Shown here one piece after another: positions 1 to 64,000 of a DNA stretch of 64,000 bases (its first letter is position 1; every line of letters begins with the position of its first letter). The DNA comes from Gammaproteobacteria bacterium. GTDB taxonomy: Bacteria > Pseudomonadota > Gammaproteobacteria > HK1. The notes under the pieces were generated by a model. It did no database searches. It worked only from the letters and a program-made list of their open reading frames with translations, and was not told the origin of the DNA. Position numbers and translations under genes: made by a program. Where the stretch lies: assembly GCA_021773635.1 (NCBI GenBank), contig JAJFJV010000019.1, positions 124,001 through 188,000 of the forward strand. The letters run 5' to 3'.

Positions 1-369
1 AATCGCACCGGTGTACGGGTAGTGTGCTCGGACTGCCACGTACCGAAGGAATGGACCCCCAAGCTGATACGCAAGGTCAAGGCCACCAATGAATTGTTTC
101 ACTGGGCTTTAGGCACTATCGACACCAAGGAAAAGTTTGAGGCCAAGCGGTTGGAGTTGGCGGAAAACGTGTGGAGAAGCATGAAGGCCAATGACTCCCA
201 CGAATGCCGCAACTGCCACTCCTTCGAGGCCATGGACTTTGAACGCCAGCAACGCCGCCCGCGCAAGAAACACCCGGTGGCCAAACGCGAGGGCAAAACC
301 TGCATCGATTGTCACAAGGGTATCGCCCACTCGCTGCCCGAGGGCTACGAAGCGGAAGACGAGGACTGA
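1..369 (+). CDS. napC: NapC/NirT-family tetraheme cytochrome c, C-terminal part
   Basis: The open frame runs in from the left edge and ends at TGA 367-369, so only the C-terminal ~122 residues are present. Three CxxCH haem sites are visible (CSDCH, CRNCH, CIDCH), followed by the GIAHSLPEG tail typical of NapC/NirT. The family is a membrane-anchored quinol dehydrogenase that passes electrons to periplasmic reductases, classically NapAB nitrate reductase. The N-terminal anchor and the first haem site lie outside the window. napF at 6108-6644 supports a Nap assignment, but NirT or another NapC homologue cannot be excluded from this part alone. Confidence 0.88.
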   Translation, partial: NRTGVRVVCSDCHVPKEWTPKLIRKVKATNELFHWALGTIDTKEKFEAKRLELAENVWRSMKANDSHECRNCHSFEAMDFERQQRRPRKKHPVAKREGKTCIDCHKGIAHSLPEGYEAEDED

Positions 370-403
370 ACCTCACTCCGATTTTAACGGACTGCCTGCA
401 GGC

Positions 404-592
404 TCAAAGCAGATACAGGGCCAGCAGTAGCGCGACCAGCGCTATTCCCTGAAAAACCACACGGGAAATCATGAACTGCTCGCTGTGCTGGCGATCATAT
501 TCACCGCCACGAGCCATGGAAACAATGCCGGTACCCAGGGCCACCACCGTGGCTACCAGGGCAAGTAGAACGACACTCGTCAGTGCATCCAT
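404..592 (-). CDS. HIG1-like twin-transmembrane small protein
   Basis: A 62-residue protein made almost entirely of two hydrophobic segments (about residues 4-25 and 42-62). They are joined by a short polar loop containing MARGGEYDRQHSEQ. This layout matches the small bacterial HIG1-domain (hypoxia-induced) or 'twin transmembrane' proteins, often found near respiratory genes. It is convergent with the napC end, with 34 bases between the stop codons. The function in bacteria is not established; a link to respiratory complexes is inferred from the eukaryotic HIG1 family and from the Nap context. Confidence 0.7.
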   Translation of the reverse strand: MDALTSVVLLALVATVVALGTGIVSMARGGEYDRQHSEQFMISRVVFQGIALVALLLALYLL

Positions 593-748
593 TGCAGCCT
601 CCTTCGGCGCGAATAACGCCGTATCACGATGCTCTGTTCACAAGCATAGTTGAGGAAAGCACGATGAACAGCCCGGGGAGAAGATGGCCTTGCGCCATCT
701 GGCCTTGGGTACTGCAACACCACCCGGGTGGGACAGCAAGACGCGGTG

Positions 749-3700
749 TTAGTCGACTAGCAACTTTTCCACTTCCGCAGCACTTACCGGCCGGCTATAA
801 AGATAACCCTGCGCCTCTTCACAGCCCGCCTGCTGGAGAAATTCCGCCTGCTCTACGGTCTCCACGCCCTCCGCGATGACCGATAGCGACAAGTTTTTTC
901 CCAGCGCAATAACTGCCTTAGAGATGGCCATATCGTTGGCATCTTTCGGGATATCACGTACAAAAGACTGGTCTATCTTGAGCTTGTGGATGGGTAACTG
1001 CTTGAGGTAACTCAGCGAGGAATAGCCGGTGCCAAAGTCATCAATGGCCAGCGTAACGCCCATTTCGCGCAACTCCGAAAGCTCAACCACGGCCTGCTCG
1101 GCCCCCTGCATGATGAAGTTTTCAGTCACCTCCAGTTCCAGCCTGCTGGCCGCCAGACCCGAACGTGCCAACGCCTCCTTTACCTCACCCACCATCCCTC
1201 CACGCTGCAGCTGCTTGCCCGACAGATTGACCGCAATACGTCCAAAATCCAGCCCCTGCTCCAACCACCGGCTGCCCTGGGCACACGCAGTATTCAACAC
1301 CCACTCGCCCAGGCTATGAATGAGCCCGCATTCCTCCGCTATCGGGATAAACCAGGCGGGTGAAATGGTTCCCAAGGTCGGGTGTTGCCAGCGAACGAGG
1401 GCCTCGACGCCAACAATGCGGCCGCCGGGAAATTCCACCTGGGGCTGGTAAAGAAGATACAGTTCATCCCTCGCTACGGCCTGCCACAGGTCATTCTCCA
1501 TGGCGACCCGTTCGAGCGTGTTGCTGGTAAGTTCGGCAGTATAGAACTCATAGGTATTGCGCCCGGATTCCTTGGCGCGATACATCGCGGCATCGGCATT
1601 GCGCACCAGACTCGCTGAATCACGGCCATCATCAGGATAAATGCTGATTCCCACGCTCACGCTGATGTGAACCGGCTGCGCCTCCAGCGTGACGGGTTTC
1701 CTGAGGGTGTCCATGAGCTTCTCCGCCATCACCGCGACACTATGCGGACCCGGAAGGTTCTCCAGCAACACCACAAATTCATCCCCGCCGAGACGCGCCA
1801 CGGTATCTTCCCGACGAAGGCGTTTTTTTAGCCGACCCGAAATCTGGCACAACAGCTCATCGCCCATCGAGTGGCCCAGGCTGTCATTAATATTCTTGAA
1901 GCGATCCAGGTCGAGAAATAGCACTGCCAGCTTGCTGTCGTGACGCTCGGCATGCCTGACGGCATGCGCCAGCCGCGCATTGAAAAGCAGGCGATTCGGT
2001 AAATCAGTCAGTGCATCGTAGTGCGCCAGATGCTCCAGTTTTTCCTGGGTCTGCTTGATCGCACTGATGTCAGAAAACACTGCCACGTAATGGCTCAACC
2101 TGCCCTGCTCATCCGACACGCCGCTGATGGTGCCCCATTCCGGAACCAACTCACCACTCCTGCGCCGGTTCCATATCTCACCGCGCCAGTACCCGGCCTC
2201 TTTCAGGGTATGCCACATGTCACGATAAAAGCTTTCATCGTGGCGTCCGGATTTCCATATCCGCGGGTTCTTGCCCAGTACCTCTTCCCTGGAGTAACCC
2301 ATAATCTCACTAAAGGCCCGATTCACATCTACGATAGTGCCATCGGGATCGGTGATGACCACGCCCTCGGCGGTACTCTCAAATACCGTGGCCGCGAGGC
2401 GCTGCCGCTGCTCTATCTGCCGGGTGAGACTGAGATCATGCAGGTTCATAGCGATACCGGTGACTGCCCCGCCTTCATCCCGCACCAACCTGAGTGAAAG
2501 TTCGAGGGGCCGACCCAAGGGATTATTGGGGTCATCCGGCTCCATAATGAATACGCCCTCACGCAGGGCTTTTTGTGCCACACATACGGGACATGGAGTC
2601 TCCTCACCCTCAGGATGAACCAGCTCTTCGACGGGACGACCCACACTGTGCTCCCGGTCCAGGCCAACCATGCGATAAAAGGCACTGTTTCCCCGCACCA
2701 GACGCCGCTCCTTGTCTAACAGATAGATAACGTCATCAAACTGCTCCATAGCGCGAAGCCATTCGGCCTCGGAACACTGCAGTTGCATCATTGTCTGCTC
2801 GCGCTCCATGGCTATGGCGGTAATCCGGGTCATACTCTCTATGAGATGGACTTCTCCGCTATCGGGTTCGCCCGGCGCTGCCCGATAAAGCGAAAACGTC
2901 CCCAAAACATTTCCATCCGTAGCGATGATGGGCTCAGCCCAGCAGGCACGGAAACCAAGCTCCAAGCCCATATGCCGGAAATTGACCCATAGCAGATCGC
3001 TGCTTATATCCGCGCTAACCACCCGCTCCTTGCGATAAATCGCCGCACCACACGAACCGCCGTTCAGCCCCGCCTCCACCTTGCCATCGACGATGGAAAA
3101 GTAACTGTCTGGCATGCTGGGTGCCGAAACAACGCGCAGTAGCCCATCCTCACACCGCAAAATGACACAGCGCATCTCCGGATACTGATGTTCGGAAAAC
3201 TTGATGATGGCTTCACAGATTCGCGAAAGCGGGGTTTCGCCCTTGGATATGAGTTCGAGAATCTTGCGTTCCCCGGCCTGTATCGCCTCCAGGCGCTTGC
3301 GGTCAGTGATGTCCTCAACCACAGCGATATTGCTATCGGATTTCTCTCCCGATTTATCTGTACCCGTAACCGTCAGCCTTACCCAGACAGTGTGGCCATC
3401 CTTGTGGATATAGCGCTTCTCCATCGTGAACTCGGAAATAGTGCCTGCCGCCAACCGCGCCAGCTGCTCCTGACCCGCCTGCAGATCATCCGGATGAGTG
3501 ATTGCTGTGTAAACGGAGCCAATGAGCTCCTCCTGCGTATAGCCAACGATATCGCTATAACGTTGGTTAGCCCGCAGGAAACAACCACTGGCAGTCTCCA
3601 GTACGCGCACCCCCACCCCGGCCTGTTCGAAGATGGTGCGAAAGCGGTTTTCACTCTCCTGCAGGGCGCCCTGGACGCGCTCGCGCTCCATGGCGATGGC

Positions 3701-4540
3701 CGTGAGATGGGCCATGGTTTCGATAAAGCGGATTTCATCATCGTCGGGTTCACAGGGCTCGGCGTGATAGAGCGCAAAGGTACCGAGTACTTGACCCGCG
3801 GTATCCAGCACAGGTTGCGACCAGCAGGCACGGAAACCGTATTTCGGGCCGAGATCAGAAATATCAGCCCACAACGGGTCCGTGGTGACGTCTGCAACGA
3901 TGACGCGCTGCTTGCGAAAGGCGGCGGTTCCACAGGAACCCACGCGGGGACCTATCTGCAGACCGTCTATCAGTGCATTGTAGGCAACCGGCAGACTGGG
4001 TGCAGCGCCGTTGTGAAGCGTGGTTCCGTCGAGCCGGCATATGGCGCAACGCATGGTGGGATACTGAGCCTCGGCAAAGTGCGTAATGGCATCCAGCACC
4101 CGCTCCAGGGGCACATTGCCACGGGAAACCTGTTCAAGAATGGCATGCTCTCCCGCCTGCAGGACCTCGATATGCTTGCGGTCGTCAACATCGCGAACAA
4201 TTACAATCAGATCTTCGCTATCCTCAATGCTCGCCACCCGGGCCTCAAAATAGCGCAGGTTACTTCCTACATTCAGGGCGTATTCAAACTTGACCAGTTG
4301 GCAATCATCCCCAAGTTCCGCGATCTTTCCGATAAACAGGGCGCCAATCTCTGCCGGCAATACCTCCTGTATGCAGCGGCCCATAAACTCTTCCGGCGGG
4401 ACGTAGAGATCGGCACTGTGCCGCGCCCGGTAATCCAGAATCGTGCCATCCCTGGCTAAACGGAAATACAGATCCGGCAGGGCCTGAAAGACGGCTTCCA
4501 GTTCGGAATTGGCAGGTTGTCCAGTTTGTTCTGCGGTCAT
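749..4540 (-). CDS. PAS/GAF multi-sensor GGDEF-EAL cyclic-di-GMP protein
   Basis: A ~1263-residue cytoplasmic protein with no membrane segment. Order: PAS (~15-125), GAF (~135-285), PAS (~300-415), GAF (~425-585), PAS (~590-700), PAS (~715-835), GGDEF (~850-1010), EAL (~1020-1255). The cyclase domain keeps an intact GGDEF with an RxxD inhibitory site (RRED) five residues upstream. The phosphodiesterase domain has EALVRW and DDFGTGYSS, so both activities are plausible. The two PAS-GAF blocks resemble each other (GSCG and FRACW in both GAFs), indicating internal duplication. The ATG at 4540 is preferred because GGGAACAG precedes it closely; a GTG at 4552 is the alternative. The ligand is unknown. 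Confidence 0.93.
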   Translation of the reverse strand: MTAEQTGQPANSELEAVFQALPDLYFRLARDGTILDYRARHSADLYVPPEEFMGRCIQEVLPAEIGALFIGKIAELGDDCQLVKFEYALNVGSNLRYFEARVASIEDSEDLIVIVRDVDDRKHIEVLQAGEHAILEQVSRGNVPLERVLDAITHFAEAQYPTMRCAICRLDGTTLHNGAAPSLPVAYNALIDGLQIGPRVGSCGTAAFRKQRVIVADVTTDPLWADISDLGPKYGFRACWSQPVLDTAGQVLGTFALYHAEPCEPDDDEIRFIETMAHLTAIAMERERVQGALQESENRFRTIFEQAGVGVRVLETASGCFLRANQRYSDIVGYTQEELIGSVYTAITHPDDLQAGQEQLARLAAGTISEFTMEKRYIHKDGHTVWVRLTVTGTDKSGEKSDSNIAVVEDITDRKRLEAIQAGERKILELISKGETPLSRICEAIIKFSEHQYPEMRCVILRCEDGLLRVVSAPSMPDSYFSIVDGKVEAGLNGGSCGAAIYRKERVVSADISSDLLWVNFRHMGLELGFRACWAEPIIATDGNVLGTFSLYRAAPGEPDSGEVHLIESMTRITAIAMEREQTMMQLQCSEAEWLRAMEQFDDVIYLLDKERRLVRGNSAFYRMVGLDREHSVGRPVEELVHPEGEETPCPVCVAQKALREGVFIMEPDDPNNPLGRPLELSLRLVRDEGGAVTGIAMNLHDLSLTRQIEQRQRLAATVFESTAEGVVITDPDGTIVDVNRAFSEIMGYSREEVLGKNPRIWKSGRHDESFYRDMWHTLKEAGYWRGEIWNRRRSGELVPEWGTISGVSDEQGRLSHYVAVFSDISAIKQTQEKLEHLAHYDALTDLPNRLLFNARLAHAVRHAERHDSKLAVLFLDLDRFKNINDSLGHSMGDELLCQISGRLKKRLRREDTVARLGGDEFVVLLENLPGPHSVAVMAEKLMDTLRKPVTLEAQPVHISVSVGISIYPDDGRDSASLVRNADAAMYRAKESGRNTYEFYTAELTSNTLERVAMENDLWQAVARDELYLLYQPQVEFPGGRIVGVEALVRWQHPTLGTISPAWFIPIAEECGLIHSLGEWVLNTACAQGSRWLEQGLDFGRIAVNLSGKQLQRGGMVGEVKEALARSGLAASRLELEVTENFIMQGAEQAVVELSELREMGVTLAIDDFGTGYSSLSYLKQLPIHKLKIDQSFVRDIPKDANDMAISKAVIALGKNLSLSVIAEGVETVEQAEFLQQAGCEEAQGYLYSRPVSAAEVEKLLVD

Positions 4541-4740
4541 CTGTTCCCACACACAATAAAGCAGGGGTCGCTACAAGGTGATAGCGACCGGAAACAGGGA
4601 TAGTTGAGGGACATACTGCCCCGGGGAGAGGACATCATTTTCCGAAAGAACAGGAAAACGACAGGCAAATACCTTATCGGGTCTGGCTGCCCGATTTCCC
4701 CCACGCTTTACGCAGGGGCCTGATCGCCAACAGCAATGAC

Positions 4741-6033
4741 TTAGCCGTGGGCCCGGCTGGGAACGGACCTTGCGTCGTTGTCTTCGGGTGGGCGGCTCAG
4801 TTCATGCTCAGTGCTGAACTGGTAATCCTTGAACACATGCTCCGCGCTCAGCAGCCGGTAGCTGCCATCGGTCAGCTGCGTGGTAGTGTCCTTGAGGCGA
4901 TAGACATAGTGGCCGCAGGTCCACACCCGGAAGCGTTTAAAACCGGAACACAGGCAGGTCTTGTCCATGACCTTGAACTTCTTCTTGCCGGCCTTGTTTG
5001 CCGCCTCCAGCGCCTCGTTATAGGCCTCGATGTAGGAGCAATGCCCCTTCCGGTCCAGCAGATAGCCAAAGGCCTCACAATTGGGGCGGGTATCGGCACC
5101 GATGGCCGGGCTCTGGCGCAGCATGCGCATGGGATAGCCGGTGGGAGAGATTTGGTTGACGATGACATCCTCCTCCTTGGCGCGGAAATAGGCCTGCTTG
5201 ACCTTCGGTGGTAAGCCACACTCCTCGGTGATGGTAAAACGGGTCGCCACTTGCACGCCGCCACAGCCCTGTTCCATGAAGCTCACCGCATCGGAACCGG
5301 TAAACACGCCGCCGGCGGGGATCACCGGGATGTCCAGTCCTTCCTTCTTCAGGAAGGCAATCACCTCGGTGACGATTTTATGCAGCTCGTATTCCTTCCA
5401 GTCCATGCCAAAACCGAGATGGCCTCCGGCAAGTGGCCCCTCCACCACGACATAGTCAGGCAAACGGCGGGTGCGGCGGGATTTCATCAGGAATAGTCGC
5501 AGTGCACGCACTGAGGAGACGATGGTGCCGAGCATGACATCGCGAAAACGCGGGTGGTCTTCAATCAGGGAGAAGGTGCCCAGATGCAGACCGGCACTTA
5601 AAGTGATGCCATCGATCCCGGCGTCCATGGCACCCACGAGGCGCGTCTTCAGGGTGCCACCGGGATTGTTCATGGTGAGCTTTTCCATGGCATTGAGGAA
5701 AATCGCACCCTCGCCACGTTTTGCCTCCATGGCGGAGGTCACGTGCAGCCGGGTCGCCTCGGCCAGCTCGCCCAGATCAAAGTGGATATTGCTCTTGTCC
5801 GAGTTGTAGATGTTGTCCTGATATTTCTTCAGCTTGGTTTTGGAAAAGCGTGTCTTCTGTATGCGATCCACCACCGTGGGCGCCATGGCATCGGAAATAT
5901 GGCCAATACCACCCAATCGTGCCGCCTCCAGCGCCAGCGCCTGGGAGGAAATATCCACCCCCATACCGCCGATGATGATAGGCACATAGGCCTGCCCACC
6001 GAGTTCGAGGCGAAAATCATCCAGTTTTTTCAT
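4741..6033 (-). CDS. Nitronate monooxygenase (2-nitropropane dioxygenase) family flavoprotein
   Basis: A 430-residue TIM-barrel flavoenzyme of the NMO / 2-nitropropane-dioxygenase family. Visible features are the N-terminal IIIGGMGVDIS stretch, the central VVEGPLAGGHLGFG segment that contacts FMN in this family, and IPAGGVFTG followed by GGVQVATRF at the phosphate-binding end of the barrel. Family members oxidise nitronates or act as related FMN reductases; the real substrate here is unknown. It is longer than the usual ~320-360 residues. The C-terminal ~80 residues form a cysteine-containing extension (GHC, TCLCSG, WTCGHY) of unknown role. It lies downstream of napF on the same strand, 74 bases away, so the two may be co-transcribed. 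Confidence 0.85.
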   Translation of the reverse strand: MKKLDDFRLELGGQAYVPIIIGGMGVDISSQALALEAARLGGIGHISDAMAPTVVDRIQKTRFSKTKLKKYQDNIYNSDKSNIHFDLGELAEATRLHVTSAMEAKRGEGAIFLNAMEKLTMNNPGGTLKTRLVGAMDAGIDGITLSAGLHLGTFSLIEDHPRFRDVMLGTIVSSVRALRLFLMKSRRTRRLPDYVVVEGPLAGGHLGFGMDWKEYELHKIVTEVIAFLKKEGLDIPVIPAGGVFTGSDAVSFMEQGCGGVQVATRFTITEECGLPPKVKQAYFRAKEEDVIVNQISPTGYPMRMLRQSPAIGADTRPNCEAFGYLLDRKGHCSYIEAYNEALEAANKAGKKKFKVMDKTCLCSGFKRFRVWTCGHYVYRLKDTTTQLTDGSYRLLSAEHVFKDYQFSTEHELSRPPEDNDARSVPSRAHG

Positions 6034-6107
6034 TATCTAATTCCGCTCTGGCCACCAGCGCACTGCCAGCAACTTTGTCTGCCGCTGATTCTAAAGGGCC
6101 GAGCACT

Positions 6108-6644
6108 TTATTTCATCACCAACCGTACTGCCTTGGGCTCCACAATACAGGCCTCACGGCACAATCCGCAGCCAAGACAGCTAGCTGCGTCTATCTCCGG
6201 CCGCGTACTGTTGAAATGCAAAGCATCTACCGGGCAACTATCGGCACAGGCACCACACTCAGGCCCACTGTAGGGAAGACACGTTTCGGTATTGATCGTC
6301 ACCTGGGAGAGCTTCGCCGGGGCTTGTTCCGGATCTTCGGGCAAGGCCAGTACATCCGCCTCACAGGCCGCAACACAAGGCCAGTCGGCGCATAAATGGC
6401 AACCATGATTGAGCAGATTGAGGGCCGGGGTTCCCGCCACCGCCTCACCCAGCTCCCCGGACAAGCTGAATATCACCCCATGGGGGCAAGCCGTCACGCA
6501 ATCCCCGCAGCGGCTGCAATCGCGCTGGAAATCAGCCTCAGCCACCGCATAGGGTGGCCGTATCCAGCTAATGCCCGGCCCATCGCCGCTAATCTTTCGC
6601 GCCGCCTGGCCCAGGCCACCACGCAAAAACGCACGCCGGTCCAT
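6108..6644 (-). CDS. napF: Ferredoxin-type protein NapF
   Basis: A 178-residue polyferredoxin with four cysteine clusters: CSRCGDCVTACP, CHLCADWPCVAAC, CLPYSGPECGACADSCP and CLGCGLCREAC. The N-terminus MDRRAFLRGGLGQ and the early IRPPYA segment resemble NapF, a cytoplasmic accessory protein implicated in loading or maturing the Fe-S cluster of NapA before export. NapF normally has three to four clusters in about 165 residues, so the length fits. The NapC-like fragment at 1-369 is on the other strand and more than 5.7 kb away, so the nap genes are not one compact operon here. The NMO-like gene follows on the same strand. Confidence 0.9.
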   Translation of the reverse strand: MDRRAFLRGGLGQAARKISGDGPGISWIRPPYAVAEADFQRDCSRCGDCVTACPHGVIFSLSGELGEAVAGTPALNLLNHGCHLCADWPCVAACEADVLALPEDPEQAPAKLSQVTINTETCLPYSGPECGACADSCPVDALHFNSTRPEIDAASCLGCGLCREACIVEPKAVRLVMK

Positions 6645-6710
6645 CTATCGAGGCCTGTTTAGATCACGCTGATTCATCGGAGGCATCATATCCCGCAACC
6701 TGCACACATA

Positions 6711-6745
6711 AAAAAATCCCGGGAGTCCGCGGACCCCCGGGATTT
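6711..6745 (-). terminator. Rho-independent terminator of the first barrel gene
   Basis: Read on the minus strand, arms 6736-6745 and 6714-6723 (AAATCCCGGG with its complement) extend inward through GGTCC/GGACT to a near-perfect stem of about 14 base pairs. The stem is followed by a run of T (6711-6716). It lies 22 bases past the stop of the barrel gene at 6767. Confidence 0.92.
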
Positions 6746-6766
6746 CAGGATACCCCACTCCCGCCG

Positions 6767-8212
6767 CTAAAACTCGGCGCGAATCAGAAACTGTATCGTA
6801 TCCTCACTGTAGTTCTCCCGACCCAGCACGGTGCTGTATTCAAGGCTGCCGGATATACCATTGTTCGCAAAGTAGCGCACACCGAAGCCGGCCAGCACAT
6901 CGCTACGATCAGACTTCGGTGCCGCGACGCCCGGGGCAAAGGCTACCTTGGTGCGTGTGAAGTCGTATTGAAAGGTGCCCCGGGCATAGGGCTCGAAGGC
7001 CTCCCACGCATAGGCCGCTTCACCACCAATGCGCCACTGCCCTACCTTGAAGTTACTGCTGGCAATCGCCGTGCCATTACTCTCGCTGAAGGCATCCTGC
7101 GCATCCTTGGCCCACAAACCACCCACCTGACCGGTTAAATTCCAGTTTCCATAAGTGCGGTTGGTGGTGTAGTTACCGCTGAAGAAATAGCGCTCTGAGT
7201 CCACTGAACTGGAAACACGCGCCCCCACGGGTAACCCTCCTACCAACGCCAGACGGAACTGGTCGGTATCCACGGAGGAATAGCCAAAGGAGAGATCCAG
7301 ACTGCTGTGCTCGCCCACCCTTAGCGCCAGATAAGGCACCACGGTATAGCCATCCACATCCTGTTGGCCACCATTGAAAAAGGTATCCACCTCCTGGGTT
7401 TCATAACCCAGGGCAAGCCCCATAATCAGCCCCTCGCGAGGACTGAAGTCGCCGCCAACGATAAAATTGTAACGGGTGGAGTCAAAGGCTGTAGTAGAGA
7501 AGTCGTCCTCGGATTCAGTACGGGAAAAGCTGCCCCAAAAGCCATAGGGAACGGCAAAATCCTCGCCCGCCGCCATGCCGGTCTGGAACATCATGCCGTT
7601 GGGAACCGAGCTCACACCCACGCCATTGGCGGATTGTGGCCGGAAGACATTATTGATGCGTACTCCCACCAGCGTCGCAAATGCACGCGCCACAGGTGCC
7701 GCCGCCTGCCTTTTGGTCACTATCGTACCCGGTGCAGCGGCGGAGACCACCGAAACAGGCACACGATTGGCCACCACACTACCGCCAAAACTCGAGCACG
7801 CCCCGGGACCGGGATTATCGGCACCCGAATAGCTGAAGCTCAACGTATTGCCGCTCAGCGTGCCGCCAAAAGTGCCAGAGCCACCATTGAAGGTCCCGTC
7901 GGGAGGCTCGACAAAGGTGCCACTCACATTACCTGCAAGGTCAACCGTACCCGAAAGAGTCGCGGGAGTACCGCCACTATTATCACCCGCGAAGCCCGAA
8001 AAATTTGCTCCTGACTGGCTATTGATAACAACGACTATCGGATCTACGCCACTGGAAGTTGGAGGAAGCGGAGCGGTACAACCTGTCTCGGAAAATGTGT
8101 CCTGCCCCGCATAAATACCCCGTACGTTGGGAAAGGAAACTTGGGCACTGGTCATGGAACTGGTCAACAAACCGATGGCCAGCAGTAACCAGTCAAGTTT
8201 TATAGTCCGCAT
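6767..8212 (-). CDS. Autotransporter-type outer-membrane beta-barrel protein (paralogue 1)
   Basis: A 481-residue protein with signal peptide (MRTIKLDWLLLAIGLL...SAQ). A ~150-residue N-terminal beta-rich region is low in charge and rich in Gly, Ser and Thr (SGTVDLAGNVSGTF, GTLSGNTLSFSYSG). A short linker leads to a ~270-residue autotransporter-like barrel ending in IRAEF, with the terminal aromatic expected for BAM insertion. Barrel markers shared with its four neighbours are WGSFSRTES, DFSPREGL, MGLALGYE and GFGVRYFA. The exposed part is much shorter than in classical autotransporters. The ligand or role is unknown. A strong terminator follows. Confidence 0.85.
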   Translation of the reverse strand: MRTIKLDWLLLAIGLLTSSMTSAQVSFPNVRGIYAGQDTFSETGCTAPLPPTSSGVDPIVVVINSQSGANFSGFAGDNSGGTPATLSGTVDLAGNVSGTFVEPPDGTFNGGSGTFGGTLSGNTLSFSYSGADNPGPGACSSFGGSVVANRVPVSVVSAAAPGTIVTKRQAAAPVARAFATLVGVRINNVFRPQSANGVGVSSVPNGMMFQTGMAAGEDFAVPYGFWGSFSRTESEDDFSTTAFDSTRYNFIVGGDFSPREGLIMGLALGYETQEVDTFFNGGQQDVDGYTVVPYLALRVGEHSSLDLSFGYSSVDTDQFRLALVGGLPVGARVSSSVDSERYFFSGNYTTNRTYGNWNLTGQVGGLWAKDAQDAFSESNGTAIASSNFKVGQWRIGGEAAYAWEAFEPYARGTFQYDFTRTKVAFAPGVAAPKSDRSDVLAGFGVRYFANNGISGSLEYSTVLGRENYSEDTIQFLIRAEF

Positions 8213-8245
8213 GCTTTTCCCTTTCTTATTGTGCTAATCCATAAG

Positions 8246-8279
8246 AAAAAGCCCGGAGGAACGAAGAACCCCGGGGCTT
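8246..8279 (-). terminator. Rho-independent terminator of the second barrel gene
   Basis: On the minus strand AAGCCC(C)GGGG pairs with the CCTCCGGGCTT arm around a TTCG-containing loop, then runs into TTTTT (8246-8250). It sits 21 bases downstream of the stop of the barrel gene at 8301 and upstream of paralogue 1, so the two genes have largely separate transcripts. Confidence 0.85.
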
Positions 8280-8300
8280 CAAGATATGTACTTTCCCGTG

Positions 8301-9758
8301 CTAGAACTCGGCGCGGATGAGGAATTGCAAGGTATCTTCACTATAGTTTTCACGACCCAGTACGGTGCTGTACTCCAGGCTACCGGAGATGCCGTTGTCC
8401 GCGAAGTAACGCACGCCGAAGCCGGCGAGTACATCGGTCTGGTCAAATTTAGGCGTCGCGACACCCGGGGCAAAGGCCACACTGGTGCGGGTGAAGTCGT
8501 ACTGAAAGGTGGCCCGCGCGTAAGGCTCGAAGGCTCCCCAGGCGTAGGCCGCTTCACCACCAATCCGCCACTGCCCCACCTTGAAGCTGCGGCGGGTATT
8601 CAGCGTGCCATCGCTCTCGGTAAAGGCGTCCTGCGTATCCTTGGCCCAGAGTGCACCGAGTTGCCCGGTCATATGCCAGTTCCCGTAGTCCTGGCTGGAG
8701 GTGTAATTGCCGCTGACAAAATAACGCTCGGAATCCACTGAACTGCTGATGCGTGTTGCCGCCGCCGTCCGGAACTGCTTGGTATTGATATCCGAGTACC
8801 CAAAGGCCAGGTCGAGACTACTGCGCTCCCCCACGGTCAAGGCCATATACGGTACGACCGTATAGCCGTCCGAATCCTGTCCGCCGGCGTTGAAGAAGGT
8901 ATCCGTGTCCTGGGTTTCGTAACCGAGCGCCAAGCCCATCACCAGACCCTCCCGGGGACTGAAATCGCCACCCACGAGAAAGTTATAGCGGGACGAATCA
9001 AAGGCCGTGGAAACAAAGTCATCCTCTGACTCGGTACGCGAGAAGCTTCCCCAGAATCCGAAGGGAAAACCAAAATCGTTACCAGCGGATGAACCGGTCT
9101 GCACCATAAAGCCACTGGCCACCGGACTCACACCCAGACCGGCGAAATCACTGTTTCTGATAACCCCAAAACGCTGGTCGAGGATACGCGTAGTACCCCG
9201 CACCGAGGCGAGCGTAGTCGCTGGCGTAGTCACGGTGATGCCCGCCGTAACCCCTGGATTGATCGCGCCGGAACGGCTCACAACGGCGTTATCCAGTATC
9301 TGACATGTACCGGGGCCAGTGGGGTAACCAAAGTCGGTGCCAACAATGTTCAGACTCAGGGTATTGCCGTTGAGCGTCCCGGTAAAAGCACCCGAGCTAT
9401 TGGCATCAGACCAGCCGCCGGTGACCACGCCCGCCATGTCGACGAGACCGGAAAAGCTTGCCGGATTTCCCGGCTCGTCTGCCGCGGTGGCCGTGCCCCA
9501 GAAAGAGTTATTGGACTGAGTATCAATGACGACAGTAAACGGGATGCTCTCCGAGCTATCCACCGCCGGGGCGGTACAACCGATATCCTGTCCATTGAGC
9601 GTACCCGTATAGCTGCCACGAATTTCCGGAAAGGAACCCGGACCGGAGCCTGGGGGAGGCGGCGGCCCGCCGGCAAATGCGCTGGATGCAAAGCAGGCCA
9701 CCGCGATGCCCGCGAGCAGATAACGGCACCGGGAGACAAAGGAATTGACGAAGGACAT
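8301..9758 (-). CDS. Autotransporter-type outer-membrane beta-barrel protein (paralogue 2)
   Basis: A 485-residue protein, closest in layout to the gene at 6767. It has a signal peptide (hydrophobic core ending near SSAFA|GG), then a proline/glycine stretch (GGPPPPPGSGPG). A ~150-residue beta-rich N-terminal region follows, sharing the SFPEIRGSYTG / FPNVRGIYAG start and the GCTAP and GTLNGNTLSL motifs with paralogue 1. The C-terminal barrel ends in IRAEF. The two genes share both the N-terminal and the barrel domain, so they arose by duplication of the whole gene. The conserved N-terminal region suggests an exposed ligand-binding or surface domain; this is inference. Confidence 0.85.
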   Translation of the reverse strand: MSFVNSFVSRCRYLLAGIAVACFASSAFAGGPPPPPGSGPGSFPEIRGSYTGTLNGQDIGCTAPAVDSSESIPFTVVIDTQSNNSFWGTATAADEPGNPASFSGLVDMAGVVTGGWSDANSSGAFTGTLNGNTLSLNIVGTDFGYPTGPGTCQILDNAVVSRSGAINPGVTAGITVTTPATTLASVRGTTRILDQRFGVIRNSDFAGLGVSPVASGFMVQTGSSAGNDFGFPFGFWGSFSRTESEDDFVSTAFDSSRYNFLVGGDFSPREGLVMGLALGYETQDTDTFFNAGGQDSDGYTVVPYMALTVGERSSLDLAFGYSDINTKQFRTAAATRISSSVDSERYFVSGNYTSSQDYGNWHMTGQLGALWAKDTQDAFTESDGTLNTRRSFKVGQWRIGGEAAYAWGAFEPYARATFQYDFTRTSVAFAPGVATPKFDQTDVLAGFGVRYFADNGISGSLEYSTVLGRENYSEDTLQFLIRAEF

Positions 9759-9828
9759 AGCTTTTATTTCCCGGGGTTATACCTGGCAGCGATACTGCAC
9801 AAGACTTACGACAATACGATCCGCCGAT

Positions 9829-10908
9829 CTAGAACTCGGCCCGAATAAGCAACTGCAAGGCACTCTCGTCGTAGTTCTCACGACCGAATACCCGACTGTA
9901 CCCAATACTTCCTGAAAGGCCGTTGTCAGCAAAATAACGCACACCCAAACCTATCAACACATCGGTGGGGTCATATTTGGGCCGCGCGACACCCGCCGCA
10001 AAGGGCAATGCGCTGCGGGTGAAATCATACTCCAGCGTGGCACTGGCATAGGGCTCGAAGGCACCCCAGGCACGCGCTACCTCGGCACCCACCTTCGCCT
10101 GTCCAAGCTTGAAACTGCTACGAGCATTGGCCGTGCCATTGCTCTCGGTAAAGGCATCGTGCTGATCCTTGGCCCACAGCGCACCAATTTGGCCGGTTAC
10201 GTGCCACTCGCCAAAGTCCCTGAAAGTGATGAAATTCCCGCTGACAAAATAGCGTTCAGAACCAACCTTACTGTTGATCCGCGCACCACCGGGCACCCCG
10301 CCAGCCAGACGAAACTGGCTGGTATCCAGATCGGAGTAGCCGAAGGCCAGGTCAAAACTGCTTTGGTCGCCCACCTGCACGGCAACATAAGGTACGACGG
10401 TGTATCCATCCACATCCATCTGGCCAGCGTTGAAGAAGGTATCTATCTCGTTATCCTCATAGCCTAGGGCCAAACCCATCACCAGGCCCTCCCGGGGGCT
10501 AAAATCCGCGCCTACGAAAACATTGTAACGAGAGGAATCAAAAGCAGTAGTCGAAAAATCGCTACTTGAATCGGTATAGGAGAAATTGCCCCAGACGGCA
10601 TAAGGGAAAGCAAAACCATCACCTGCCGCCATGCCCGTATACCGCATCCCGTTACCGGCCAGCCCGGTAGTACCCGAATTGCTCTGGGAGTCACTGCCGA
10701 ACCAACCTGAAACATTACCCATCTCGGCGTTGTCCCAGACAGTGCCCAGGCCCGCCAGTATGAATGCCTCCATAAACAGACTGCCTGCAGCATCATGGGG
10801 ATCACTTATCTCACCGTTACTGGGAGAAGGATAAACAGCATTGGCGGCAAAGCTGGCGACTAGCAACACGAAGCCGGTTGCCGGGTACAAGACAGATTTA
10901 ACCTTCAT
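9829..10908 (-). CDS. Autotransporter-type outer-membrane beta-barrel protein (paralogue 3, short form)
   Basis: A 359-residue protein. The ATG at 10908 is chosen because AGGTGG lies seven bases upstream; an in-frame ATG at 10923 would place that Shine-Dalgarno inside the gene. A signal peptide (core VLLVASFAANA) is followed by only ~80 residues before the barrel, with a SDPHDAAGSLFMEAF segment shared with paralogue 4. It therefore lacks the ~150-residue N-terminal domain of paralogues 1 and 2. The barrel carries the array motifs FSPREGLVMGLALGYE and GVRYFADNGLSGS and ends in IRAEF. It probably forms a small pore or anchor with little exposed domain. Confidence 0.83.
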   Translation of the reverse strand: MKVKSVLYPATGFVLLVASFAANAVYPSPSNGEISDPHDAAGSLFMEAFILAGLGTVWDNAEMGNVSGWFGSDSQSNSGTTGLAGNGMRYTGMAAGDGFAFPYAVWGNFSYTDSSSDFSTTAFDSSRYNVFVGADFSPREGLVMGLALGYEDNEIDTFFNAGQMDVDGYTVVPYVAVQVGDQSSFDLAFGYSDLDTSQFRLAGGVPGGARINSKVGSERYFVSGNFITFRDFGEWHVTGQIGALWAKDQHDAFTESNGTANARSSFKLGQAKVGAEVARAWGAFEPYASATLEYDFTRSALPFAAGVARPKYDPTDVLIGLGVRYFADNGLSGSIGYSRVFGRENYDESALQLLIRAEF

Positions 10909-10983
10909 TGGCAACCACCTCATTAAATATTAGAAGACAGGAAAAGCCGTGTAAGCCGATATATCTCATCCTTCTAATCGATG

Positions 10984-12069
10984 TTAAAACTCGGCTCGAA
11001 TAAGTAACTGCAAGCTACTTTCATCATAATTCTCGCGACCAAACACCCGACTGTACCCAAAGCTCCCCGACAAACCATTATCAGCGAAATAACGCACACC
11101 AAAACCAAGTAGCACATCAGCAGGGTCATAGGTAGAGCGGGCAACAGCGGGGCCCAGGGGCCGCGCGGTGCGAGCAAAGTCATACTCCAGTGTAGCGCTG
11201 GCGTAGGGCTCGAAGGCACCCCAGGCACGTGCCACTTCACCGCCAATCTTCGCTTGCCCCAGCTTGAAGCTGGTGCGGCCATTCACGGTTCCATTACTTT
11301 CGGTGAATGCATCCTGCTCATCCTTTGCCCACATCACGCCGAGCTGACCGGTCAGGTGCCACTCACCAACATCCCGGAAAGTATTGAAGTTGCCGCTGAC
11401 AAAATAGCGATTCGAATCGACATTACTACTAACTCGTGCGCCAGCCGGAACGCCACCGGCAAGGCGGAACTGGCTGGTATCAATGCTGGAATAACCGAAG
11501 GCCAGATCAATACTGCTTTGGTCACCCACCACCAGAGCCACATAAGGCGCGACGGTATAGCCGTCCATATCCATCTCGCCCAGATTGAAGAAGGTATCCA
11601 CATCCTGATTCTCATAACCGAGCATCAGGCCCATGACCAAGCCCTCGCGAGGGCTGAAATCAGCACCGAAGAGAAAGTTATAGCGGGTGGAGTCAAACGC
11701 AGTGTTTGGAAAGTCATTACTCGAATCGCTATGAGAGAAATTGCCCCAAACCGCATAGGGAAAGGCAAAATCGCCGCCGGCCGCCATACCAGTATGCAGC
11801 ATCCTGTTAGCAGCAAGCTGGCTGGTATCTGAGTCTATAGAGGTGCTTTTGTCAGCCAGAATCTTGCCTATCCGGAAAGCGTCAACCTCAATGGAGCGGC
11901 TCTGACCCCACATCAGCGCGTGCTCCACGAACAGGCTACCCGCCGCATCATGGGGGTTGTTACAGGCAGGATAAGGCTGGCACGGAGGTGAGGATCCCGC
12001 ATTGGCAGCAAAGCTAACGAGCAAACAGAAAAAACCGGTGATCGAATAAAACACTGATATGGCACGCAC
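10984..12069 (-). CDS. Autotransporter-type outer-membrane beta-barrel protein (paralogue 4, short form)
   Basis: A 361-residue protein with signal peptide (core FFCLLVSFAANAG). A SSPPCQPYPAC motif follows cleavage, then NPHDAAGSLFVEHAL, related to paralogue 3. The barrel starts near residue 95 (FAFPYAVWGNFSHSDSS) and ends in IRAEF. The two cysteines just after the signal peptide recur in paralogue 5 and could form a disulphide; the context SSPPC is not a lipobox. Only 75 bases separate it from paralogue 3 and no terminator is obvious there, so the two may share a transcript. Confidence 0.83.
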   Translation of the reverse strand: MRAISVFYSITGFFCLLVSFAANAGSSPPCQPYPACNNPHDAAGSLFVEHALMWGQSRSIEVDAFRIGKILADKSTSIDSDTSQLAANRMLHTGMAAGGDFAFPYAVWGNFSHSDSSNDFPNTAFDSTRYNFLFGADFSPREGLVMGLMLGYENQDVDTFFNLGEMDMDGYTVAPYVALVVGDQSSIDLAFGYSSIDTSQFRLAGGVPAGARVSSNVDSNRYFVSGNFNTFRDVGEWHLTGQLGVMWAKDEQDAFTESNGTVNGRTSFKLGQAKIGGEVARAWGAFEPYASATLEYDFARTARPLGPAVARSTYDPADVLLGFGVRYFADNGLSGSFGYSRVFGRENYDESSLQLLIRAEF

Positions 12070-12138
12070 GACAAACTCCCGCTTTAGTATGCTGCGATCT
12101 CACAGGATCATTATTACAAAGTAACTTTCGGTCTAACT

Positions 12139-12170
12139 AAAAAGACCTGCGGGATATAGTCCCGCAGGTC
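12139..12170 (-). terminator. Rho-independent terminator of the fifth barrel gene
   Basis: Perfect 11-bp inverted repeat (12144-12154 with 12160-12170, GACCTGCGGGA arm) around a five-base loop. On the minus strand it is followed by TTTTT (12139-12143). It lies 30 bases past the stop at 12200. Confidence 0.92.
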
Positions 12171-12199
12171 AAAACGAACACCCCGCCTTCGAAATGAAA

Positions 12200-13318
12200 C
12201 TAGAACTCAGCCCGTATCATTAGCTGCAGTGTGTCTTCATCATAATTCTCGCGGCCAACCACGGTGCTATATCCAATGCTTCCCGACAGCCCGTCATCAG
12301 CAAAGTAACGCAGCCCGAAGCCTAGCAGCACATCGGTGGGGTCGTGCTTGGGTACGGCGACACCTGCAGCGTAGGAGATCTTGGTCTGCCTGAAGTCATT
12401 TTCAAGCGTGGCACTGGCATACGGTTCAAAGGCGCCCATCGGGTATGCGCCCTCAATACCGATACGCCATTGCCCCAGGCTGGAGCTGTTTTTAAGATTT
12501 GCGGTGCCGTCACTCTCGGTAAACGCATCCAGCTGATCCTTGGCCCAGAAGAGCCCGGCATGCCCGGTCAGGTTCCAGTTGCCGTACTGCCGGTAGTGAG
12601 AAACATTGCCGCTAAGAAACCAGCGATTCGAGTCCGTTTTACTGCTAATGGGCGCGCCGCCGGGAACACCGCCAGTTGAACGAAACTGGCTGATATCGAT
12701 GCTGGAATAGCCGAAGGACAGATTGGCGCTGGTCTTGTCTCCCACCATCAGGGAAAGATAGGGAATCACGGTAAAGCCATCCATATCTGCGTTGCCGGCA
12801 TTGAAGGTCGTATCCACATCCTGGTCTTCATAACCAAGCGCCAAACCCATCACCAGGCCTTCCCGCGGGCTAAAGTCTGCGCCTGCGAGAAAGTTGTAGC
12901 GGGTGGAGTCAAAGGCAGTAGAGACAAAGTCGTTATCCGAATCGGTGCGCGAGACACTGCCCCAGAAGCTGTAGGGAAAGGCGAAATCATCACCCGCCGC
13001 CATGCCTCGGCTGCGGAACATGGAGCCACCGGCAACCGGAGAAACATTTGTATCCAGGCTAGAGCGACCGCTCCCCACATAGGCCGCGAATGGCATATTC
13101 AGTATCAGTGCAACCTGCGCCCACTGGTGTATGTAGAGCTGCAACAGAGTCAGCGCCAAAAGTCTGGCGGGCGCTGTGGATGACGGATTAGTGTTAAGAA
13201 GGTACCAGCACGCAGGATATGGCTGACAAGGGGGAGGAGAACTACCTGCATTGGCGGAAAAACTATTGCCCAGGAGCATAACCCCTAAAGCCGTACACAG
13301 GATTGGTTTTGCGCGCAT
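12200..13318 (-). CDS. Autotransporter-type outer-membrane beta-barrel protein (paralogue 5, short form)
   Basis: A 372-residue protein. The ATG at 13318 is chosen because GGGGGAG lies six bases upstream; a TTG start at 13333 is less likely. After the signal peptide comes SSPPPCQPYPAC, as in paralogue 4, then a hydrophobic ~40-residue stretch (LLALTLLQLYIHQW) not seen in the others. The barrel carries WGSVSRTDSDNDF, FSPREGLVMGLALGYE and FGLRYFADDGLSGS and ends MIRAEF. It is the first gene of the array in the direction of transcription and has its own terminator. Function unknown; an outer-membrane location is well supported. Confidence 0.83.
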   Translation of the reverse strand: MRAKPILCTALGVMLLGNSFSANAGSSPPPCQPYPACWYLLNTNPSSTAPARLLALTLLQLYIHQWAQVALILNMPFAAYVGSGRSSLDTNVSPVAGGSMFRSRGMAAGDDFAFPYSFWGSVSRTDSDNDFVSTAFDSTRYNFLAGADFSPREGLVMGLALGYEDQDVDTTFNAGNADMDGFTVIPYLSLMVGDKTSANLSFGYSSIDISQFRSTGGVPGGAPISSKTDSNRWFLSGNVSHYRQYGNWNLTGHAGLFWAKDQLDAFTESDGTANLKNSSSLGQWRIGIEGAYPMGAFEPYASATLENDFRQTKISYAAGVAVPKHDPTDVLLGFGLRYFADDGLSGSIGYSTVVGRENYDEDTLQLMIRAEF

Positions 13319-13489
13319 GACAGACTCCCCCAATTAAAACGCCACAAGATTGCATGAATGTCGCGGCAACGGCGGGATTGTTTTTTTTATTTCCCTACCC
13401 TCATAAACGACCGCCCGATAATAGCAGATGTCACCCCGGTGCCACAAGTGTGCTTATTTAACAACACAACATCGCAAACCACTGTTTTT

Positions 13490-14344
13490 TCAGTCTATTT
13501 CAGAGGAAAATTTTCGTGCAGGCGGAAAGCGGCCGATCAGATTGGGCCAGAGATCTTGCCAGCAACAAGCGTGGTCAAAATCCTTGATTGTTTCGGTCAT
13601 CGGTTTAGCCGGAGACCCGAGTGCTGCCAGATAACTCTGAAGCACCCTCACAGAGACAATGCGATCCCGCCCACCCACAAAGTGAAGCTGCGGAACTGCC
13701 CCCAATGTCACGGCAAAATCCGGGGGATTCAGCGAGCCATGAAGCGGTGTGAGCCCGTGCTCTCGAGTCCAGGCCTGATGATCCAGATTGGCCGCCACAG
13801 TCACCAGCCAGGCGGCATCCTTGCGCGTCGCGGCCACCAGTGCCGCCAGCGTGCCGCCTCCTGAATAACCCACCAGCCCCACCCGTGTCCCTGGAATTTC
13901 CCTGGCGATCCGGTCGAGGACCCGGTTGATGGCATTCACCACCGTACGACCATAACGGTGGCTGGACCAGTACCGGGCATCACAACGGGTACGCTCTGAT
14001 GGACGCAGATACTGGCAGGGCCGGCCGATATAGAGCACCGCCGAGGAGCGGTCCTTGAGTGCCAACTTCAGGGCAACCGGATTACGCGGAGTGGGATCTG
14101 CCGACAGGCGCTTGCGACTGATCCAGGCCCGGCCATCGCCCTCGATGTAGACCACCAGACTCCGGCTAACGTTATGAGAACCACGATGCAGCGTGACCAC
14201 ATCGAAACCACTGAAACGATGCTGCTTGCGCACGAAACCCTGTTGCTCCGCACGCGATAACTCATCGCGCGCAGACATTCCCGGGATGCCCGCGCAGCCG
14301 CTCAGGACAAACAATGTGACCACCCCCGCAAATATGACACGCAC
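13490..14344 (-). CDS. Lipoprotein with alpha/beta-hydrolase fold
   Basis: A ~284-residue protein with a lipoprotein signal (RVIFAGVVTLFVLSGC), so probably membrane-tethered in the periplasm. The hydrolase nucleophile motif is GYSGGG in VGLVGYSGGGTLAAL, with a candidate acid in GGRDRIVS and a late DFDH histidine. Substrate unknown; dienelactone-hydrolase-like or esterase activity is possible. The GTG at 14344 is chosen because it gives a normal-length signal peptide. The frame continues upstream: an ATG at 14410 would give 306 residues, but the added ~22 residues look unlike a signal peptide and would overlap the divergent FecR-domain gene. Confidence 0.75.
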   Translation of the reverse strand: MRVIFAGVVTLFVLSGCAGIPGMSARDELSRAEQQGFVRKQHRFSGFDVVTLHRGSHNVSRSLVVYIEGDGRAWISRKRLSADPTPRNPVALKLALKDRSSAVLYIGRPCQYLRPSERTRCDARYWSSHRYGRTVVNAINRVLDRIAREIPGTRVGLVGYSGGGTLAALVAATRKDAAWLVTVAANLDHQAWTREHGLTPLHGSLNPPDFAVTLGAVPQLHFVGGRDRIVSVRVLQSYLAALGSPAKPMTETIKDFDHACCWQDLWPNLIGRFPPARKFSSEID

Positions 14345-14408
14345 AATATTGCGTGCCCTACGGGGTGCGTCTATGCTGGGACGAGATACAAACAAAGGTG
14401 GAGATACC

Positions 14409-15122
14409 ATGCGCATCAAGCTACGAAATTCCGGAATTCGTGCAAGCATACCCGCTCTTCTGCTTAGCTTCCTGCTGCTAACGCTGGCGCTGCCGGCGAG
14501 CGCTGCAGTACCCGCAGGCAAGGTCACGCTGCTACGTGGCACAGTCACGGCAACCGGGACGGATGGGCAGATCCGCCGGCTTTCCAGAAAAGCTGACGTC
14601 TACGCGGGAGATAAAATCAATACCTCCCGGCGCTCGGTCGTCCGGCTCCGCCTTCAGGATGGCTCCAGATTTACCCTCGGTTCGCGGGCGAAAATGGAAG
14701 TCAGCAAGTTTGTCTATGGCCGCAGTGCCAAACAAGATGTCGTCGCTACCCGCATATTGAAAGGTGTGTTTCGCTTCGTCAGCGGATTGATCGCCAAGCA
14801 CCGCCCACGCTCCATGAACGTACGACTGGGTCAGGTCGCTACCATCGGCATCCGCGGCACCGATGTATCCGGTGAGGTGATAGGCGACTCCGCCACCGTA
14901 GTCCTCAACGAACCGAAGAAGACCGGAGAAAAAACTGCCATTGATGTTTCCAACGACCACGGCAGCGTCAGCATCGATCAGCCTGGCTGGGGCACGACCA
15001 TTCCTGATGCCAACAGCGCGCCGACACCCCCACGAAGGATGCGCTTGAAGAGCATCGAAAATCTGATGCGCAATATCCAGTCCATGGGTCGGGTATCGGC
15101 ACCACGACCACGCATCCACTAA
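14409..15122 (+). CDS. FecR-domain periplasmic protein
   Basis: A 237-residue protein with signal peptide (LLLSFLLLTLALPASAAVPA) and a FecR-type domain at about residues 38-150 (GKVTLLRGTVTATG, AGDKINTSRRSVVRLRLQDGSRFTLG, GVFRFVSG, ATIGIRGTDV). The C-terminal ~60 residues are polar and proline-rich. Classical FecR is a membrane anti-sigma regulator, but this protein has no cytoplasmic N-terminal domain and is instead exported, like many stand-alone FecR-domain proteins of unknown role. The start is set by AGGTGGAG six bases before the ATG. It is divergent from the lipoprotein hydrolase and followed by a strong hairpin. Confidence 0.85.
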   Translation: MRIKLRNSGIRASIPALLLSFLLLTLALPASAAVPAGKVTLLRGTVTATGTDGQIRRLSRKADVYAGDKINTSRRSVVRLRLQDGSRFTLGSRAKMEVSKFVYGRSAKQDVVATRILKGVFRFVSGLIAKHRPRSMNVRLGQVATIGIRGTDVSGEVIGDSATVVLNEPKKTGEKTAIDVSNDHGSVSIDQPGWGTTIPDANSAPTPPRRMRLKSIENLMRNIQSMGRVSAPRPRIH

Positions 15123-15130
15123 AGAAATTT

Positions 15131-15162
15131 CAGGCCCCGGTGCAATTCAAAGCCGGGGCCTG
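15131..15162. terminator. Hairpin terminator between convergent genes
   Basis: A perfect 10-bp stem (15131-15140 CAGGCCCCGG with 15153-15162) around a 12-base loop, eight bases past the FecR-domain stop and about 70 bases past the end of the TgpA-like gene on the other strand. The downstream run (ACTCACCTTTTCC) is only moderately T-rich, so it may act in both directions with partial efficiency. Confidence 0.72.
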
Positions 15163-15234
15163 ACTCACCTTTTCCGTTCGTCACGCCCCGATAACAGCGT
15201 ATTGCGCCGGCTCGCAGGGCGGACACGGTCCACC

Positions 15235-17331
15235 CTACCTGCCATTCCGTTCTTTCGTGCCGTGGATACCGGGATCGCTCTCACATTTACTCGGCAATTG
15301 CTCCTGCATTGCCCTACTACCGTACTTCCCTGTACATATGTGCTTCGCGTCATAAGGCCGTTTTGTGGCGTACTGAGTCATCCAGGCTTGCACCCGACGA
15401 CTGAACTTCTGCCTTGCCCTGGCATCAAGACCCTGGGGGTCAAAACGCCAGCGGTAGTGGGTAGGCAGGATGTCCAGCAGAACTTCGTCCATACCCTCCA
15501 GGCGGTGGCTCTCCCCAAGCTGCCGCAGCCAGTTTTGTGGCGTTTCCCCGGACGGCCGCACCAGATCATTGGCACGTAAATACGCTTCTATTTGGTAGTA
15601 ATCCGAGCTCACGCCAACAGTTTGGGCTGGTCGCTGCGGAAGTGGACCTTCCTCGGCGCGCTTTTGCCGGCGCGTACTCCGCAAGCGCCACAGCAGAAAC
15701 AGGAAGAGTGGCAACGCCAGCCATGGCAGCCATCGGGTTTCCAAACCGCCTTCACTCACTCGCCAACGGGTAAAGCGATAGCGCAACCAGGCCAGGAAAT
15801 CGTACAAAGGCTCCCAACTGGAGGCCGCCTCCGCCTCCAGCGGCGCCCACACGGCGGGCGTGGTGTCCAAATCCCGCCACTGCCCGTTCACCTCCACCAG
15901 CGCCCAGGAATGGGCATGCCGGCGGCGTACTACGAAACGCTCTTCCAGATTACTGTATTCCTGCACCGAGTAGCCTGTCGCGTAGCGTGCCGGGATACCG
16001 GCCGCCCGTAACAACAGCACCGTTGCGGTGGCAAAATACTCGCAGTGCCCGCGCCTCGACTCCTGCAAAAAATAGGCCAGAGGCCGCAGGCCCTGGGATT
16101 TACGCTGTACCAGGGTATAGCTGAAATGCTGTTTAAAATAAGCAGAGATACGGGCAATGACGACCTCTGCCTCAAGGCCCCGCAACCCAAGTTCGTCCAC
16201 CAGTTCCGTAAACAGGGCCCGTTGCCGGCCTGGTAACTGCAGATCCGTCTCATCGGCTGCGCGATCCACGGTTTTGTCGGGACGATAGTGGGCTACGTAT
16301 TCGATGAGATCCGGCCCGTTTGTCACAGTAACCGCCCCCAGTGTATTTTGTTTTAGCTCTTCCACCGGTAATTCGGCCAGCCGATGAGTGCCACCGGGCA
16401 GCGCAAGCAGTCCCTTCCCTCGCCGCAGACGCTGGGAAATATTTGCCACATGAAAAGGACCCACACCTTTCTGTAACGCCCACGTCGTTCCCTCAATATC
16501 GGAGTTGAGCGTGCTGAATTGGGCGGAGCCGGCAAGCCACACCCCGGTGCTGTAGGTGCGGTAGCTCGCCTCACGCAGCAAGGCAGGCGGTGGACTACGG
16601 GGCGAATCCACACGCATCAGAATGCGATCCGAGGACTTGAAGTCACCGATCTCGCCGATAACCGTCTGGGTGCGATAGGGATCCCGCATTTGCCATAAGC
16701 GCTCCTGCAACCACTCCAGGACAATGGGCTCCAATGCGGCCCGGGTCTTCAGAATTCCCGACTGGATGCCCATCCCGCCGGCCAGCGACAACACCATAAC
16801 GGCACCCCACAGCACTGGAGAATAGCGCCGTGAGCGAGCGCCCCACAGAGCCCAGACCACGAGCAGGCACAAACCCGCGTAGAAACGGCTACGGTCGGCA
16901 GTGCCCGCGCTGGCCGACAGCAGGCACAGTGCCAAAAAGGGATAGCGAAGGTCGATAGCACCGGCATCCGCCATCCGTCCACGGGCCTCTGCGCGGCGAA
17001 TACTGATAAACAGGGTGCTGTAGCGGATAGCCTCCCGAGTGCTATAGAGCTGGGCCGCAAGCAAGGGCAGTAACACCAGGGGCAGCCAGCGCAGGGTGCC
17101 AAATATCCCGTGCACCGCGTAGGTATCGTACTGATAGTAGATAAGGCCGAGAAACAAGACGGCGCTAAGATCGGCGATACGGTTGAAGTCCCGGTCATCC
17201 AGCTCCCAGCGCCACGGCACGATACGCACGCCTTCTACCACGACGGCCAGCAGCCCCCCCGCAAGCCACGCGCCACACTGCCAACCCCAGAACAGAGTGG
17301 TCGCACCCAGCAATAATGGCGGAACCCTCAT
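15235..17331 (-). CDS. tgpA: TgpA-like membrane transglutaminase (DUF3488 / transglutaminase core / DUF4129)
   Basis: A 698-residue membrane protein. Several hydrophobic helices occupy residues ~5-190 (DUF3488 region). A periplasmic transglutaminase-like domain follows at ~320-480, with the Cys-His-Asp triad visible in RRGHCEYFATA, RHAHSWALVEV and WRDLDTTPA. A further helix near 525-545 (LPWLALPLFLFLLWRL) precedes a C-terminal cytoplasmic DUF4129-like segment. In Pseudomonas TgpA is essential, but the substrate is not defined. Its start overlaps the DUF58 gene stop by four bases, and the moxR-DUF58-tgpA order is conserved in proteobacteria. The last ~45 residues are polar and may be poorly conserved. 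Confidence 0.92.
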   Translation of the reverse strand: MRVPPLLLGATTLFWGWQCGAWLAGGLLAVVVEGVRIVPWRWELDDRDFNRIADLSAVLFLGLIYYQYDTYAVHGIFGTLRWLPLVLLPLLAAQLYSTREAIRYSTLFISIRRAEARGRMADAGAIDLRYPFLALCLLSASAGTADRSRFYAGLCLLVVWALWGARSRRYSPVLWGAVMVLSLAGGMGIQSGILKTRAALEPIVLEWLQERLWQMRDPYRTQTVIGEIGDFKSSDRILMRVDSPRSPPPALLREASYRTYSTGVWLAGSAQFSTLNSDIEGTTWALQKGVGPFHVANISQRLRRGKGLLALPGGTHRLAELPVEELKQNTLGAVTVTNGPDLIEYVAHYRPDKTVDRAADETDLQLPGRQRALFTELVDELGLRGLEAEVVIARISAYFKQHFSYTLVQRKSQGLRPLAYFLQESRRGHCEYFATATVLLLRAAGIPARYATGYSVQEYSNLEERFVVRRRHAHSWALVEVNGQWRDLDTTPAVWAPLEAEAASSWEPLYDFLAWLRYRFTRWRVSEGGLETRWLPWLALPLFLFLLWRLRSTRRQKRAEEGPLPQRPAQTVGVSSDYYQIEAYLRANDLVRPSGETPQNWLRQLGESHRLEGMDEVLLDILPTHYRWRFDPQGLDARARQKFSRRVQAWMTQYATKRPYDAKHICTGKYGSRAMQEQLPSKCESDPGIHGTKERNGR

Positions 17332-18659
17332 TTCCCAGCCCCAGCCAGTTCAGCCAAGGCGCGGGCTATATCTCCACTCTCCAGCGGAGCGACGCGAATT
17401 CGCGGACCAGAAATATCCACCTGGGGCCTTGAACCCTCAACGATGGGAAGTGCCAGCACCCCGGCACCAGTCGCTGCGATTTTTGCCACCTGATTGCGGT
17501 GCCATTCATCCCATGCAGGAAATACGCAGATCCAGCCGCCGGCCTCCGCCACGCAGTCCTCCGGAACACTGCGCCCACCAGGCCCCGCTTTCGATTGAAC
17601 GCAGGCGAGTGCCTCCATCACGCGCACCAGAAATCCACGCTCGGCCCCGCGTGGCATGCGATAGACCGTGCTCCCGATGCAGACCAGCTCCAGCAATCCG
17701 GTCACCACAAAGGAGGCCGCCACCGAAATCGCCGCCTCAAAATTTTCGCCGGATGTAGCGCCACCTGTATCCAGGAAAAGCGCATGTCGACAGCCTCCGA
17801 GATCCTCGAATTCCTTGACCACCGGGCGCCCCGTACGCGCCCAGCTACGCCAATGGATCCGCCGCAGGGAGTCCCCGGGGCGATAATCCCGGACCATCAT
17901 AAATTCCCCTGATTCGCCACGCAGCGGCGCCGGCTGCAATCCATTCTGTGGGCGACTCCCTGTCCCCGGAAGCTCAATCCCCTGCACCGGATAGCAACGG
18001 GGTAACACCAGTAAATTATCTGGCTTTTCATGGGTGGAAATTGCCCGCACCAGCCCCAGCGGGTCGGGCCGCGCCAAATGCAGGTCTCGAAAGCGAACCG
18101 GCCCCCGGCGTTCGGGAAACAAACGCATCTTGAGCTCCACCGCACCATGCGGGGAAATCTCCGGAATATCAGCCTCTGCCACCGTTGCACCGCGAGCGTG
18201 GCGCATGAGAACGCTCCAGCGGGGATAGCCCACGAAGCGGTCAAAGGGGTTGCCCCCTTTAGTTCTCGCTACAGCAGGCGTGGTGAGAAAACTTTCATAG
18301 GAGGGCGGCGTTGCCTGCAAGGACTCAATCAGCTGCAATCCGCTTTGCCGGCGCCGGCTGTCATTCTGCACCCTCACCGTGTAGCCCAGCGGCAAACCTA
18401 CGGTAGCGTGACGGGGTAATTTTCGTGCCAGAGACAGACGCGGGCGGGGAAACAGCGCACCAAGAATTGCCGGAAGCAGGAGCGCCAGCCCCAAACTGGC
18501 CAACTGATACGCAAGCGTTCGCCGGGTATCGAGACCAAAGATAAGGGCAACGCTAAACAGCACGGCAACCAGTATCCCGGCAGAGCTGAGCCGGAGCCGC
18601 AACCAGCGATCCAGCCGGTAGAGACCGTAAAACCGGGCAAGCAGCCAGCGCCTGAACAT
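17328..18659 (-). CDS. DUF58-family protein of the MoxR cluster
   Basis: A 443-residue protein with two N-terminal hydrophobic segments (about residues 25-45 and 50-70), followed by a soluble region. The DUF58 signature is at about 240-290: RDYRPGDSLRRIHWRSWARTG then PVVKEFED. A vWA-like continuation includes ALFLDTGGA. DUF58 proteins accompany MoxR ATPases and are thought to be assembly partners or clients. The first residues lie 15 bases past the MoxR stop, and the stop overlaps the tgpA start. The exact biochemical role is unknown. Confidence 0.92.
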   Translation of the reverse strand: MFRRWLLARFYGLYRLDRWLRLRLSSAGILVAVLFSVALIFGLDTRRTLAYQLASLGLALLLPAILGALFPRPRLSLARKLPRHATVGLPLGYTVRVQNDSRRRQSGLQLIESLQATPPSYESFLTTPAVARTKGGNPFDRFVGYPRWSVLMRHARGATVAEADIPEISPHGAVELKMRLFPERRGPVRFRDLHLARPDPLGLVRAISTHEKPDNLLVLPRCYPVQGIELPGTGSRPQNGLQPAPLRGESGEFMMVRDYRPGDSLRRIHWRSWARTGRPVVKEFEDLGGCRHALFLDTGGATSGENFEAAISVAASFVVTGLLELVCIGSTVYRMPRGAERGFLVRVMEALACVQSKAGPGGRSVPEDCVAEAGGWICVFPAWDEWHRNQVAKIAATGAGVLALPIVEGSRPQVDISGPRIRVAPLESGDIARALAELAGAGK

Positions 18660-18674
18660 TACAAAGCCACTGCC

Positions 18675-19619
18675 TCAGGCGGGAACCGGCAGGGTTTCCA
18701 GTATCTCTTTCACCACCTGTTCGCCGCCCAAGCCGGAAAAACCGGCCTGATCCTCCACCAGAATACGGTGGGCAATGGCAGGCTCCGCAATTTCCTGAAT
18801 ATGATCCGGAGTAACAAAATCCAGACCATCGAACAGTGCCAGCGCCTGGGCCACCCTCACGACGGTCAGGGAGGCACGGGGACTGGCCCCGACGCGCACC
18901 CCCTCTGCACTCCGGGTCGCACCAACGATATCCACTACATAACGCTTCAGTTCCTCACTGACACGTACGCTCTCCAGTTCAGTGCGCAGTGTCGCCACTT
19001 CCCCCTCGCTCACACAGGGCACTATGCGCTCCAGGGGATGACCATGAGCCTGATCACTGAGGATTTCCACCTCCTCCCCCGGGCTTACATAACCCAGACT
19101 GAAGCGCAGGGCAAAGCGATCCATCTGCGATTCCGGCAAGGGGAAAGTACCCTGGAATTCCAGCGGGTTTTGAGTGGCGATGACAAAAAACAGCGGTTTG
19201 AGGCCGTGCCGGGCACCATCAACGCTGACCTGCCGTTCACCCATGGCCTCCAACAACGCGGACTGAGTGCGTGGGGAGGCCCGGTTTATCTCGTCGGCCA
19301 ACAGCACCTCGGTAAACACCGGCCCCGGGTGGAAACAGAATTTCTGGCTGCCCTGATCAAAAATACTGACGCCAAGGATGTCGCTGGGGAGCAGGTCCGG
19401 GGTGAACTGAATGCGCTGAAACTCAGCGTGGATGGAACGTGCCAGCGCCTTGGCAAGGGTAGTCTTGCCGGTACCAGGCACGTCCTCCAGCAGTACATGA
19501 CCGCCCGCGGCGAAGGCGGCAATGAGCAGGCGAACGGCCCGATCCTGGCCGCGAATCACCCGCTCAACATTGGCCAACAGGCGCTGGTAAACGACTTGTG
19601 CCTGACTTTCAGAGTCCAT
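18675..19619 (-). CDS. MoxR-family AAA+ ATPase
   Basis: A 314-residue cytoplasmic AAA+ protein. Walker A is DVPGTGKTTLAKAL (~residue 42), Walker B with sensor context is VLLADEINRASPRTQSALLEAM (~110), sensor 1 is VIATQNP, and a C-terminal lid includes GASPRASL. This is the typical MoxR length and motif set. MoxR proteins act as chaperone-like ATPases that remodel or insert cofactors into partners encoded nearby, here the DUF58 and TgpA-like proteins. It is the first gene of that operon and is divergent from the TRAP permease genes. Confidence 0.95.
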   Translation of the reverse strand: MDSESQAQVVYQRLLANVERVIRGQDRAVRLLIAAFAAGGHVLLEDVPGTGKTTLAKALARSIHAEFQRIQFTPDLLPSDILGVSIFDQGSQKFCFHPGPVFTEVLLADEINRASPRTQSALLEAMGERQVSVDGARHGLKPLFFVIATQNPLEFQGTFPLPESQMDRFALRFSLGYVSPGEEVEILSDQAHGHPLERIVPCVSEGEVATLRTELESVRVSEELKRYVVDIVGATRSAEGVRVGASPRASLTVVRVAQALALFDGLDFVTPDHIQEIAEPAIAHRILVEDQAGFSGLGGEQVVKEILETLPVPA

Positions 19620-19719
19620 CTAAATGCCTTCCCCAAGTTAGAGTGGTACGACCTGATGAGGCATTCATACTACACTTCCCCACCCGTCATAAAATGGCAC
19701 TCATCGCGGAAACCAACGA

Positions 19720-20259
19720 TTGCGCACCCTTGCCCACCTCATCCACTGCATTGAAGCCCTGAACGAAACCATCGGTCGCGTCGTGTCTTGGCTGTTGGCC
19801 GCCATGGTGGTGACCATTTTTACCGTGGTGCTTTTGCGTTACGGCTTTTCAACTGGCTGGGTCTGGTTGCAGGAATCCTATGTGTGGATGCATGGCCTGG
19901 TGTTCATGCTCGGTGCCGGCTACACCCTGCACCACAATGCTCACGTCCGCATCGACATCTTCTACCGACCGGGTGGCGCACGCTATCGTGCCTGGGTGGA
20001 TCTTGGCGGCTCACTGTTTTTACTGCTACCCACAGTAGTGCTGATTTTCACCCTCAGTTATCCCTACGTCGCGGACTCCTGGGCACGTCTGGAATCCTCC
20101 CGTGAGGCGGGTGGCCTGCCCGGCCTGTTCCTGCTCAAAAGCGCCATACTGGTCTTCTGCTTTCTGTTCGGGGCTCAGGGGCTGGCTCTCGCAGGCCGCT
20201 CACTGCTGATCTTGTGTGGGAGAGCACAGCTGCTGCGCCTGCCGCCAAGAACCCACTGA
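19720..20259 (+). CDS. dctQ: TRAP transporter small permease (DctQ)
   Basis: A 179-residue membrane protein with four hydrophobic segments, the DctQ topology. The WLQESYVWMHGLVFMLGAGYTL stretch around the second and third helices and HVRIDIFY are typical. DctQ stabilises the large permease in TRAP secondary transporters that import organic acids with sodium or protons. The start is TTG at 19720, since the ATG at 19694 is in another frame. The stop overlaps the dctM start by one base. The binding protein (21688-22785) is not in this operon but converges on it from the other strand. Confidence 0.9.
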   Translation: MRTLAHLIHCIEALNETIGRVVSWLLAAMVVTIFTVVLLRYGFSTGWVWLQESYVWMHGLVFMLGAGYTLHHNAHVRIDIFYRPGGARYRAWVDLGGSLFLLLPTVVLIFTLSYPYVADSWARLESSREAGGLPGLFLLKSAILVFCFLFGAQGLALAGRSLLILCGRAQLLRLPPRTH

Positions 20260-21638
20260 TGGCCCTCGCTGAAATCCTTGCCCTGCTCATGTTTGCCACG
20301 GTCATCGGCGTGCTGTTGCTCGGCTTCCCGGTGGCCCTCACCCTGGCCGGCACCTCGCTTTTCTTTGCCGGTCTCGGCCACAGTCTGAATGTGTTCAGCT
20401 TCTCCCTGTTGGGCGCACTGCCTTCGCGTTTTTTCGGAATCATGACGAATGAGATTCTGGTGGCAGTGCCGCTATTTATCTTCATGGGGGTGATGCTGGA
20501 ACGATCCCAGATAGCGGAGCAACTATTGCGCACCATGGGCCTGTTGTTTGGCCGCCTGCGCGGTGGTCTTGGCTATTCGGTCATCATCGTCGGCATGCTG
20601 CTCGCCGCTTCTACCGGGATTGCCGGTGCCGCGGTGGTTACTATGGGTCTGCTGAGCCTGCCCACGATGTTACGTGCGGGCTATGATCCACGCCTTGCCA
20701 CCGGCACCATCTGCGCCTCGGGCACCCTGGGCCAGATCATTCCACCCTCGATAGTCCTCGTATTGCTTGGCGACATCCTCCAGGGGGCCAATACCCAAGC
20801 CCAACTGGCCAAGGGCAATTTCGCGCCGGACCCCGTGTCAGTCATCGATCTGTTCGCCGGTGCCTTCCTGCCAGGGATGATGCTGGTGGGACTGTACGTC
20901 GGTTGGCAGGCACTGATGGCCATCTTTCGGCCCGACTCCTGTCCCTCCATGCTGGAAAGTCACGAGGAACGCCCGGGGGCGGGAGAAATTTTGGAGGTGC
21001 TGCTGCCACCGGCCTTGCTGATACTTGCCGTGCTGGGCTCAATTCTTGGCGGTATCGCCACCCCCACGGAATCAGCGGCGGTAGGCGGGGTCGGCGCAGT
21101 ACTTTTGGCGGCACTGCGCCGCAATCTCAACCTTGGCGTATTCCGGGATGTCATCCGCACCACGACCCAAATCAGCTCCATGGTTTTCGTCATTCTGCTA
21201 GGCGCCACCGTGTTCTCGCTGGTCTTTCGCGGCTTCGGTGGCGATGAGACGATTGCCCGCTACCTCACCAGCCTCCCGGGTGGCGCCTTCGGAGCCATGG
21301 TGGCGGTGATGGCCTTGATGTTCCTGCTCGGCTTTTTTCTCGATTTCATCGAGATCATATTCGTCGTGGTGCCCATCGTCGGTCCCATCCTGCTCGGTAT
21401 GGACCTGCACCCGGTGTGGCTGGGGGTAATGATCGCGATTAACGTACAGACCAGTTTTTTGACCCCGCCCTTCGGCTTTGCCCTTTTCTACCTCCGCGGC
21501 GTCGCACCGCCGGAAGTAAAAACCATGGATATCTATCGTGGCATCATCCCTTTCGTAGCCATCCAGCTCATAGGGCTCGCTATCCTCGCTACTTTTCCCG
21601 CTATCGCCACCTGGCTACCCACAAAACTCTTTGGATAA
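20259..21638 (+). CDS. dctM: TRAP transporter large permease (DctM)
   Basis: A 459-residue protein with about 12 hydrophobic segments and DctM family motifs: FGIMTNEILVAVPLFIFMG, GASGTLGQIIPPSIVLV-like ICASGTLGQIIPPSI, and TPTESAAVGGVGA. It forms the translocation channel of the TRAP system. The ATG at 20259 shares a base with the dctQ stop; an in-frame GTG at 20214 is less likely because it lacks that coupling. Length and motifs are complete. Confidence 0.94.
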   Translation: MALAEILALLMFATVIGVLLLGFPVALTLAGTSLFFAGLGHSLNVFSFSLLGALPSRFFGIMTNEILVAVPLFIFMGVMLERSQIAEQLLRTMGLLFGRLRGGLGYSVIIVGMLLAASTGIAGAAVVTMGLLSLPTMLRAGYDPRLATGTICASGTLGQIIPPSIVLVLLGDILQGANTQAQLAKGNFAPDPVSVIDLFAGAFLPGMMLVGLYVGWQALMAIFRPDSCPSMLESHEERPGAGEILEVLLPPALLILAVLGSILGGIATPTESAAVGGVGAVLLAALRRNLNLGVFRDVIRTTTQISSMVFVILLGATVFSLVFRGFGGDETIARYLTSLPGGAFGAMVAVMALMFLLGFFLDFIEIIFVVVPIVGPILLGMDLHPVWLGVMIAINVQTSFLTPPFGFALFYLRGVAPPEVKTMDIYRGIIPFVAIQLIGLAILATFPAIATWLPTKLFG

Positions 21639-21659
21639 AAAAACGGCGCCGTAGCGCCG
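21637..21659 (-). terminator. Terminator of the TRAP binding-protein gene, UACG loop
   Basis: On the minus strand CGGCGC-TACG-GCGCCG is followed by seven T (21637-21643). The C(UACG)G loop belongs to the unusually stable UNCG tetraloop class. It lies 29 bases past the dctP stop. The T run reaches the last two bases of the converging dctM gene. Confidence 0.88.
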
Positions 21660-21687
21660 CTTCCGATTCGCTTTGCTATAAAAGAGC

Positions 21688-22785
21688 CTAAGTGCCGTAT
21701 TTGAAGGGCAGCGAGCGGGCTGCCAGATAGGTCTGCTCCGAGAGCCGTGACCAGCCGATGGCGTTCTTGCGGAACTTGAGCAGGCTCTGGAAAACCTCCT
21801 TGCTCAGTGCGTCCCTGGAGGTCAGGTCCGAAAGCACCTCACCGGAGACTGTACCGAGGCCATTGAGAATCTCGTCGGGGAAACGCAGTACCTTGACCCC
21901 GTGCTTGTTCACCAAAGTGGCCAGCGAAGCATTATTACGGGCGACGAATTCGCTCAGCACCATGGAATTAGCCGCGGTATTGGCAGCCTTGACGATCTCT
22001 TTGAGATTGGCGGGCAGTTTCTCCCAAGCCTTGAGGTTAACGAAATTGTCGAGCACGGTGCCCGGCTCGTGCCAGCCGGGGTAGTAGTAGTACTTCGCGC
22101 TTTTATAGAGTCCGAAGGCGAGATCGTTATACGGCCCCACCCATTCCGTCGCATCGATAGCGCCGGATTGCAGGGCCGGTGGAATATCCCCCCCGGCGAG
22201 CAGTACTGGCGTACCGCCCGCAGCCTTGACCACCTCACCGCCAAGCCCGGGGATACGCATCTTCAGCCCTTTGTAGTCCTCCAGGCTGTTCATGCGCTTG
22301 TTGAACCAGCCCCCCATCTGCACCCCGGTATTGCCACTGGGAAAAAACTTGCAGCCAAGTTCCGCGTAAATCCTGTCAGCCAGGGCCTGCCCGCCACCGT
22401 ACTGAAACCAGGCATTCTGCTCCTGGGCGGTAAGACCGAAGGGCATCGCTGCAATGTACTGGGCCGCAGGTACTTTGCCCTTCCAGTAATAGGGCGCGCC
22501 ATGGCCCATTTCTACCGTGCCGTTGGCCACCGCATCCATGGATTCCAGCGCCGGCACGATCTCCCCGGCGCCGTATACCTTCACCTGCAGGCGACCCCCG
22601 GAGGCCTCGCTAATAAATTTGGCCAGCAGACTGGCGCCGGAACCGAGACCTGGAAAATTCTTTGGCCAAGTGGTCACCATACGCCACTGTATCTTTGGCT
22701 TTTCAATGACTGCCGGGGCCGCCACTATGGCACTGCTTGCGACCACTCCACCACTCGCCCTGGCAATAAAATCACGACGCTTCAT
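21688..22785 (-). CDS. dctP: TRAP transporter substrate-binding protein (DctP family, TakP-like)
   Basis: A 365-residue periplasmic binding protein. The start at 22785 follows GAGGAG; the longer reading to 22842 has no such site. A twin-arginine signal is clear (MKRRDFIARASGG...). The mature part starts with IQWRMVTTWPKN. Later stretches EWVGPYNDLAFGLYKSAKYYYYPGWHEPG resemble the 2-oxoacid-binding TakP branch of DctP proteins. A carboxylate ligand such as a 2-oxo acid is therefore likely but not proven. It converges tail to tail on dctQM, so binding protein and permease are transcribed separately. Confidence 0.88.
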   Translation of the reverse strand: MKRRDFIARASGGVVASSAIVAAPAVIEKPKIQWRMVTTWPKNFPGLGSGASLLAKFISEASGGRLQVKVYGAGEIVPALESMDAVANGTVEMGHGAPYYWKGKVPAAQYIAAMPFGLTAQEQNAWFQYGGGQALADRIYAELGCKFFPSGNTGVQMGGWFNKRMNSLEDYKGLKMRIPGLGGEVVKAAGGTPVLLAGGDIPPALQSGAIDATEWVGPYNDLAFGLYKSAKYYYYPGWHEPGTVLDNFVNLKAWEKLPANLKEIVKAANTAANSMVLSEFVARNNASLATLVNKHGVKVLRFPDEILNGLGTVSGEVLSDLTSRDALSKEVFQSLLKFRKNAIGWSRLSEQTYLAARSLPFKYGT

Positions 22786-23055
22786 AGCCTCTCCTCGCAG
22801 CATTTTCAGGTCTGAGCGCCGGTCATCTGGACCGGTGCACACAGACCAAGCCTAGACCAGCACGCCTCCTCCGCCAAGTACGCAAATCCTTGACCTTCCA
22901 ACACAAACTTCTATGCTTTGGTTTGAGGAGCCCCCAATGCATCTGTGTAGCGGCTTTTCCAAATAAAAAATGCAGGACGATAGAACCACCGTTGCTTCCC
23001 GTAGTCCAAGCCAGACGGGGAACGTGTTCAGCAGGTCTTTATGGAGGAGGGCAGC

Positions 23056-24288
23056 ATGTACAAGCTAGCGAAAACAACCATCATTTCACTCGGCACCGCT
23101 TTACTCACCTTCGGTCTCGTGGGCAATGCCCCGGCCAAGGTAGAGGGCGATACCATCGTACTTGGCGCCGCGGTTTCCCTGACCGGGAAATACACCACCG
23201 CAGGCAACCATACCCAGCGCGGCTATGACTTGGCGGTACAACGCGTCAACAGCATGGGTGGCGTTAAGGTGGGCGGGAAAAGTTATCGCCTGAAAGTCAT
23301 TTACTATGATGACGAATCCACCCCGGCACGCGGCGCACAACTTGCGGAGCGGCTCATCAAGCAAGATGGCGTGAAGTTCATGCTGGGTCCCTACAGTTCC
23401 GGATTGACCAAGGCCATGGCACCGGTAACCGAGAAACACAAGGTCCCGATGGTGGAAGGCAACGGGGCCTCCCGCTCGCTCTTTAACAAGGGTTATCGCT
23501 ACCTGTTCGCAGTGCTCTCCACCTCGGAGCAATATCTCCAGGAGGCAATCAACCTGGCCGCCGAACAGGCAATAAAAATGGGGAAAAGCCCTTCCAGTGT
23601 GAAGGTTGCGGTGGCGGTGGAAAATGACCCCTTTTCCCTCGATATCCGCGCCGGCGTACTGGATGACGCAAAACGCCACGGCATGAAAGTGGTGGTGGAT
23701 GACAAACTGCCTCGTGAACTGAGCGATATGTCCTCGACGCTGACCAAGGTAAAGGCCTTGAAACCGGATGTGCTGGTCGTCTCCGGTCATTCCAAGGGGG
23801 CCTCACTCGCGGTGCGACAAACCACCCAGATGCGGGTCAAAACGCCCATCATGGCCATGACTCACTGTGAGTCCGCCAAGGTGACCAGTGCCGAGAAGTT
23901 CGGTATGCGTGCGGAAGGCATCCTGTGTGCGTCCCAGTGGGCACCTACCATGACCTATCGGGATAACTGGTTTGGCTCTTCGGGAGATTACGCGAAGACC
24001 TTCGAATCGGCCTACGGTTATGTGCCTCCGTACCAGGCTGCGGAATCTACCGCATCGGTGCTGGTGTGGGTGGATGCACTGCAACGCGCGGGCTCCTTCG
24101 ATACCGAAAAGGTGCGCGATGCCCTTTCCGCCACCAATATGCAGACCTTCTACGGCAACATAAAGTTTGACGAGACAGGCAAGAACATCGCCAAGCCCAT
24201 GGTGTTGAGACAGATCCAGGGCGGCAAGTACAAAGTGGTCGCACCGACCAAATGGGCGAGCGATCCGCTGGTCTATCCGCGTCCCTGA
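23056..24288 (+). CDS. Liv-type ABC transporter substrate-binding protein
   Basis: A 410-residue protein with signal peptide (core TALLTFGLVGNAPA) and the periplasmic-binding type I fold of branched-chain amino acid/amide importers. Motifs are GAAVSLTGKYTTAG near the mature start, YYDDESTPARGAQLAERLI and LGPYSSGLTKA. The ATG at 23056 is set by GGAGG upstream; the in-frame ATG at 23041 lacks such a site. Ligands of this family include branched-chain or aromatic amino acids, amides and urea, and the actual ligand cannot be read from the sequence. A terminator-like hairpin separates it from the permease genes. Confidence 0.92.
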   Translation: MYKLAKTTIISLGTALLTFGLVGNAPAKVEGDTIVLGAAVSLTGKYTTAGNHTQRGYDLAVQRVNSMGGVKVGGKSYRLKVIYYDDESTPARGAQLAERLIKQDGVKFMLGPYSSGLTKAMAPVTEKHKVPMVEGNGASRSLFNKGYRYLFAVLSTSEQYLQEAINLAAEQAIKMGKSPSSVKVAVAVENDPFSLDIRAGVLDDAKRHGMKVVVDDKLPRELSDMSSTLTKVKALKPDVLVVSGHSKGASLAVRQTTQMRVKTPIMAMTHCESAKVTSAEKFGMRAEGILCASQWAPTMTYRDNWFGSSGDYAKTFESAYGYVPPYQAAESTASVLVWVDALQRAGSFDTEKVRDALSATNMQTFYGNIKFDETGKNIAKPMVLRQIQGGKYKVVAPTKWASDPLVYPRP

Positions 24289-24314
24289 CGCACACGTATA
24301 AAACGCTACTCCCG

Positions 24315-24350
24315 TCCTGGTGGCTACAAGGCCACCAGGATGTGTTTTTT
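24315..24350 (+). terminator. Intercistronic terminator-like hairpin after the binding-protein gene
   Basis: A perfect 10-bp stem (24315-24324 with 24331-24340, TCCTGGTGGC arm) with a six-base loop, then TGTG and six T. It stands 26 bases after the binding-protein stop and 88 bases before livH. It probably gives partial termination and protects the upstream mRNA. Confidence 0.85.
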
Positions 24351-24438
24351 ATGACCGGCACAGCCGTTATAGTCAGGGGGCGCCTGAAGCAATACAGGTT
24401 TCTCGTGCGGCAACCACAAAGGGGTCTTTCTCTTATCC

Positions 24439-25338
24439 ATGGATAACCTCCTCCTGCTCGTTGATGCACCGGTCTTTTCCCTCCAGCTTCTCATCGACGG
24501 GCTGCTGGCAGGCGCTATCTTCGCCCTCGCAGCCTACGGCATGGCGCTGGTGTGGGGAGTGATGAATATCATCAATATCACCCAGGGTGAGTTCGTCATC
24601 CTCGGCGGCTTCGTCACCCTTTACCTCTCTTACCTCGGAGTCCATCCCCTGTGGGGGGTGCCCGTATCGGCGCTTGCCCTGTTCATCGTTGGTTGGGGGG
24701 TATACCGCCTGGTGATCTTTCGCATCGTCGACCGCGACCTCTTTATTTCGATTCTCGCCACCTTCGGAATCTCCATCCTGCTGCAACAGCTAATGAATCA
24801 GATTTTTGGTGCGGATATTCAGAATGCTGATCCAAATCTGGGCACCCTTTTTCTATTCAACGACGACGTGGCTATCGCCAATATCAAATTCGTCGCCCTG
24901 GCGATCACTATCGTGGTGGGTGCCCTGCTGATCCTGTTTTTGCGCAAATCCCGTATTGGCCAAGCCATCCGTGCCACCGCCCAAAGCGCCCGCGCCGCAC
25001 GCCTTATGGGCATCGACACTGATCGCGTCTACGCCACCACCTATGCACTCAATGCCGCACTCTGCGGCGCCACCGGTTCTTTGGTGGTCATGACCTGGGT
25101 GATCCATCCCTTTATCGGCCTCATCTATACCGTGCGTTCCTTCATGATCGTGGTGGTTGCGGGACTTGGAAACCTCGCCGGCGTGGTGGTGGCAGGCCTT
25201 GGGCTGGGAGCGGTTGAGAACTTTGCCGGCTTCCTGCTCGGCACCGAGTTTCAGGCCGCCTTCGTGTTCAGCCTGCTGGTGATTATCCTGGTCTGGCGCA
25301 ACTATCGCCTGGGCAAGAAACGGCAATATCTGCGATGA
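24439..25338 (+). CDS. livH: Liv-type ABC permease (LivH)
   Basis: A 299-residue permease with about eight hydrophobic helices. The LivH signature is AAYGMALVWGVMNIINITQGEFVILGG near the N-terminus, and the coupling segment is IRATAQSARAARLMGIDTDRVYATTY. It forms half of the channel of the importer fed by the upstream binding protein. The stop overlaps livM by four bases. Substrate unknown. Confidence 0.94.
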   Translation: MDNLLLLVDAPVFSLQLLIDGLLAGAIFALAAYGMALVWGVMNIINITQGEFVILGGFVTLYLSYLGVHPLWGVPVSALALFIVGWGVYRLVIFRIVDRDLFISILATFGISILLQQLMNQIFGADIQNADPNLGTLFLFNDDVAIANIKFVALAITIVVGALLILFLRKSRIGQAIRATAQSARAARLMGIDTDRVYATTYALNAALCGATGSLVVMTWVIHPFIGLIYTVRSFMIVVVAGLGNLAGVVVAGLGLGAVENFAGFLLGTEFQAAFVFSLLVIILVWRNYRLGKKRQYLR

Positions 25339-26360
25339 ACAAGGCACTCAGAACGTCGTTGGGCATGGCGCTCGCACTGCTGATCCTGGCAGCCCCCCTG
25401 ATCCTTCCGAATTACCAAACCCAGCTCGCTGTGCTCTGGCTGATGGTTCTGCTGGCACTTACCTGGGACATCATGGGTGGCCAGATGGGCTACAACTCCT
25501 TCGGCAACATCGTCTACTTTGGCGTTGGCATGTATACCACCGCCGTGATCCAGCGCGGCCTGTTTTTCGATATAGACGAATATGCCCATGTGGCGGGGGG
25601 CACAGGGTCTCAACTTTCCCTATTGGACTATTTACTTGGCCTCGGCCTGGGCCTTACGGGCGGGGCGCTCCTGTGCGTCGTGCTTGCGGTGATACTGGGC
25701 GCCGGCATCCTTGGCCTGCGCGGCCACTATTTTGCCATCTGCACCCTTGGCCTTGGCATTGCGGCCGGCGAAATTGCCAGCGGCTGGGACTATCTGGGTG
25801 CCGGCTCCGGACTGGTTACCCCGCTGTTTCCCGAAACATTTTTTGGGCGCGGTATCTTTTTTTATTATTACTTTCTGACTCTTGCTAGCTTGACCTTTGT
25901 GGTGCTGAGGTACCTGTACTCGGAGCGCTTCGGGCTCGCCATCAATGCCATCCGCGACGACGAGGACAAGGCTGAATCCATGGGCCTTTACACCACCCGC
26001 TACAAAACCATTGCATGGTCTGTATCGGCGGTATTCCTGGCCCTGGCGGGTGGCGCCTACGGCAATCTTATCGGTTTCATCGACCCTCTGGATGTCGCCT
26101 TTGCCGGACCCACTTTCGGCGTGTGGATGGTATTGATGGCCATCCTCGGCGGCAAAGGCACAGTGTGGGGGCCAGTCATTGGTGCCACCATCTTCCACAT
26201 CACTCAAGAGCTGTTCTGGACCTATCTGCTCGGCTGGCAGCGAGTTGCCCTGGGTTTGCTAATCGTCGTCATCGTGGTGTTCTTCCCGCTTGGGATACTT
26301 GGCTGGATACGGGAACGCTGGCCAGAGCGATTTGGTGAGCGGGTCGAGGGGAAACAGTAG
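25335..26360 (+). CDS. livM: Liv-type ABC permease (LivM)
   Basis: A 341-residue membrane protein with about nine helices. Family motifs are QMGYNSFGNIVYFGVGMYT (second helix region), LGLRGHYFAICTLGLGIAAGE and the EAA-like loop LAINAIRDDEDKAESMGLYTTRYK. It is the second channel subunit, pairing with LivH. The start overlaps the livH stop (ATGA), and livG starts two bases after its stop. Confidence 0.94.
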   Translation: MNKALRTSLGMALALLILAAPLILPNYQTQLAVLWLMVLLALTWDIMGGQMGYNSFGNIVYFGVGMYTTAVIQRGLFFDIDEYAHVAGGTGSQLSLLDYLLGLGLGLTGGALLCVVLAVILGAGILGLRGHYFAICTLGLGIAAGEIASGWDYLGAGSGLVTPLFPETFFGRGIFFYYYFLTLASLTFVVLRYLYSERFGLAINAIRDDEDKAESMGLYTTRYKTIAWSVSAVFLALAGGAYGNLIGFIDPLDVAFAGPTFGVWMVLMAILGGKGTVWGPVIGATIFHITQELFWTYLLGWQRVALGLLIVVIVVFFPLGILGWIRERWPERFGERVEGKQ

Positions 26361-26362
26361 GG

Positions 26363-27106
26363 ATGAGCCACCTACTGGAAATCCGCGATGCCTCCAAATC
26401 CTTTGGCGGCGTAATTGCCAACGAGAACATCAGCATCGACGTGCCGGAAGGCAAGATCATTGGCCTTATTGGCCCCAATGGCTCGGGCAAAACCACCCTG
26501 TTTAACTCCATCGTCGGTTATCATCCCGTAGACTCAGGCTCAATAAAATTTAGCGGCCATGAGCTGACCCGCCTCCGGGTTCCACAAATTGCGCGCATGG
26601 GATTGCTGCGCACCTTTCAGCAAACGCGCATCTACGGTGGCATGAATTGTGTGGAAAACATGCGCATCAGCACCCCCACCCATGGCGAAAGCCTGCGCGC
26701 CATGTTTCGCGCCATTTCCCCGGAAGTGACGGAACAGGCGGAGGAATTGCTGGAATTTGTCGGCCTCTACGAGAAACGCTGGTTGCTCGCTGGCGATCTG
26801 TCCTTCGGGCAACAAAAGCTGCTGGAATTTGCCATGGCCTTGATGAACAGGCCGAAGATGCTGCTCCTCGATGAACCCACTGCCGGCATCAACCCTACGC
26901 TCATCAACGGCATCATCGACCGCCTGAAGCACGCCAATGCAAACCTGGGGATCACCCTGCTGGTCATTGAACACAATATGCGCGTCATCATGAATCTGGC
27001 TGAACACATCTATTGTCTTGCCCATGGCCAGCTTCTGGCCGAGGGTGCTCCTGAAAATATTCAGCATGATCAGCGTGTTATTGATGCATACCTTGGGGCC
27101 CACTGA
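26363..27106 (+). CDS. livG: Liv-type ABC ATP-binding protein (LivG)
   Basis: A 247-residue ATPase. Walker A is GPNGSGKTTLFNSI (~residue 38), Q-loop region TFQQTRIY, signature LSFGQQKLLEFAMAL, Walker B MLLLDEPTAGINP, and H-switch VIEHNMRVIM. The FGQQK signature is a LivG-type variant of LSGGQ. The stop overlaps the livF start by one base. Confidence 0.95.
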   Translation: MSHLLEIRDASKSFGGVIANENISIDVPEGKIIGLIGPNGSGKTTLFNSIVGYHPVDSGSIKFSGHELTRLRVPQIARMGLLRTFQQTRIYGGMNCVENMRISTPTHGESLRAMFRAISPEVTEQAEELLEFVGLYEKRWLLAGDLSFGQQKLLEFAMALMNRPKMLLLDEPTAGINPTLINGIIDRLKHANANLGITLLVIEHNMRVIMNLAEHIYCLAHGQLLAEGAPENIQHDQRVIDAYLGAH

Positions 27107-27978
27107 TGACGACAGGCCCGGATTCCGACAAAAAAAGAAGCGTTGGCTACGGTCTCGGAAAAGTAGATTCCGTTATCTCCGTGGACGATGTCAGCCGCCA
27201 GGCCAGTGAACTGGCCGGAGAAGGCGTCTCTGTGCAGCAACTCACAGAGCTCGCAAAAGGCCAAGCCCTGCTGAGTATTCAGGAGCTGGTTGCCGGCTAC
27301 GGCAAGATGGAGATCCTGCACAGCTTCAGCCTGCAAATTGCCAGCGGCCAGTCCCTGTGCCTCATCGGACCAAATGGCGCCGGCAAATCCACCATCCTGC
27401 ATTCCATTTACGGACTGACAGATATCCGTAGTGGCAGCATCAGCATTGACGGCCAGGACATCACCCGGCTGGGTACCAACCGCAAACTTGCGGAGGCCGG
27501 CATCGCCTACATACTTCAGGACAACTCCGTTTTTCCCGACATGTCGGTGGAAGAAAATCTGTGGATGGGGGGCTACCTGATGCCCCGAACCGACGATGCC
27601 AAAGCCGCCGCCGAGCGCATTTTTGAGAAGTATCCTCGCCTCGCTGCGCGCCGCGGCCAGACCGCAAGCGTACTTTCAGGTGGCGAGCGCCGCCTGCTGG
27701 AGATCTCCCGTGCCCTGGTGATGGAGCCCAGGATTTTGCTGGTGGATGAACCCTCTATCGGCCTCGAGCCCCGCTTCATCGACATGGTGTTCGAGATCCT
27801 CGACGACCTCCAGCACAGTGAGGGCAAGACCATCATCATGGTGGAACAGAATGCCAAGAAGGGCCTGGAATTTTCCGATATCGGTTACGTGCTGGTTTCA
27901 GGCGAATTGGCCATGGCCGGACCCGGTAGCGAATTACTGGAAGACCCGGAGGTGGGGCGGCTGTTTCTGGGCGGTTAA
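27106..27978 (+). CDS. livF: Liv-type ABC ATP-binding protein (LivF) with N-terminal extension
   Basis: A 290-residue ATPase. The LivF core starts near residue 56 (LLSIQELVAGYGKMEILH). Walker A is GPNGAGKSTILHS, the signature VLSGGERRLLEISRAL, Walker B ILLVDEPSIGLEP, and H-switch region MVEQNAKKGLEF. LivF proteins are usually ~235 residues. Here about 55 extra residues precede the core, polar and probably helical (DDVSRQASELAGEG). The extension is likely real because the ATG shares a base with the livG stop. Its role is unknown. Confidence 0.93.
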   Translation: MTTGPDSDKKRSVGYGLGKVDSVISVDDVSRQASELAGEGVSVQQLTELAKGQALLSIQELVAGYGKMEILHSFSLQIASGQSLCLIGPNGAGKSTILHSIYGLTDIRSGSISIDGQDITRLGTNRKLAEAGIAYILQDNSVFPDMSVEENLWMGGYLMPRTDDAKAAAERIFEKYPRLAARRGQTASVLSGGERRLLEISRALVMEPRILLVDEPSIGLEPRFIDMVFEILDDLQHSEGKTIIMVEQNAKKGLEFSDIGYVLVSGELAMAGPGSELLEDPEVGRLFLGG

Positions 27979-27990
27979 AGAGTAGAGTCC

Positions 27991-28470
27991 CTACCTTCCT
28001 TCAGTGTCATCCGGCAACTCCTCAATCCCGTCCGCCGCCAGTTCCAGCTTTAACGCCGCCAGGGATCGGTTTATATCGTGGATAAACACTATCAGCCCGC
28101 CGATCAGGGAACCCATGCAGATAACAAATAACGTACCAATGATCCATGCAGTTTCAAGCTGAAGCCACGCCGTAAAGAAAAGCAGAATGATGAGGATCGC
28201 CGCACTCAGCGCGCTCATTGAAACCAGTGTAATCGCCAGACGAATCAGGCGAGCACGCCGACAAAAGATATGGATTTGCGGCACTATCTTTGCCGCACGC
28301 GCGAGCCCCGCCTGTGGTAGCTCTGCAGACAGCAACCTCACGCGGTCAATGATCCGCCCAAGTCGATTGGTCATGGTGACAATAAGCAGGCCAACACCCG
28401 AAATAAGTATCACCGGCCCGATGGCCGTCTGGAGCACCGGCACGAGTTCGGCAACCGTTGTCACTTGCAT
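27991..28470 (-). CDS. DUF2721-family membrane protein
   Basis: A 159-residue protein with three hydrophobic segments (about residues 12-35, 75-95, 105-130). A DUF2721-like pattern is seen: VLQTAIGPVILISGVGLLIVTMTNRLGRIIDRVR, a basic cytoplasmic stretch CRRARLIR, and IHDINRSL near the end. The function of the family is unknown. The ATG at 28470 is chosen because GGAG lies five bases upstream; the frame could extend to 28494. It converges on livF with 12 bases between stop codons. Confidence 0.82.
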   Translation of the reverse strand: MQVTTVAELVPVLQTAIGPVILISGVGLLIVTMTNRLGRIIDRVRLLSAELPQAGLARAAKIVPQIHIFCRRARLIRLAITLVSMSALSAAILIILLFFTAWLQLETAWIIGTLFVICMGSLIGGLIVFIHDINRSLAALKLELAADGIEELPDDTEGR

Positions 28471-28593
28471 AGAGACTCCATAATGTGCTGCCAACCGGAG
28501 GAGTGGCTGTCCGGCCTACCGGATGTTTGTCTTTTGGGTTGAATCCTTCGCCTGCGAACGCCACCCACCACCCACCCACAGCGGAACAACAGA

Positions 28594-29697
28594 CTAGAAC
28601 TCTAGCGTATACGCGAACAGCCCGCCAAAGGTATCCGTATCCACGCCGTCCTCACGGTGGGTCATCCAGCCAACATCCACGCTGATGCCACTGGCAAAAG
28701 CATAACCGGCGGAAGCCTGAAATTGCTCCGCATTGGAGCGGGCACCACCCGCTGAATCGGTTTCTTTGCGGGTCCAGGCCAGTGCCAGGTTCCACTTCTT
28801 GTAGGTGGTTGCCAGCGTGGCTGTCAGGTAGGTGGTGTCGTCACCGACCACCCCGCCAGCGTCGCTCTGGTCAACATACTCAATGAGTGGTGTAACCGAG
28901 ATATCATCGTTGATGCTGAACTCGTATTCAGCGCCGATGGCAAGGCTCAATTCATCATCTTCACTCGCAAGGCCGTTCCCCTGCTGCATAACGGCCAAGT
29001 GATAACGGAAGCTGGGCAAAGCCGGAAATTCGCTCCCGTCGAGGGCAACCGCAAAGGATGATAAATCGCCATTGTTGCTCGGCCCGCCGTCGCCCCTACG
29101 GGTCCTGTTCCGCCGGGTGAATACAGATCCCGCCAGGGTCGAGGTATCGGCAAAAAAGACACTCGCCGACAGCGAATGCTGGCCGGATGTCTCGCTCCCA
29201 AAATGAACGCCACCACCAAAACCAATGCGCTCGGCAATCTCATATTCTTCTGGGATATCAACGCCGTAGATTCCGGGTGCCGCATCCCAGGCCATGCCAA
29301 AATTAACACCCATCTTGCCCGCGTGCAGGAAAAATCGTTCACTGTTGTAATTCAGGGTCAGGGCTTCTACAAACAATCCCTCGTGGTCGAACCAGAGATC
29401 ATCACCTGGAATCCTCGGGTCTGCTACCGGCTCGAAAACAAGAGCGGCATTGATAGAAATAGCCTCGCTGAAGCGGAGACTCAAAGCGGGCTCGATAGTC
29501 GCGGAGAGGCTGTTGAATTCCGCCGTCGCACCATCGGAATCGTAGGCTGCATCAGCCTGAAGTTCAAAAAGAACCGTACCAGAGATACTGGGAAAGCCAT
29601 CATTCTCTGCTGCTGACAGCAGCAGAGATAGCAGCAAGGACGGCACAAGGACAAGAAAGCTTTTGCACGACATTACAGTTTGGTTCCCCATCACCAT
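28594..29697 (-). CDS. Outer-membrane porin-like beta-barrel protein
   Basis: A 367-residue protein (or 359-365 with later starts) with signal peptide SFLVLVPSLLLSLLLSA|AEN. The mature protein is acidic and made of alternating beta-strands with Asn/Asp/Gly-rich turns. It ends FGGLFAYTLEF, whose terminal Phe fits BAM insertion. No close porin family is recognised; length and pattern fit a 16-18-strand monomeric or trimeric porin. ATG codons at 29697, 29691 and 29673 are all possible; GGGGA upstream fits the first two. It is divergent from the cytochrome gene at 29859. Confidence 0.75.
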   Translation of the reverse strand: MVMGNQTVMSCKSFLVLVPSLLLSLLLSAAENDGFPSISGTVLFELQADAAYDSDGATAEFNSLSATIEPALSLRFSEAISINAALVFEPVADPRIPGDDLWFDHEGLFVEALTLNYNSERFFLHAGKMGVNFGMAWDAAPGIYGVDIPEEYEIAERIGFGGGVHFGSETSGQHSLSASVFFADTSTLAGSVFTRRNRTRRGDGGPSNNGDLSSFAVALDGSEFPALPSFRYHLAVMQQGNGLASEDDELSLAIGAEYEFSINDDISVTPLIEYVDQSDAGGVVGDDTTYLTATLATTYKKWNLALAWTRKETDSAGGARSNAEQFQASAGYAFASGISVDVGWMTHREDGVDTDTFGGLFAYTLEF

Positions 29698-29858
29698 AAT
29701 CCCCGTATTGCCATGGAAAAAACGCTTCCACTAACGCCTTTCTCAAGAGCCACTGAGCCCCTGCTCCCGCGTCATCAACGATGAAGATGCACTACACTTA
29801 TATATTAGTATCATACATTCCACTCGAAAGGTGAGCACGACAAAAACCAGGGGGAGTC

Positions 29859-30752
29859 ATGGACACCATAATTATTTCTGGATTCCGGCGCTGCACACGT
29901 CATCCGGCATTATTTGTCAGCTTTCTGTTGACGGGATTCGCACTTGCCCTGGCAAGTCCTTTGACTCATGCAGACAAAAAGGATGAAGCCGCTGAGGCTG
30001 TTGAGGAAGTCGTAGAAAAGGCTATTCGTCGTGCAAGCCACGAGGAAGCCGTGCGCAAGCTGGTAGTGGAACGGAATATCTCCATTTCCTATGAGTACAT
30101 CGCGACCCTGATGCGCCTGCCCAATGCCTTTGGTGAGGGCGCGGCCTGTGTAATCTGCCACGGCTCTAACGACCCGAAAAAGAGTTATCGCGGTCTGGAT
30201 CTGACCAGTTGCCAGGGCATTCTCAAGGGGTCTACCGAGGCGCCGGCCCGTACCATCGTGGTTCCCGGCAAGCCAAAAAAAGGTTTGTTCCGACGCTATC
30301 TGCGTAACAATCGCATGCCACTTGGCGTCGCCTTTGATTATCCTCAGAACACCGCCAACATCCTCACGGTAAAGAAGTGGATTGATAACGGAGCAAAAAA
30401 TAACAGCTTTTTTCAGACCAAGGTCCTGCCGCTCATGAGCCTGCGGGGCGCCTTTGGCTCGCTGGCCTCATGCACCGACTGCCATATGTCCAACCAGGAA
30501 CCACCCAGCTTCCATGAACTGGATCTCACCTCTTTTGAGGGCATCATGCTGGGGGCCGATGCCATCGCCAAGGCAAAGCAGGGAAAGCCGCCCGCAAAGA
30601 TCGTGAAACCGGGAAACTCGGCGGGCAGCAAACTCTATCAGCGGCTGGTGGAAAACCGCATGCCGGCGGGTATCAGTCCGGGAGAAGGTCGGGATCATCC
30701 GAACACCCAACTTCTGCTGCGCTGGATTGAGCAAGGGGCTAAGTGCGACTAG
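29859..30752 (+). CDS. Exported diheme c-type cytochrome
   Basis: A 297-residue protein with signal peptide (core FLLTGFALALASPLTHA) and two haem c sites, CVICH (~residue 97) and CTDCH (~207). Each is followed by a similar block: YRGLDLTSCQGILKG then PGKPKKGLFRRYLRNNRMPLGV, and HELDLTSFEGIMLGAD then KPGNSAGSKLYQRLVENRMPAGI. It thus consists of two homologous monohaem modules, as in the cytochrome domains that precede DUF1549/1553-type proteins. GGGGGAGTC precedes the ATG. The next gene overlaps its last ten bases, implying joint function. Confidence 0.85.
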   Translation: MDTIIISGFRRCTRHPALFVSFLLTGFALALASPLTHADKKDEAAEAVEEVVEKAIRRASHEEAVRKLVVERNISISYEYIATLMRLPNAFGEGAACVICHGSNDPKKSYRGLDLTSCQGILKGSTEAPARTIVVPGKPKKGLFRRYLRNNRMPLGVAFDYPQNTANILTVKKWIDNGAKNNSFFQTKVLPLMSLRGAFGSLASCTDCHMSNQEPPSFHELDLTSFEGIMLGADAIAKAKQGKPPAKIVKPGNSAGSKLYQRLVENRMPAGISPGEGRDHPNTQLLLRWIEQGAKCD

Positions 30753-31867
30753 AGCGTGGCGGACCATCCTTTGAGGGTGGCCCCGCTTTCTCCCGACGGA
30801 AGCTGCTGGCGGGTATAGCCGCTGGCGGGCTCGCGGTCAGCATTCCCTGTGGGACTCTTGGTAGCGAGGAGTTCCGCATTCTCCAACGCTGGCAGACCGG
30901 GAACCGCAAACTTTTCCCTTTCTTGCTTTCGGGCCAGACCCTGTTCCTAAATGGTGATACCACCCTTGAGGCCTGGGATCTTGTCCACGGCCGCCAAAAC
31001 TGGAGCTCGCCACTCGTAGCACCCGCTGCCTTTCGTCCACGCCTCGACGGGAAGTGGCTGCTAAGCGCGGGACGCACCCACCTTGCGGTACACCAGGCAT
31101 TAGACGGCCGTCGGCACTGGGAATCTTCATCCGCCAAAGGTCTTGGCGTACCTCTGCTACACCACGGTCGGCTCTACGTTGGCGAGGGCCATCGACTGGT
31201 CGCCCGCGAACTCGCCACGGGAAAGCAGTTGTGGTCTTATCCCACCCAGTCTGGGTCACGTATTGCCTACGCCCCGATCGTTCATGGGAAAAGCTTGCTG
31301 CTCGGTCCGGGTGATGGCCGCCTGTATGCACTGGATGTGTCGGATGGCCGGCTGTTGTGGCATATCGACCGGGAACACGATTGGCAATACCTGCGCCAAC
31401 TCCACCTCAGCGGAAATGTACTGGTTGCCGGTGGCTACCACGATGAGCTGTTTGGCATCCACGCCGATAGCGGAGAGATACTTTGGCGCTTTGATGCAGG
31501 CAACTTCGTCAATTCTCACATCGTCAACGCAGGGCTGGTCTGCTTCTGGTCGCCCACCGGCTGGATCTATGCCCTTGATGCCCGTAACGGCATTATCCGC
31601 TGGCGCCACCGCACTACAAACTACAGCCGAAGCTCCGGGACAGCCAACTGGGCACCCATCGCAGCGGAGTTACAAATTCGTGGAAAAAAACTGTTCGCCC
31701 TCACCATGAACCACGTCCTCCATATCCTTGATATCAGGAGCGGCAATGAAGTCGCCCGGCACTCGTTGCCAGTCACAGTAAGAAATTTTGTCTCTCCCGA
31801 GCCTCGGGGCAGTGGCCTCTTTTTTGGCAGCGAAGCCGGTGAGATCTTGTATATGCAATTTGCCTGA
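30743..31867 (+). CDS. PQQ-like beta-propeller protein with Tat signal
   Basis: A 374-residue protein that starts with GTG at 30743, inside the cytochrome gene, with AGGGG five bases upstream. An N-terminal SRRKLLAGIAAGGLAVSIP segment is a twin-arginine signal. The rest is made of repeated propeller blades: ALDVSDGRLLWHID, GIHADSGEILWRFD, ALDARNGIIRWRHR, ILDIRSGNEVARH. The blades are of the PQQ/BamB type. Catalytic residues of quinoprotein dehydrogenases are not recognisable, so a scaffold or sensor role is as likely as an enzyme. Tat export suggests folding before transport. Confidence 0.85.
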   Translation: MRLERGGPSFEGGPAFSRRKLLAGIAAGGLAVSIPCGTLGSEEFRILQRWQTGNRKLFPFLLSGQTLFLNGDTTLEAWDLVHGRQNWSSPLVAPAAFRPRLDGKWLLSAGRTHLAVHQALDGRRHWESSSAKGLGVPLLHHGRLYVGEGHRLVARELATGKQLWSYPTQSGSRIAYAPIVHGKSLLLGPGDGRLYALDVSDGRLLWHIDREHDWQYLRQLHLSGNVLVAGGYHDELFGIHADSGEILWRFDAGNFVNSHIVNAGLVCFWSPTGWIYALDARNGIIRWRHRTTNYSRSSGTANWAPIAAELQIRGKKLFALTMNHVLHILDIRSGNEVARHSLPVTVRNFVSPEPRGSGLFFGSEAGEILYMQFA

Positions 31868-31884
31868 ACACCATATACGTGAAA

Positions 31885-33387
31885 TCAGGAAGCCCTCATG
31901 GAATTGCCGTTAGTAGTAGCAAGAAAAACAGACGGCTCGTCATCTATTAACTGGAGATGAACTTCGACAGGGCACCGGGAGTCGTCTTTCCGGCGATGAA
32001 TAGTCCTGTATACAATCCGCTGTTCGGCGCCGGAGCGTAGAGGCGCGATGAGATCGGCGAATGTTTCTGCCGTAAATTCCGGACTGATGTCCAGCGGAGT
32101 CAGCTTTTTCAGCTCCTCCATCGAATAACCAAGATTTTCCCGCACCCCCTGTGTTGCCTGCAGAAATTGCAGCGTCCCGGAATCAAAGATGTAAATCTCG
32201 TTCAACGAATCCTCAACTACGCGGCCAAAACGGGTGCTCAATTTCTCCGCGTGCTTGCGCTCGGTGACATCTTCGCCAATAGATTGATAAAAAACGGCCC
32301 GGCCTTGCTCGTCGAATAGCGCGTGGGTACTCCAGTGCTGCCAACGAAGTTCTCCATGAGAGCCAAGCATCTGGTGTTCATGCGAATGATTCGGAGATTC
32401 AGCCGTCAGTGCCGAGAGTTTTCCCATTACCGCTTCACGATCCGCTTCCGAAAGCGGTAACAGAAAAGAGGAACCAAGCAACTCACCAAAGCTTTTTTCC
32501 AAATAGTCACAGTAAGTCCCGTTGGCATAGGTAATCTCGCCACCGGGGAGAAATCGGCAGATCCAAACCGGCGTCTCCTCCGAAAGAGTCCGGTAACGGG
32601 CCTCACTCTCCTGCAAAATCTCCGTTTGCTCCATTAGCTGGCCACTCATTTCGTTAAAGGCTTCACCCAGGCCAACGAGCTCACCACTGCCTCGGATATC
32701 ACTAAGTACACTTCCCCCACCGGCGAGTCGACCAGCTACTCGAACGAGATGGCTAATCGGACGCGTGACAACCCGATGCAGGAAGACAGTCAAAACCATC
32801 ATCACGATCAACAATAACAGCCAGGTGGGCAAACTGGCCCGCCAAATCTGGGCCCATATATCCGCCCGCGCGGTGCTCAGATCATAGCTCGCAAAGAGTG
32901 CGCCGGAGCGCAAGGAGCGTATCTCGCTGGAGGAATGCGTGAGTCTCAGTGGAAAATATACGTTAAGCCGACGCCCATCCGAATGGAGATGAACGTCCGG
33001 GCGATTGTGCCGCCGCATCTGGGTAAAACGTTGTACGTCGAAACCCTCCAATACTTTCTCGGCAAGCATATTTTTCAAGGCAAGGCGGGTAGTGTGCAGG
33101 ATTCGGCCGCGCTCGTCGAGCGCCACCAATGCCTGATATCGCGTATTGGTTCCCCTGGATGACAAGGCCTGTCCAGCCCGGACGTACTCTCCGGTGCGTA
33201 ACCGTTCTTCCATTTCACGCTGCAGGGAAGCCATGTCCCGGGACACGAAATTCCGGCTGAGGGTAACGAGTTCCGTGGCACGATCCTGGTAGTGCATCCA
33301 CGTCATTATCGATAGCAGTAACGCGAAAGTACCCAGCATCAGCAGCGGTAGCCAGAGCTTGAGAGACACGGAGTAGATAGCTTTCAT
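31885..33387 (-). CDS. Membrane PAS sensor protein without output domain
   Basis: A 500-residue protein. Transmembrane helix at residues 10-30; periplasmic region ~31-185; second helix ~187-208 (LPTWLLLLIVMMVLTVFL); HAMP ~208-262 (RPISHLVRVAGRLAGGG); PAS ~270-385 ending IGEDVTERKHAEKL; second PAS ~390-495. The sequence then stops at NGNSMRAS with no histidine kinase, GGDEF, EAL or receiver domain. Only 17 bases lie before the next gene's stop, so nothing was missed downstream. Its start overlaps the stop of the binding-lipoprotein gene (ATGA), which suggests a ligand-sensing pair. It may signal through a separate protein or be a truncated remnant. Confidence 0.86.
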   Translation of the reverse strand: MKAIYSVSLKLWLPLLMLGTFALLLSIMTWMHYQDRATELVTLSRNFVSRDMASLQREMEERLRTGEYVRAGQALSSRGTNTRYQALVALDERGRILHTTRLALKNMLAEKVLEGFDVQRFTQMRRHNRPDVHLHSDGRRLNVYFPLRLTHSSSEIRSLRSGALFASYDLSTARADIWAQIWRASLPTWLLLLIVMMVLTVFLHRVVTRPISHLVRVAGRLAGGGSVLSDIRGSGELVGLGEAFNEMSGQLMEQTEILQESEARYRTLSEETPVWICRFLPGGEITYANGTYCDYLEKSFGELLGSSFLLPLSEADREAVMGKLSALTAESPNHSHEHQMLGSHGELRWQHWSTHALFDEQGRAVFYQSIGEDVTERKHAEKLSTRFGRVVEDSLNEIYIFDSGTLQFLQATQGVRENLGYSMEELKKLTPLDISPEFTAETFADLIAPLRSGAEQRIVYRTIHRRKDDSRCPVEVHLQLIDDEPSVFLATTNGNSMRAS

Positions 33388-34358
33388 GGCGCGTCGCCCG
33401 GGAGGAAATCGCTGTTCACCAGGTCCACGAAAGTCAGCGGGTTTCTGAGCAACTTTCTCTCCAGCATGAACCTGCCAAGCCCGGTCGCCATTACCTGCAG
33501 TGGAGGGGGATTTCCATTCAATAAGTTCCGGTTCTCGTCCAGCCCGGGCAAACGTAGCCCTTTGAAGGAGGCAAGCACTTCAGCGGGCGACAAGTTCATT
33601 CTCGGCGCCATCCGCCTGGCCGCATCTTCAGGAACGGTGGAGAGATATTCACGTGCCTCGAAGTATCCGGACAGCAGTTGCCTGAGTGACCGCGGATGCG
33701 TATCCAGGCTTTCCGCGCGCACCACCAAAACGCCCATAATGCGGCCTGGCGTGCGGCTACTATCGAACAATTGCCAGGCCCCTTGCTTCAATAATTTTGT
33801 CTTGTTCGGTTCAAAAGTAACGAGCGCATCAACCGACCAATAACAGTCCAGGTGTTCATCCGCAGCACAGTAAACAATGTCGATATCGGACACGGACAAT
33901 CCCGCTGCATTGAGCGCACCATCCAACACCAGGGCCCCTACTGCTGTTTGCTCGACTGCGATGCGCTTGTCGCGAAGGTCAGCCAGGGCAGCGATTCCAG
34001 GCCTGGCCACCAGGACATCGCCACCGTGGGAATAATCCATCACCAGGATCACCCTCAGGTCGAAATCGTCATCCAGTATATTCAGCGTTTCATCCAGGGT
34101 GAGTGCCGCACCCTCCAGGGTGCCACTGCGCAGGGCGTGAATGACATCCGATGCCGAGGTCATTTCTACCAGCTTCACCGAAGTGCCCTGGTATAAACCC
34201 AGGCTGCGGGCCAGATACAATGGCTCGTATCCGGGCCAAACATTGGTGCCAATTCGAAGCGGGGGTTCCGGTGCCGGGCTACAAGCGGAAATCAACAAGG
34301 ACAGAGCCAGAAAGGCGATGCCAATCAAGGATCGGGAATTCTCGCGCAGCGTGCTCAT
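33384..34358 (-). CDS. NMT1/SsuA-like substrate-binding lipoprotein
   Basis: A 324-residue protein with lipobox LLISAC (signal IGIAFLALSLLISAC). The periplasmic-binding type II fold of the NMT1/SsuA/TauA kind is indicated by RIGTNVWPGYEPLYLARSLGLY and by VDALVTFEPNKTKLL in the hinge region. No ABC permease or ATPase is nearby; the partner is the coupled membrane PAS protein. It therefore probably presents a ligand to that sensor rather than to a transporter. The ATG at 34358 follows AAGGAAGAG; an ATG at 34373 is possible. Ligand unknown. Confidence 0.85.
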   Translation of the reverse strand: MSTLRENSRSLIGIAFLALSLLISACSPAPEPPLRIGTNVWPGYEPLYLARSLGLYQGTSVKLVEMTSASDVIHALRSGTLEGAALTLDETLNILDDDFDLRVILVMDYSHGGDVLVARPGIAALADLRDKRIAVEQTAVGALVLDGALNAAGLSVSDIDIVYCAADEHLDCYWSVDALVTFEPNKTKLLKQGAWQLFDSSRTPGRIMGVLVVRAESLDTHPRSLRQLLSGYFEAREYLSTVPEDAARRMAPRMNLSPAEVLASFKGLRLPGLDENRNLLNGNPPPLQVMATGLGRFMLERKLLRNPLTFVDLVNSDFLPGDAP

Positions 34359-34400
34359 CGTCTCTTCCTTCATAAAAATATCTCGCAGGTACCGCCTATC

Positions 34401-35468
34401 CTATGAGGCTTGCACCGCCGATGCTATCGCCGTACCCAACGTCACCGTACCGCCTTTTCCCCCCAGGTCAGGCGTGTGCAATGAAACATCCTCCAGCACC
34501 CGGGCTATCGCTGCCTCTATCGCCCGGGCCGCCTCCGCATAACCCAAATGCTCCAGCATCATTGCGCCAGACCAAATCTGGCCAATGGGGTTGGCAATCC
34601 CCTGGCCTGCGATATCCGGAGCCGAGCCATGCACCGGCTCGAACATGGAAGGAAAGTCCCCTTCCGGATTGAGATTGGCCGAGGGCGCAATGCCAATGGT
34701 ACCGGCGATAGCTGGCCCCAAGTCGGAGAGAATATCGCCAAACAAATTACTGCCCACTACCACGTCAAAGCGCTCCGGGTGCAATACGAAATGAGCACAG
34801 AGTATATCGATGTGATAGCTGTCGGTGCGCACCTCGGGATAGTGTTTTGCCATCTCTGCGAAGCGTTCGTCCCAGAAGGGCATGGTATGGATGATACCGT
34901 TGGACTTGGTCGCCGAAGTGAGATGACTCTTCTCGCGGCTGGCCGCCAGCTGAAAGGCATAGTCGAGGATACGATCAACGCCACGCCGGGAAAACAATGA
35001 CTGTTGCACCACCACCTCATCCCCGGTGCCTTCATAGAGACGACCACCGATGGTGGAATACTCACCCTCGTTATTCTCCCTCACCACGCAGAAATCGATA
35101 TCTTCAGGACCGCGATCCCGTAGCGGTGAGGGCATACCTGGAAACATCTTCACTGGCCGCAGATTGACGTACTGCTGCAGCTTGCGGCGTATGGGAATGA
35201 GGAGCCCCCAGAGGGAAAGGTGGTCGGGCACATCAGGATGGCCTACCGCACCAAAGTAAATAGCATCAAAGCCCTGCAGTTGCTCACACCCATCGGGTGG
35301 CATGAAACGGCCGGTTTGCAGGTAGTCCTCACAGCCCCAGGAAAACCGCTTCCAGTCGAACTCGAGGCCGAACTTGCGCCCCGCCTCGTCCAGCACCCGG
35401 ATACCCTCGGGCATCACCTCCTGGCCAATACCATCACCGGGAATTACTGCAATACGCTGTGCAGACAT
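34401..35468 (-). CDS. ttuC: Tartrate/D-malate dehydrogenase (TtuC/DmlA family)
   Basis: A 355-residue beta-decarboxylating dehydrogenase. Motifs include IPGDGIGQEVMPEG at the N-terminus, substrate-loop arginines in LLIPIRRKLQQYVNLRP, VVRENNEGEYS, metal-binding NLFGDILSDLGPAIAGTIGIAPSAN, and EPVHGSAPDIAGQGIANP for NAD. The DHLSLWGLL segment separates the TtuC/DmlA branch from 3-isopropylmalate dehydrogenase. It oxidises tartrate or D-malate with NAD, usually with Mn or K. TAAGGGG lies five bases before the ATG. The exact substrate preference within the branch cannot be read. Confidence 0.88.
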   Translation of the reverse strand: MSAQRIAVIPGDGIGQEVMPEGIRVLDEAGRKFGLEFDWKRFSWGCEDYLQTGRFMPPDGCEQLQGFDAIYFGAVGHPDVPDHLSLWGLLIPIRRKLQQYVNLRPVKMFPGMPSPLRDRGPEDIDFCVVRENNEGEYSTIGGRLYEGTGDEVVVQQSLFSRRGVDRILDYAFQLAASREKSHLTSATKSNGIIHTMPFWDERFAEMAKHYPEVRTDSYHIDILCAHFVLHPERFDVVVGSNLFGDILSDLGPAIAGTIGIAPSANLNPEGDFPSMFEPVHGSAPDIAGQGIANPIGQIWSGAMMLEHLGYAEAARAIEAAIARVLEDVSLHTPDLGGKGGTVTLGTAIASAVQAS

Positions 35469-35545
35469 GAAAACCCCTTACCTCAAAAGAAACGGATCAG
35501 TAGTACAGAGAATAGACGCCAGGAAATTGAGAAGGAGAGAAAAGG

Positions 35546-35815
35546 TTTGGCCATGGATGGCCTTATGTCGCGAAGCACAGGGATGTGTGAGAGTGACGCT
35601 TGGCCATGGATGGCCTCGCCAAAATCCCCATTGTACTCAGGGGAGAGGCAACACCCAGGCAATCGGTAAAATTCAGGAGGTGGTTCCTGGCAAGGCGAAA
35701 ATTTTGTCCAGGGATGTACTTATGCCGCGGTGGCATGGATGCCAAAGAGCGGCACTTGGCAGGGTTGCTCTCGCACGTCCTTGTACTTCGCGACATAAGG
35801 CCATCCATGGCCAAA
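35546..35815. repeat. Imperfect 48-bp inverted repeat flanking a 174-bp centre
   Basis: Arms 35546-35593 and 35768-35815 match in inverse orientation at 44 of 48 positions. Both contain GGCCATGGATGGCC, itself nearly palindromic. A third, shorter copy of this core follows at 35601-35614, and a degenerate form GGCATGGATGCC lies at 35731-35742. The element fills most of the 364-base gap between ttuC (start 35468) and pntB (stop 35833). No transposase or believable ORF is inside. It resembles a palindromic intergenic repeat or MITE; the family was not identified. Confidence 0.85.
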
Positions 35816-35832
35816 GTGCCGCATCATGGATT

Positions 35833-37230
35833 TTACCCGGCCTCGCGCACGGCAGAACCCAACCCCTCACAAACCTCATTGGCATCACCAAAGACCATGG
35901 AGCAGTTATCCATGTAGTAGAGGGTATTTTCAATCCCTGCGTAACCTGGACGCAGGCTGCGCTTGATAACAAAAACCTGTTTGGCCTTGTGAACATCCAG
36001 TATGGGCATACCGTAGATGGGGCTGGAGCTATCCTCGCGGGCCGCCGGATTAGTCACATCGTTGGCACCCACCACCAGTGCCACGTCAGCTGTGGCGAAC
36101 TCATGGTTAATCTCATCCATCTCCACCACCTGGTCGTAGGGGATGTCGGCCTCGGCCAGCAGCACATTCATATGGCCAGGCATCCGCCCCGCCACCGGAT
36201 GGATGGCAAATTTCACCTGGGCGCCCGCCGCCTCAAGTGCCTGGGTGAGCTCTTTGAGTGCGTGCTGGGCCTGAGCCACGGCCATGCCGTAGCCAGGAAC
36301 CACGATGACATTACGGGCACTCTGCATCCAGAAGGCAGCGTCTTCCACGCCGGCGGAGTTAGCGCCTTTTTCCACGGCTGCACGGGTAGCGCTACCCTCC
36401 CCCTCTTCTTCCTCACTGGCCCCAAAGCCACCCAGGATGACGCTGATAAAGCCCCGGTTCATCGCCCGACACATGATGTAGGAAAGGATGGCACCGGAAG
36501 AACCCACCAGTGCCCCGGTAATGATGAGCAGGTGATTACCCAGGGTGAAACCGGTGGCCGCCGCCGCCCAACCCGAGTAGGAGTTCAGCATGGAGATCAC
36601 CACCGGCATGTCAGCGCCACCGATGGGAATGATCAGCAGCACACCGAGGGCAAAGGCCAGCAGGGTCAGAAAGACCAGCGAGACAAAATGATTATTGACA
36701 ACAAAATCCACGGACAGGATGAGGATAAAGATCGCAAGGCCGAGGTTCAGCCAGTGCTGCCCGTTGAAGTTGACCGGGGCACCACTCACCAGCGCTTGCA
36801 GTTTGGCAAAGGCCACGAGGGAACCCGTAAAGGTGATGGCGCCTATGACCGCCCCCACCGCCAGTTCCCCCATCAGGACACCATTCAGAGCGCCCGCTGC
36901 CTCACGGTTGAGATAGGTTCCGATCGCCACCAGCACAGCCGCCAGGCCGACGAAGCTGTGCAGTGCCGCCACCAGCTGTGGCATGGCCGTCATCTGGATG
37001 CGTTTTGCCACCACCGCGCCAATGGCCGCACCAATGATGACTGCTGGAATAATAATACCAAGGCCGGAAACTGCGGGGCTCTTGAGCGTGGCCAGAATCG
37101 CCAGCGCCATGCCGCCCATAGCGAGGTAGTTGCCGCGCCGCGCGGTGGCAGGTGAGGTCAGTCCCTTGAGGCCAAGGATGAAAAGGCAACCGGAAATCAG
37201 GTATACAAGCGCCAGAAAATTAGTCGTCAT
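35833..37230 (-). CDS. pntB: NAD(P) transhydrogenase subunit beta (PntB)
   Basis: A 465-residue protein: about nine transmembrane helices in residues 1-265, then a soluble NADP(H)-binding domain (dIII). Key motifs are VIVVPGYGMAVAQAQH (nucleotide loop), HPVAGRMPGHMNVLLAEADIPYD, NDVTNPAA and VIKRSLRPGYAGIENTLYY. The enzyme uses the proton-motive force to transfer hydride from NADH to NADP. It is the last gene of the pntAA-pntAB-pntB operon and is followed by the inverted-repeat element. Confidence 0.96.
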   Translation of the reverse strand: MTTNFLALVYLISGCLFILGLKGLTSPATARRGNYLAMGGMALAILATLKSPAVSGLGIIIPAVIIGAAIGAVVAKRIQMTAMPQLVAALHSFVGLAAVLVAIGTYLNREAAGALNGVLMGELAVGAVIGAITFTGSLVAFAKLQALVSGAPVNFNGQHWLNLGLAIFILILSVDFVVNNHFVSLVFLTLLAFALGVLLIIPIGGADMPVVISMLNSYSGWAAAATGFTLGNHLLIITGALVGSSGAILSYIMCRAMNRGFISVILGGFGASEEEEGEGSATRAAVEKGANSAGVEDAAFWMQSARNVIVVPGYGMAVAQAQHALKELTQALEAAGAQVKFAIHPVAGRMPGHMNVLLAEADIPYDQVVEMDEINHEFATADVALVVGANDVTNPAAREDSSSPIYGMPILDVHKAKQVFVIKRSLRPGYAGIENTLYYMDNCSMVFGDANEVCEGLGSAVREAG

Positions 37231-37242
37231 TGCAGTATCCGT

Positions 37243-37527
37243 CTACCTTTTCTTCTTGAACATGGCGAGCATGCGCTGGGTGACCATGAAGCCACCAACG
37301 ATATTGATGGTGGCCAGCAATACCGCAATGAAACCCAGACTGCCCTCGGCGAATCCCCCCATCTCAAACCCCGCCACCAGCAATGCGCCGATAACGATGA
37401 TGCCGGAGATGGCATTGGTGAGAGAGATGAGTGGCGTATGCAGGGCTGGAGTTACCCCCCAGACCACCCAGTAGCCGATGAAGCAGGCCAGCACGAACAC
37501 ATAAACAGCAACCATCGTTTCCGACAT
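37243..37527 (-). CDS. pntAB: NAD(P) transhydrogenase subunit alpha part 2 (PntAB)
   Basis: A 94-residue membrane protein with three hydrophobic helices, including [23 protein letters not shown], which is conserved in the dII segment of the alpha subunit. It matches the C-terminal membrane part of E. coli PntA, here a separate gene as in Rhodospirillum and many other proteobacteria. It starts four bases past the pntAA stop. Confidence 0.95.
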
Positions 37528-37531
37528 CGTT

Positions 37532-38665
37532 CTACGCCTTTTTCGGTGGATACAGAACTTCGCCCTTGTGGGTCACCAAGCTCGCGGCCGTGACCTCATC
37601 CTCACTAAAATCCTTGAACCCGAGGCCCGCTTCTTCCCCTTCCACTTCCTCGACCATCAGGTTCAACAGGTTGAAAAGATTGCGTCCATAGAAGGCACTG
37701 GCATCGCCGGCCACCATGGAGGGGAAATTGGTGTAGCCCACCAGAGTCACGCCGTGCTTGGTGCTCACTTTGTCGGCCTTGGTTAACGGACAGTTACCGC
37801 CGTTGGCCGCAGCCATATCCACCACCACGGTGCCCTCGGCCATGCCCTTGAGGGCATCTTCGGTAATCAACACGGGTGCCGGGCGGCCTGGAATCAGTGC
37901 CGTGGAAACCACGATATTGGCCGTTCCGAGGTATTCGGTAAGTGCCTGCTGCTGGCGTTCCTTTGCTTCCTCGCTGAGCTCCTTGGCGTAGCCGCCTTCG
38001 CCCGATGCAGTCTCACCAATATCCAGCTCAATGAATTTTGCGCCGAGGGATTCAATCTGTTCCTTCACCTCGGGCCGCACATCAAAGCTCTCCACCTCCG
38101 CACCCAGACGACGGGCCGTGGCGATAGCCTGCAAGCCGGCAACCCCGGCGCCCAGGACAATCACCTTCGCCGGACGCGCGGCGCCGGCAGCAGTCATCAT
38201 CATGGGGAAGAAACTCGCGTAGCGGGCCGAGGCCTCGATCACCGCACGATAGCCGGCAATATTTGATTGCGATGAGAGTGCGTCCATGGACTGGGCGCGG
38301 GAAATGCGTGGAATGAGTTCCAGGGCAAAGGCACTGACACCCTGTTTTGCCAACAAATCGAAGCCCTCACCCCCGCCCCAGGGATCGAGCAATGCAAGTA
38401 GTACGGCGCCTTTGCCAAGAGCGGCAATCTGCCCTGCATCCGGCGCCCTGACCATAAGCACCACATCCGCGGCGAGGGCCGTGGCGGCATCTACCATCGT
38501 CGCGCCAGCCTCGGTATAGGCGGCATTGGCATAGGCGGCCTTGCGCCCGGCACCGCGCTCAACGCAGACTTCGAAGCCCTTGGCACACAGCCGTTTGACG
38601 ATATCCGGGGTCGTGGCAACACGCCCCTCTCCCGTTACAGTTTCCTTTGGAATCCCGACTTTCAT
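37532..38665 (-). CDS. pntAA: NAD(P) transhydrogenase subunit alpha part 1 (PntAA)
   Basis: A 377-residue soluble NAD(H)-binding domain (dI). Motifs are [20 protein letters not shown] at the start, [20 protein letters not shown], the nucleotide fold [24 protein letters not shown], and the mobile loop region [23 protein letters not shown]. The C-terminus stops before the membrane part, which is encoded by pntAB. The ATG at 38665 has no strong Shine-Dalgarno. It is divergent from yejA. Confidence 0.96.
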
Positions 38666-38977
38666 AGGACGATGTGTGTAGCCTTCCTGGTCAAGAAGGT
38701 GCTGCCGGGAGGGTTCCGATACGCCGCTACAGAACGGCCGGAACGACCCTGCATATCCTCCTGAAATGGACGGTGGGCGCCGATCCTCTGGCCCCGTGCG
38801 TAGACCCCGTTTGTTGTTTTTCCAACGGGTCTGGAACTCGAAGCACTATAAAGGTGCCCATAGCCATTTTCAACTGAAAGGTGGATTCCATCCACATTCA
38901 TTACCACACCATGGCAGAGTGATTTTCCATGGCCTGATAGAATGTCCTGAACGATTGAAAGCACATGGGAATAAGCG
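38666..38977. other. Divergent intergenic region between pntAA and yejA
   Basis: 312 bases without a believable gene. It must carry the promoters of the pnt and yej operons, but no confident -35/-10 pair was assigned. Visible structures are a hairpin with AGACCC(C)GTT / AACGGGTCT arms and a T-rich loop near 38801-38832, and a small GTGGAT/ATCCAC hairpin near 38881-38896. Confidence 0.5.
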
Positions 38978-40804
38978 ATGGTTCGCACACTGAAAAACTT
39001 GCTGAATCTGATCTGGCTGCTCGCCTTGGTACAAGGAGCAGCGGCAGAATCGGCAAGCAGCCACGGTTTATCCCTGCACCGCGAGCTGAAATATCCCGCC
39101 GGCTTCAGTCATCTGGAATATGTCAATCCCGAGGCCCCCAAGGGTGGAGAGTTGCGCCTTGCAGAGATCGGCACCTTCGACAGCCTTAATCCCTTCATTC
39201 TCAAGGGCATCGCTCCCGCCGGCATCTCCGGTCTGCATGACACGCTGACCTATAACAGCAACGATGAGGCCTTTTCCGAATACGGCCTTATCGCTGAAAG
39301 CATCGAGGTCGCGCCGGATCATTCCTGGGTCATCTTCAATCTCAGGTCCGAGGCCCGCTTTCACGATGGCAGCCCCATCACCGCTACCGATGTCATCTTC
39401 AGCTTCGAGGCCCTGAAGGAACGGGGACACCCCTTTTACCGCTCCTACTACGCCCCGGTGGAAAAAGCTGAAGCCCTTGGCCCACGCAAGGTGAAGTTTT
39501 ATTTTCAGGTGCGCAACAACCGTGAACTGCCCCTAACCATCGGCCAGATGCCGGTGCTGTCAGAAAAATACTGGCGCAATCACGACTTTGGCAAAACCAC
39601 CCTTGACGCCCCGGTCGGTAGTGGTCCTTACCGGATTGACTCGGTGGAGCCCGGGCGCTTTGTGCGCTACCAACGGGTGGCCGACTATTGGGGGGCAAAG
39701 CTGCCGGTCAACGTCGGGCGACACAACTTCGATACCATTCGCTACGATTATTACCGTGATTCCACCGTGGCACTGGAGGCCTTCAAGGCCGGGGAATACA
39801 GCCTGCGCCTGGAGAATACCTCCAAGCTCTGGGCCACCGGCTACACCGGCCCGGCACTGGAGTCGGGAAAAATGCGCCAGGAGGAAATCTTTCACCAGCG
39901 CCCCACCGGCATGCAGGGCTTCGTCTACAACACCCGACGAGCGCTGTTTAGCGACCGCCGGGTACGCGAGGCTTTGGCCTACGCCTTCGATTTCGAATGG
40001 ACCAACCGCAATCTCTTTTATGGCGCCTACACCCGCACCAATAGCTATTTTTCAAACTCTGAACTGGCCGCCCCGGGGCTTCCCGAAGGTGAAGAACTAA
40101 GGACTCTGGAGGGCTACCGCGGCAAAATCCCGGATGAGCTCTTCAGCCGTGCCTATACCGTCCCCAGCAGCACCGGCAGGAATGGAGTGCGCCGTAATTT
40201 GCGCACCGCGGCACGCCTCCTGCGTAAAGCCGGGTGGGTGGTACGCGACCAGCGTCTGGTGCACGCAAAAACCGGGCAGCCCTTTAGCTTTGAGGTACTG
40301 CTGGTCAGCCCCGCCTTCGAACGCGTGGTGCTGCCCTTCAAACGCAATCTCGCTCGTCTGGGCATTGAAATGCGGGTGCGCACGGTGGACAGCGCCCAAT
40401 ACCAAAAGCGCCTCGACAACTTTGATTTTGACATGAGCGTATACGTCTGGGGCCAATCCCTGTCACCGGGCAACGAGCAACAGGACTTCTGGTCAGCCAA
40501 GGCGGCGAATATACCGGGCAGTCGTAACCTCGCAGGTGTCCAGGATCCGGTTGTCGACGAACTCATCGCGCAACTGGTCAGCTCTCCCGATCGCAAAACC
40601 CTGATCCAGCGCACCCGCGCCCTGGATCGAGTGCTGCTGTGGGGCTACTACGTCATTCCCCACTGGCATATCCGCAGCTTCCGTGTCGCCTATTGGGATA
40701 TCTTTGGTCGCCCCGGGGTAATTCCCAAATATGCCCTCGGCCTCGATACCTGGTGGCTGGACTCCGCCAAGGCCGCCGCGCTGGAAACACAGCCCGCTAA
40801 ATGA
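38978..40804 (+). CDS. yejA: Oligopeptide-type ABC substrate-binding protein YejA
   Basis: A 608-residue periplasmic binding protein of the SBP family 5 (OppA/YejA) with signal peptide ([15 protein letters not shown]). YejA-type features are [20 protein letters not shown] near the mature start, [11 protein letters not shown], and a C-terminal [20 protein letters not shown]. It binds peptides for the YejBEF importer; related systems import peptide antibiotics such as microcin C. yejB overlaps its last four bases, but yejE and yejF are displaced by ~7.5 kb. Confidence 0.94.
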
Positions 40805-41898
40805 GCGCCTATATCCTCCGCCGTGTGCTGCTCATGATCCCCACCCTGCTGGGCATCATGGTGCTGAACTTCGCCATCGTCCAGGCCGCCCCCGGGGGCC
40901 CGGTAGAACGGCTCATCGCCAGCCTGCGGGGACACGATGTAGCCGCCACCGCGCGCCTCGGCGGCAGTGGCCACGGCGATGCTGCCCGTAAAACCACGGT
41001 CACCTCCGAATCCAGCAGCCGTTATCGCGGTGCCCAGGGCATTGATCCCGAGCTGATAGCCGAGATCGAAAAGCTCTACGGCTTCGACAAGCCCGCCCAT
41101 GAGCGCTTTCTGAAGATGATGGGGAATTACCTGGTCTTCGAATTCGGCGACAGCTTTTATCGCGACCGTTCGGTGGTGGATCTGGTGCTGGAAAAGATGC
41201 CGGTGTCCATCAGCCTTGGCCTCTGGACCACCCTGCTGGTTTACCTCATCTCCATCCCACTAGGCATTGCCAAGGCGGTACGGGATGGCTCCAGCTTTGA
41301 TGTCTGGAGCAGCGGCCTAATTATCGTCGGCTACGCGATTCCAGGCTTCCTCTTCGCGGTGCTGCTCATCGTGCTATTTGCCGGCGGCAGTTATCTGGAC
41401 TGGTTTCCCTTGCGCGGACTGGTCTCGGAAAACTGGAGCGAGTTGAGCACGGGCGCCCAGATACTGGATTACTTCTGGCACATCACCCTGCCAGTACTGG
41501 CACTGGTAATCAGCGGCTTTGCCGGGCTCACCATGCTCACCAAAAACTCCTTCCTCGAAGAGATCAACAAACAATACGTGGTCACCGCCCGCGCCAAGGG
41601 CGTGGATGAACACCGGGTGCTCTATGGCCACGTATTCCGCAATGCCATGCTCATCGTCGTCGCCGGCTTTCCCAGCGCCTTCATCGGCATCCTCTTCACC
41701 GGCGCCCTGCTCATCGAGGTGATCTTCTCCCTAGACGGCCTCGGCCTGCTGGGCTTCGAGGCAGCGGTCAACCGCGACTACCCGGTAATGTTCGGCACCC
41801 TGTACTTTTTCACCCTGCTCGGCCTGCTCCTGAACCTCGCCGGCGACCTGATGTACATGGTGATCGATCCACGTATCGATTTTGAAACGCGGGGCTAG
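40801..41898 (+). CDS. yejB: Peptide ABC permease YejB
   Basis: A 365-residue permease with six hydrophobic helices. [20 protein letters not shown] opens the protein, and the EAA loop [29 protein letters not shown] precedes the C-terminal helices. A long periplasmic loop after helix 1 (~residues 30-110) is normal for YejB. In E. coli yejE follows directly. Here the next gene on this strand is an unrelated AT-rich gene, and yejE lies at 49442. Confidence 0.95.
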
Positions 41899-41965
41899 GG
41901 CAACTCCTTTCCTGGTATCCGTTAAACTGGGGAAGATTCACACCTACTTTTCCATGGCATCAGAA

Positions 41966-41988
41966 AAATAAGTGCGTCCCCTTTTCAT
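41966..41988. repeat. REP-like fragment at the left edge of the yej insert
   Basis: AAATAAGTGCGTCCCCTTTT lies 68 bases after the yejB stop. From memory, this phrase recurs in intergenic repeats of gammaproteobacteria associated with REP-type tyrosine transposases. Only one copy was seen here and no transposase is present, so the call rests on resemblance. Confidence 0.4.
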
Positions 41989-42049
41989 TAATCACTAAAC
42001 GAGAAACTTTTCCACATAAATCCTGTTAGAACTAATAGGGAATATATTT

Positions 42050-42820
42050 ATGGAGTTTGATGGATTAGATAAAATAGCAGCTAAAGGACAGCACCTTCTT
42101 GACGGCCATGATTCAGTTGATACACATAGATCTTTCACTAACTGGGTAAGTGACGTTTCCCGTTGGCTGAATGATCTATATCCTGATTCCGGACTATCTG
42201 CAAAATGGGTGGCGCAAGGCAACTCCCCCTTAGTTGTAGCCGGTAGCTACCATGATGATTCATTAACTTGGGCAAGATTCAGAACGATAGTTGAGGGCCG
42301 ATTACGGTGGCTTGGTAATCTACCTTTAGAAGTGAAAATAAACCAGTTATTAGCGCCTGCCGTAGCTCAAAATGAAGCAAAACAAACAGGAAGAAAAGAA
42401 ATAAAACTAAATACAACATCTAGAGCATACGTAGATCCCGATCGCATTAGTGAGTTAAAAGCCATTTCCTCCGATGATTTCGACCTGAGAAAGTTAGTTC
42501 GATTGTGTGAAGAATTAAATATTTGTTTTTCTGGTGAATGCTACATATCAATGCTTATGCTAACCAGAGCAATTCTTGATCATATTCCACCAATTTTTAA
42601 TTGCTCCAATGCCACTGAGATAACTAATAATTATTCTGGAGGCAGATCTTTTAAAGCAGCAATGCAACATCTCAATAATACTTCAAGAAAAATATCAGAT
42701 TACTATCTGCACTCACAGATAAAAAACTCAGAGATGTTACCTAACGTAACACAGATCGATTTTTCAAATGATTTGGATTTTTTGCTTGCAGAAATAGGGC
42801 GCATTGTAGGTAAAACATGA
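42050..42820 (+). CDS. AT-rich orphan protein of unknown function
   Basis: A 256-residue soluble protein with no signal peptide and no membrane segment. AGGGA lies eight bases before the ATG. The codon and base use is clearly AT-rich, unlike all neighbours, a sign of recent acquisition. Two parts are visible: a helical N-terminal region (~1-115) and a C-terminal region (~125-256) with RLCEELNICFSGECYISMLML, RAILDHIPPIF, NNYSGGRSFKAAMQHLNN and FSNDLDFLLAEI. To my recall, such C-terminal regions occur in scattered uncharacterised proteins of genomic islands. No catalytic motif is recognised, and no function is assigned. It sits between yejB and the end of the efflux operon. Confidence 0.8.
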   Translation: MEFDGLDKIAAKGQHLLDGHDSVDTHRSFTNWVSDVSRWLNDLYPDSGLSAKWVAQGNSPLVVAGSYHDDSLTWARFRTIVEGRLRWLGNLPLEVKINQLLAPAVAQNEAKQTGRKEIKLNTTSRAYVDPDRISELKAISSDDFDLRKLVRLCEELNICFSGECYISMLMLTRAILDHIPPIFNCSNATEITNNYSGGRSFKAAMQHLNNTSRKISDYYLHSQIKNSEMLPNVTQIDFSNDLDFLLAEIGRIVGKT

Positions 42821-42875
42821 AGTCTAATTTAATCATTAGGCATTAGAAGAGAATGCACAAGCTTACGAATTAAGG

Positions 42876-45800
42876 TTAGACAGACTCCATCGCCTTGCGC
42901 ATGGCACGAAAAGGCCGTGTCAGGTCCTCAAGAATCAGGTAGTTAATTGGCACCAGCAGCAAGGTAATGAAAGTGGCGAAGAGCACGCCGAAGCCCAGCG
43001 ACACTGCCATGGGAATCAGGAATTGGGCCTGGGTGGATTTCTCGAAAATAAGCGGAGTCAGACCGACAAAAGTGGTTAGCGAGGTCAGCACTACGGCACG
43101 GAAACGGGCGACCCCGGCGGCGCGTATCGCATCCTCTGTAGCTACCCCTTTCGCCCGCTGACGATTGATGTAATCCACCAGTACCAGGCTGTCGTTTACC
43201 ACCACACCCGTTAGCGCCAGCATGCCCATCAGGCTCATGACGCTGAGGCTCATGCCGAGCAACATGTGGCCGAGTACCGCACCCGCGGCACCGAAGGGAA
43301 TCACCGACATCACGATAAAGGGCTGCAGGTAGGATTTGAACGGAATCGCCAGCAAACCGTAGATGATAAAGAGCACGAAACCCAGCCCCAGGCCCAGGCT
43401 GCGGAAGGTTTCCCGCTGTTCCCGGGCCTCACCCTCCAGGCCGTAGCGAACATCCGGGTAACGGCCCTCGATGCTGGCGAGAAAATCTAGCAGATCCGTC
43501 TTGATCGCCTCGATATTGGCGCTTTCCTTGTTCACATCGGCGGTCACATCCACTACTCGCCTGCGGTCAAGCCGTTTGATGCGTGCATAGCTACGACCAA
43601 TGCTGGCGCTGGCCACTTCGGTGAAGGGTACCTCGGCACCGGTCGGGGTCCGGATACGCATGGATTCCAGATCGGCCAGGGAATGACGCTCGTGGCGCGG
43701 ATAGCGCACCATCACCCGCACATCGTCACGACCGCGCTGTATCCGCTGCGCCTCCTCACCGAAGAAGGCCTGGCGCACTTGGCGTGCCAGATGGGAAGCA
43801 CTGAGCCCCAACAACTCCGCCTCGGGCCGGATGGCGAGTTGCACCTCTTCCTTGCCCTCCTCGAAGCTGTCCTCCACATCGAAGACCCCGGGATATTCCC
43901 GCAAGCGGGTCTTGAGCTCCTCCGCCATGGCCGCCAGCTGGGTAAAATTATTGCCGGAAAGCTGCACGTCCAGCGGCGCACCACCCCGCCCGATTTCGGC
44001 ACGGAAGGTGAGTGATTCTGCACCGGGAATAATGCCTATAGCCTGCCGCCATTCACGCACCAGCTCACGACTGGTCACTGCCACGGTGCGCTGCTCGGGG
44101 GAGACAATTTCAAAGCGGACGCGGCCAATATGGGAGACACCGGCACCGGTCCCGCCCGCCGACCCGCTCAGTGCCAGTATGTCCTTGACCACACTCTGTC
44201 CAGTAGCCGGGTCCACGTATTTTTCACGGATGGTCTCAGCGGCATGGACGATCCGTGCCACCTGTCGCTGGGTGATCTCAAAGGGGGTGCCCGCGGGCAG
44301 TACCAGCGTTGCCCGCGCGGTTTCGCTCTGCACCCGGGGAAAAAATACGAAATGAATGGAATTACTGACGATCAAGCCACCGACAATGATAAATACCGCC
44401 AGAAACAGGGAGAGGCTGAAATACCGCTGCCGCAGGGCGGCGGCGAGTAGCGGCTGATAGAAACGGATAATGGCCTGCTCAAGGCCATGGGCGATGCGCT
44501 GCTGGGCACAGGTAAAACGGTTTTCCTTGCCTCTCACATTCAGATGGGAGAGATGCGCGGGCAGGATTAGCTTGGACTCCACCAGCGAGAACAGCAGCAC
44601 CGGAATCACGATCATCGGAATCTGCGCAAAGATCTTGCCGCGTATCCCTTCGATCATCAGCAGCGGCAGGAAGGCCGCCACCGTGGTTAACACGCCAAAG
44701 GTCACCGGGCGTGCCACTTCCAGGGTACCGCGTACCACCGCATCGCTGCCGGGCTCGCCACGTTTGAGATGGGTATAGATATTTTCGCCGGTGACGATAG
44801 CATCATCCACCACCACACCCAGGACCAGAATAAAGGCAAACAGGCTGACGATATTGATGGTGATCCCCAGCATCGGCAAAAAGGCCAACGCCCCGGTAAA
44901 AGCCACAGGGATGCCGATGCACACCCAAAGCGCCACGGAAAAACGCAGAAAAACCGCCAGCAGCAGGAAAATGAGCAAGCCGCCCTGGGCGGCACTTCTC
45001 AGCAGGGTATTGAGGCGTGATTTAACGATGCGGGAGCGGTCCCGCCAATAGCTCAGGCTCACCCCGGGCGGGAAACGTGTACTGGCGCTGGCGATGTAGT
45101 CCTTGACCTTGTTGGCCAGCTCGATGGCATTTTGATCCCCCACCCGATAGACCTCGACCATGACCCCCGGTTTGCCGTTAAAACGCACCCGGATGGGGTT
45201 TTCCTCGAAGCCATCGCGAATCTCGGCGATATCGCCCAGGGTCAGGCGGGTACCATCGTCGCGGGTGAGCACCACGATATCGGCAAAATCCGCGGCCACA
45301 TAGGCTTGCTCCTTGGTGCGCAGGAGGATCTCTCCCCCCCGGGTCTTGATGCTGCCGGCGGAGAGATCCAGCGAGGCGCGGCGCACTGCATCCGCTACGG
45401 TCTCGAAGCTGAGCCCATGGGTGTGGAGCGTGTTTTCGGCCAACTCGATGGCAATCTCATAGGGCCGCACCGCCTCCAGTGCCACTTGGGTAATGCCGGG
45501 AATCGCTGAGATATCATCGCGTACCCGTTCACCGTACTGGCGCAGTTCCAGCTCGGGCAGGTCCCCGGAGACGACAACGCTAATCACCTCCCGCCGTCGC
45601 GCCGCCACACTGTAGATCGGACGCTCGGTTTCCGCCGGAAAGGTGCTGATGGCATCGACACGATTTTTGACATCATCTAACAGATTGCGCGATGAACCCC
45701 CCTTCTCTACCTCGATGGTGATCCTGGCGAATCCCTCGGCGGCCTCGGTGCGTAATTCCTTGATACCCTGCAGGTCGTAAACCGCCTCCTCCACCCGCAG

Positions 45801-45989
45801 TACCACCCCCTCCTCCACATCCGTCGGCGTCGCACCGCGAAAGGGAATCTGGATATTCACAATATCGAGCTCGAACTCCGGGAACACCTCCAGCGGGGTG
45901 CGCAGGATGAGTGCGTACAACCCCAGCAACACGATCACCGCCATCAGCAGGTTGGCGGCGACCCCATTGCGAGCGAACCAGGCGATCAC
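42876..45989 (-). CDS. RND-family efflux permease
   Basis: A 1037-residue inner-membrane RND transporter with 12 helices and two large periplasmic loops. MIAWFARNGVAANLLMAVIVLLG opens the protein, and helix 4 carries the proton-relay pair in LGVVVDDAIVTGENIY. The second half repeats the pattern (MSLMGMLALTGVVVNDSLVLVDYINR), with Asn-Asp in place of Asp-Asp as expected. It is closer to the AcrB/MexB-like drug and general branch than to metal CusA; the substrate is not readable. It is the last gene of the TetR-OMF-MFP-RND operon. Confidence 0.93.
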   Translation of the reverse strand: MIAWFARNGVAANLLMAVIVLLGLYALILRTPLEVFPEFELDIVNIQIPFRGATPTDVEEGVVLRVEEAVYDLQGIKELRTEAAEGFARITIEVEKGGSSRNLLDDVKNRVDAISTFPAETERPIYSVAARRREVISVVVSGDLPELELRQYGERVRDDISAIPGITQVALEAVRPYEIAIELAENTLHTHGLSFETVADAVRRASLDLSAGSIKTRGGEILLRTKEQAYVAADFADIVVLTRDDGTRLTLGDIAEIRDGFEENPIRVRFNGKPGVMVEVYRVGDQNAIELANKVKDYIASASTRFPPGVSLSYWRDRSRIVKSRLNTLLRSAAQGGLLIFLLLAVFLRFSVALWVCIGIPVAFTGALAFLPMLGITINIVSLFAFILVLGVVVDDAIVTGENIYTHLKRGEPGSDAVVRGTLEVARPVTFGVLTTVAAFLPLLMIEGIRGKIFAQIPMIVIPVLLFSLVESKLILPAHLSHLNVRGKENRFTCAQQRIAHGLEQAIIRFYQPLLAAALRQRYFSLSLFLAVFIIVGGLIVSNSIHFVFFPRVQSETARATLVLPAGTPFEITQRQVARIVHAAETIREKYVDPATGQSVVKDILALSGSAGGTGAGVSHIGRVRFEIVSPEQRTVAVTSRELVREWRQAIGIIPGAESLTFRAEIGRGGAPLDVQLSGNNFTQLAAMAEELKTRLREYPGVFDVEDSFEEGKEEVQLAIRPEAELLGLSASHLARQVRQAFFGEEAQRIQRGRDDVRVMVRYPRHERHSLADLESMRIRTPTGAEVPFTEVASASIGRSYARIKRLDRRRVVDVTADVNKESANIEAIKTDLLDFLASIEGRYPDVRYGLEGEAREQRETFRSLGLGLGFVLFIIYGLLAIPFKSYLQPFIVMSVIPFGAAGAVLGHMLLGMSLSVMSLMGMLALTGVVVNDSLVLVDYINRQRAKGVATEDAIRAAGVARFRAVVLTSLTTFVGLTPLIFEKSTQAQFLIPMAVSLGFGVLFATFITLLLVPINYLILEDLTRPFRAMRKAMESV

Positions 45990-47179
45990 GGATTTTTACC
46001 CGCTGCCGCAACGCTGTTGGGGCGCACTTTGACTCCCTCCATACCACCGCCAAGTGCCGTCAGCACCAGGCGTTCGCCCGCAGCCAGGCCATCAATCACC
46101 ACGACGTTTTCTGCATCCTGCCAAAGGACCTTCACCGTCCGGCTCTGAATACGATCATCCATATCCACCAGTAACAGCCGGCCACCGGCACGTAGCGCCG
46201 CCCGCGGGATGACAAATACCTGCCTGAATTTACGTCCCTCGATGGCCGCTTCCACAAACTGTCCCAACTTGAGCGGTGGTCGCCCCACGGGTCCCTTGCC
46301 ATAGGGATCATCCACCTGCGCCACCACGAATAGCTGGCGGCTCTGGGTATCGATAGCCCCCTCGGTGCGCACCACCCGACCGGCCCAGACATGGGTTTTG
46401 CTGCCGATGCGCGCACTCAGCCACACCCTGGGTTGCGGCACGGCCTCCGCGCCCGATCCATTGCCGCGATAGCGTTCCGGCAGATCGACAAACTCAAGCT
46501 GGCGGTTACTCAGCGGCAATCGAATCTCGGCATAATCCACCGCATATATCCGCGCCAACACCGTGCCCGGGGCCACATACTGGGCAACATCGATACCCTG
46601 CTCCAACACCCGACCGGCATAGGGCGCGCGGATGACGGTGCGTTCAAGGTTCAGCCGCGCCCGCAACAGCCGTGCCTCAGCGGATTTAATCAATGCCCGG
46701 GCGCTGGCAAGTTGCGGCTTGCGCAACACCAGCGGGTCTGGCTCGGCGGACTCACCGAGACGCCGCCATTCGTCCGCGGCCTGAGCTGCCCGCGCCTGCT
46801 CCTCCACCCCCGTGGCACGCGCCTGTTCCAGATTGGCCTCGGCCACCATCACCTCGGCGCGATAGTCCCGCGGATCGATTTCCAGCAGCACATCCCCGGC
46901 CTCAAAAAACTCGCCCGCACGCAGCTGCGGCGAGATTCGCACCACGGTGCCGGATATCTCGGGAATCAGAGTGCTTTCGGTACGCGCACGTACCGTGCCC
47001 CGGGTTTGTAGCCGTAGCGGGTAATCACTGCGTACCAGCAACAGGACATCCACTGCCGTGAGCACCGGACGCACCACTTGCCGTGTGGGCTTTTCCTTTG
47101 TCGATACGTTATAGGCGGCAATCACTCCGGCCGTCACCAGCACCAGCACGGGCAGCAGGAATTTGAATAGCTTTTTCAT
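45986..47179 (-). CDS. RND periplasmic adaptor (membrane fusion protein)
   Basis: A 397-residue adaptor with an N-terminal membrane anchor (LFKFLLPVLVLVTAGVIAAY). A lipoyl half-motif (TESTLIPEISGTVVRIS) is followed by an alpha-hairpin of ~90 residues rich in Ala, Glu and Arg (AEVMVAEANLEQARATG). The second lipoyl half is TVIRAPYAGRVLEQGIDVAQYVAPG, then beta-barrel and membrane-proximal domains. It bridges the RND pump and the outer-membrane factor. It overlaps both neighbours by four bases. Confidence 0.93.
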   Translation of the reverse strand: MKKLFKFLLPVLVLVTAGVIAAYNVSTKEKPTRQVVRPVLTAVDVLLLVRSDYPLRLQTRGTVRARTESTLIPEISGTVVRISPQLRAGEFFEAGDVLLEIDPRDYRAEVMVAEANLEQARATGVEEQARAAQAADEWRRLGESAEPDPLVLRKPQLASARALIKSAEARLLRARLNLERTVIRAPYAGRVLEQGIDVAQYVAPGTVLARIYAVDYAEIRLPLSNRQLEFVDLPERYRGNGSGAEAVPQPRVWLSARIGSKTHVWAGRVVRTEGAIDTQSRQLFVVAQVDDPYGKGPVGRPPLKLGQFVEAAIEGRKFRQVFVIPRAALRAGGRLLLVDMDDRIQSRTVKVLWQDAENVVVIDGLAAGERLVLTALGGGMEGVKVRPNSVAAAGKNP

Positions 47180-48609
47180 GGGTGTTTACCGGGATGAAGC
47201 GATGGTTTAGTGGTCTTCATGTAGGTGGCAACATCACTGGCCGGGGCAAATTCACCACCGAGCGCCAGATAGAGCGAAACACGATTCTGTAATCTCCGAT
47301 TCTGGATCGCCAGCAAGGCACTGTGGGCCTGAAAGGCGCGTCGACGCGCCTCCAGCCAGGTGATCAGATCGATGAGGCCACTGCGATAACGCTTGAGGGC
47401 CAGCTCCACCGCCGCGTCCAGCTCCTTGGCCTCATTGCGCAATGCCTGCTCCTGGCCGCCCAGCAGATCCTCGGCAGCCAATGCCGTCTCAACTTCACGG
47501 AAAGCCACCAACACCACCTGTGCATAATCGCTAAGCGCCACCGCGCTTTCCGAACGGGCTAACTCCCGGGCAGCGCTCAACCGTCCTCCCTGAAATATCG
47601 GTGCAGTGAGATTGGCGGCGATATTCCATAACAAAGCATTGAAATCCAGCAGGCGACGCAGCTCATTGCTGCTAAGGCCACCCGCTCCACTGAGGGAGAT
47701 ATTGGGCAGACGGTTCTTGCGCGCTGCATTGAAACGCTCGTCGCTGGCGGCGAGCCGAAGCGCCGCGGCCCGTACGTCCGGGCGGCGTCCAAGGATTTCC
47801 GCAGGCAGGCCCGCCGGCACCTGGCGCTTGAGTACCGGCAATTGCACGGCCAGTTCCAGTTCTGCCCGCGGGTAGCGACCCAGCAAGACCTCAAGAATCC
47901 TCAGGGTCGCGTCGTCGGTCACCCGGCGTGCGGCCAACTGTGCCTCGGCACCGGCCACATTGGCGCGTTCCAGGCGTACGTCGAGGGCGCTGCCGAGACC
48001 CCGTCGATAGGCCTGCTCCACAATTTGCAGATTTTCACTGAAATTCTGTGCCGTGTGACGCGCCAGTTCCACCTGTTGCCGGCTCTCCACCGCATCAAAC
48101 CACGCGGTGGCCACATTGGCGGCCAGGGAAAGCCGCGCCGCCGCCAAATCCTTCTCGCTGGCCCTGGCATCCAGCACCGCGGCCCGGGTGCGATGAGCCA
48201 GGGTTCCCCAGATATCGGCCTCCCAGGCCGCGCTAAGCGAGCCATCGAAACTATTTTCAGTCAGCCGCCCCCTGGCCACTGGCGCACCACGGCGGCTGGC
48301 AGATCCCGTGGCACCCAGTTGCACCCCCTGATCCGCGGCCACCACATCGGCCTGTGCCCGTGCCATCCGCAAGCGTGCCGCCGCACTGCGAAGATCGAAG
48401 TTGGTATCCACCGCTTCCCGAATCAGGGCCTCAAGCAGCGGCGCCTCAAAATCAGCAAGCCAGGGCTGCGGTGCAGTGGAAAGCACCTGTTGCTGCGACC
48501 ACTGTGATGGAATTTTGAGCCCGCTTTGGCTGAGATCATTCTGTAACGGGAGCAAATTGCTGCAACCACTCATCGTCAGCAACGCCACAGCAACAATCCA
48601 GCCCTTCAT
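47176..48609 (-). CDS. Outer-membrane efflux lipoprotein (NodT/OprM family)
   Basis: A 477-residue TolC-like channel with lipobox LLTMSGC (signal MKGWIVAVALLTMSGC). Two homologous halves of long helices are present: IREAVDTNFDLRSAAARLRMARAQADVVAADQ, then LGRRPDVRAAALRLAASDERFNAARKNRLPNISLSG. The latter is characteristic of NodT-type outer-membrane factors. It completes the tripartite pump with the adaptor and RND permease encoded downstream. Confidence 0.93.
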   Translation of the reverse strand: MKGWIVAVALLTMSGCSNLLPLQNDLSQSGLKIPSQWSQQQVLSTAPQPWLADFEAPLLEALIREAVDTNFDLRSAAARLRMARAQADVVAADQGVQLGATGSASRRGAPVARGRLTENSFDGSLSAAWEADIWGTLAHRTRAAVLDARASEKDLAAARLSLAANVATAWFDAVESRQQVELARHTAQNFSENLQIVEQAYRRGLGSALDVRLERANVAGAEAQLAARRVTDDATLRILEVLLGRYPRAELELAVQLPVLKRQVPAGLPAEILGRRPDVRAAALRLAASDERFNAARKNRLPNISLSGAGGLSSNELRRLLDFNALLWNIAANLTAPIFQGGRLSAARELARSESAVALSDYAQVVLVAFREVETALAAEDLLGGQEQALRNEAKELDAAVELALKRYRSGLIDLITWLEARRRAFQAHSALLAIQNRRLQNRVSLYLALGGEFAPASDVATYMKTTKPSLHPGKHP

Positions 48610-49265
48610 GACGGCCCACCGCCACTAGACGCACGTATCCCGGCCGCGGTGAAACGCGTGATGTGAGCCAGCGTATCTTCCAGCCCTTCAGTTGGCCCGG
48701 CCCGCTCACCCAGACGTTGCATATGCAATACGTGGACAAGTTGGGAAACCAGGGAATGGCAACACAATTCCAGGGATTCGGCCCGGAGCCCCGGGCAGCT
48801 GATTTTCAGAGCATCCATCAGCGCGCCCAGCGTCGGTCCGAACAAACGCTCACGAATCAGGGGTACCGGCAGCTGGCCATCAACCATCTCACGCATCAGC
48901 AGCAACATGCTTTCGCGGCCGTGGGCACCGCCCCGCAGGGGTTCAAGAAAAGCCTCGGAAAAGGTCGCTATGATCCGCTCCAGCTCCACATCTCCCTCTT
49001 TCATCAGTGCTCTGAGAGCGCCGACCCGGCGTTCAGTCAACTCCGTAAAGCGTTGTTCAAAAACCGCCTCATACAACTTTTGCTTGCCACCAAAGTGGTA
49101 GGTAACGGCGGACACATTGCATCCTACCCGCGCGGTAATGTCACGTACCGAGGTACCTCGATAACCACGCTCGGAAAAACAACCCGCAGCCACCGCCAGC
49201 AGGCGGGCGCGGGTAGATTCACTGTCTCTTGTTTTGGCTACGGAGGTTTCGGCCACCAGCCTCAC
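48606..49265 (-). CDS. TetR-family repressor (CecR-like) of the efflux operon
   Basis: A 219-residue regulator. The N-terminal helix-turn-helix (residues ~15-60) contains TRARLLAVAAGCFSERGYRGTSVRDITARVGCNVSAVTYHFGGKQKLYEAVF. The C-terminal domain resembles that of CecR/YbiH (DUF1956). The gene overlaps the outer-membrane factor gene by four bases, so it is the first gene of an autoregulated operon. A perfect palindrome lies 30 bases upstream. The start could be the GTG at 49265 or the GTG four codons later. Confidence 0.92.
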   Translation of the reverse strand: MRLVAETSVAKTRDSESTRARLLAVAAGCFSERGYRGTSVRDITARVGCNVSAVTYHFGGKQKLYEAVFEQRFTELTERRVGALRALMKEGDVELERIIATFSEAFLEPLRGGAHGRESMLLLMREMVDGQLPVPLIRERLFGPTLGALMDALKISCPGLRAESLELCCHSLVSQLVHVLHMQRLGERAGPTEGLEDTLAHITRFTAAGIRASSGGGPS

Positions 49266-49295
49266 CCTGAGGTTATGTCACCAACCGTCAGTTTC

Positions 49296-49318
49296 AAACA
49301 AACGTTTGTTTATTTCAA
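49296..49318 (-). promoter_or_regulatory. Candidate promoter and TetR operator of the efflux operon
   Basis: A perfect 16-bp palindrome AAACAAACGTTTGTTT (49296-49311) lies 30 bases upstream of the tetR start. On the minus strand TTGAAA (49318-49313) could be the -35 box, 17 bases before a weak -10 (GAAACT, 49295-49290). The palindrome would then fill the spacer exactly. Binding by the adjacent TetR is inferred. Confidence 0.7.
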
Positions 49319-49441
49319 GGTTGGCATGGCATCGCGGTCAAGAGCCGAAGCCGTTATCCTATCGTCGCTTGTTGGCTCTATTGCCGTTTAGATAGTACGG
49401 CTATCCACAACTACTCCGGATTTGGACTATAAATCGTGATC

Positions 49442-50479
49442 ATGGCCCTTAGCCCCATCAACCGGCGCCGCTTGTATCTGTTCCGTAGCAACCGGCGGGG
49501 CTATTACTCGCTGTGGATCTTCTGCGCACTATTTTTTATCAGCCTGTTTGCTGAACTGGTCGCGAATGACCGGCCGCTGCTGCTGGGTTACGAAGGCGAG
49601 CTCTATGTGCCGGCATTAACGAGTTATCCGGAGACCGTTTTCGGTGGTGAATTCGAGACCGAGGCCGACTACCGTGACCCCTATGTACACGAACTCATCA
49701 CCGCCAAGGGCTGGATCCTCTGGCCTCTCATCCGCTATCGCCACGACACCATTAACCTCGACTTGCCGGTTCCTGCTCCCGCCCCGCCATCCACGGAGAA
49801 CTGGCTCGGCACCGATGATCAGGGACGGGATATCCTTGCCCGAGTGCTCTATGGCTTCCGTATCTCGGTACTCTTCGGTCTCGCCCTGACCATCCTGAGT
49901 TCCATCATCGGCATCATCGCCGGGGCCGTGCAGGGCTATTTTGGCGGCTGGACCGATCTGCTGTTCCAGCGTTTCATCGAAATCTGGTCCGGGCTACCGG
50001 TACTCTATTTGCTGATCATCCTGGCGAGCATCGTGGAACCCAATTTCTGGTGGCTACTCGGCCTGCTACTGGTATTTAGCTGGACCGCACTGGTAGGCGT
50101 GGTACGTGCCGAGTTCCTGCGTGCACGAAATTTCGAGTATGTCCGCGCCGCCCGGGCGCTGGGGGTCAACCAATGGACCACCATGTTCCGCCATCTGCTA
50201 CCCAACGCCATGGTGGCAACCCTGACCTTTATGCCCTTCATCCTCAACGGCTCCATCACCACCCTCACCTCGCTGGATTTTCTCGGCTTTGGCTTGCCCC
50301 CGGGCTCGGCGTCACTGGGCGAGGTGCTGGCCCAGGGCAAGGCCAATTTGCATGCACCGTGGATTGGGGTCACTGCCTTCTGCGTGCTCGCCTTCACCCT
50401 GAGCCTGCTGATCTTTATCGGCGAGGCGGCACGCGATGCCTTTGACCCACGTAAAAGCGGGGAGTCCCAAAATGCCTGA
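49442..50479 (+). CDS. yejE: Peptide ABC permease YejE
   Basis: A 345-residue permease with six hydrophobic helices. MALSPINRRRLYLFRSNRRGYYSLWIF opens the protein as in YejE. The long periplasmic loop has LVANDRPLLLGYEGELYVP, and GTDDQGRDILARVLYGFRISVLFG starts the conserved membrane domain. The EAA loop is FEYVRAARALGVNQWTTMFRHLLPNAM. The ATG at 49442 gives the normal N-terminus (a GTG at 49436 is in frame). It is separated from yejB by the efflux operon and orphan gene, so it needs its own promoter or long read-through. Confidence 0.94.
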   Translation: MALSPINRRRLYLFRSNRRGYYSLWIFCALFFISLFAELVANDRPLLLGYEGELYVPALTSYPETVFGGEFETEADYRDPYVHELITAKGWILWPLIRYRHDTINLDLPVPAPAPPSTENWLGTDDQGRDILARVLYGFRISVLFGLALTILSSIIGIIAGAVQGYFGGWTDLLFQRFIEIWSGLPVLYLLIILASIVEPNFWWLLGLLLVFSWTALVGVVRAEFLRARNFEYVRAARALGVNQWTTMFRHLLPNAMVATLTFMPFILNGSITTLTSLDFLGFGLPPGSASLGEVLAQGKANLHAPWIGVTAFCVLAFTLSLLIFIGEAARDAFDPRKSGESQNA

Positions 50480-52082
50480 ACAAAGCTTGCTTGAGATCGA
50501 AAATCTCTCGGTGTCCTTTGGCTCCGGGACACAGGAGGTCAAAGCGGTGCGCGGTGCCTCCCTGCGCGTGGAACGCGGCGAGATCGTCGCCCTGGTGGGC
50601 GAGAGTGGCTCCGGCAAAACCGTTACCGCCCTGTCCGTGACCCAGCTACTGCCCTATCCCCCGGCCCATCATCCATCGGGCAGTATTCGTTATGCCGATG
50701 AAGAGATTATTGGTGCTCCACAGCAACAGCTGCGCCAGTTGCGCGGCGGCAAGATCAGCATGATTTTCCAGGAGCCCATGAGCTCCCTCAATCCTCTACA
50801 CACCATCGCGCGACAAATCGGCGAATCTCTCGCCCTGCACCGTGGTATGAAGGGCAAAGCCGCTCGCGAGCGCATCGTGGAACTGCTGGAACTGGTGGGC
50901 CTGGCGGAGGCGGAAACACGTTTGGGTGCCTTTCCCCATCAATTGTCCGGTGGCCAGCGTCAGCGTGTAATGATCGCCATGGCACTCGCCAACGAGCCCG
51001 ACTTGCTGATCGCCGATGAACCCACCACGGCGCTGGACGTCACTATCCAGGCACAGATTCTCGCGCTCCTGAAAGAATTAAATCAGCGTCTCGATATGGC
51101 CATCCTGTTGATTACCCATGATCTGGCCATCGTGCGCAAACTGGCCCAGCGAGTCTACGTTATGCGCGAGGGCGAAGTGGTGGAGGATGCCGAGGTGGAG
51201 ACCCTGTTTACCCAACCCTCACATCCCTATACCCGTGCCCTGCTCACCGCTGAACCCAAGGGTGCGCCGGTACCGGCGGCGGGGGATGCCCCCACCCTCC
51301 TCTCCGCCGATGATCTGCGCGTGTGGTTCCCCCTCAAAACGGGATTGCTGCGCCGGGTCACGGGACACGTGAAGGCGGTGGATGGCATCAGCCTGCGTAT
51401 CCGCGAAGGTCATACGGTGGGCGTGGTTGGTGAGAGCGGCTCGGGCAAGACGACTCTGGGGCTTGCGCTGCTCAGGCTGGAACAAAGTCGCGGCAACATC
51501 GAATTTCAGGGGCAGGAAATCCAGGATCTCCGTGCCCACGCCCTGCGCCCGCTACGCCGCGAAATGCAGATAGTCTTTCAGGACCCTTACGGCAGCCTCA
51601 ATCCACGCATGTCCATCGGCCAGATCATCGAGGAGGGCCTGCTCGTTCATCGCATCGGCGACACCGCCCGCGAACGCGATGCACTGGTGATACAGGCACT
51701 GGAGGAAGTAGGCCTGGATCCGGCCAGCCGTGAACGCTATCCACACGAATTTTCCGGCGGCCAACGCCAGCGCGTTGCCATAGCCCGCGCCATGATCCTC
51801 AAGCCCCGTCTGGTGATCCTTGATGAACCCACCTCGGCCCTCGATGTCTCGGTACAGGCCCAAATCGTCGATCTGTTGCGTGAACTACAGGCCCGCCATG
51901 GCCTCGCCTACCTGTTCATCAGCCACGACCTCAAGGTGGTGCGGGCGCTGAGTGATGAACTGATCGTCATGCATGAGGGCAAGGTAGTGGAACAGGGGTC
52001 AGCTGAGCAGATATTCAACGATCCCGACAATGCCTATACTCGCCGCCTGCTGGCTGCCGCCTTCGATCTGGATGCGGCATAA
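50472..52082 (+). CDS. yejF: Peptide ABC ATPase YejF (two ATP-binding domains)
   Basis: A 536-residue fused ATPase. Domain 1 (~1-260): Walker [13 protein letters not shown], signature [15 protein letters not shown], Walker [13 protein letters not shown]. Domain 2 (~275-536): [39 protein letters not shown]. Both sites look intact. The ATG at 50472 overlaps the yejE stop by eight bases, so YejE and YejF remain coupled even though the operon is split upstream. Confidence 0.95.
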
Positions 52083-52118
52083 TAGCCGGCTTTTCCGGAC
52101 CCCAACCTTAACTCGATA

Positions 52119-52151
52119 ATTCTTGACCATTTTACTCGGGTACTTTAGCAT
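52119..52151 (+). promoter_or_regulatory. suf promoter with IscR type-1-like box
   Basis: TTGACC (52123-52128) and TAGCAT (52146-52151) with a 17-base spacer form a good sigma-70 promoter 45 bases upstream of sufB. Bases 52119-52143 match the published IscR type-1 consensus (ATASYYGACTRWWWYAGTCRRSTAT) at about 21 of 25 positions by my alignment, overlapping the -35 box and the spacer. Repression by [2Fe-2S]-IscR is inferred. Confidence 0.68.
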
Positions 52152-52196
52152 TCAGCTATTCATCACTGCCCCTTAAAGGGCGAGACAGCCATTCCC

Positions 52197-53645
<1,449 letters not shown>

Positions 53646-53692
53646 TCAGGCCTGTCACACGGCAAAATCCTAATAACGATGAGTCATACAAC

Positions 53693-54441
<749 letters not shown>

Positions 54442-54445
<4 letters not shown>

Positions 54446-55782
54446 ACACTGCCGCTGATATGGTGGCGCGCTATTGCGCGGAACTGGCAAGCATTGCCCC
54501 CACCCTGCCTGCCGCAGAAGTACCGTGGATCCAGCAAACACGAAACAAAGCTCGGGATGATTTTGCCCGCCTTGGGTTCCCTACCCGCCTCCAGGAGGCG
54601 TGGCACTACACCAACGTCGGAGCGCTGCAGCGGCGATTTTTTGCACTGGAAAGCACTGATTTTTCGGTGGGGCAAAGCACAATCGAGCCGCTACTCTACC
54701 CCGGGCTCGATTGCCATCGGTTGGTATTTGTAAACGGCGTCCATGCCCCCGAGCTCTCTGCAATCGGGGCGCTACCCAAGGGAGTAGAACTGGAAAATCT
54801 CGCCACCGCGCTGACCCGGACTCCCGAGCAACTGGAGCCCTTTCTCGGTGCCCGCGGACAGCAGACCGAGCATGCTTTCAATGCCCTCAATACGGCCTTG
54901 CTGCGAGATGGTGTCTGTCTCCGCCTGGCACCGAACACCCGGCTGGACAAACCCCTGCACCTGCTTTTTCTGTCCACCGGCGAGGCCAGGGAGAACTGTG
55001 CCCAACCACGGAATCTCATCCTGGCCGCGGCGGGCAGCCAGGCAGTGGTGCTGGAGAGTTATCACTCCCTTGATGAAGCGGCCTGCCTCACCAATAGCTG
55101 CAGCGAAGTCATACTGGAGGCCGACGCCAAACTGCAACACTACAAACTGCAGGAAGAAAACCACCAGAGCTACCATATCTCCAGCCTGCAAGTGCAACAG
55201 GCCCGCGACAGCCACTTTGAGTCGCATCTGCTATCCCTCGGAGCCACCCTGGCGCGCCATGAACTGAATGTGGATCTCAATGGCGAAGGCGCCCGCTGCG
55301 ATCTCAACGGACTATATCTGGGAAACGACCGCCAACATGTGGATTGCCATACCGAGATCCGCCATATGCAGGCGGGTGCCGATAGTCGGCAGAACTACAA
55401 GGGAATACTCGACGGTCGTGCGCGCGGGGTTTTCAATGGTCGGGTCTATGTTCATCCCCAGGCCCAGCAGAGTAACGCCGAGCAGTCGAACCACAACCTG
55501 CTGCTATCCGCCAATGCCGAGGCGGACACCAAACCAGAGTTGGAGATCTACGCCGATGACGTGCGTTGCAGTCACGGCGCCACGGTCGGGCAACTGGACG
55601 ATGACATGCTATTCTACCTGCGCAGCCGGGGCCTCCCGGAAGATACGGCGCGCGGCTTGCTCATCCTTGGCTTTGCCCGCAACCTGCTGGAACAGATGCC
55701 GCTAAAAACAATATCCGCGCGACTGGAACAAAAACTCATCGATATCCTGTCCCAATCTCATGGGCTGAAAAGCCTGATATGA
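54442..55782 (+). CDS. sufD: Fe-S assembly subunit SufD
   Basis: A 446-residue protein paralogous to SufB. An N-terminal helical part (~1-110, with RLQEAWHYTNVGALQRR) precedes a beta-helix core with VFVNGVHAPELSAIGALP, DSRQNYKGILDGRARGVFNGRVYVHPQAQQ and KPELEIYADDVRCSHGATVGQLDDDMLFYLRSRGLPE. The late His in CSHGATVGQ is conserved in SufD. It forms a heteromer with SufB and SufC and overlaps sufS by four bases. Confidence 0.96.
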
Positions 55783-57053
55783 ACAGTAACCCGCACATGC
55801 TGGAACAAAACTTCCGCCCCGATACGGAGCAGGCACTGGACCTGCAGGCCTTGCGTGCCGATTTTCCGGCGCTGCATCAGGAGGTGCGGGGGCATCCCCT
55901 GGTCTATCTGGATAATGGCGCCACCAGCCAAAAACCACGCTCGGTCATTGATGCCATCCGCCATTACTACGAGCGCGATAACTCCAATGTCCATCGTGGC
56001 GTGCACACCCTGAGTGAACGCGCAACGCTGGCCTACGAGGGGGTCAGAAAGAAGGTCCGTAACTTCTTCAACGCCGCCAGCATCCGCGAGATCGTTTTCG
56101 TACGCGGCACCACCGAGGCCATCAATCTGGTAGCCCAGAGCTATGGCCGACCGCGTTTTTCCACCGGTGACGAAATCCTCATCACCGAGATGGAGCACCA
56201 TTCCAATATCGTGCCCTGGCAGCTCCTCTGCCAGCAGACCGGTGCCACCCTCAAGGTCGTGCCCTTTAACGAAGCCGGGGAACTGGACCTCGATGCCTAT
56301 CACGAATTACTGGGACCGCGGACCCGGCTGGTGGCCGTAGTGCATGTTTCCAACTCACTCGGGACGGTTAATCCGGTAGCTGAATTGATTGCGGCCGCAC
56401 ATCAGCTGGACGTACCCGTATTGGTCGATGGTGCCCAGGCCGTGGCCCACCGAAAAGTGGACGTACAGGCGCTGGACTGCGATTTTTATACCTGCTCCGG
56501 GCACAAACTGTTCGCGCCCACAGGTATCGGCGTGCTGTATGCAAAAGAGGCCCTGCTAGCCGATATGGAGCCCTACCAAGGGGGTGGCGACATGATCTCC
56601 CGGGTTAGCTTCGAGGAAACCCGGTATAACGATTTACCCTACAAGTTCGAGGCAGGAACTCCCAATATCGCGGGAGTTATCGGCCTGGGGGCAGCGCTGG
56701 ATTATCTTGAACCGCTCGATATGACGGCCATTGGTGCCCACGAGGACGAGCTTCTCCACTACGCCACGACGCAGCTTCAGGCCCTCCCCGGGATTCGTCT
56801 CATAGGGACTGCGGCGGCAAAGGCGAGCATCCTCTCCTTTTGCATTGAGGGGGTACATCCCCACGACATCAGCACCATTCTTGATGGTGAGGGCATCGCC
56901 ATTCGTGCCGGCCATCACTGCACCATGCCGGTGATGACCCACTATGGACTATCCGCCACTGCCCGCGCCTCCTTTGCGCTGTACAATAACCGTGACGATG
57001 TAGACGCCCTGGTGGCAGGCATCGACAAGGTTAAAGAGATTTTTCAGTCATGA
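55779..57053 (+). CDS. sufS: Cysteine desulfurase SufS
   Basis: A 424-residue PLP enzyme of the group II desulfurases. YLDNGATSQKP is near the N-terminus, the PLP lysine is in TCSGHKLFAPTGIG (~residue 245), and the catalytic cysteine is in IRAGHHCTMPVM (~380). It provides persulfide sulfur. No sufE is present in this operon, so the SufU-type protein encoded next is the likely sulfur acceptor. The ATG overlaps the sufD stop; a later ATG seven codons in is possible. Confidence 0.96.
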   Translation: MNSNPHMLEQNFRPDTEQALDLQALRADFPALHQEVRGHPLVYLDNGATSQKPRSVIDAIRHYYERDNSNVHRGVHTLSERATLAYEGVRKKVRNFFNAASIREIVFVRGTTEAINLVAQSYGRPRFSTGDEILITEMEHHSNIVPWQLLCQQTGATLKVVPFNEAGELDLDAYHELLGPRTRLVAVVHVSNSLGTVNPVAELIAAAHQLDVPVLVDGAQAVAHRKVDVQALDCDFYTCSGHKLFAPTGIGVLYAKEALLADMEPYQGGGDMISRVSFEETRYNDLPYKFEAGTPNIAGVIGLGAALDYLEPLDMTAIGAHEDELLHYATTQLQALPGIRLIGTAAAKASILSFCIEGVHPHDISTILDGEGIAIRAGHHCTMPVMTHYGLSATARASFALYNNRDDVDALVAGIDKVKEIFQS

Positions 57054-57514
57054 ATGATATGCGCGACCTCTACGAGGAATTGATCCTCGATCACAACCGT
57101 AATCCGCGGAACTATCCCAAAAAGCCCACGGACTGCAACTGTACCGCCCACGGCCACAACCCGCTGTGCGGCGATGAGTTCATTGTCAACCTCACGGTAG
57201 AAGACGGGGTCATCAAGGATATCGGCTTTGAAGGAGCCGGTTGCGCCATCTCCACCGCCTCAGCCTCGCTGATGACCGAGGCAATCATCGGCATGCGGGT
57301 GGAGGAGGCGGAGAAACTTTTTGGTGAGGTCCGCCATCTGCTCACCGATGATGATGAAAATGAGCAGCAAGAGCACGGTGACGAGGAGGTGCTTGGCAAG
57401 CTCAGCGTGCTTAAAGGGGTTAAGGAATATCCCATGCGGGTGAAATGCGCGACCCTCGCCTGGCATACCATGCATGCCGCCCTGCTCGGCGACAAGGACA
57501 CAACCACCGAATAG
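57050..57514 (+). CDS. sufU: SufU-type sulfur-transfer/scaffold protein
   Basis: A 154-residue IscU/SufU-family protein. The three ligand cysteines are in NPLCGDEF, GAGCAISTASASLM and VKCATLAWHTMHAAL. An insertion before the third cysteine, containing VLGKLSVLKGVKEYPMRVKC, identifies the SufU branch, which binds zinc and accepts sulfur from SufS in characterised cases. The insert begins with an acidic stretch (TDDDENEQQEHGDEE) that looks unusual. It overlaps sufS by four bases. Confidence 0.93.
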   Translation: MNDMRDLYEELILDHNRNPRNYPKKPTDCNCTAHGHNPLCGDEFIVNLTVEDGVIKDIGFEGAGCAISTASASLMTEAIIGMRVEEAEKLFGEVRHLLTDDDENEQQEHGDEEVLGKLSVLKGVKEYPMRVKCATLAWHTMHAALLGDKDTTTE

Positions 57515-57530
57515 GGTGGCACTTTTTTCC

Positions 57531-57854
57531 ATGGACGTGCAGACAGACAGCCATGCCCTTCATACCGATCTCATTGAGGTGCTGCGGAGCATTTACGATC
57601 CCGAGATCCCGGTCAATATCTACGATCTCGGATTGATCTACGGAATCGATATTGAAGCTGACGGCGTAGTTGAGATCGAAATGACCCTAACGGCCCCCGG
57701 CTGTCCGGTCGCCGAAACCTTTCCTGGAATCATTGAGGCCGCTGTCGAACAGATTCCGGAAGTCAGCACCGCGCACGTGGAAGTCGTCTGGGACCCGCCA
57801 TGGACCCAGGACCGTATGACCGAGGATGCCAAGCTGCAACTGGGGCTATTGTAG
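57531..57854 (+). CDS. sufT: SufT/MIP18-family (DUF59) Fe-S maturation protein
   Basis: A 107-residue DUF59 protein. EVLRSIYDPEIPVNIYDLGLIYGIDI forms the core, with the conserved cysteine in LTAPGCPVAETFPG and VVWDPPWTQDRMTEDAKLQLGLL at the end. SufT proteins help deliver Fe-S clusters to clients. The ATG at 57531, 17 bases past sufU, gives the family length; longer in-frame starts reach back into sufU. Confidence 0.93.
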   Translation: MDVQTDSHALHTDLIEVLRSIYDPEIPVNIYDLGLIYGIDIEADGVVEIEMTLTAPGCPVAETFPGIIEAAVEQIPEVSTAHVEVVWDPPWTQDRMTEDAKLQLGLL

Positions 57855-57857
57855 ATC

Positions 57858-58178
57858 GTGTCTGACTGGCTGGATGTTGCGCCCGAGCAAGACTTTGCGC
57901 CGGGCAGCTTTCATGTTGTGGAAATGGACGAGCTGGAAATAGCCGTCTTTCACCTGTCCGATGGCTTCTACGCCATTGAGGATCTTTGCTCCCACGCCGA
58001 GAGTACCCTGAGTGACGGCAAGCTGAAGGGAGAGGAAATCTGCTGCCCCATGCACGGTGCCCGTTTTTCCATCAAGACCGGTGCTGCCCTGTCCCCTCCA
58101 GCCTACGAGGCTATCGCCACCTATCCCGTAAGGGTTGAAAACGGCGTGGTTCAGGTACGAAATTCCCGCGTAGAGTAA
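57858..58178 (+). CDS. Rieske-type [2Fe-2S] ferredoxin
   Basis: A 106-residue Rieske protein. The cluster ligands are in LCSHAEST (Cys, His) and CCPMHGARFS (Cys, His), in the order and spacing of non-haem-oxygenase ferredoxins such as NirD/BphF types. It starts with GTG three bases after sufT, so it belongs to the suf operon. It may act as an electron donor or as a client of the Suf system; the partner is unknown. It is convergent with the small aap-operon gene. Confidence 0.92.
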   Translation: MSDWLDVAPEQDFAPGSFHVVEMDELEIAVFHLSDGFYAIEDLCSHAESTLSDGKLKGEEICCPMHGARFSIKTGAALSPPAYEAIATYPVRVENGVVQVRNSRVE

Positions 58179-58199
58179 CTGAACAGACCCAACTCAGGG

Positions 58200-58484
58200 T
58201 CAGCGCAAGCTGGAAAGATTGGCAACCAGAACTTCGTTGGTTCGCCGAATTCTGTCAGAGATTTGGTGAGCAAGATCGTGCTCCGTAGCACTTTGCTTTA
58301 GAGCCACGCCAGCGCAGCGATTTCTGGCCTCAAGCACATTCAGCACGATGGCTTTTTCGACAGTATCCGCCATTGCCGTCAACTCCTCGGAGGATGGCGA
58401 TAAACCCAACTTATCGCTGATACGCTGTGCCGCATCCTCCGCATGCTGGCGGATATTCATATGCCCTTTGGGTTGTTTCGACAT
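58200..58484 (-). CDS. Small helical protein at the end of the aap operon
   Basis: A 94-residue protein predicted to be mostly alpha-helical, with no signal peptide and no membrane segment (HAEDAAQRISDKLGL, DTVEKAIVLNVLEARNR, HDLAHQISDRIRRTNEVLVANL). No family is recognised. GGGAG is placed before the ATG and it lies 17 bases after aapP on the same strand, so co-transcription is likely. A regulatory or accessory role in the transporter operon is possible but not shown. Confidence 0.72.
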   Translation of the reverse strand: MSKQPKGHMNIRQHAEDAAQRISDKLGLSPSSEELTAMADTVEKAIVLNVLEARNRCAGVALKQSATEHDLAHQISDRIRRTNEVLVANLSSLR

Positions 58485-58501
58485 GAGGCGCTCCCGAGTC
58501 C

Positions 58502-59275
58502 TTAGTGTTCGAGGATCTGACTGAGAAAGAGCTTGGTACGATCGTGCTGCGGTCGGGTGAAAAACTCCTCCGGCTCATTTTCCTCAATAATCTGCCCTTC
58601 ATCCATAAAGATAACCCGATTGGCAACGGTCTTGGCAAAGCCCATCTCGTGGGTCACGCAAAGCATGGTCATGCCGTCGTGGGCCAGCTCCACCATCACA
58701 TCCAGGACCTCCTTGATCATCTCCGGATCAAGTGCCGAAGTAGGCTCGTCGAAAAGCATAATCTGGGGGTTCATGCACAGCGATCGGGCAATGGCTACGC
58801 GTTGCTGCTGACCACCGGAGAGCTGTCCTGGATACTTGCCCGCCTGTTCGGGAATCCTGACCCGTTCCAGATAATTCATAGCAATCTCTTCCGCTTCGGC
58901 ACGCGGCGTCTTGCGTACCCAGATGGGTGCGAGGGCCAGATTTTCGAGCACCGTCAAGTGCGGAAACAGATTAAAATGCTGGAACACCATGCCAACCTCA
59001 CGGCGAATGCGCTCGATATTCTTGAGGTCATCGGTGAGTTCCACGCCACTGATAGAAATGCGCCCGCGCTGATGCTCCTCCAGACGGTTAATGCAACGGA
59101 TTAAGGTAGATTTCCCGGAGCCGGAAGGTCCACAGATGACGATCCGCTCACCTTTTTCTACTGCCAAATTGATATTCCGCAGGACGTGGAAATCGCCGTA
59201 CCACTTGTGTACGTCCACCATCTCTATCATCAGCCCATCACCAGCCGATGATGATTCCTCAATCGCTTCGGACAC
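58502..59275 (-). CDS. aapP: Polar amino acid ABC ATPase (AapP/BztD)
   Basis: A 257-residue ATPase. Walker A is [19 protein letters not shown], the signature [16 protein letters not shown], and Walker [39 protein letters not shown] is diagnostic of the GlnQ/AapP group. It energises uptake through AapQ-AapM. It lies 44 bases downstream of aapM. Confidence 0.95.
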
Positions 59276-59319
59276 TGAAACCTCCTGGATGAATAAGGCC
59301 CACTTTATTTAACAGGCAG

Positions 59320-60414
59320 TTAGCGGCTGTAGCCCGTTTGTAACTTCCGCTCGAGCGCCTGGCTATAACGGGAGATGCTGAAACAGAAGACCCAGAACGA
59401 GAAGGCGGCAAACAGATAGCCCTCGGTGGAGACGTTGCGCCAGGCCGGATCGACAATGGCCGACTGCACCGAGGCGAGAATATCGAGCAAGCCGATAATC
59501 AGCACCAGGGTTGTATCCTTGAACAGCGCAATAAAGGTGTTGACCACCCCGGGGATAACCAGTTTCAGTGCCTGGGGCAGGATAATCAGGCTCATGCTCT
59601 TCCAGTAACCCAGCCCCAGCGCACGCGCGGCCTCATACTGCCCCTTGGGAATGGCTTGCAGCCCTCCGCGAATTACCTCGGCCATATAGGCCGACTGAAA
59701 CAATACGATTCCGATCAGCGCCCGCAACAGTTTGTCGAAATTGACTCCCTCAGGCAGAAATAGGGGCAACATCACCGAGGCCATGAACAACACGGAGATC
59801 AGCGGAACCCCGCGCCACAATTCGATGAAACAGATACAGATGGTACGGATGACCGGCATGGTAGAACGCCGCCCAAGGGCAAGCACAATACCGATAGGCA
59901 AGGCAGCGACTATGCCGACAAAGGCCAGTACCAGGGTGAGTATCAGCCCGCCCCATTTACCGGTTTCCACCGGCTCCAGACCAAAGCTGCCACCCATCAT
60001 CAGGAAATAGACGATGATGGGAAAGCCGATGAGGGTAAAGAGGCCAATCCAGCCCTTGCGCGGAAAGCGATCAAAGAACTGGGGCACTATGAGCACCGCC
60101 AGCAGGGCAAAGACCACATCGACACGCCAGTATTCAGAAGTGGGAAAAAATCCGTAGATAAACAGATCCAGGCGGGCACGGATGAAGACCCAGCATGCGC
60201 CACCGGAGGTGCAGTCACTTTGGTCCGAACCACGCCAGTCCGCGTTCCATACCGCCCATTCAAACAGCGGTACCAGCAGAAAGTAGATAAGACCCACGGC
60301 AAGCAGCGTAAGACCGGCATTGAGTGGCGTCGAGAACAGGTTCTGGCGCATCCAGCCAACTATCCCGACGGAACTAACGGGCGGTGCCAGTGATGGGTGT
60401 TCTAGATCTGTCAT
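59320..60414 (-). CDS. aapM: Polar amino acid ABC permease (AapM/BztC)
   Basis: A 364-residue permease. The N-terminal half has several helices and a periplasmic loop (WNADWRGSDQSDCTSGGACWVFI), as in AapM. The C-terminal membrane domain has WRGVPLISVLFMASVMLPLF and the coupling loop LQAIPKGQYEAARALGLGYWKSM. The start overlaps the aapQ stop (ATGA). Confidence 0.95.
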   Translation of the reverse strand: MTDLEHPSLAPPVSSVGIVGWMRQNLFSTPLNAGLTLLAVGLIYFLLVPLFEWAVWNADWRGSDQSDCTSGGACWVFIRARLDLFIYGFFPTSEYWRVDVVFALLAVLIVPQFFDRFPRKGWIGLFTLIGFPIIVYFLMMGGSFGLEPVETGKWGGLILTLVLAFVGIVAALPIGIVLALGRRSTMPVIRTICICFIELWRGVPLISVLFMASVMLPLFLPEGVNFDKLLRALIGIVLFQSAYMAEVIRGGLQAIPKGQYEAARALGLGYWKSMSLIILPQALKLVIPGVVNTFIALFKDTTLVLIIGLLDILASVQSAIVDPAWRNVSTEGYLFAAFSFWVFCFSISRYSQALERKLQTGYSR

Positions 60415-61592
60415 CTTTCGGTCAACGCAATTTTTTTGTTATAGGCGTTCATAAACATCGAAATCAGTAGACTGATAGTGAGATAAACCGCCATGGTCAT
60501 ACCGACGATCTCCACTGCCTGGCCAGTCTGGTTGAGGGTTGTCCCCATAAACACGCTGACCAGATCCGGATAACCAATGGCCGTGGCAAGTGAGGAATTC
60601 TTGGTCAGATTCAGATACTGGCTGGTGAGTGGTGGAATGATGACGCGCAGGGACTGGGGAATAATCACCAACCGCAGAGTGGGACTGTTACGCAGGCCTA
60701 ACGCTCGCGCTGCCTCGGTCTGACCATGACTGACTGACTGGATACCGGCACGAACGATCTCGGCGATGAAGGCCGCCGTGTACATGGTCAGCGCCCACAG
60801 CAACGCCATGAATTCCGGAATCATGCGCCCGCCGCCACCAAAACTAAAGCGCTGCAAGCTCGGATGGTCCCAGGCTAATGGCGCACCCGTCAGTGCAAAA
60901 ACCAGTAATGGTGCACCCACGATCAGTGCGATGGAGACCCAAACTACCGGGAACTGCTGGCCAGTAATCTCTTGCCGCCGCCGCGCCCAACGGCGGAGCC
61001 ATATAACGCCGATGACGGCGACCACCAACGTCCAGATGACATAGGAGAAACCCGCCTCTGGAATAGGCGAGGGAAAATACAATCCGCGGTTGTTCAGATG
61101 AAAGATACCGCCAAAGGCGATGCTCTGGCGCGGTGAGGGTAGTGCCTGCAGTACCGCGAAATACCAGAAGAATATCTGCAACAACAGTGGAATATTTCGC
61201 AGCACTTCGATATAGACCATTGCCGCCTTGGCAATGAGCCAGTTATTGGAAAGCCGGGCAACGCCAATAATAAAACCGATAACGGTGGCCAGCACGATAC
61301 CGAAACCCGCCACCAACACAGTGTTCAGCAGGCCAACGAAAAAGGTCCGGCCATAGGTGTAGGTTTCATCGTAGGGAATCAGGCTCATTAAAATCCCGAA
61401 ACCCGCCTCATTGCCAAGAAAGGCAAAACCCGTGGTGATTCCTCGCCGCTCCATATTGGCAAGGGTGTTCTGAAAGATGGTGTAAAAGAAATAACCCAGC
61501 GTGATGAGCGCGACGAACTGAAAGACTACCGAACGAACCTTGGGATCATTCCAAGGCGCAACCTTCTGTGAACCGTGGTCGGCTGGCGGCAT
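60411..61592 (-). CDS. aapQ: Polar amino acid ABC permease (AapQ/BztB)
   Basis: A 393-residue permease. AapQ features are PWNDPKVRSVVFQ near the start, NMERRGITTGFAFLGNEAGF, VLRNIPLLLQIFFWY, and the coupling loop IQSVSHGQTEAARALGLRNSPTL. The ATG at 61592 is preferred because the region just upstream forms a stable hairpin after aapJ and the resulting length fits the family. A GTG at 61655 is in frame but would place the hairpin inside the gene. Confidence 0.93.
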   Translation of the reverse strand: MPPADHGSQKVAPWNDPKVRSVVFQFVALITLGYFFYTIFQNTLANMERRGITTGFAFLGNEAGFGILMSLIPYDETYTYGRTFFVGLLNTVLVAGFGIVLATVIGFIIGVARLSNNWLIAKAAMVYIEVLRNIPLLLQIFFWYFAVLQALPSPRQSIAFGGIFHLNNRGLYFPSPIPEAGFSYVIWTLVVAVIGVIWLRRWARRRQEITGQQFPVVWVSIALIVGAPLLVFALTGAPLAWDHPSLQRFSFGGGGRMIPEFMALLWALTMYTAAFIAEIVRAGIQSVSHGQTEAARALGLRNSPTLRLVIIPQSLRVIIPPLTSQYLNLTKNSSLATAIGYPDLVSVFMGTTLNQTGQAVEIVGMTMAVYLTISLLISMFMNAYNKKIALTER

Positions 61593-61628
61593 ATACAGGC
61601 TATCCCTAATCTCCAAGAAGAGAATAAC

Positions 61629-61659
61629 CCCGGTGATACCCGCGATGGACACCACCGGG
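61629..61659 (-). promoter_or_regulatory. Intercistronic hairpin between aapJ and aapQ
   Basis: On the minus strand CCCGGTG-GTGTCC-ATCGC-GGGTAT-CACCGGG folds into a 13-bp stem with three G-T pairs and a five-base loop, 15 bases after the aapJ stop. There is no T run, so it more likely blocks 3' decay of the aapJ message than terminates transcription. Confidence 0.75.
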
Positions 61660-61673
61660 ATTCGGCTTATACC

Positions 61674-62687
61674 CTAACGGATAGGCGGCGCGTACTGCAA
61701 CCCGCCCTTGCTCCACAGGGCATTCAGACCGCGCCCTATCTTCAGCGCAGAGCCCTTACCTACGTTGCGCTCAAAAGCCTCGCCGTAGTTACCCACTTGC
61801 TTGACGATGTTATAGCCCCAGTCACTATTGAGGCCCAGCTTTTTCCCGGCGTCACCACTGAGCAAGCGCTTGACGCCCGGATTAGCAGAAGATTTCATGC
61901 TGTCCACATTGCCGGAAGTGACACCCAGTTCTTCGGCGTTGACCATGGCAAACAAGGACCATTTCACAACGTTGAACCAAGCATCGTCGCCTTGGCGAAC
62001 TACCGGGCCAAGGGGTTCTTTGGAGATCACCTCAGGCAACACGACCGCATTACCAGGATTCGCAAGCTTGATACGCAAAGCATATAGCTGGGACTGATCG
62101 CTGGTCAGCACGTCGCAACGACCGGACTCAAAGCCCTTGACCGACTGATCCGAGGTGTCGAACACCACTGCCTTGTACTTCATACCTTTCAGGCGGAAGT
62201 AATCTGCCAGATTTAGCTCGGTGGTGGTGCCCGCCTGAATACAGACCGCGGCACCATCCAATTCTGTAGCACTCTTGACCCCGAGATTCTTGCTGACCAT
62301 GAAGCCCTGGCCGTCATAGTAATTGACGCCAGCAAAGTTAATACCGAGAGAGGTGTCGCGGGTATGAGTCCAGGTGGTATTACGGGAAAGCATGTCGATC
62401 TCACCGGATTGCAGCGCGGTGAAACGCTCCTTCGCCGTCAAGGGTGTGTATTTCACCTTGCCGGCATCCCCGAGTACGGCCGCCGCAACCGCCCGGCACA
62501 CGTCCACATCCAGACCCGACCAGACGTTCTTGCTGTTGGCATTGGAAAAACCGGGTAAGCCAGTGCTAACCCCGCAGGTGAGACTACCCTTTCTCTTTAC
62601 ATCGTCCAGCGTGCCCGCCTGCACGCTGCCCATCATCATGGAAAACGCCGCAGTGGCGCCAAGCAAACCAATGGTTATTTTTTTCAT
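61674..62687 (-). CDS. aapJ: Polar amino acid ABC binding protein (AapJ/BztA)
   Basis: A 337-residue periplasmic binding protein with signal peptide (ITIGLLGATAAFSMMMGSVQA). Family motifs are LTCGVSTGLPGFS, WSGLDVDVCRAVAAAVLGDAGKVKYTPLTAKERFTALQSGEIDMLSRNTTWTHTRD and GVNYYDGQGFMV. It binds L-amino acids such as glutamate or general polar amino acids. AGAGGGA lies before the ATG at 62687. First gene of aapJQMP and the small downstream gene. Confidence 0.95.
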   Translation of the reverse strand: MKKITIGLLGATAAFSMMMGSVQAGTLDDVKRKGSLTCGVSTGLPGFSNANSKNVWSGLDVDVCRAVAAAVLGDAGKVKYTPLTAKERFTALQSGEIDMLSRNTTWTHTRDTSLGINFAGVNYYDGQGFMVSKNLGVKSATELDGAAVCIQAGTTTELNLADYFRLKGMKYKAVVFDTSDQSVKGFESGRCDVLTSDQSQLYALRIKLANPGNAVVLPEVISKEPLGPVVRQGDDAWFNVVKWSLFAMVNAEELGVTSGNVDSMKSSANPGVKRLLSGDAGKKLGLNSDWGYNIVKQVGNYGEAFERNVGKGSALKIGRGLNALWSKGGLQYAPPIR

Positions 62688-62917
62688 CGTAAATCCCTCT
62701 AGCCGGTTAGAAAAAATCCATCTACAACCAACAGGATGAGGCGATGCAGTCACGGTGGGACCTGGAACCCTCATCCGCCGTTCCGATTCTGGTGCTTTCC
62801 CGTTGAGATCACAAGGGACGGAAAATACCAGCCCCTCAGGTCCGACCCCGGTTGAGGTTTACAGTTCCACCAAACCGGTCCGCGGAATTAGTCAGCAGGC
62901 TCGCCTCGCACGAGGCC

Positions 62918-64000
62918 TCAACCACCGACCACCGGAATCTTTCCGATGTGAGCCCGCCAGGTTGCGGGACCGCTCTGGTGCACGGATTCCCCACGGCTAT
63001 CTACGGCGACGGTAACCGGCATATCCACTACCTCAAATTCGTAGATCGCCTCCATGCCGAGCTCTTCGAAGGCGAGTACCCGGGCCTTGCGGATAGCCTT
63101 GGAGACCAGGTAAGCCGCGCCGCCTACGGCAATGAGGTAGACCGCCTTGTGTTGGCGGATGGATTCGATAGCCTCTGGTCCCCGCTCCGCCTTGCCGATC
63201 ATCCCCATGAGACCCAGCTCACCGAGCATTTGGTCGGTAAATTTATCCATGCGGGTGGCGGTAGTGGGCCCCGCTGGTCCCACCGCCTCGCCAGCCACCG
63301 GGTCTACCGGGCCGACGTAATAGATAAAGCGGTTACTGAAATCCACGCCTGCGGGTAAGGGCTCACCCTTGTCCAGCAGGCTTTTGAGACGTTTGTGGGC
63401 GGCATCGCGCCCGGTAAGGATGTGTCCGGATAGCAGTAGTCGCTGACCCGGTTTCCAGTCCCGCGTGTCCTCCCGATCGAGCTTGTCGAGATCAATCCGC
63501 AGGGCATCATCACCCGGCTCCCAGCTCACCTGCGGCCAGTCCTCAAGGCGCGGTGGCGTCAACTCGGCGGGACCACTGCCGTCGAGGCTAAAGTGCAGGT
63601 GACGGGTCGCCGCACAATTGGGAATCAGGGCCACCGGCAAGGAGGCGGCATGGGTGGGATATTCAAGAATTTTTACGTCCAGGGCGGTGGTCAAACCACC
63701 CAGACCCTGGGCGCCAATGCCAAGTGCATTGACCCGGTCGCAGATTTCCAGACGCATTTCTTCAATAAAGGTCGATGGGCCGCGGGCACGCAATTCATGC
63801 ATATCTACCGGGGCCAATAACGACTCCTTGGCCAGCAGCATCGCCTTTTCAGCCGTACCGCCGATGCCAATACCGAGGATACCCGGCGGACACCAGCCGG
63901 CACCCAACTTTGGCACCGTTTCCACCACCCAGTTCGCCACACTGTCGGAAGGATTGAGGGTGACAAACGTCGCCTTGTTCTCGGAACCTCCACCCTTGGC
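62918..64000 (-). CDS. fumA: Class I fumarate hydratase, N-terminus outside the window
   Basis: The open frame enters from the right edge (AKGGGSENKATFVT) and ends at 62918, giving ~360 C-terminal residues. Features are GAGWCPPGILGIGIGGT with a cluster-ligand cysteine, PNCAATRHLHF, and the beta domain with VDPVAGEAVGPAGPTTATRMDKFTDQML. The enzyme interconverts fumarate and malate with a [4Fe-4S] cluster and is oxygen-sensitive. Alpha and beta parts are fused, as in FumA/FumB. Its own cluster makes it a likely client of the nearby Suf system. Confidence 0.93.
   Translation of the reverse strand, partial: AKGGGSENKATFVTLNPSDSVANWVVETVPKLGAGWCPPGILGIGIGGTAEKAMLLAKESLLAPVDMHELRARGPSTFIEEMRLEICDRVNALGIGAQGLGGLTTALDVKILEYPTHAASLPVALIPNCAATRHLHFSLDGSGPAELTPPRLEDWPQVSWEPGDDALRIDLDKLDREDTRDWKPGQRLLLSGHILTGRDAAHKRLKSLLDKGEPLPAGVDFSNRFIYYVGPVDPVAGEAVGPAGPTTATRMDKFTDQMLGELGLMGMIGKAERGPEAIESIRQHKAVYLIAVGGAAYLVSKAIRKARVLAFEELGMEAIYEFEVVDMPVTVAVDSRGESVHQSGPATWRAHIGKIPVVGG

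Follow-up and report, generated by a model that had tools for sequence, protein, structure and literature searches.

A genus-fixed efflux operon between yejAB and yejEF in a gammaproteobacterial lineage, with a later insertion slot at its border

Locus properties and annotation

Here we describe the yej locus within a 64,000-nucleotide stretch of gammaproteobacterial DNA (the window), in which the genes of a YejABEF-type ABC importer stand apart as yejAB (38978-41898) and yejEF (49442-52082), separated by an AT-rich open reading frame and a TetR-OMF-MFP-RND efflux operon on the opposite strand. A first-pass annotation had placed the end of yejAB at 41898 and the start of yejEF at 49442, with an AT-rich gene and a complete efflux operon between them, and both the open reading frames and the protein families agree with it. 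The features are as follows.

38978..40804, plus strand: yejA, periplasmic substrate-binding protein of SBP family 5 (Pfam SBP_bac_5, E 1.7e-69; dN/dS about 0.08 in the genus)
40801..41898, plus strand: yejB, permease (NCBIfam NF011712, 571 bits, cut-off 445; dN/dS 0.04-0.065)
41899..42875, no strand: slot insert of 977 bp, from the yejB stop to the RND stop, private to the genome of the window by junction comparison; GC drops to 36-41%
42050..42820, plus strand: orf256, AT-rich, with a conserved C-terminal domain (about aa 125-256), of a mobilome-associated family
42876..45989, minus strand: RND efflux permease, AcrB/MdtB superfamily (Pfam ACR_tran, E 1.4e-164)
45986..47179, minus strand: MFP, membrane-fusion (periplasmic adaptor) protein (TIGR01730, 137.6 bits, cut-off 94.9)
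47176..48609, minus strand: OMF, outer-membrane efflux channel, NodT family (TIGR01845, 294.7 bits, cut-off 210)
48606..49265, minus strand: TetR regulator, PsrA-like (Pfam TetR_N; best NCBIfam model PsrA NF053516, E 6e-19, below cut-off)
49266..49441, no strand: TetR/yejE divergent intergenic region, 176 bp (three-species alignment)
49293..49313, no strand: TTCAAACAAACGTTTGTTTAT, PsrA-type palindrome CAAAC-N4-GTTTG, invariant across the three species
49442..50479, plus strand: yejE, permease (NF011596, 497.7 bits, cut-off 439; dN/dS about 0.05)
50436..52082, plus strand: yejF, duplicated ATP-binding protein (NF011713, E 3e-230, 765 bits, below the equivalog cut-off of 834)

The yejA and yejB genes overlap by 4 bp and the yejE and yejF genes overlap as called; the true start of YejF is probably at 50472, judged from the sister genome G002. 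An internal stop in the YejF of that genome proved to be an artefact of an over-long start call. NF011713 was by far the best model for YejF in the NCBIfam profile search despite the score of 765 against 834 bits. Since the ends of the TetR, OMF, MFP and RND genes overlap, they were taken as one operon, with transcription running from TetR towards RND. Profile searches found the tripartite set of RND permease, adaptor and outer-membrane channel to be complete. Within the proton relay of the RND protein the Asp pair of TM4 is present (GVVVDDAI), and the Lys position of TM10, equivalent to AcrB-K940, is Asn. This Asn at the Lys position of MdtB/AcrB (GVVVNDSLVLVDY) is common to most of the RND subfamily relatives checked. 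Composition sets orf256 apart, with a GC content of 38% and a GC3 of 29%, against 57-62% and 61-79% in the other genes of the locus. No tRNA genes were found across the window.

Comparison with related genomes

The genus was sampled through three species, namely the genome of the window (G000), G001 (L031) and G002, whose locus was obtained by joining L032 to L123 by coordinates, with yejB placed separately. Further yej loci were gathered from close relatives and 80 named genome contigs; those with both yejB and yejE placeable formed an outgroup set of 86 loci (84 distinct, as L035/L064 and L038/L120 are duplicate records of one contig each), picked by similarity to YejE and therefore not a random sample.

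yejABEF is a well-known contiguous operon in enterobacteria, a group to which the organism of the window does not belong. The pump operon sits between yejB and yejE in all three genus genomes, and outside the genus yejB and yejE are contiguous in 86 of 86 loci, which span the family, the class and the Alphaproteobacteria, with a gap of -14 to 307 bp (median 12.5 bp). The contiguous relatives that the first-pass annotation had named as support were thus found, the widest yejB-yejE gap outside the genus being 307 bp. The flank from yejF to sufB is retained in the family outgroups L033, L037 and L038, which have contiguous yej genes, so the split arose by insertion and not by rearrangement. Because the three species share it at a dS of about 0.4-1.2, the insertion of the pump predates their divergence. 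We conclude that the yejABEF split is old, genus-specific and fixed, and that the pump is native in composition. The annotation had also considered that a split shared by all relatives would mark an old, fixed gene order; this holds within the genus (three of three genomes split) and fails beyond it, where the 86 loci are contiguous. A search of the literature on operon splitting returned no relevant precedent.

In many of the alphaproteobacterial loci (L045, L046, L050, L051, L053, L061, L065, L067, L070, L079, L086, L087, L091 and L105) a spacing of about 1.9 kb separates the best YejA match from yejB, as would be expected if a second gene for a binding protein lay between them.

The RND proteins of the genus are 94-96% identical to one another and up to 62% identical to proteins elsewhere; members of the subfamily at up to this level occur in other gammaproteobacterial families and also in G007 of the same family. 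Where flanking sequence existed, the related pumps usually had the order OMF-MFP-RND, and neither a homologue of the genus TetR beside them nor such a palindrome upstream was found. An origin of the pump from a plasmid was rejected, the nearest plasmid-borne RND proteins being only 35-38% identical.

The insertion slot and orf256

The tail-to-tail junction of yejB and the RND gene forms a slot whose empty and filled states are both visible across the three species. It is empty in G001, where the stop codons of the two genes overlap as CTAA. It holds 977 bp with orf256 in the genome of the window. A different segment of 11,322 bp fills it in G002 (L123:1592-12914), encoding an IS3-type transposase orfA, a PEP-CTERM protein, a TPR phosphodiesterase-like protein, an Asp/Asn hydroxylase, two sulfotransferases, a Gp49/HigB-like gene and a ParD-like gene. 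Inside this 11.3-kb island we observed a pair of inverted repeats of 141 bp that are 97% identical. The orf256 segment is private to the genome of the window, orf256 being absent from both sisters, and the two inserts have no common sequence beyond the gene ends. At neither end of either insert did a target-site duplication rise above background. Nor was there a sign of a tRNA or integrase route, with no tRNA in the window and, as had been reported at first reading, no recombinase in 41899-49441. Neither a duplicated target nor a recombinase accounts for how the pump operon entered. Since the inserts are unrelated and lack a target duplication above background, the slot, lying between convergent genes, looks like a place where DNA can land neutrally.

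Relatives of orf256 were found on 13 plasmids and 7 viral contigs, and searches of 54 further relatives and of 397 additional genomes from the phylum found none; the family is rare and mobilome-associated. No match to orf256 was obtained in Pfam, NCBIfam, PADLOC or PDB sequences, and the PHROGs matches were non-significant only. The conserved part of the protein is its C-terminal domain of about 130 residues (about aa 125-256), which carries an R-x4-H motif (R173-H178), invariant in alignments of four and of seven sequences, and, in most family members, an LH-x2-I(R/K) pattern. A single-sequence structure model was unusable, and the model built from seven sequences was used instead; it is all-helical, with a pLDDT of about 90 around R-x4-H, and gave no significant match to known folds (best Foldseek E 0.4). 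An R-x4-6-H motif in a helical domain, as in HEPN proteins, is thus present, and a HEPN profile or fold match was not obtained. That orf256 may be a HEPN-type nuclease belonging to the mobile gene pool is a lead, not a result. In the family the conserved R-x4-H domain is joined to variable N-termini, and the relatives adjoin genes for relaxase, resolvase, AAA ATPase/helicase and Ser/Thr kinase (both in L157, L158 and L204-L210).

The intervening 7.5 kb are two separate insertions, the pump operon and then the orf256 segment, and not the single insert assumed in the first-pass annotation: only the 977-bp segment is private to the genome of the window, and the pump is present in all three. One recent mobile insert bringing in pump and orf256 together has in its favour that the two adjoin and that the composition of orf256 is foreign, but the same site holds the pump without orf256 in G001 and G002 and the GC3 of the pump is native, so that the sister genomes refute this explanation and leave it practically no probability. 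It is equally far-fetched that the split is ancestral and the contiguous operon elsewhere derived. Every genus member examined (three) does share the split, but the 86 outgroup loci and the enterobacterial operon stand against this view, and no deep-branching relative with the same split was seen. The comparison of gene orders thus identifies the split as derived from a contiguous yejABEF. For the slot, an alternative to two separate gains is that it was filled in the ancestor and that its content was deleted in G001. In yejB and the pump genes G000 stands slightly nearer to G002 than either does to G001, and filling could therefore be a shared state; their inserts, however, share no sequence and the junction in G001 is minimal, and we regard an ancestral filled slot as unlikely.

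The TetR/yejE intergenic region

In the genomes searched no close orthologue of the genus TetR was found outside the genus. The protein aligns over aa 17-215 with PDB 2fbq, which we take to be Pseudomonas aeruginosa PsrA, with similarity along the full length; the PsrA model (Vibrio) is its best NCBIfam match, yet at 68.6 bits against a cut-off of 300. PsrA is the fatty-acid-responsive TetR repressor of Pseudomonas. Its operator consensus has been given as C/GAAAC-N2-4-GTTTG/C (PMC11233452, PMC13104628). The PsrA-type palindrome is the best-conserved element of the 176-bp gap and lies within its one strongly conserved stretch, CAGTTTCAAACAAACGTTTGTTTAT (49289-49313). The consensus match at 49295-49308 is the only one in 64 kb, where 0.19 are expected, and the palindrome is the single best site in each of the three genus genomes. 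Further conserved blocks are ATCGCGGT (49331-49338) and AAGCCGTTATCCTATC (49348-49363); no match to the sigma-70 consensus for a yejE promoter was found in the gap.

In the outgroups yejE lies within a few tens of bases of yejB, and its transcription presumably starts at the yejA promoter. As opposite-strand genes spanning over 6.5 kb separate yejAB from yejEF in the genus, the yejEF promoter there presumably lies in 49266-49441. The conserved site makes it likely, with good confidence, that TetR autorepresses the pump operon; control of yejEF by TetR is possible, and so is a regulatory link between pump and importer through the shared divergent promoter region with its predicted PsrA-type operator. 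This link is more concrete than the one that the first-pass annotation had thought conceivable, between peptide uptake and toxin export, which stays conjectural.

It can only be suggested tentatively, and we would sooner bet against it, that this link goes as far as one PsrA-like repressor governing the pump together with yejEF and so tying the import of peptides or muropeptides to efflux by way of a hydrophobic signal such as a fatty acid. For it speak the invariant, genome-unique palindrome, the conservation of the yejE-side blocks as well, and the fact that only opposite-strand genes precede yejEF, which leaves no other likely upstream promoter. Against it, the predicted operator is nearest the TetR promoter, is separated from the downstream yejE ATG by about 130 bp, and may thus serve only the pump operon, and adjacency by itself could be neutral. 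The still more specific proposal that Yej is a muropeptide importer for wall recycling and that yejEF is also controlled by a PsrA-like repressor sensing a hydrophobic ligand, so that import and efflux would be switched together from one divergent operator, appears improbable.

Selection and transporter function

Comparison of the three genus species, at a dS of 0.4-1.2, put dN/dS at 0.04-0.09 for the four yej genes; the range for TetR together with the pump genes was 0.03-0.14, and no broken genes were seen among yej, pump and TetR. The earlier statement that YejE and YejF are intact is confirmed by these values. As the yej genes are whole and under strong purifying selection, the YejABEF importer probably works, from two transcripts. 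On this sequence evidence both transporters are maintained in the genus.

For the muropeptide permease AmpG, the TIGR00901 model matched nothing in any of the three genus genomes, and scored above cut-off in 11 of 14 other genomes of the family. In the AmpG-less genus genomes NagZ is above cut-off and an Amidase_2 protein (AmpD-type amidase) is present. The lack of AmpG is not exclusive to split yej, since G008 and G009, which also retain yej, likewise give no AmpG match above cut-off. In Agrobacterium tumefaciens YejBEF with YepA replaces AmpG as muropeptide importer, YepA being reportedly exclusive to Alphaproteobacteria (PMC9790009). By analogy, and speculatively, Yej may import muropeptides in the genus, which if true would explain its retention. 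The absence of AmpG thus offers a testable possibility of muropeptide recycling through YejABEF in a gammaproteobacterium.

Discussion

In our best reading, an ordinary genus-fixed insertion put yejEF beside, and possibly under, the PsrA-like repressor of the pump. To this explanation as a whole, consisting of an ancestral pump insertion, a two-promoter yej, PsrA-like control and later gains in the slot, we assign a probability of about 0.8. The TetR-OMF-MFP-RND operon would have entered the short yejB-yejE gap in the genus ancestor in opposite orientation, leaving all yej genes whole. The old promoter would still read yejAB, while read-through to yejEF would have been lost and taken over by a promoter in the TetR/yejE gap, from which the efflux operon would also be read outward. 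The PsrA-like TetR would bind CAAAC-N4-GTTTG and repress its own efflux operon, possibly influencing yejEF. Convergent transcription would stop at the yejB/RND junction and so leave a spot at which insertions are neutral. Foreign DNA of unrelated kinds would later have been gained there: orf256 in the genome of the window, the 11.3-kb island in one sister and nothing in the third species.

The split is real, derived and genus-fixed, with a later insertion slot, and mechanistically ordinary, and it leads to a specific prediction on regulation. The locus is of interest as a dated natural experiment on operon splitting, in which a four-gene ABC importer was cut and both halves stayed intact and under selection, one of them being left beside the predicted operator of a foreign repressor.

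Compared with the YejABEF microcin C/oligopeptide ABC importer, all four proteins are present and YejB and YejE exceed the microcin C permease cut-offs, whereas YejF stays below the YejF equivalog cut-off (765 against 834 bits) and its yejAB and yejEF halves stand 7.5 kb apart, with genes mostly on the opposite strand between them. With tripartite RND systems of the AcrAB-TolC/MdtABC type with a local TetR, the pump shares the TM4 Asp pair and the arrangement of TetR, OMF, adaptor and RND in one operon of overlapping genes; it differs in that Asn replaces the TM10 Lys of MdtB/AcrB, a trait of the wider subfamily, that it lies inside yej and that its TetR is genus-only. Like Pseudomonas PsrA, the genus TetR has, near its own promoter, a site that fits C/GAAAC-N4-GTTTG/C perfectly, but it falls under the NCBIfam cut-off and stands beside an efflux operon and yejEF. 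With regard to the YejBEF-YepA system of Agrobacterium tumefaciens, the genus resembles AmpG-less Alphaproteobacteria in lacking AmpG and having NagZ and an AmpD-type amidase.
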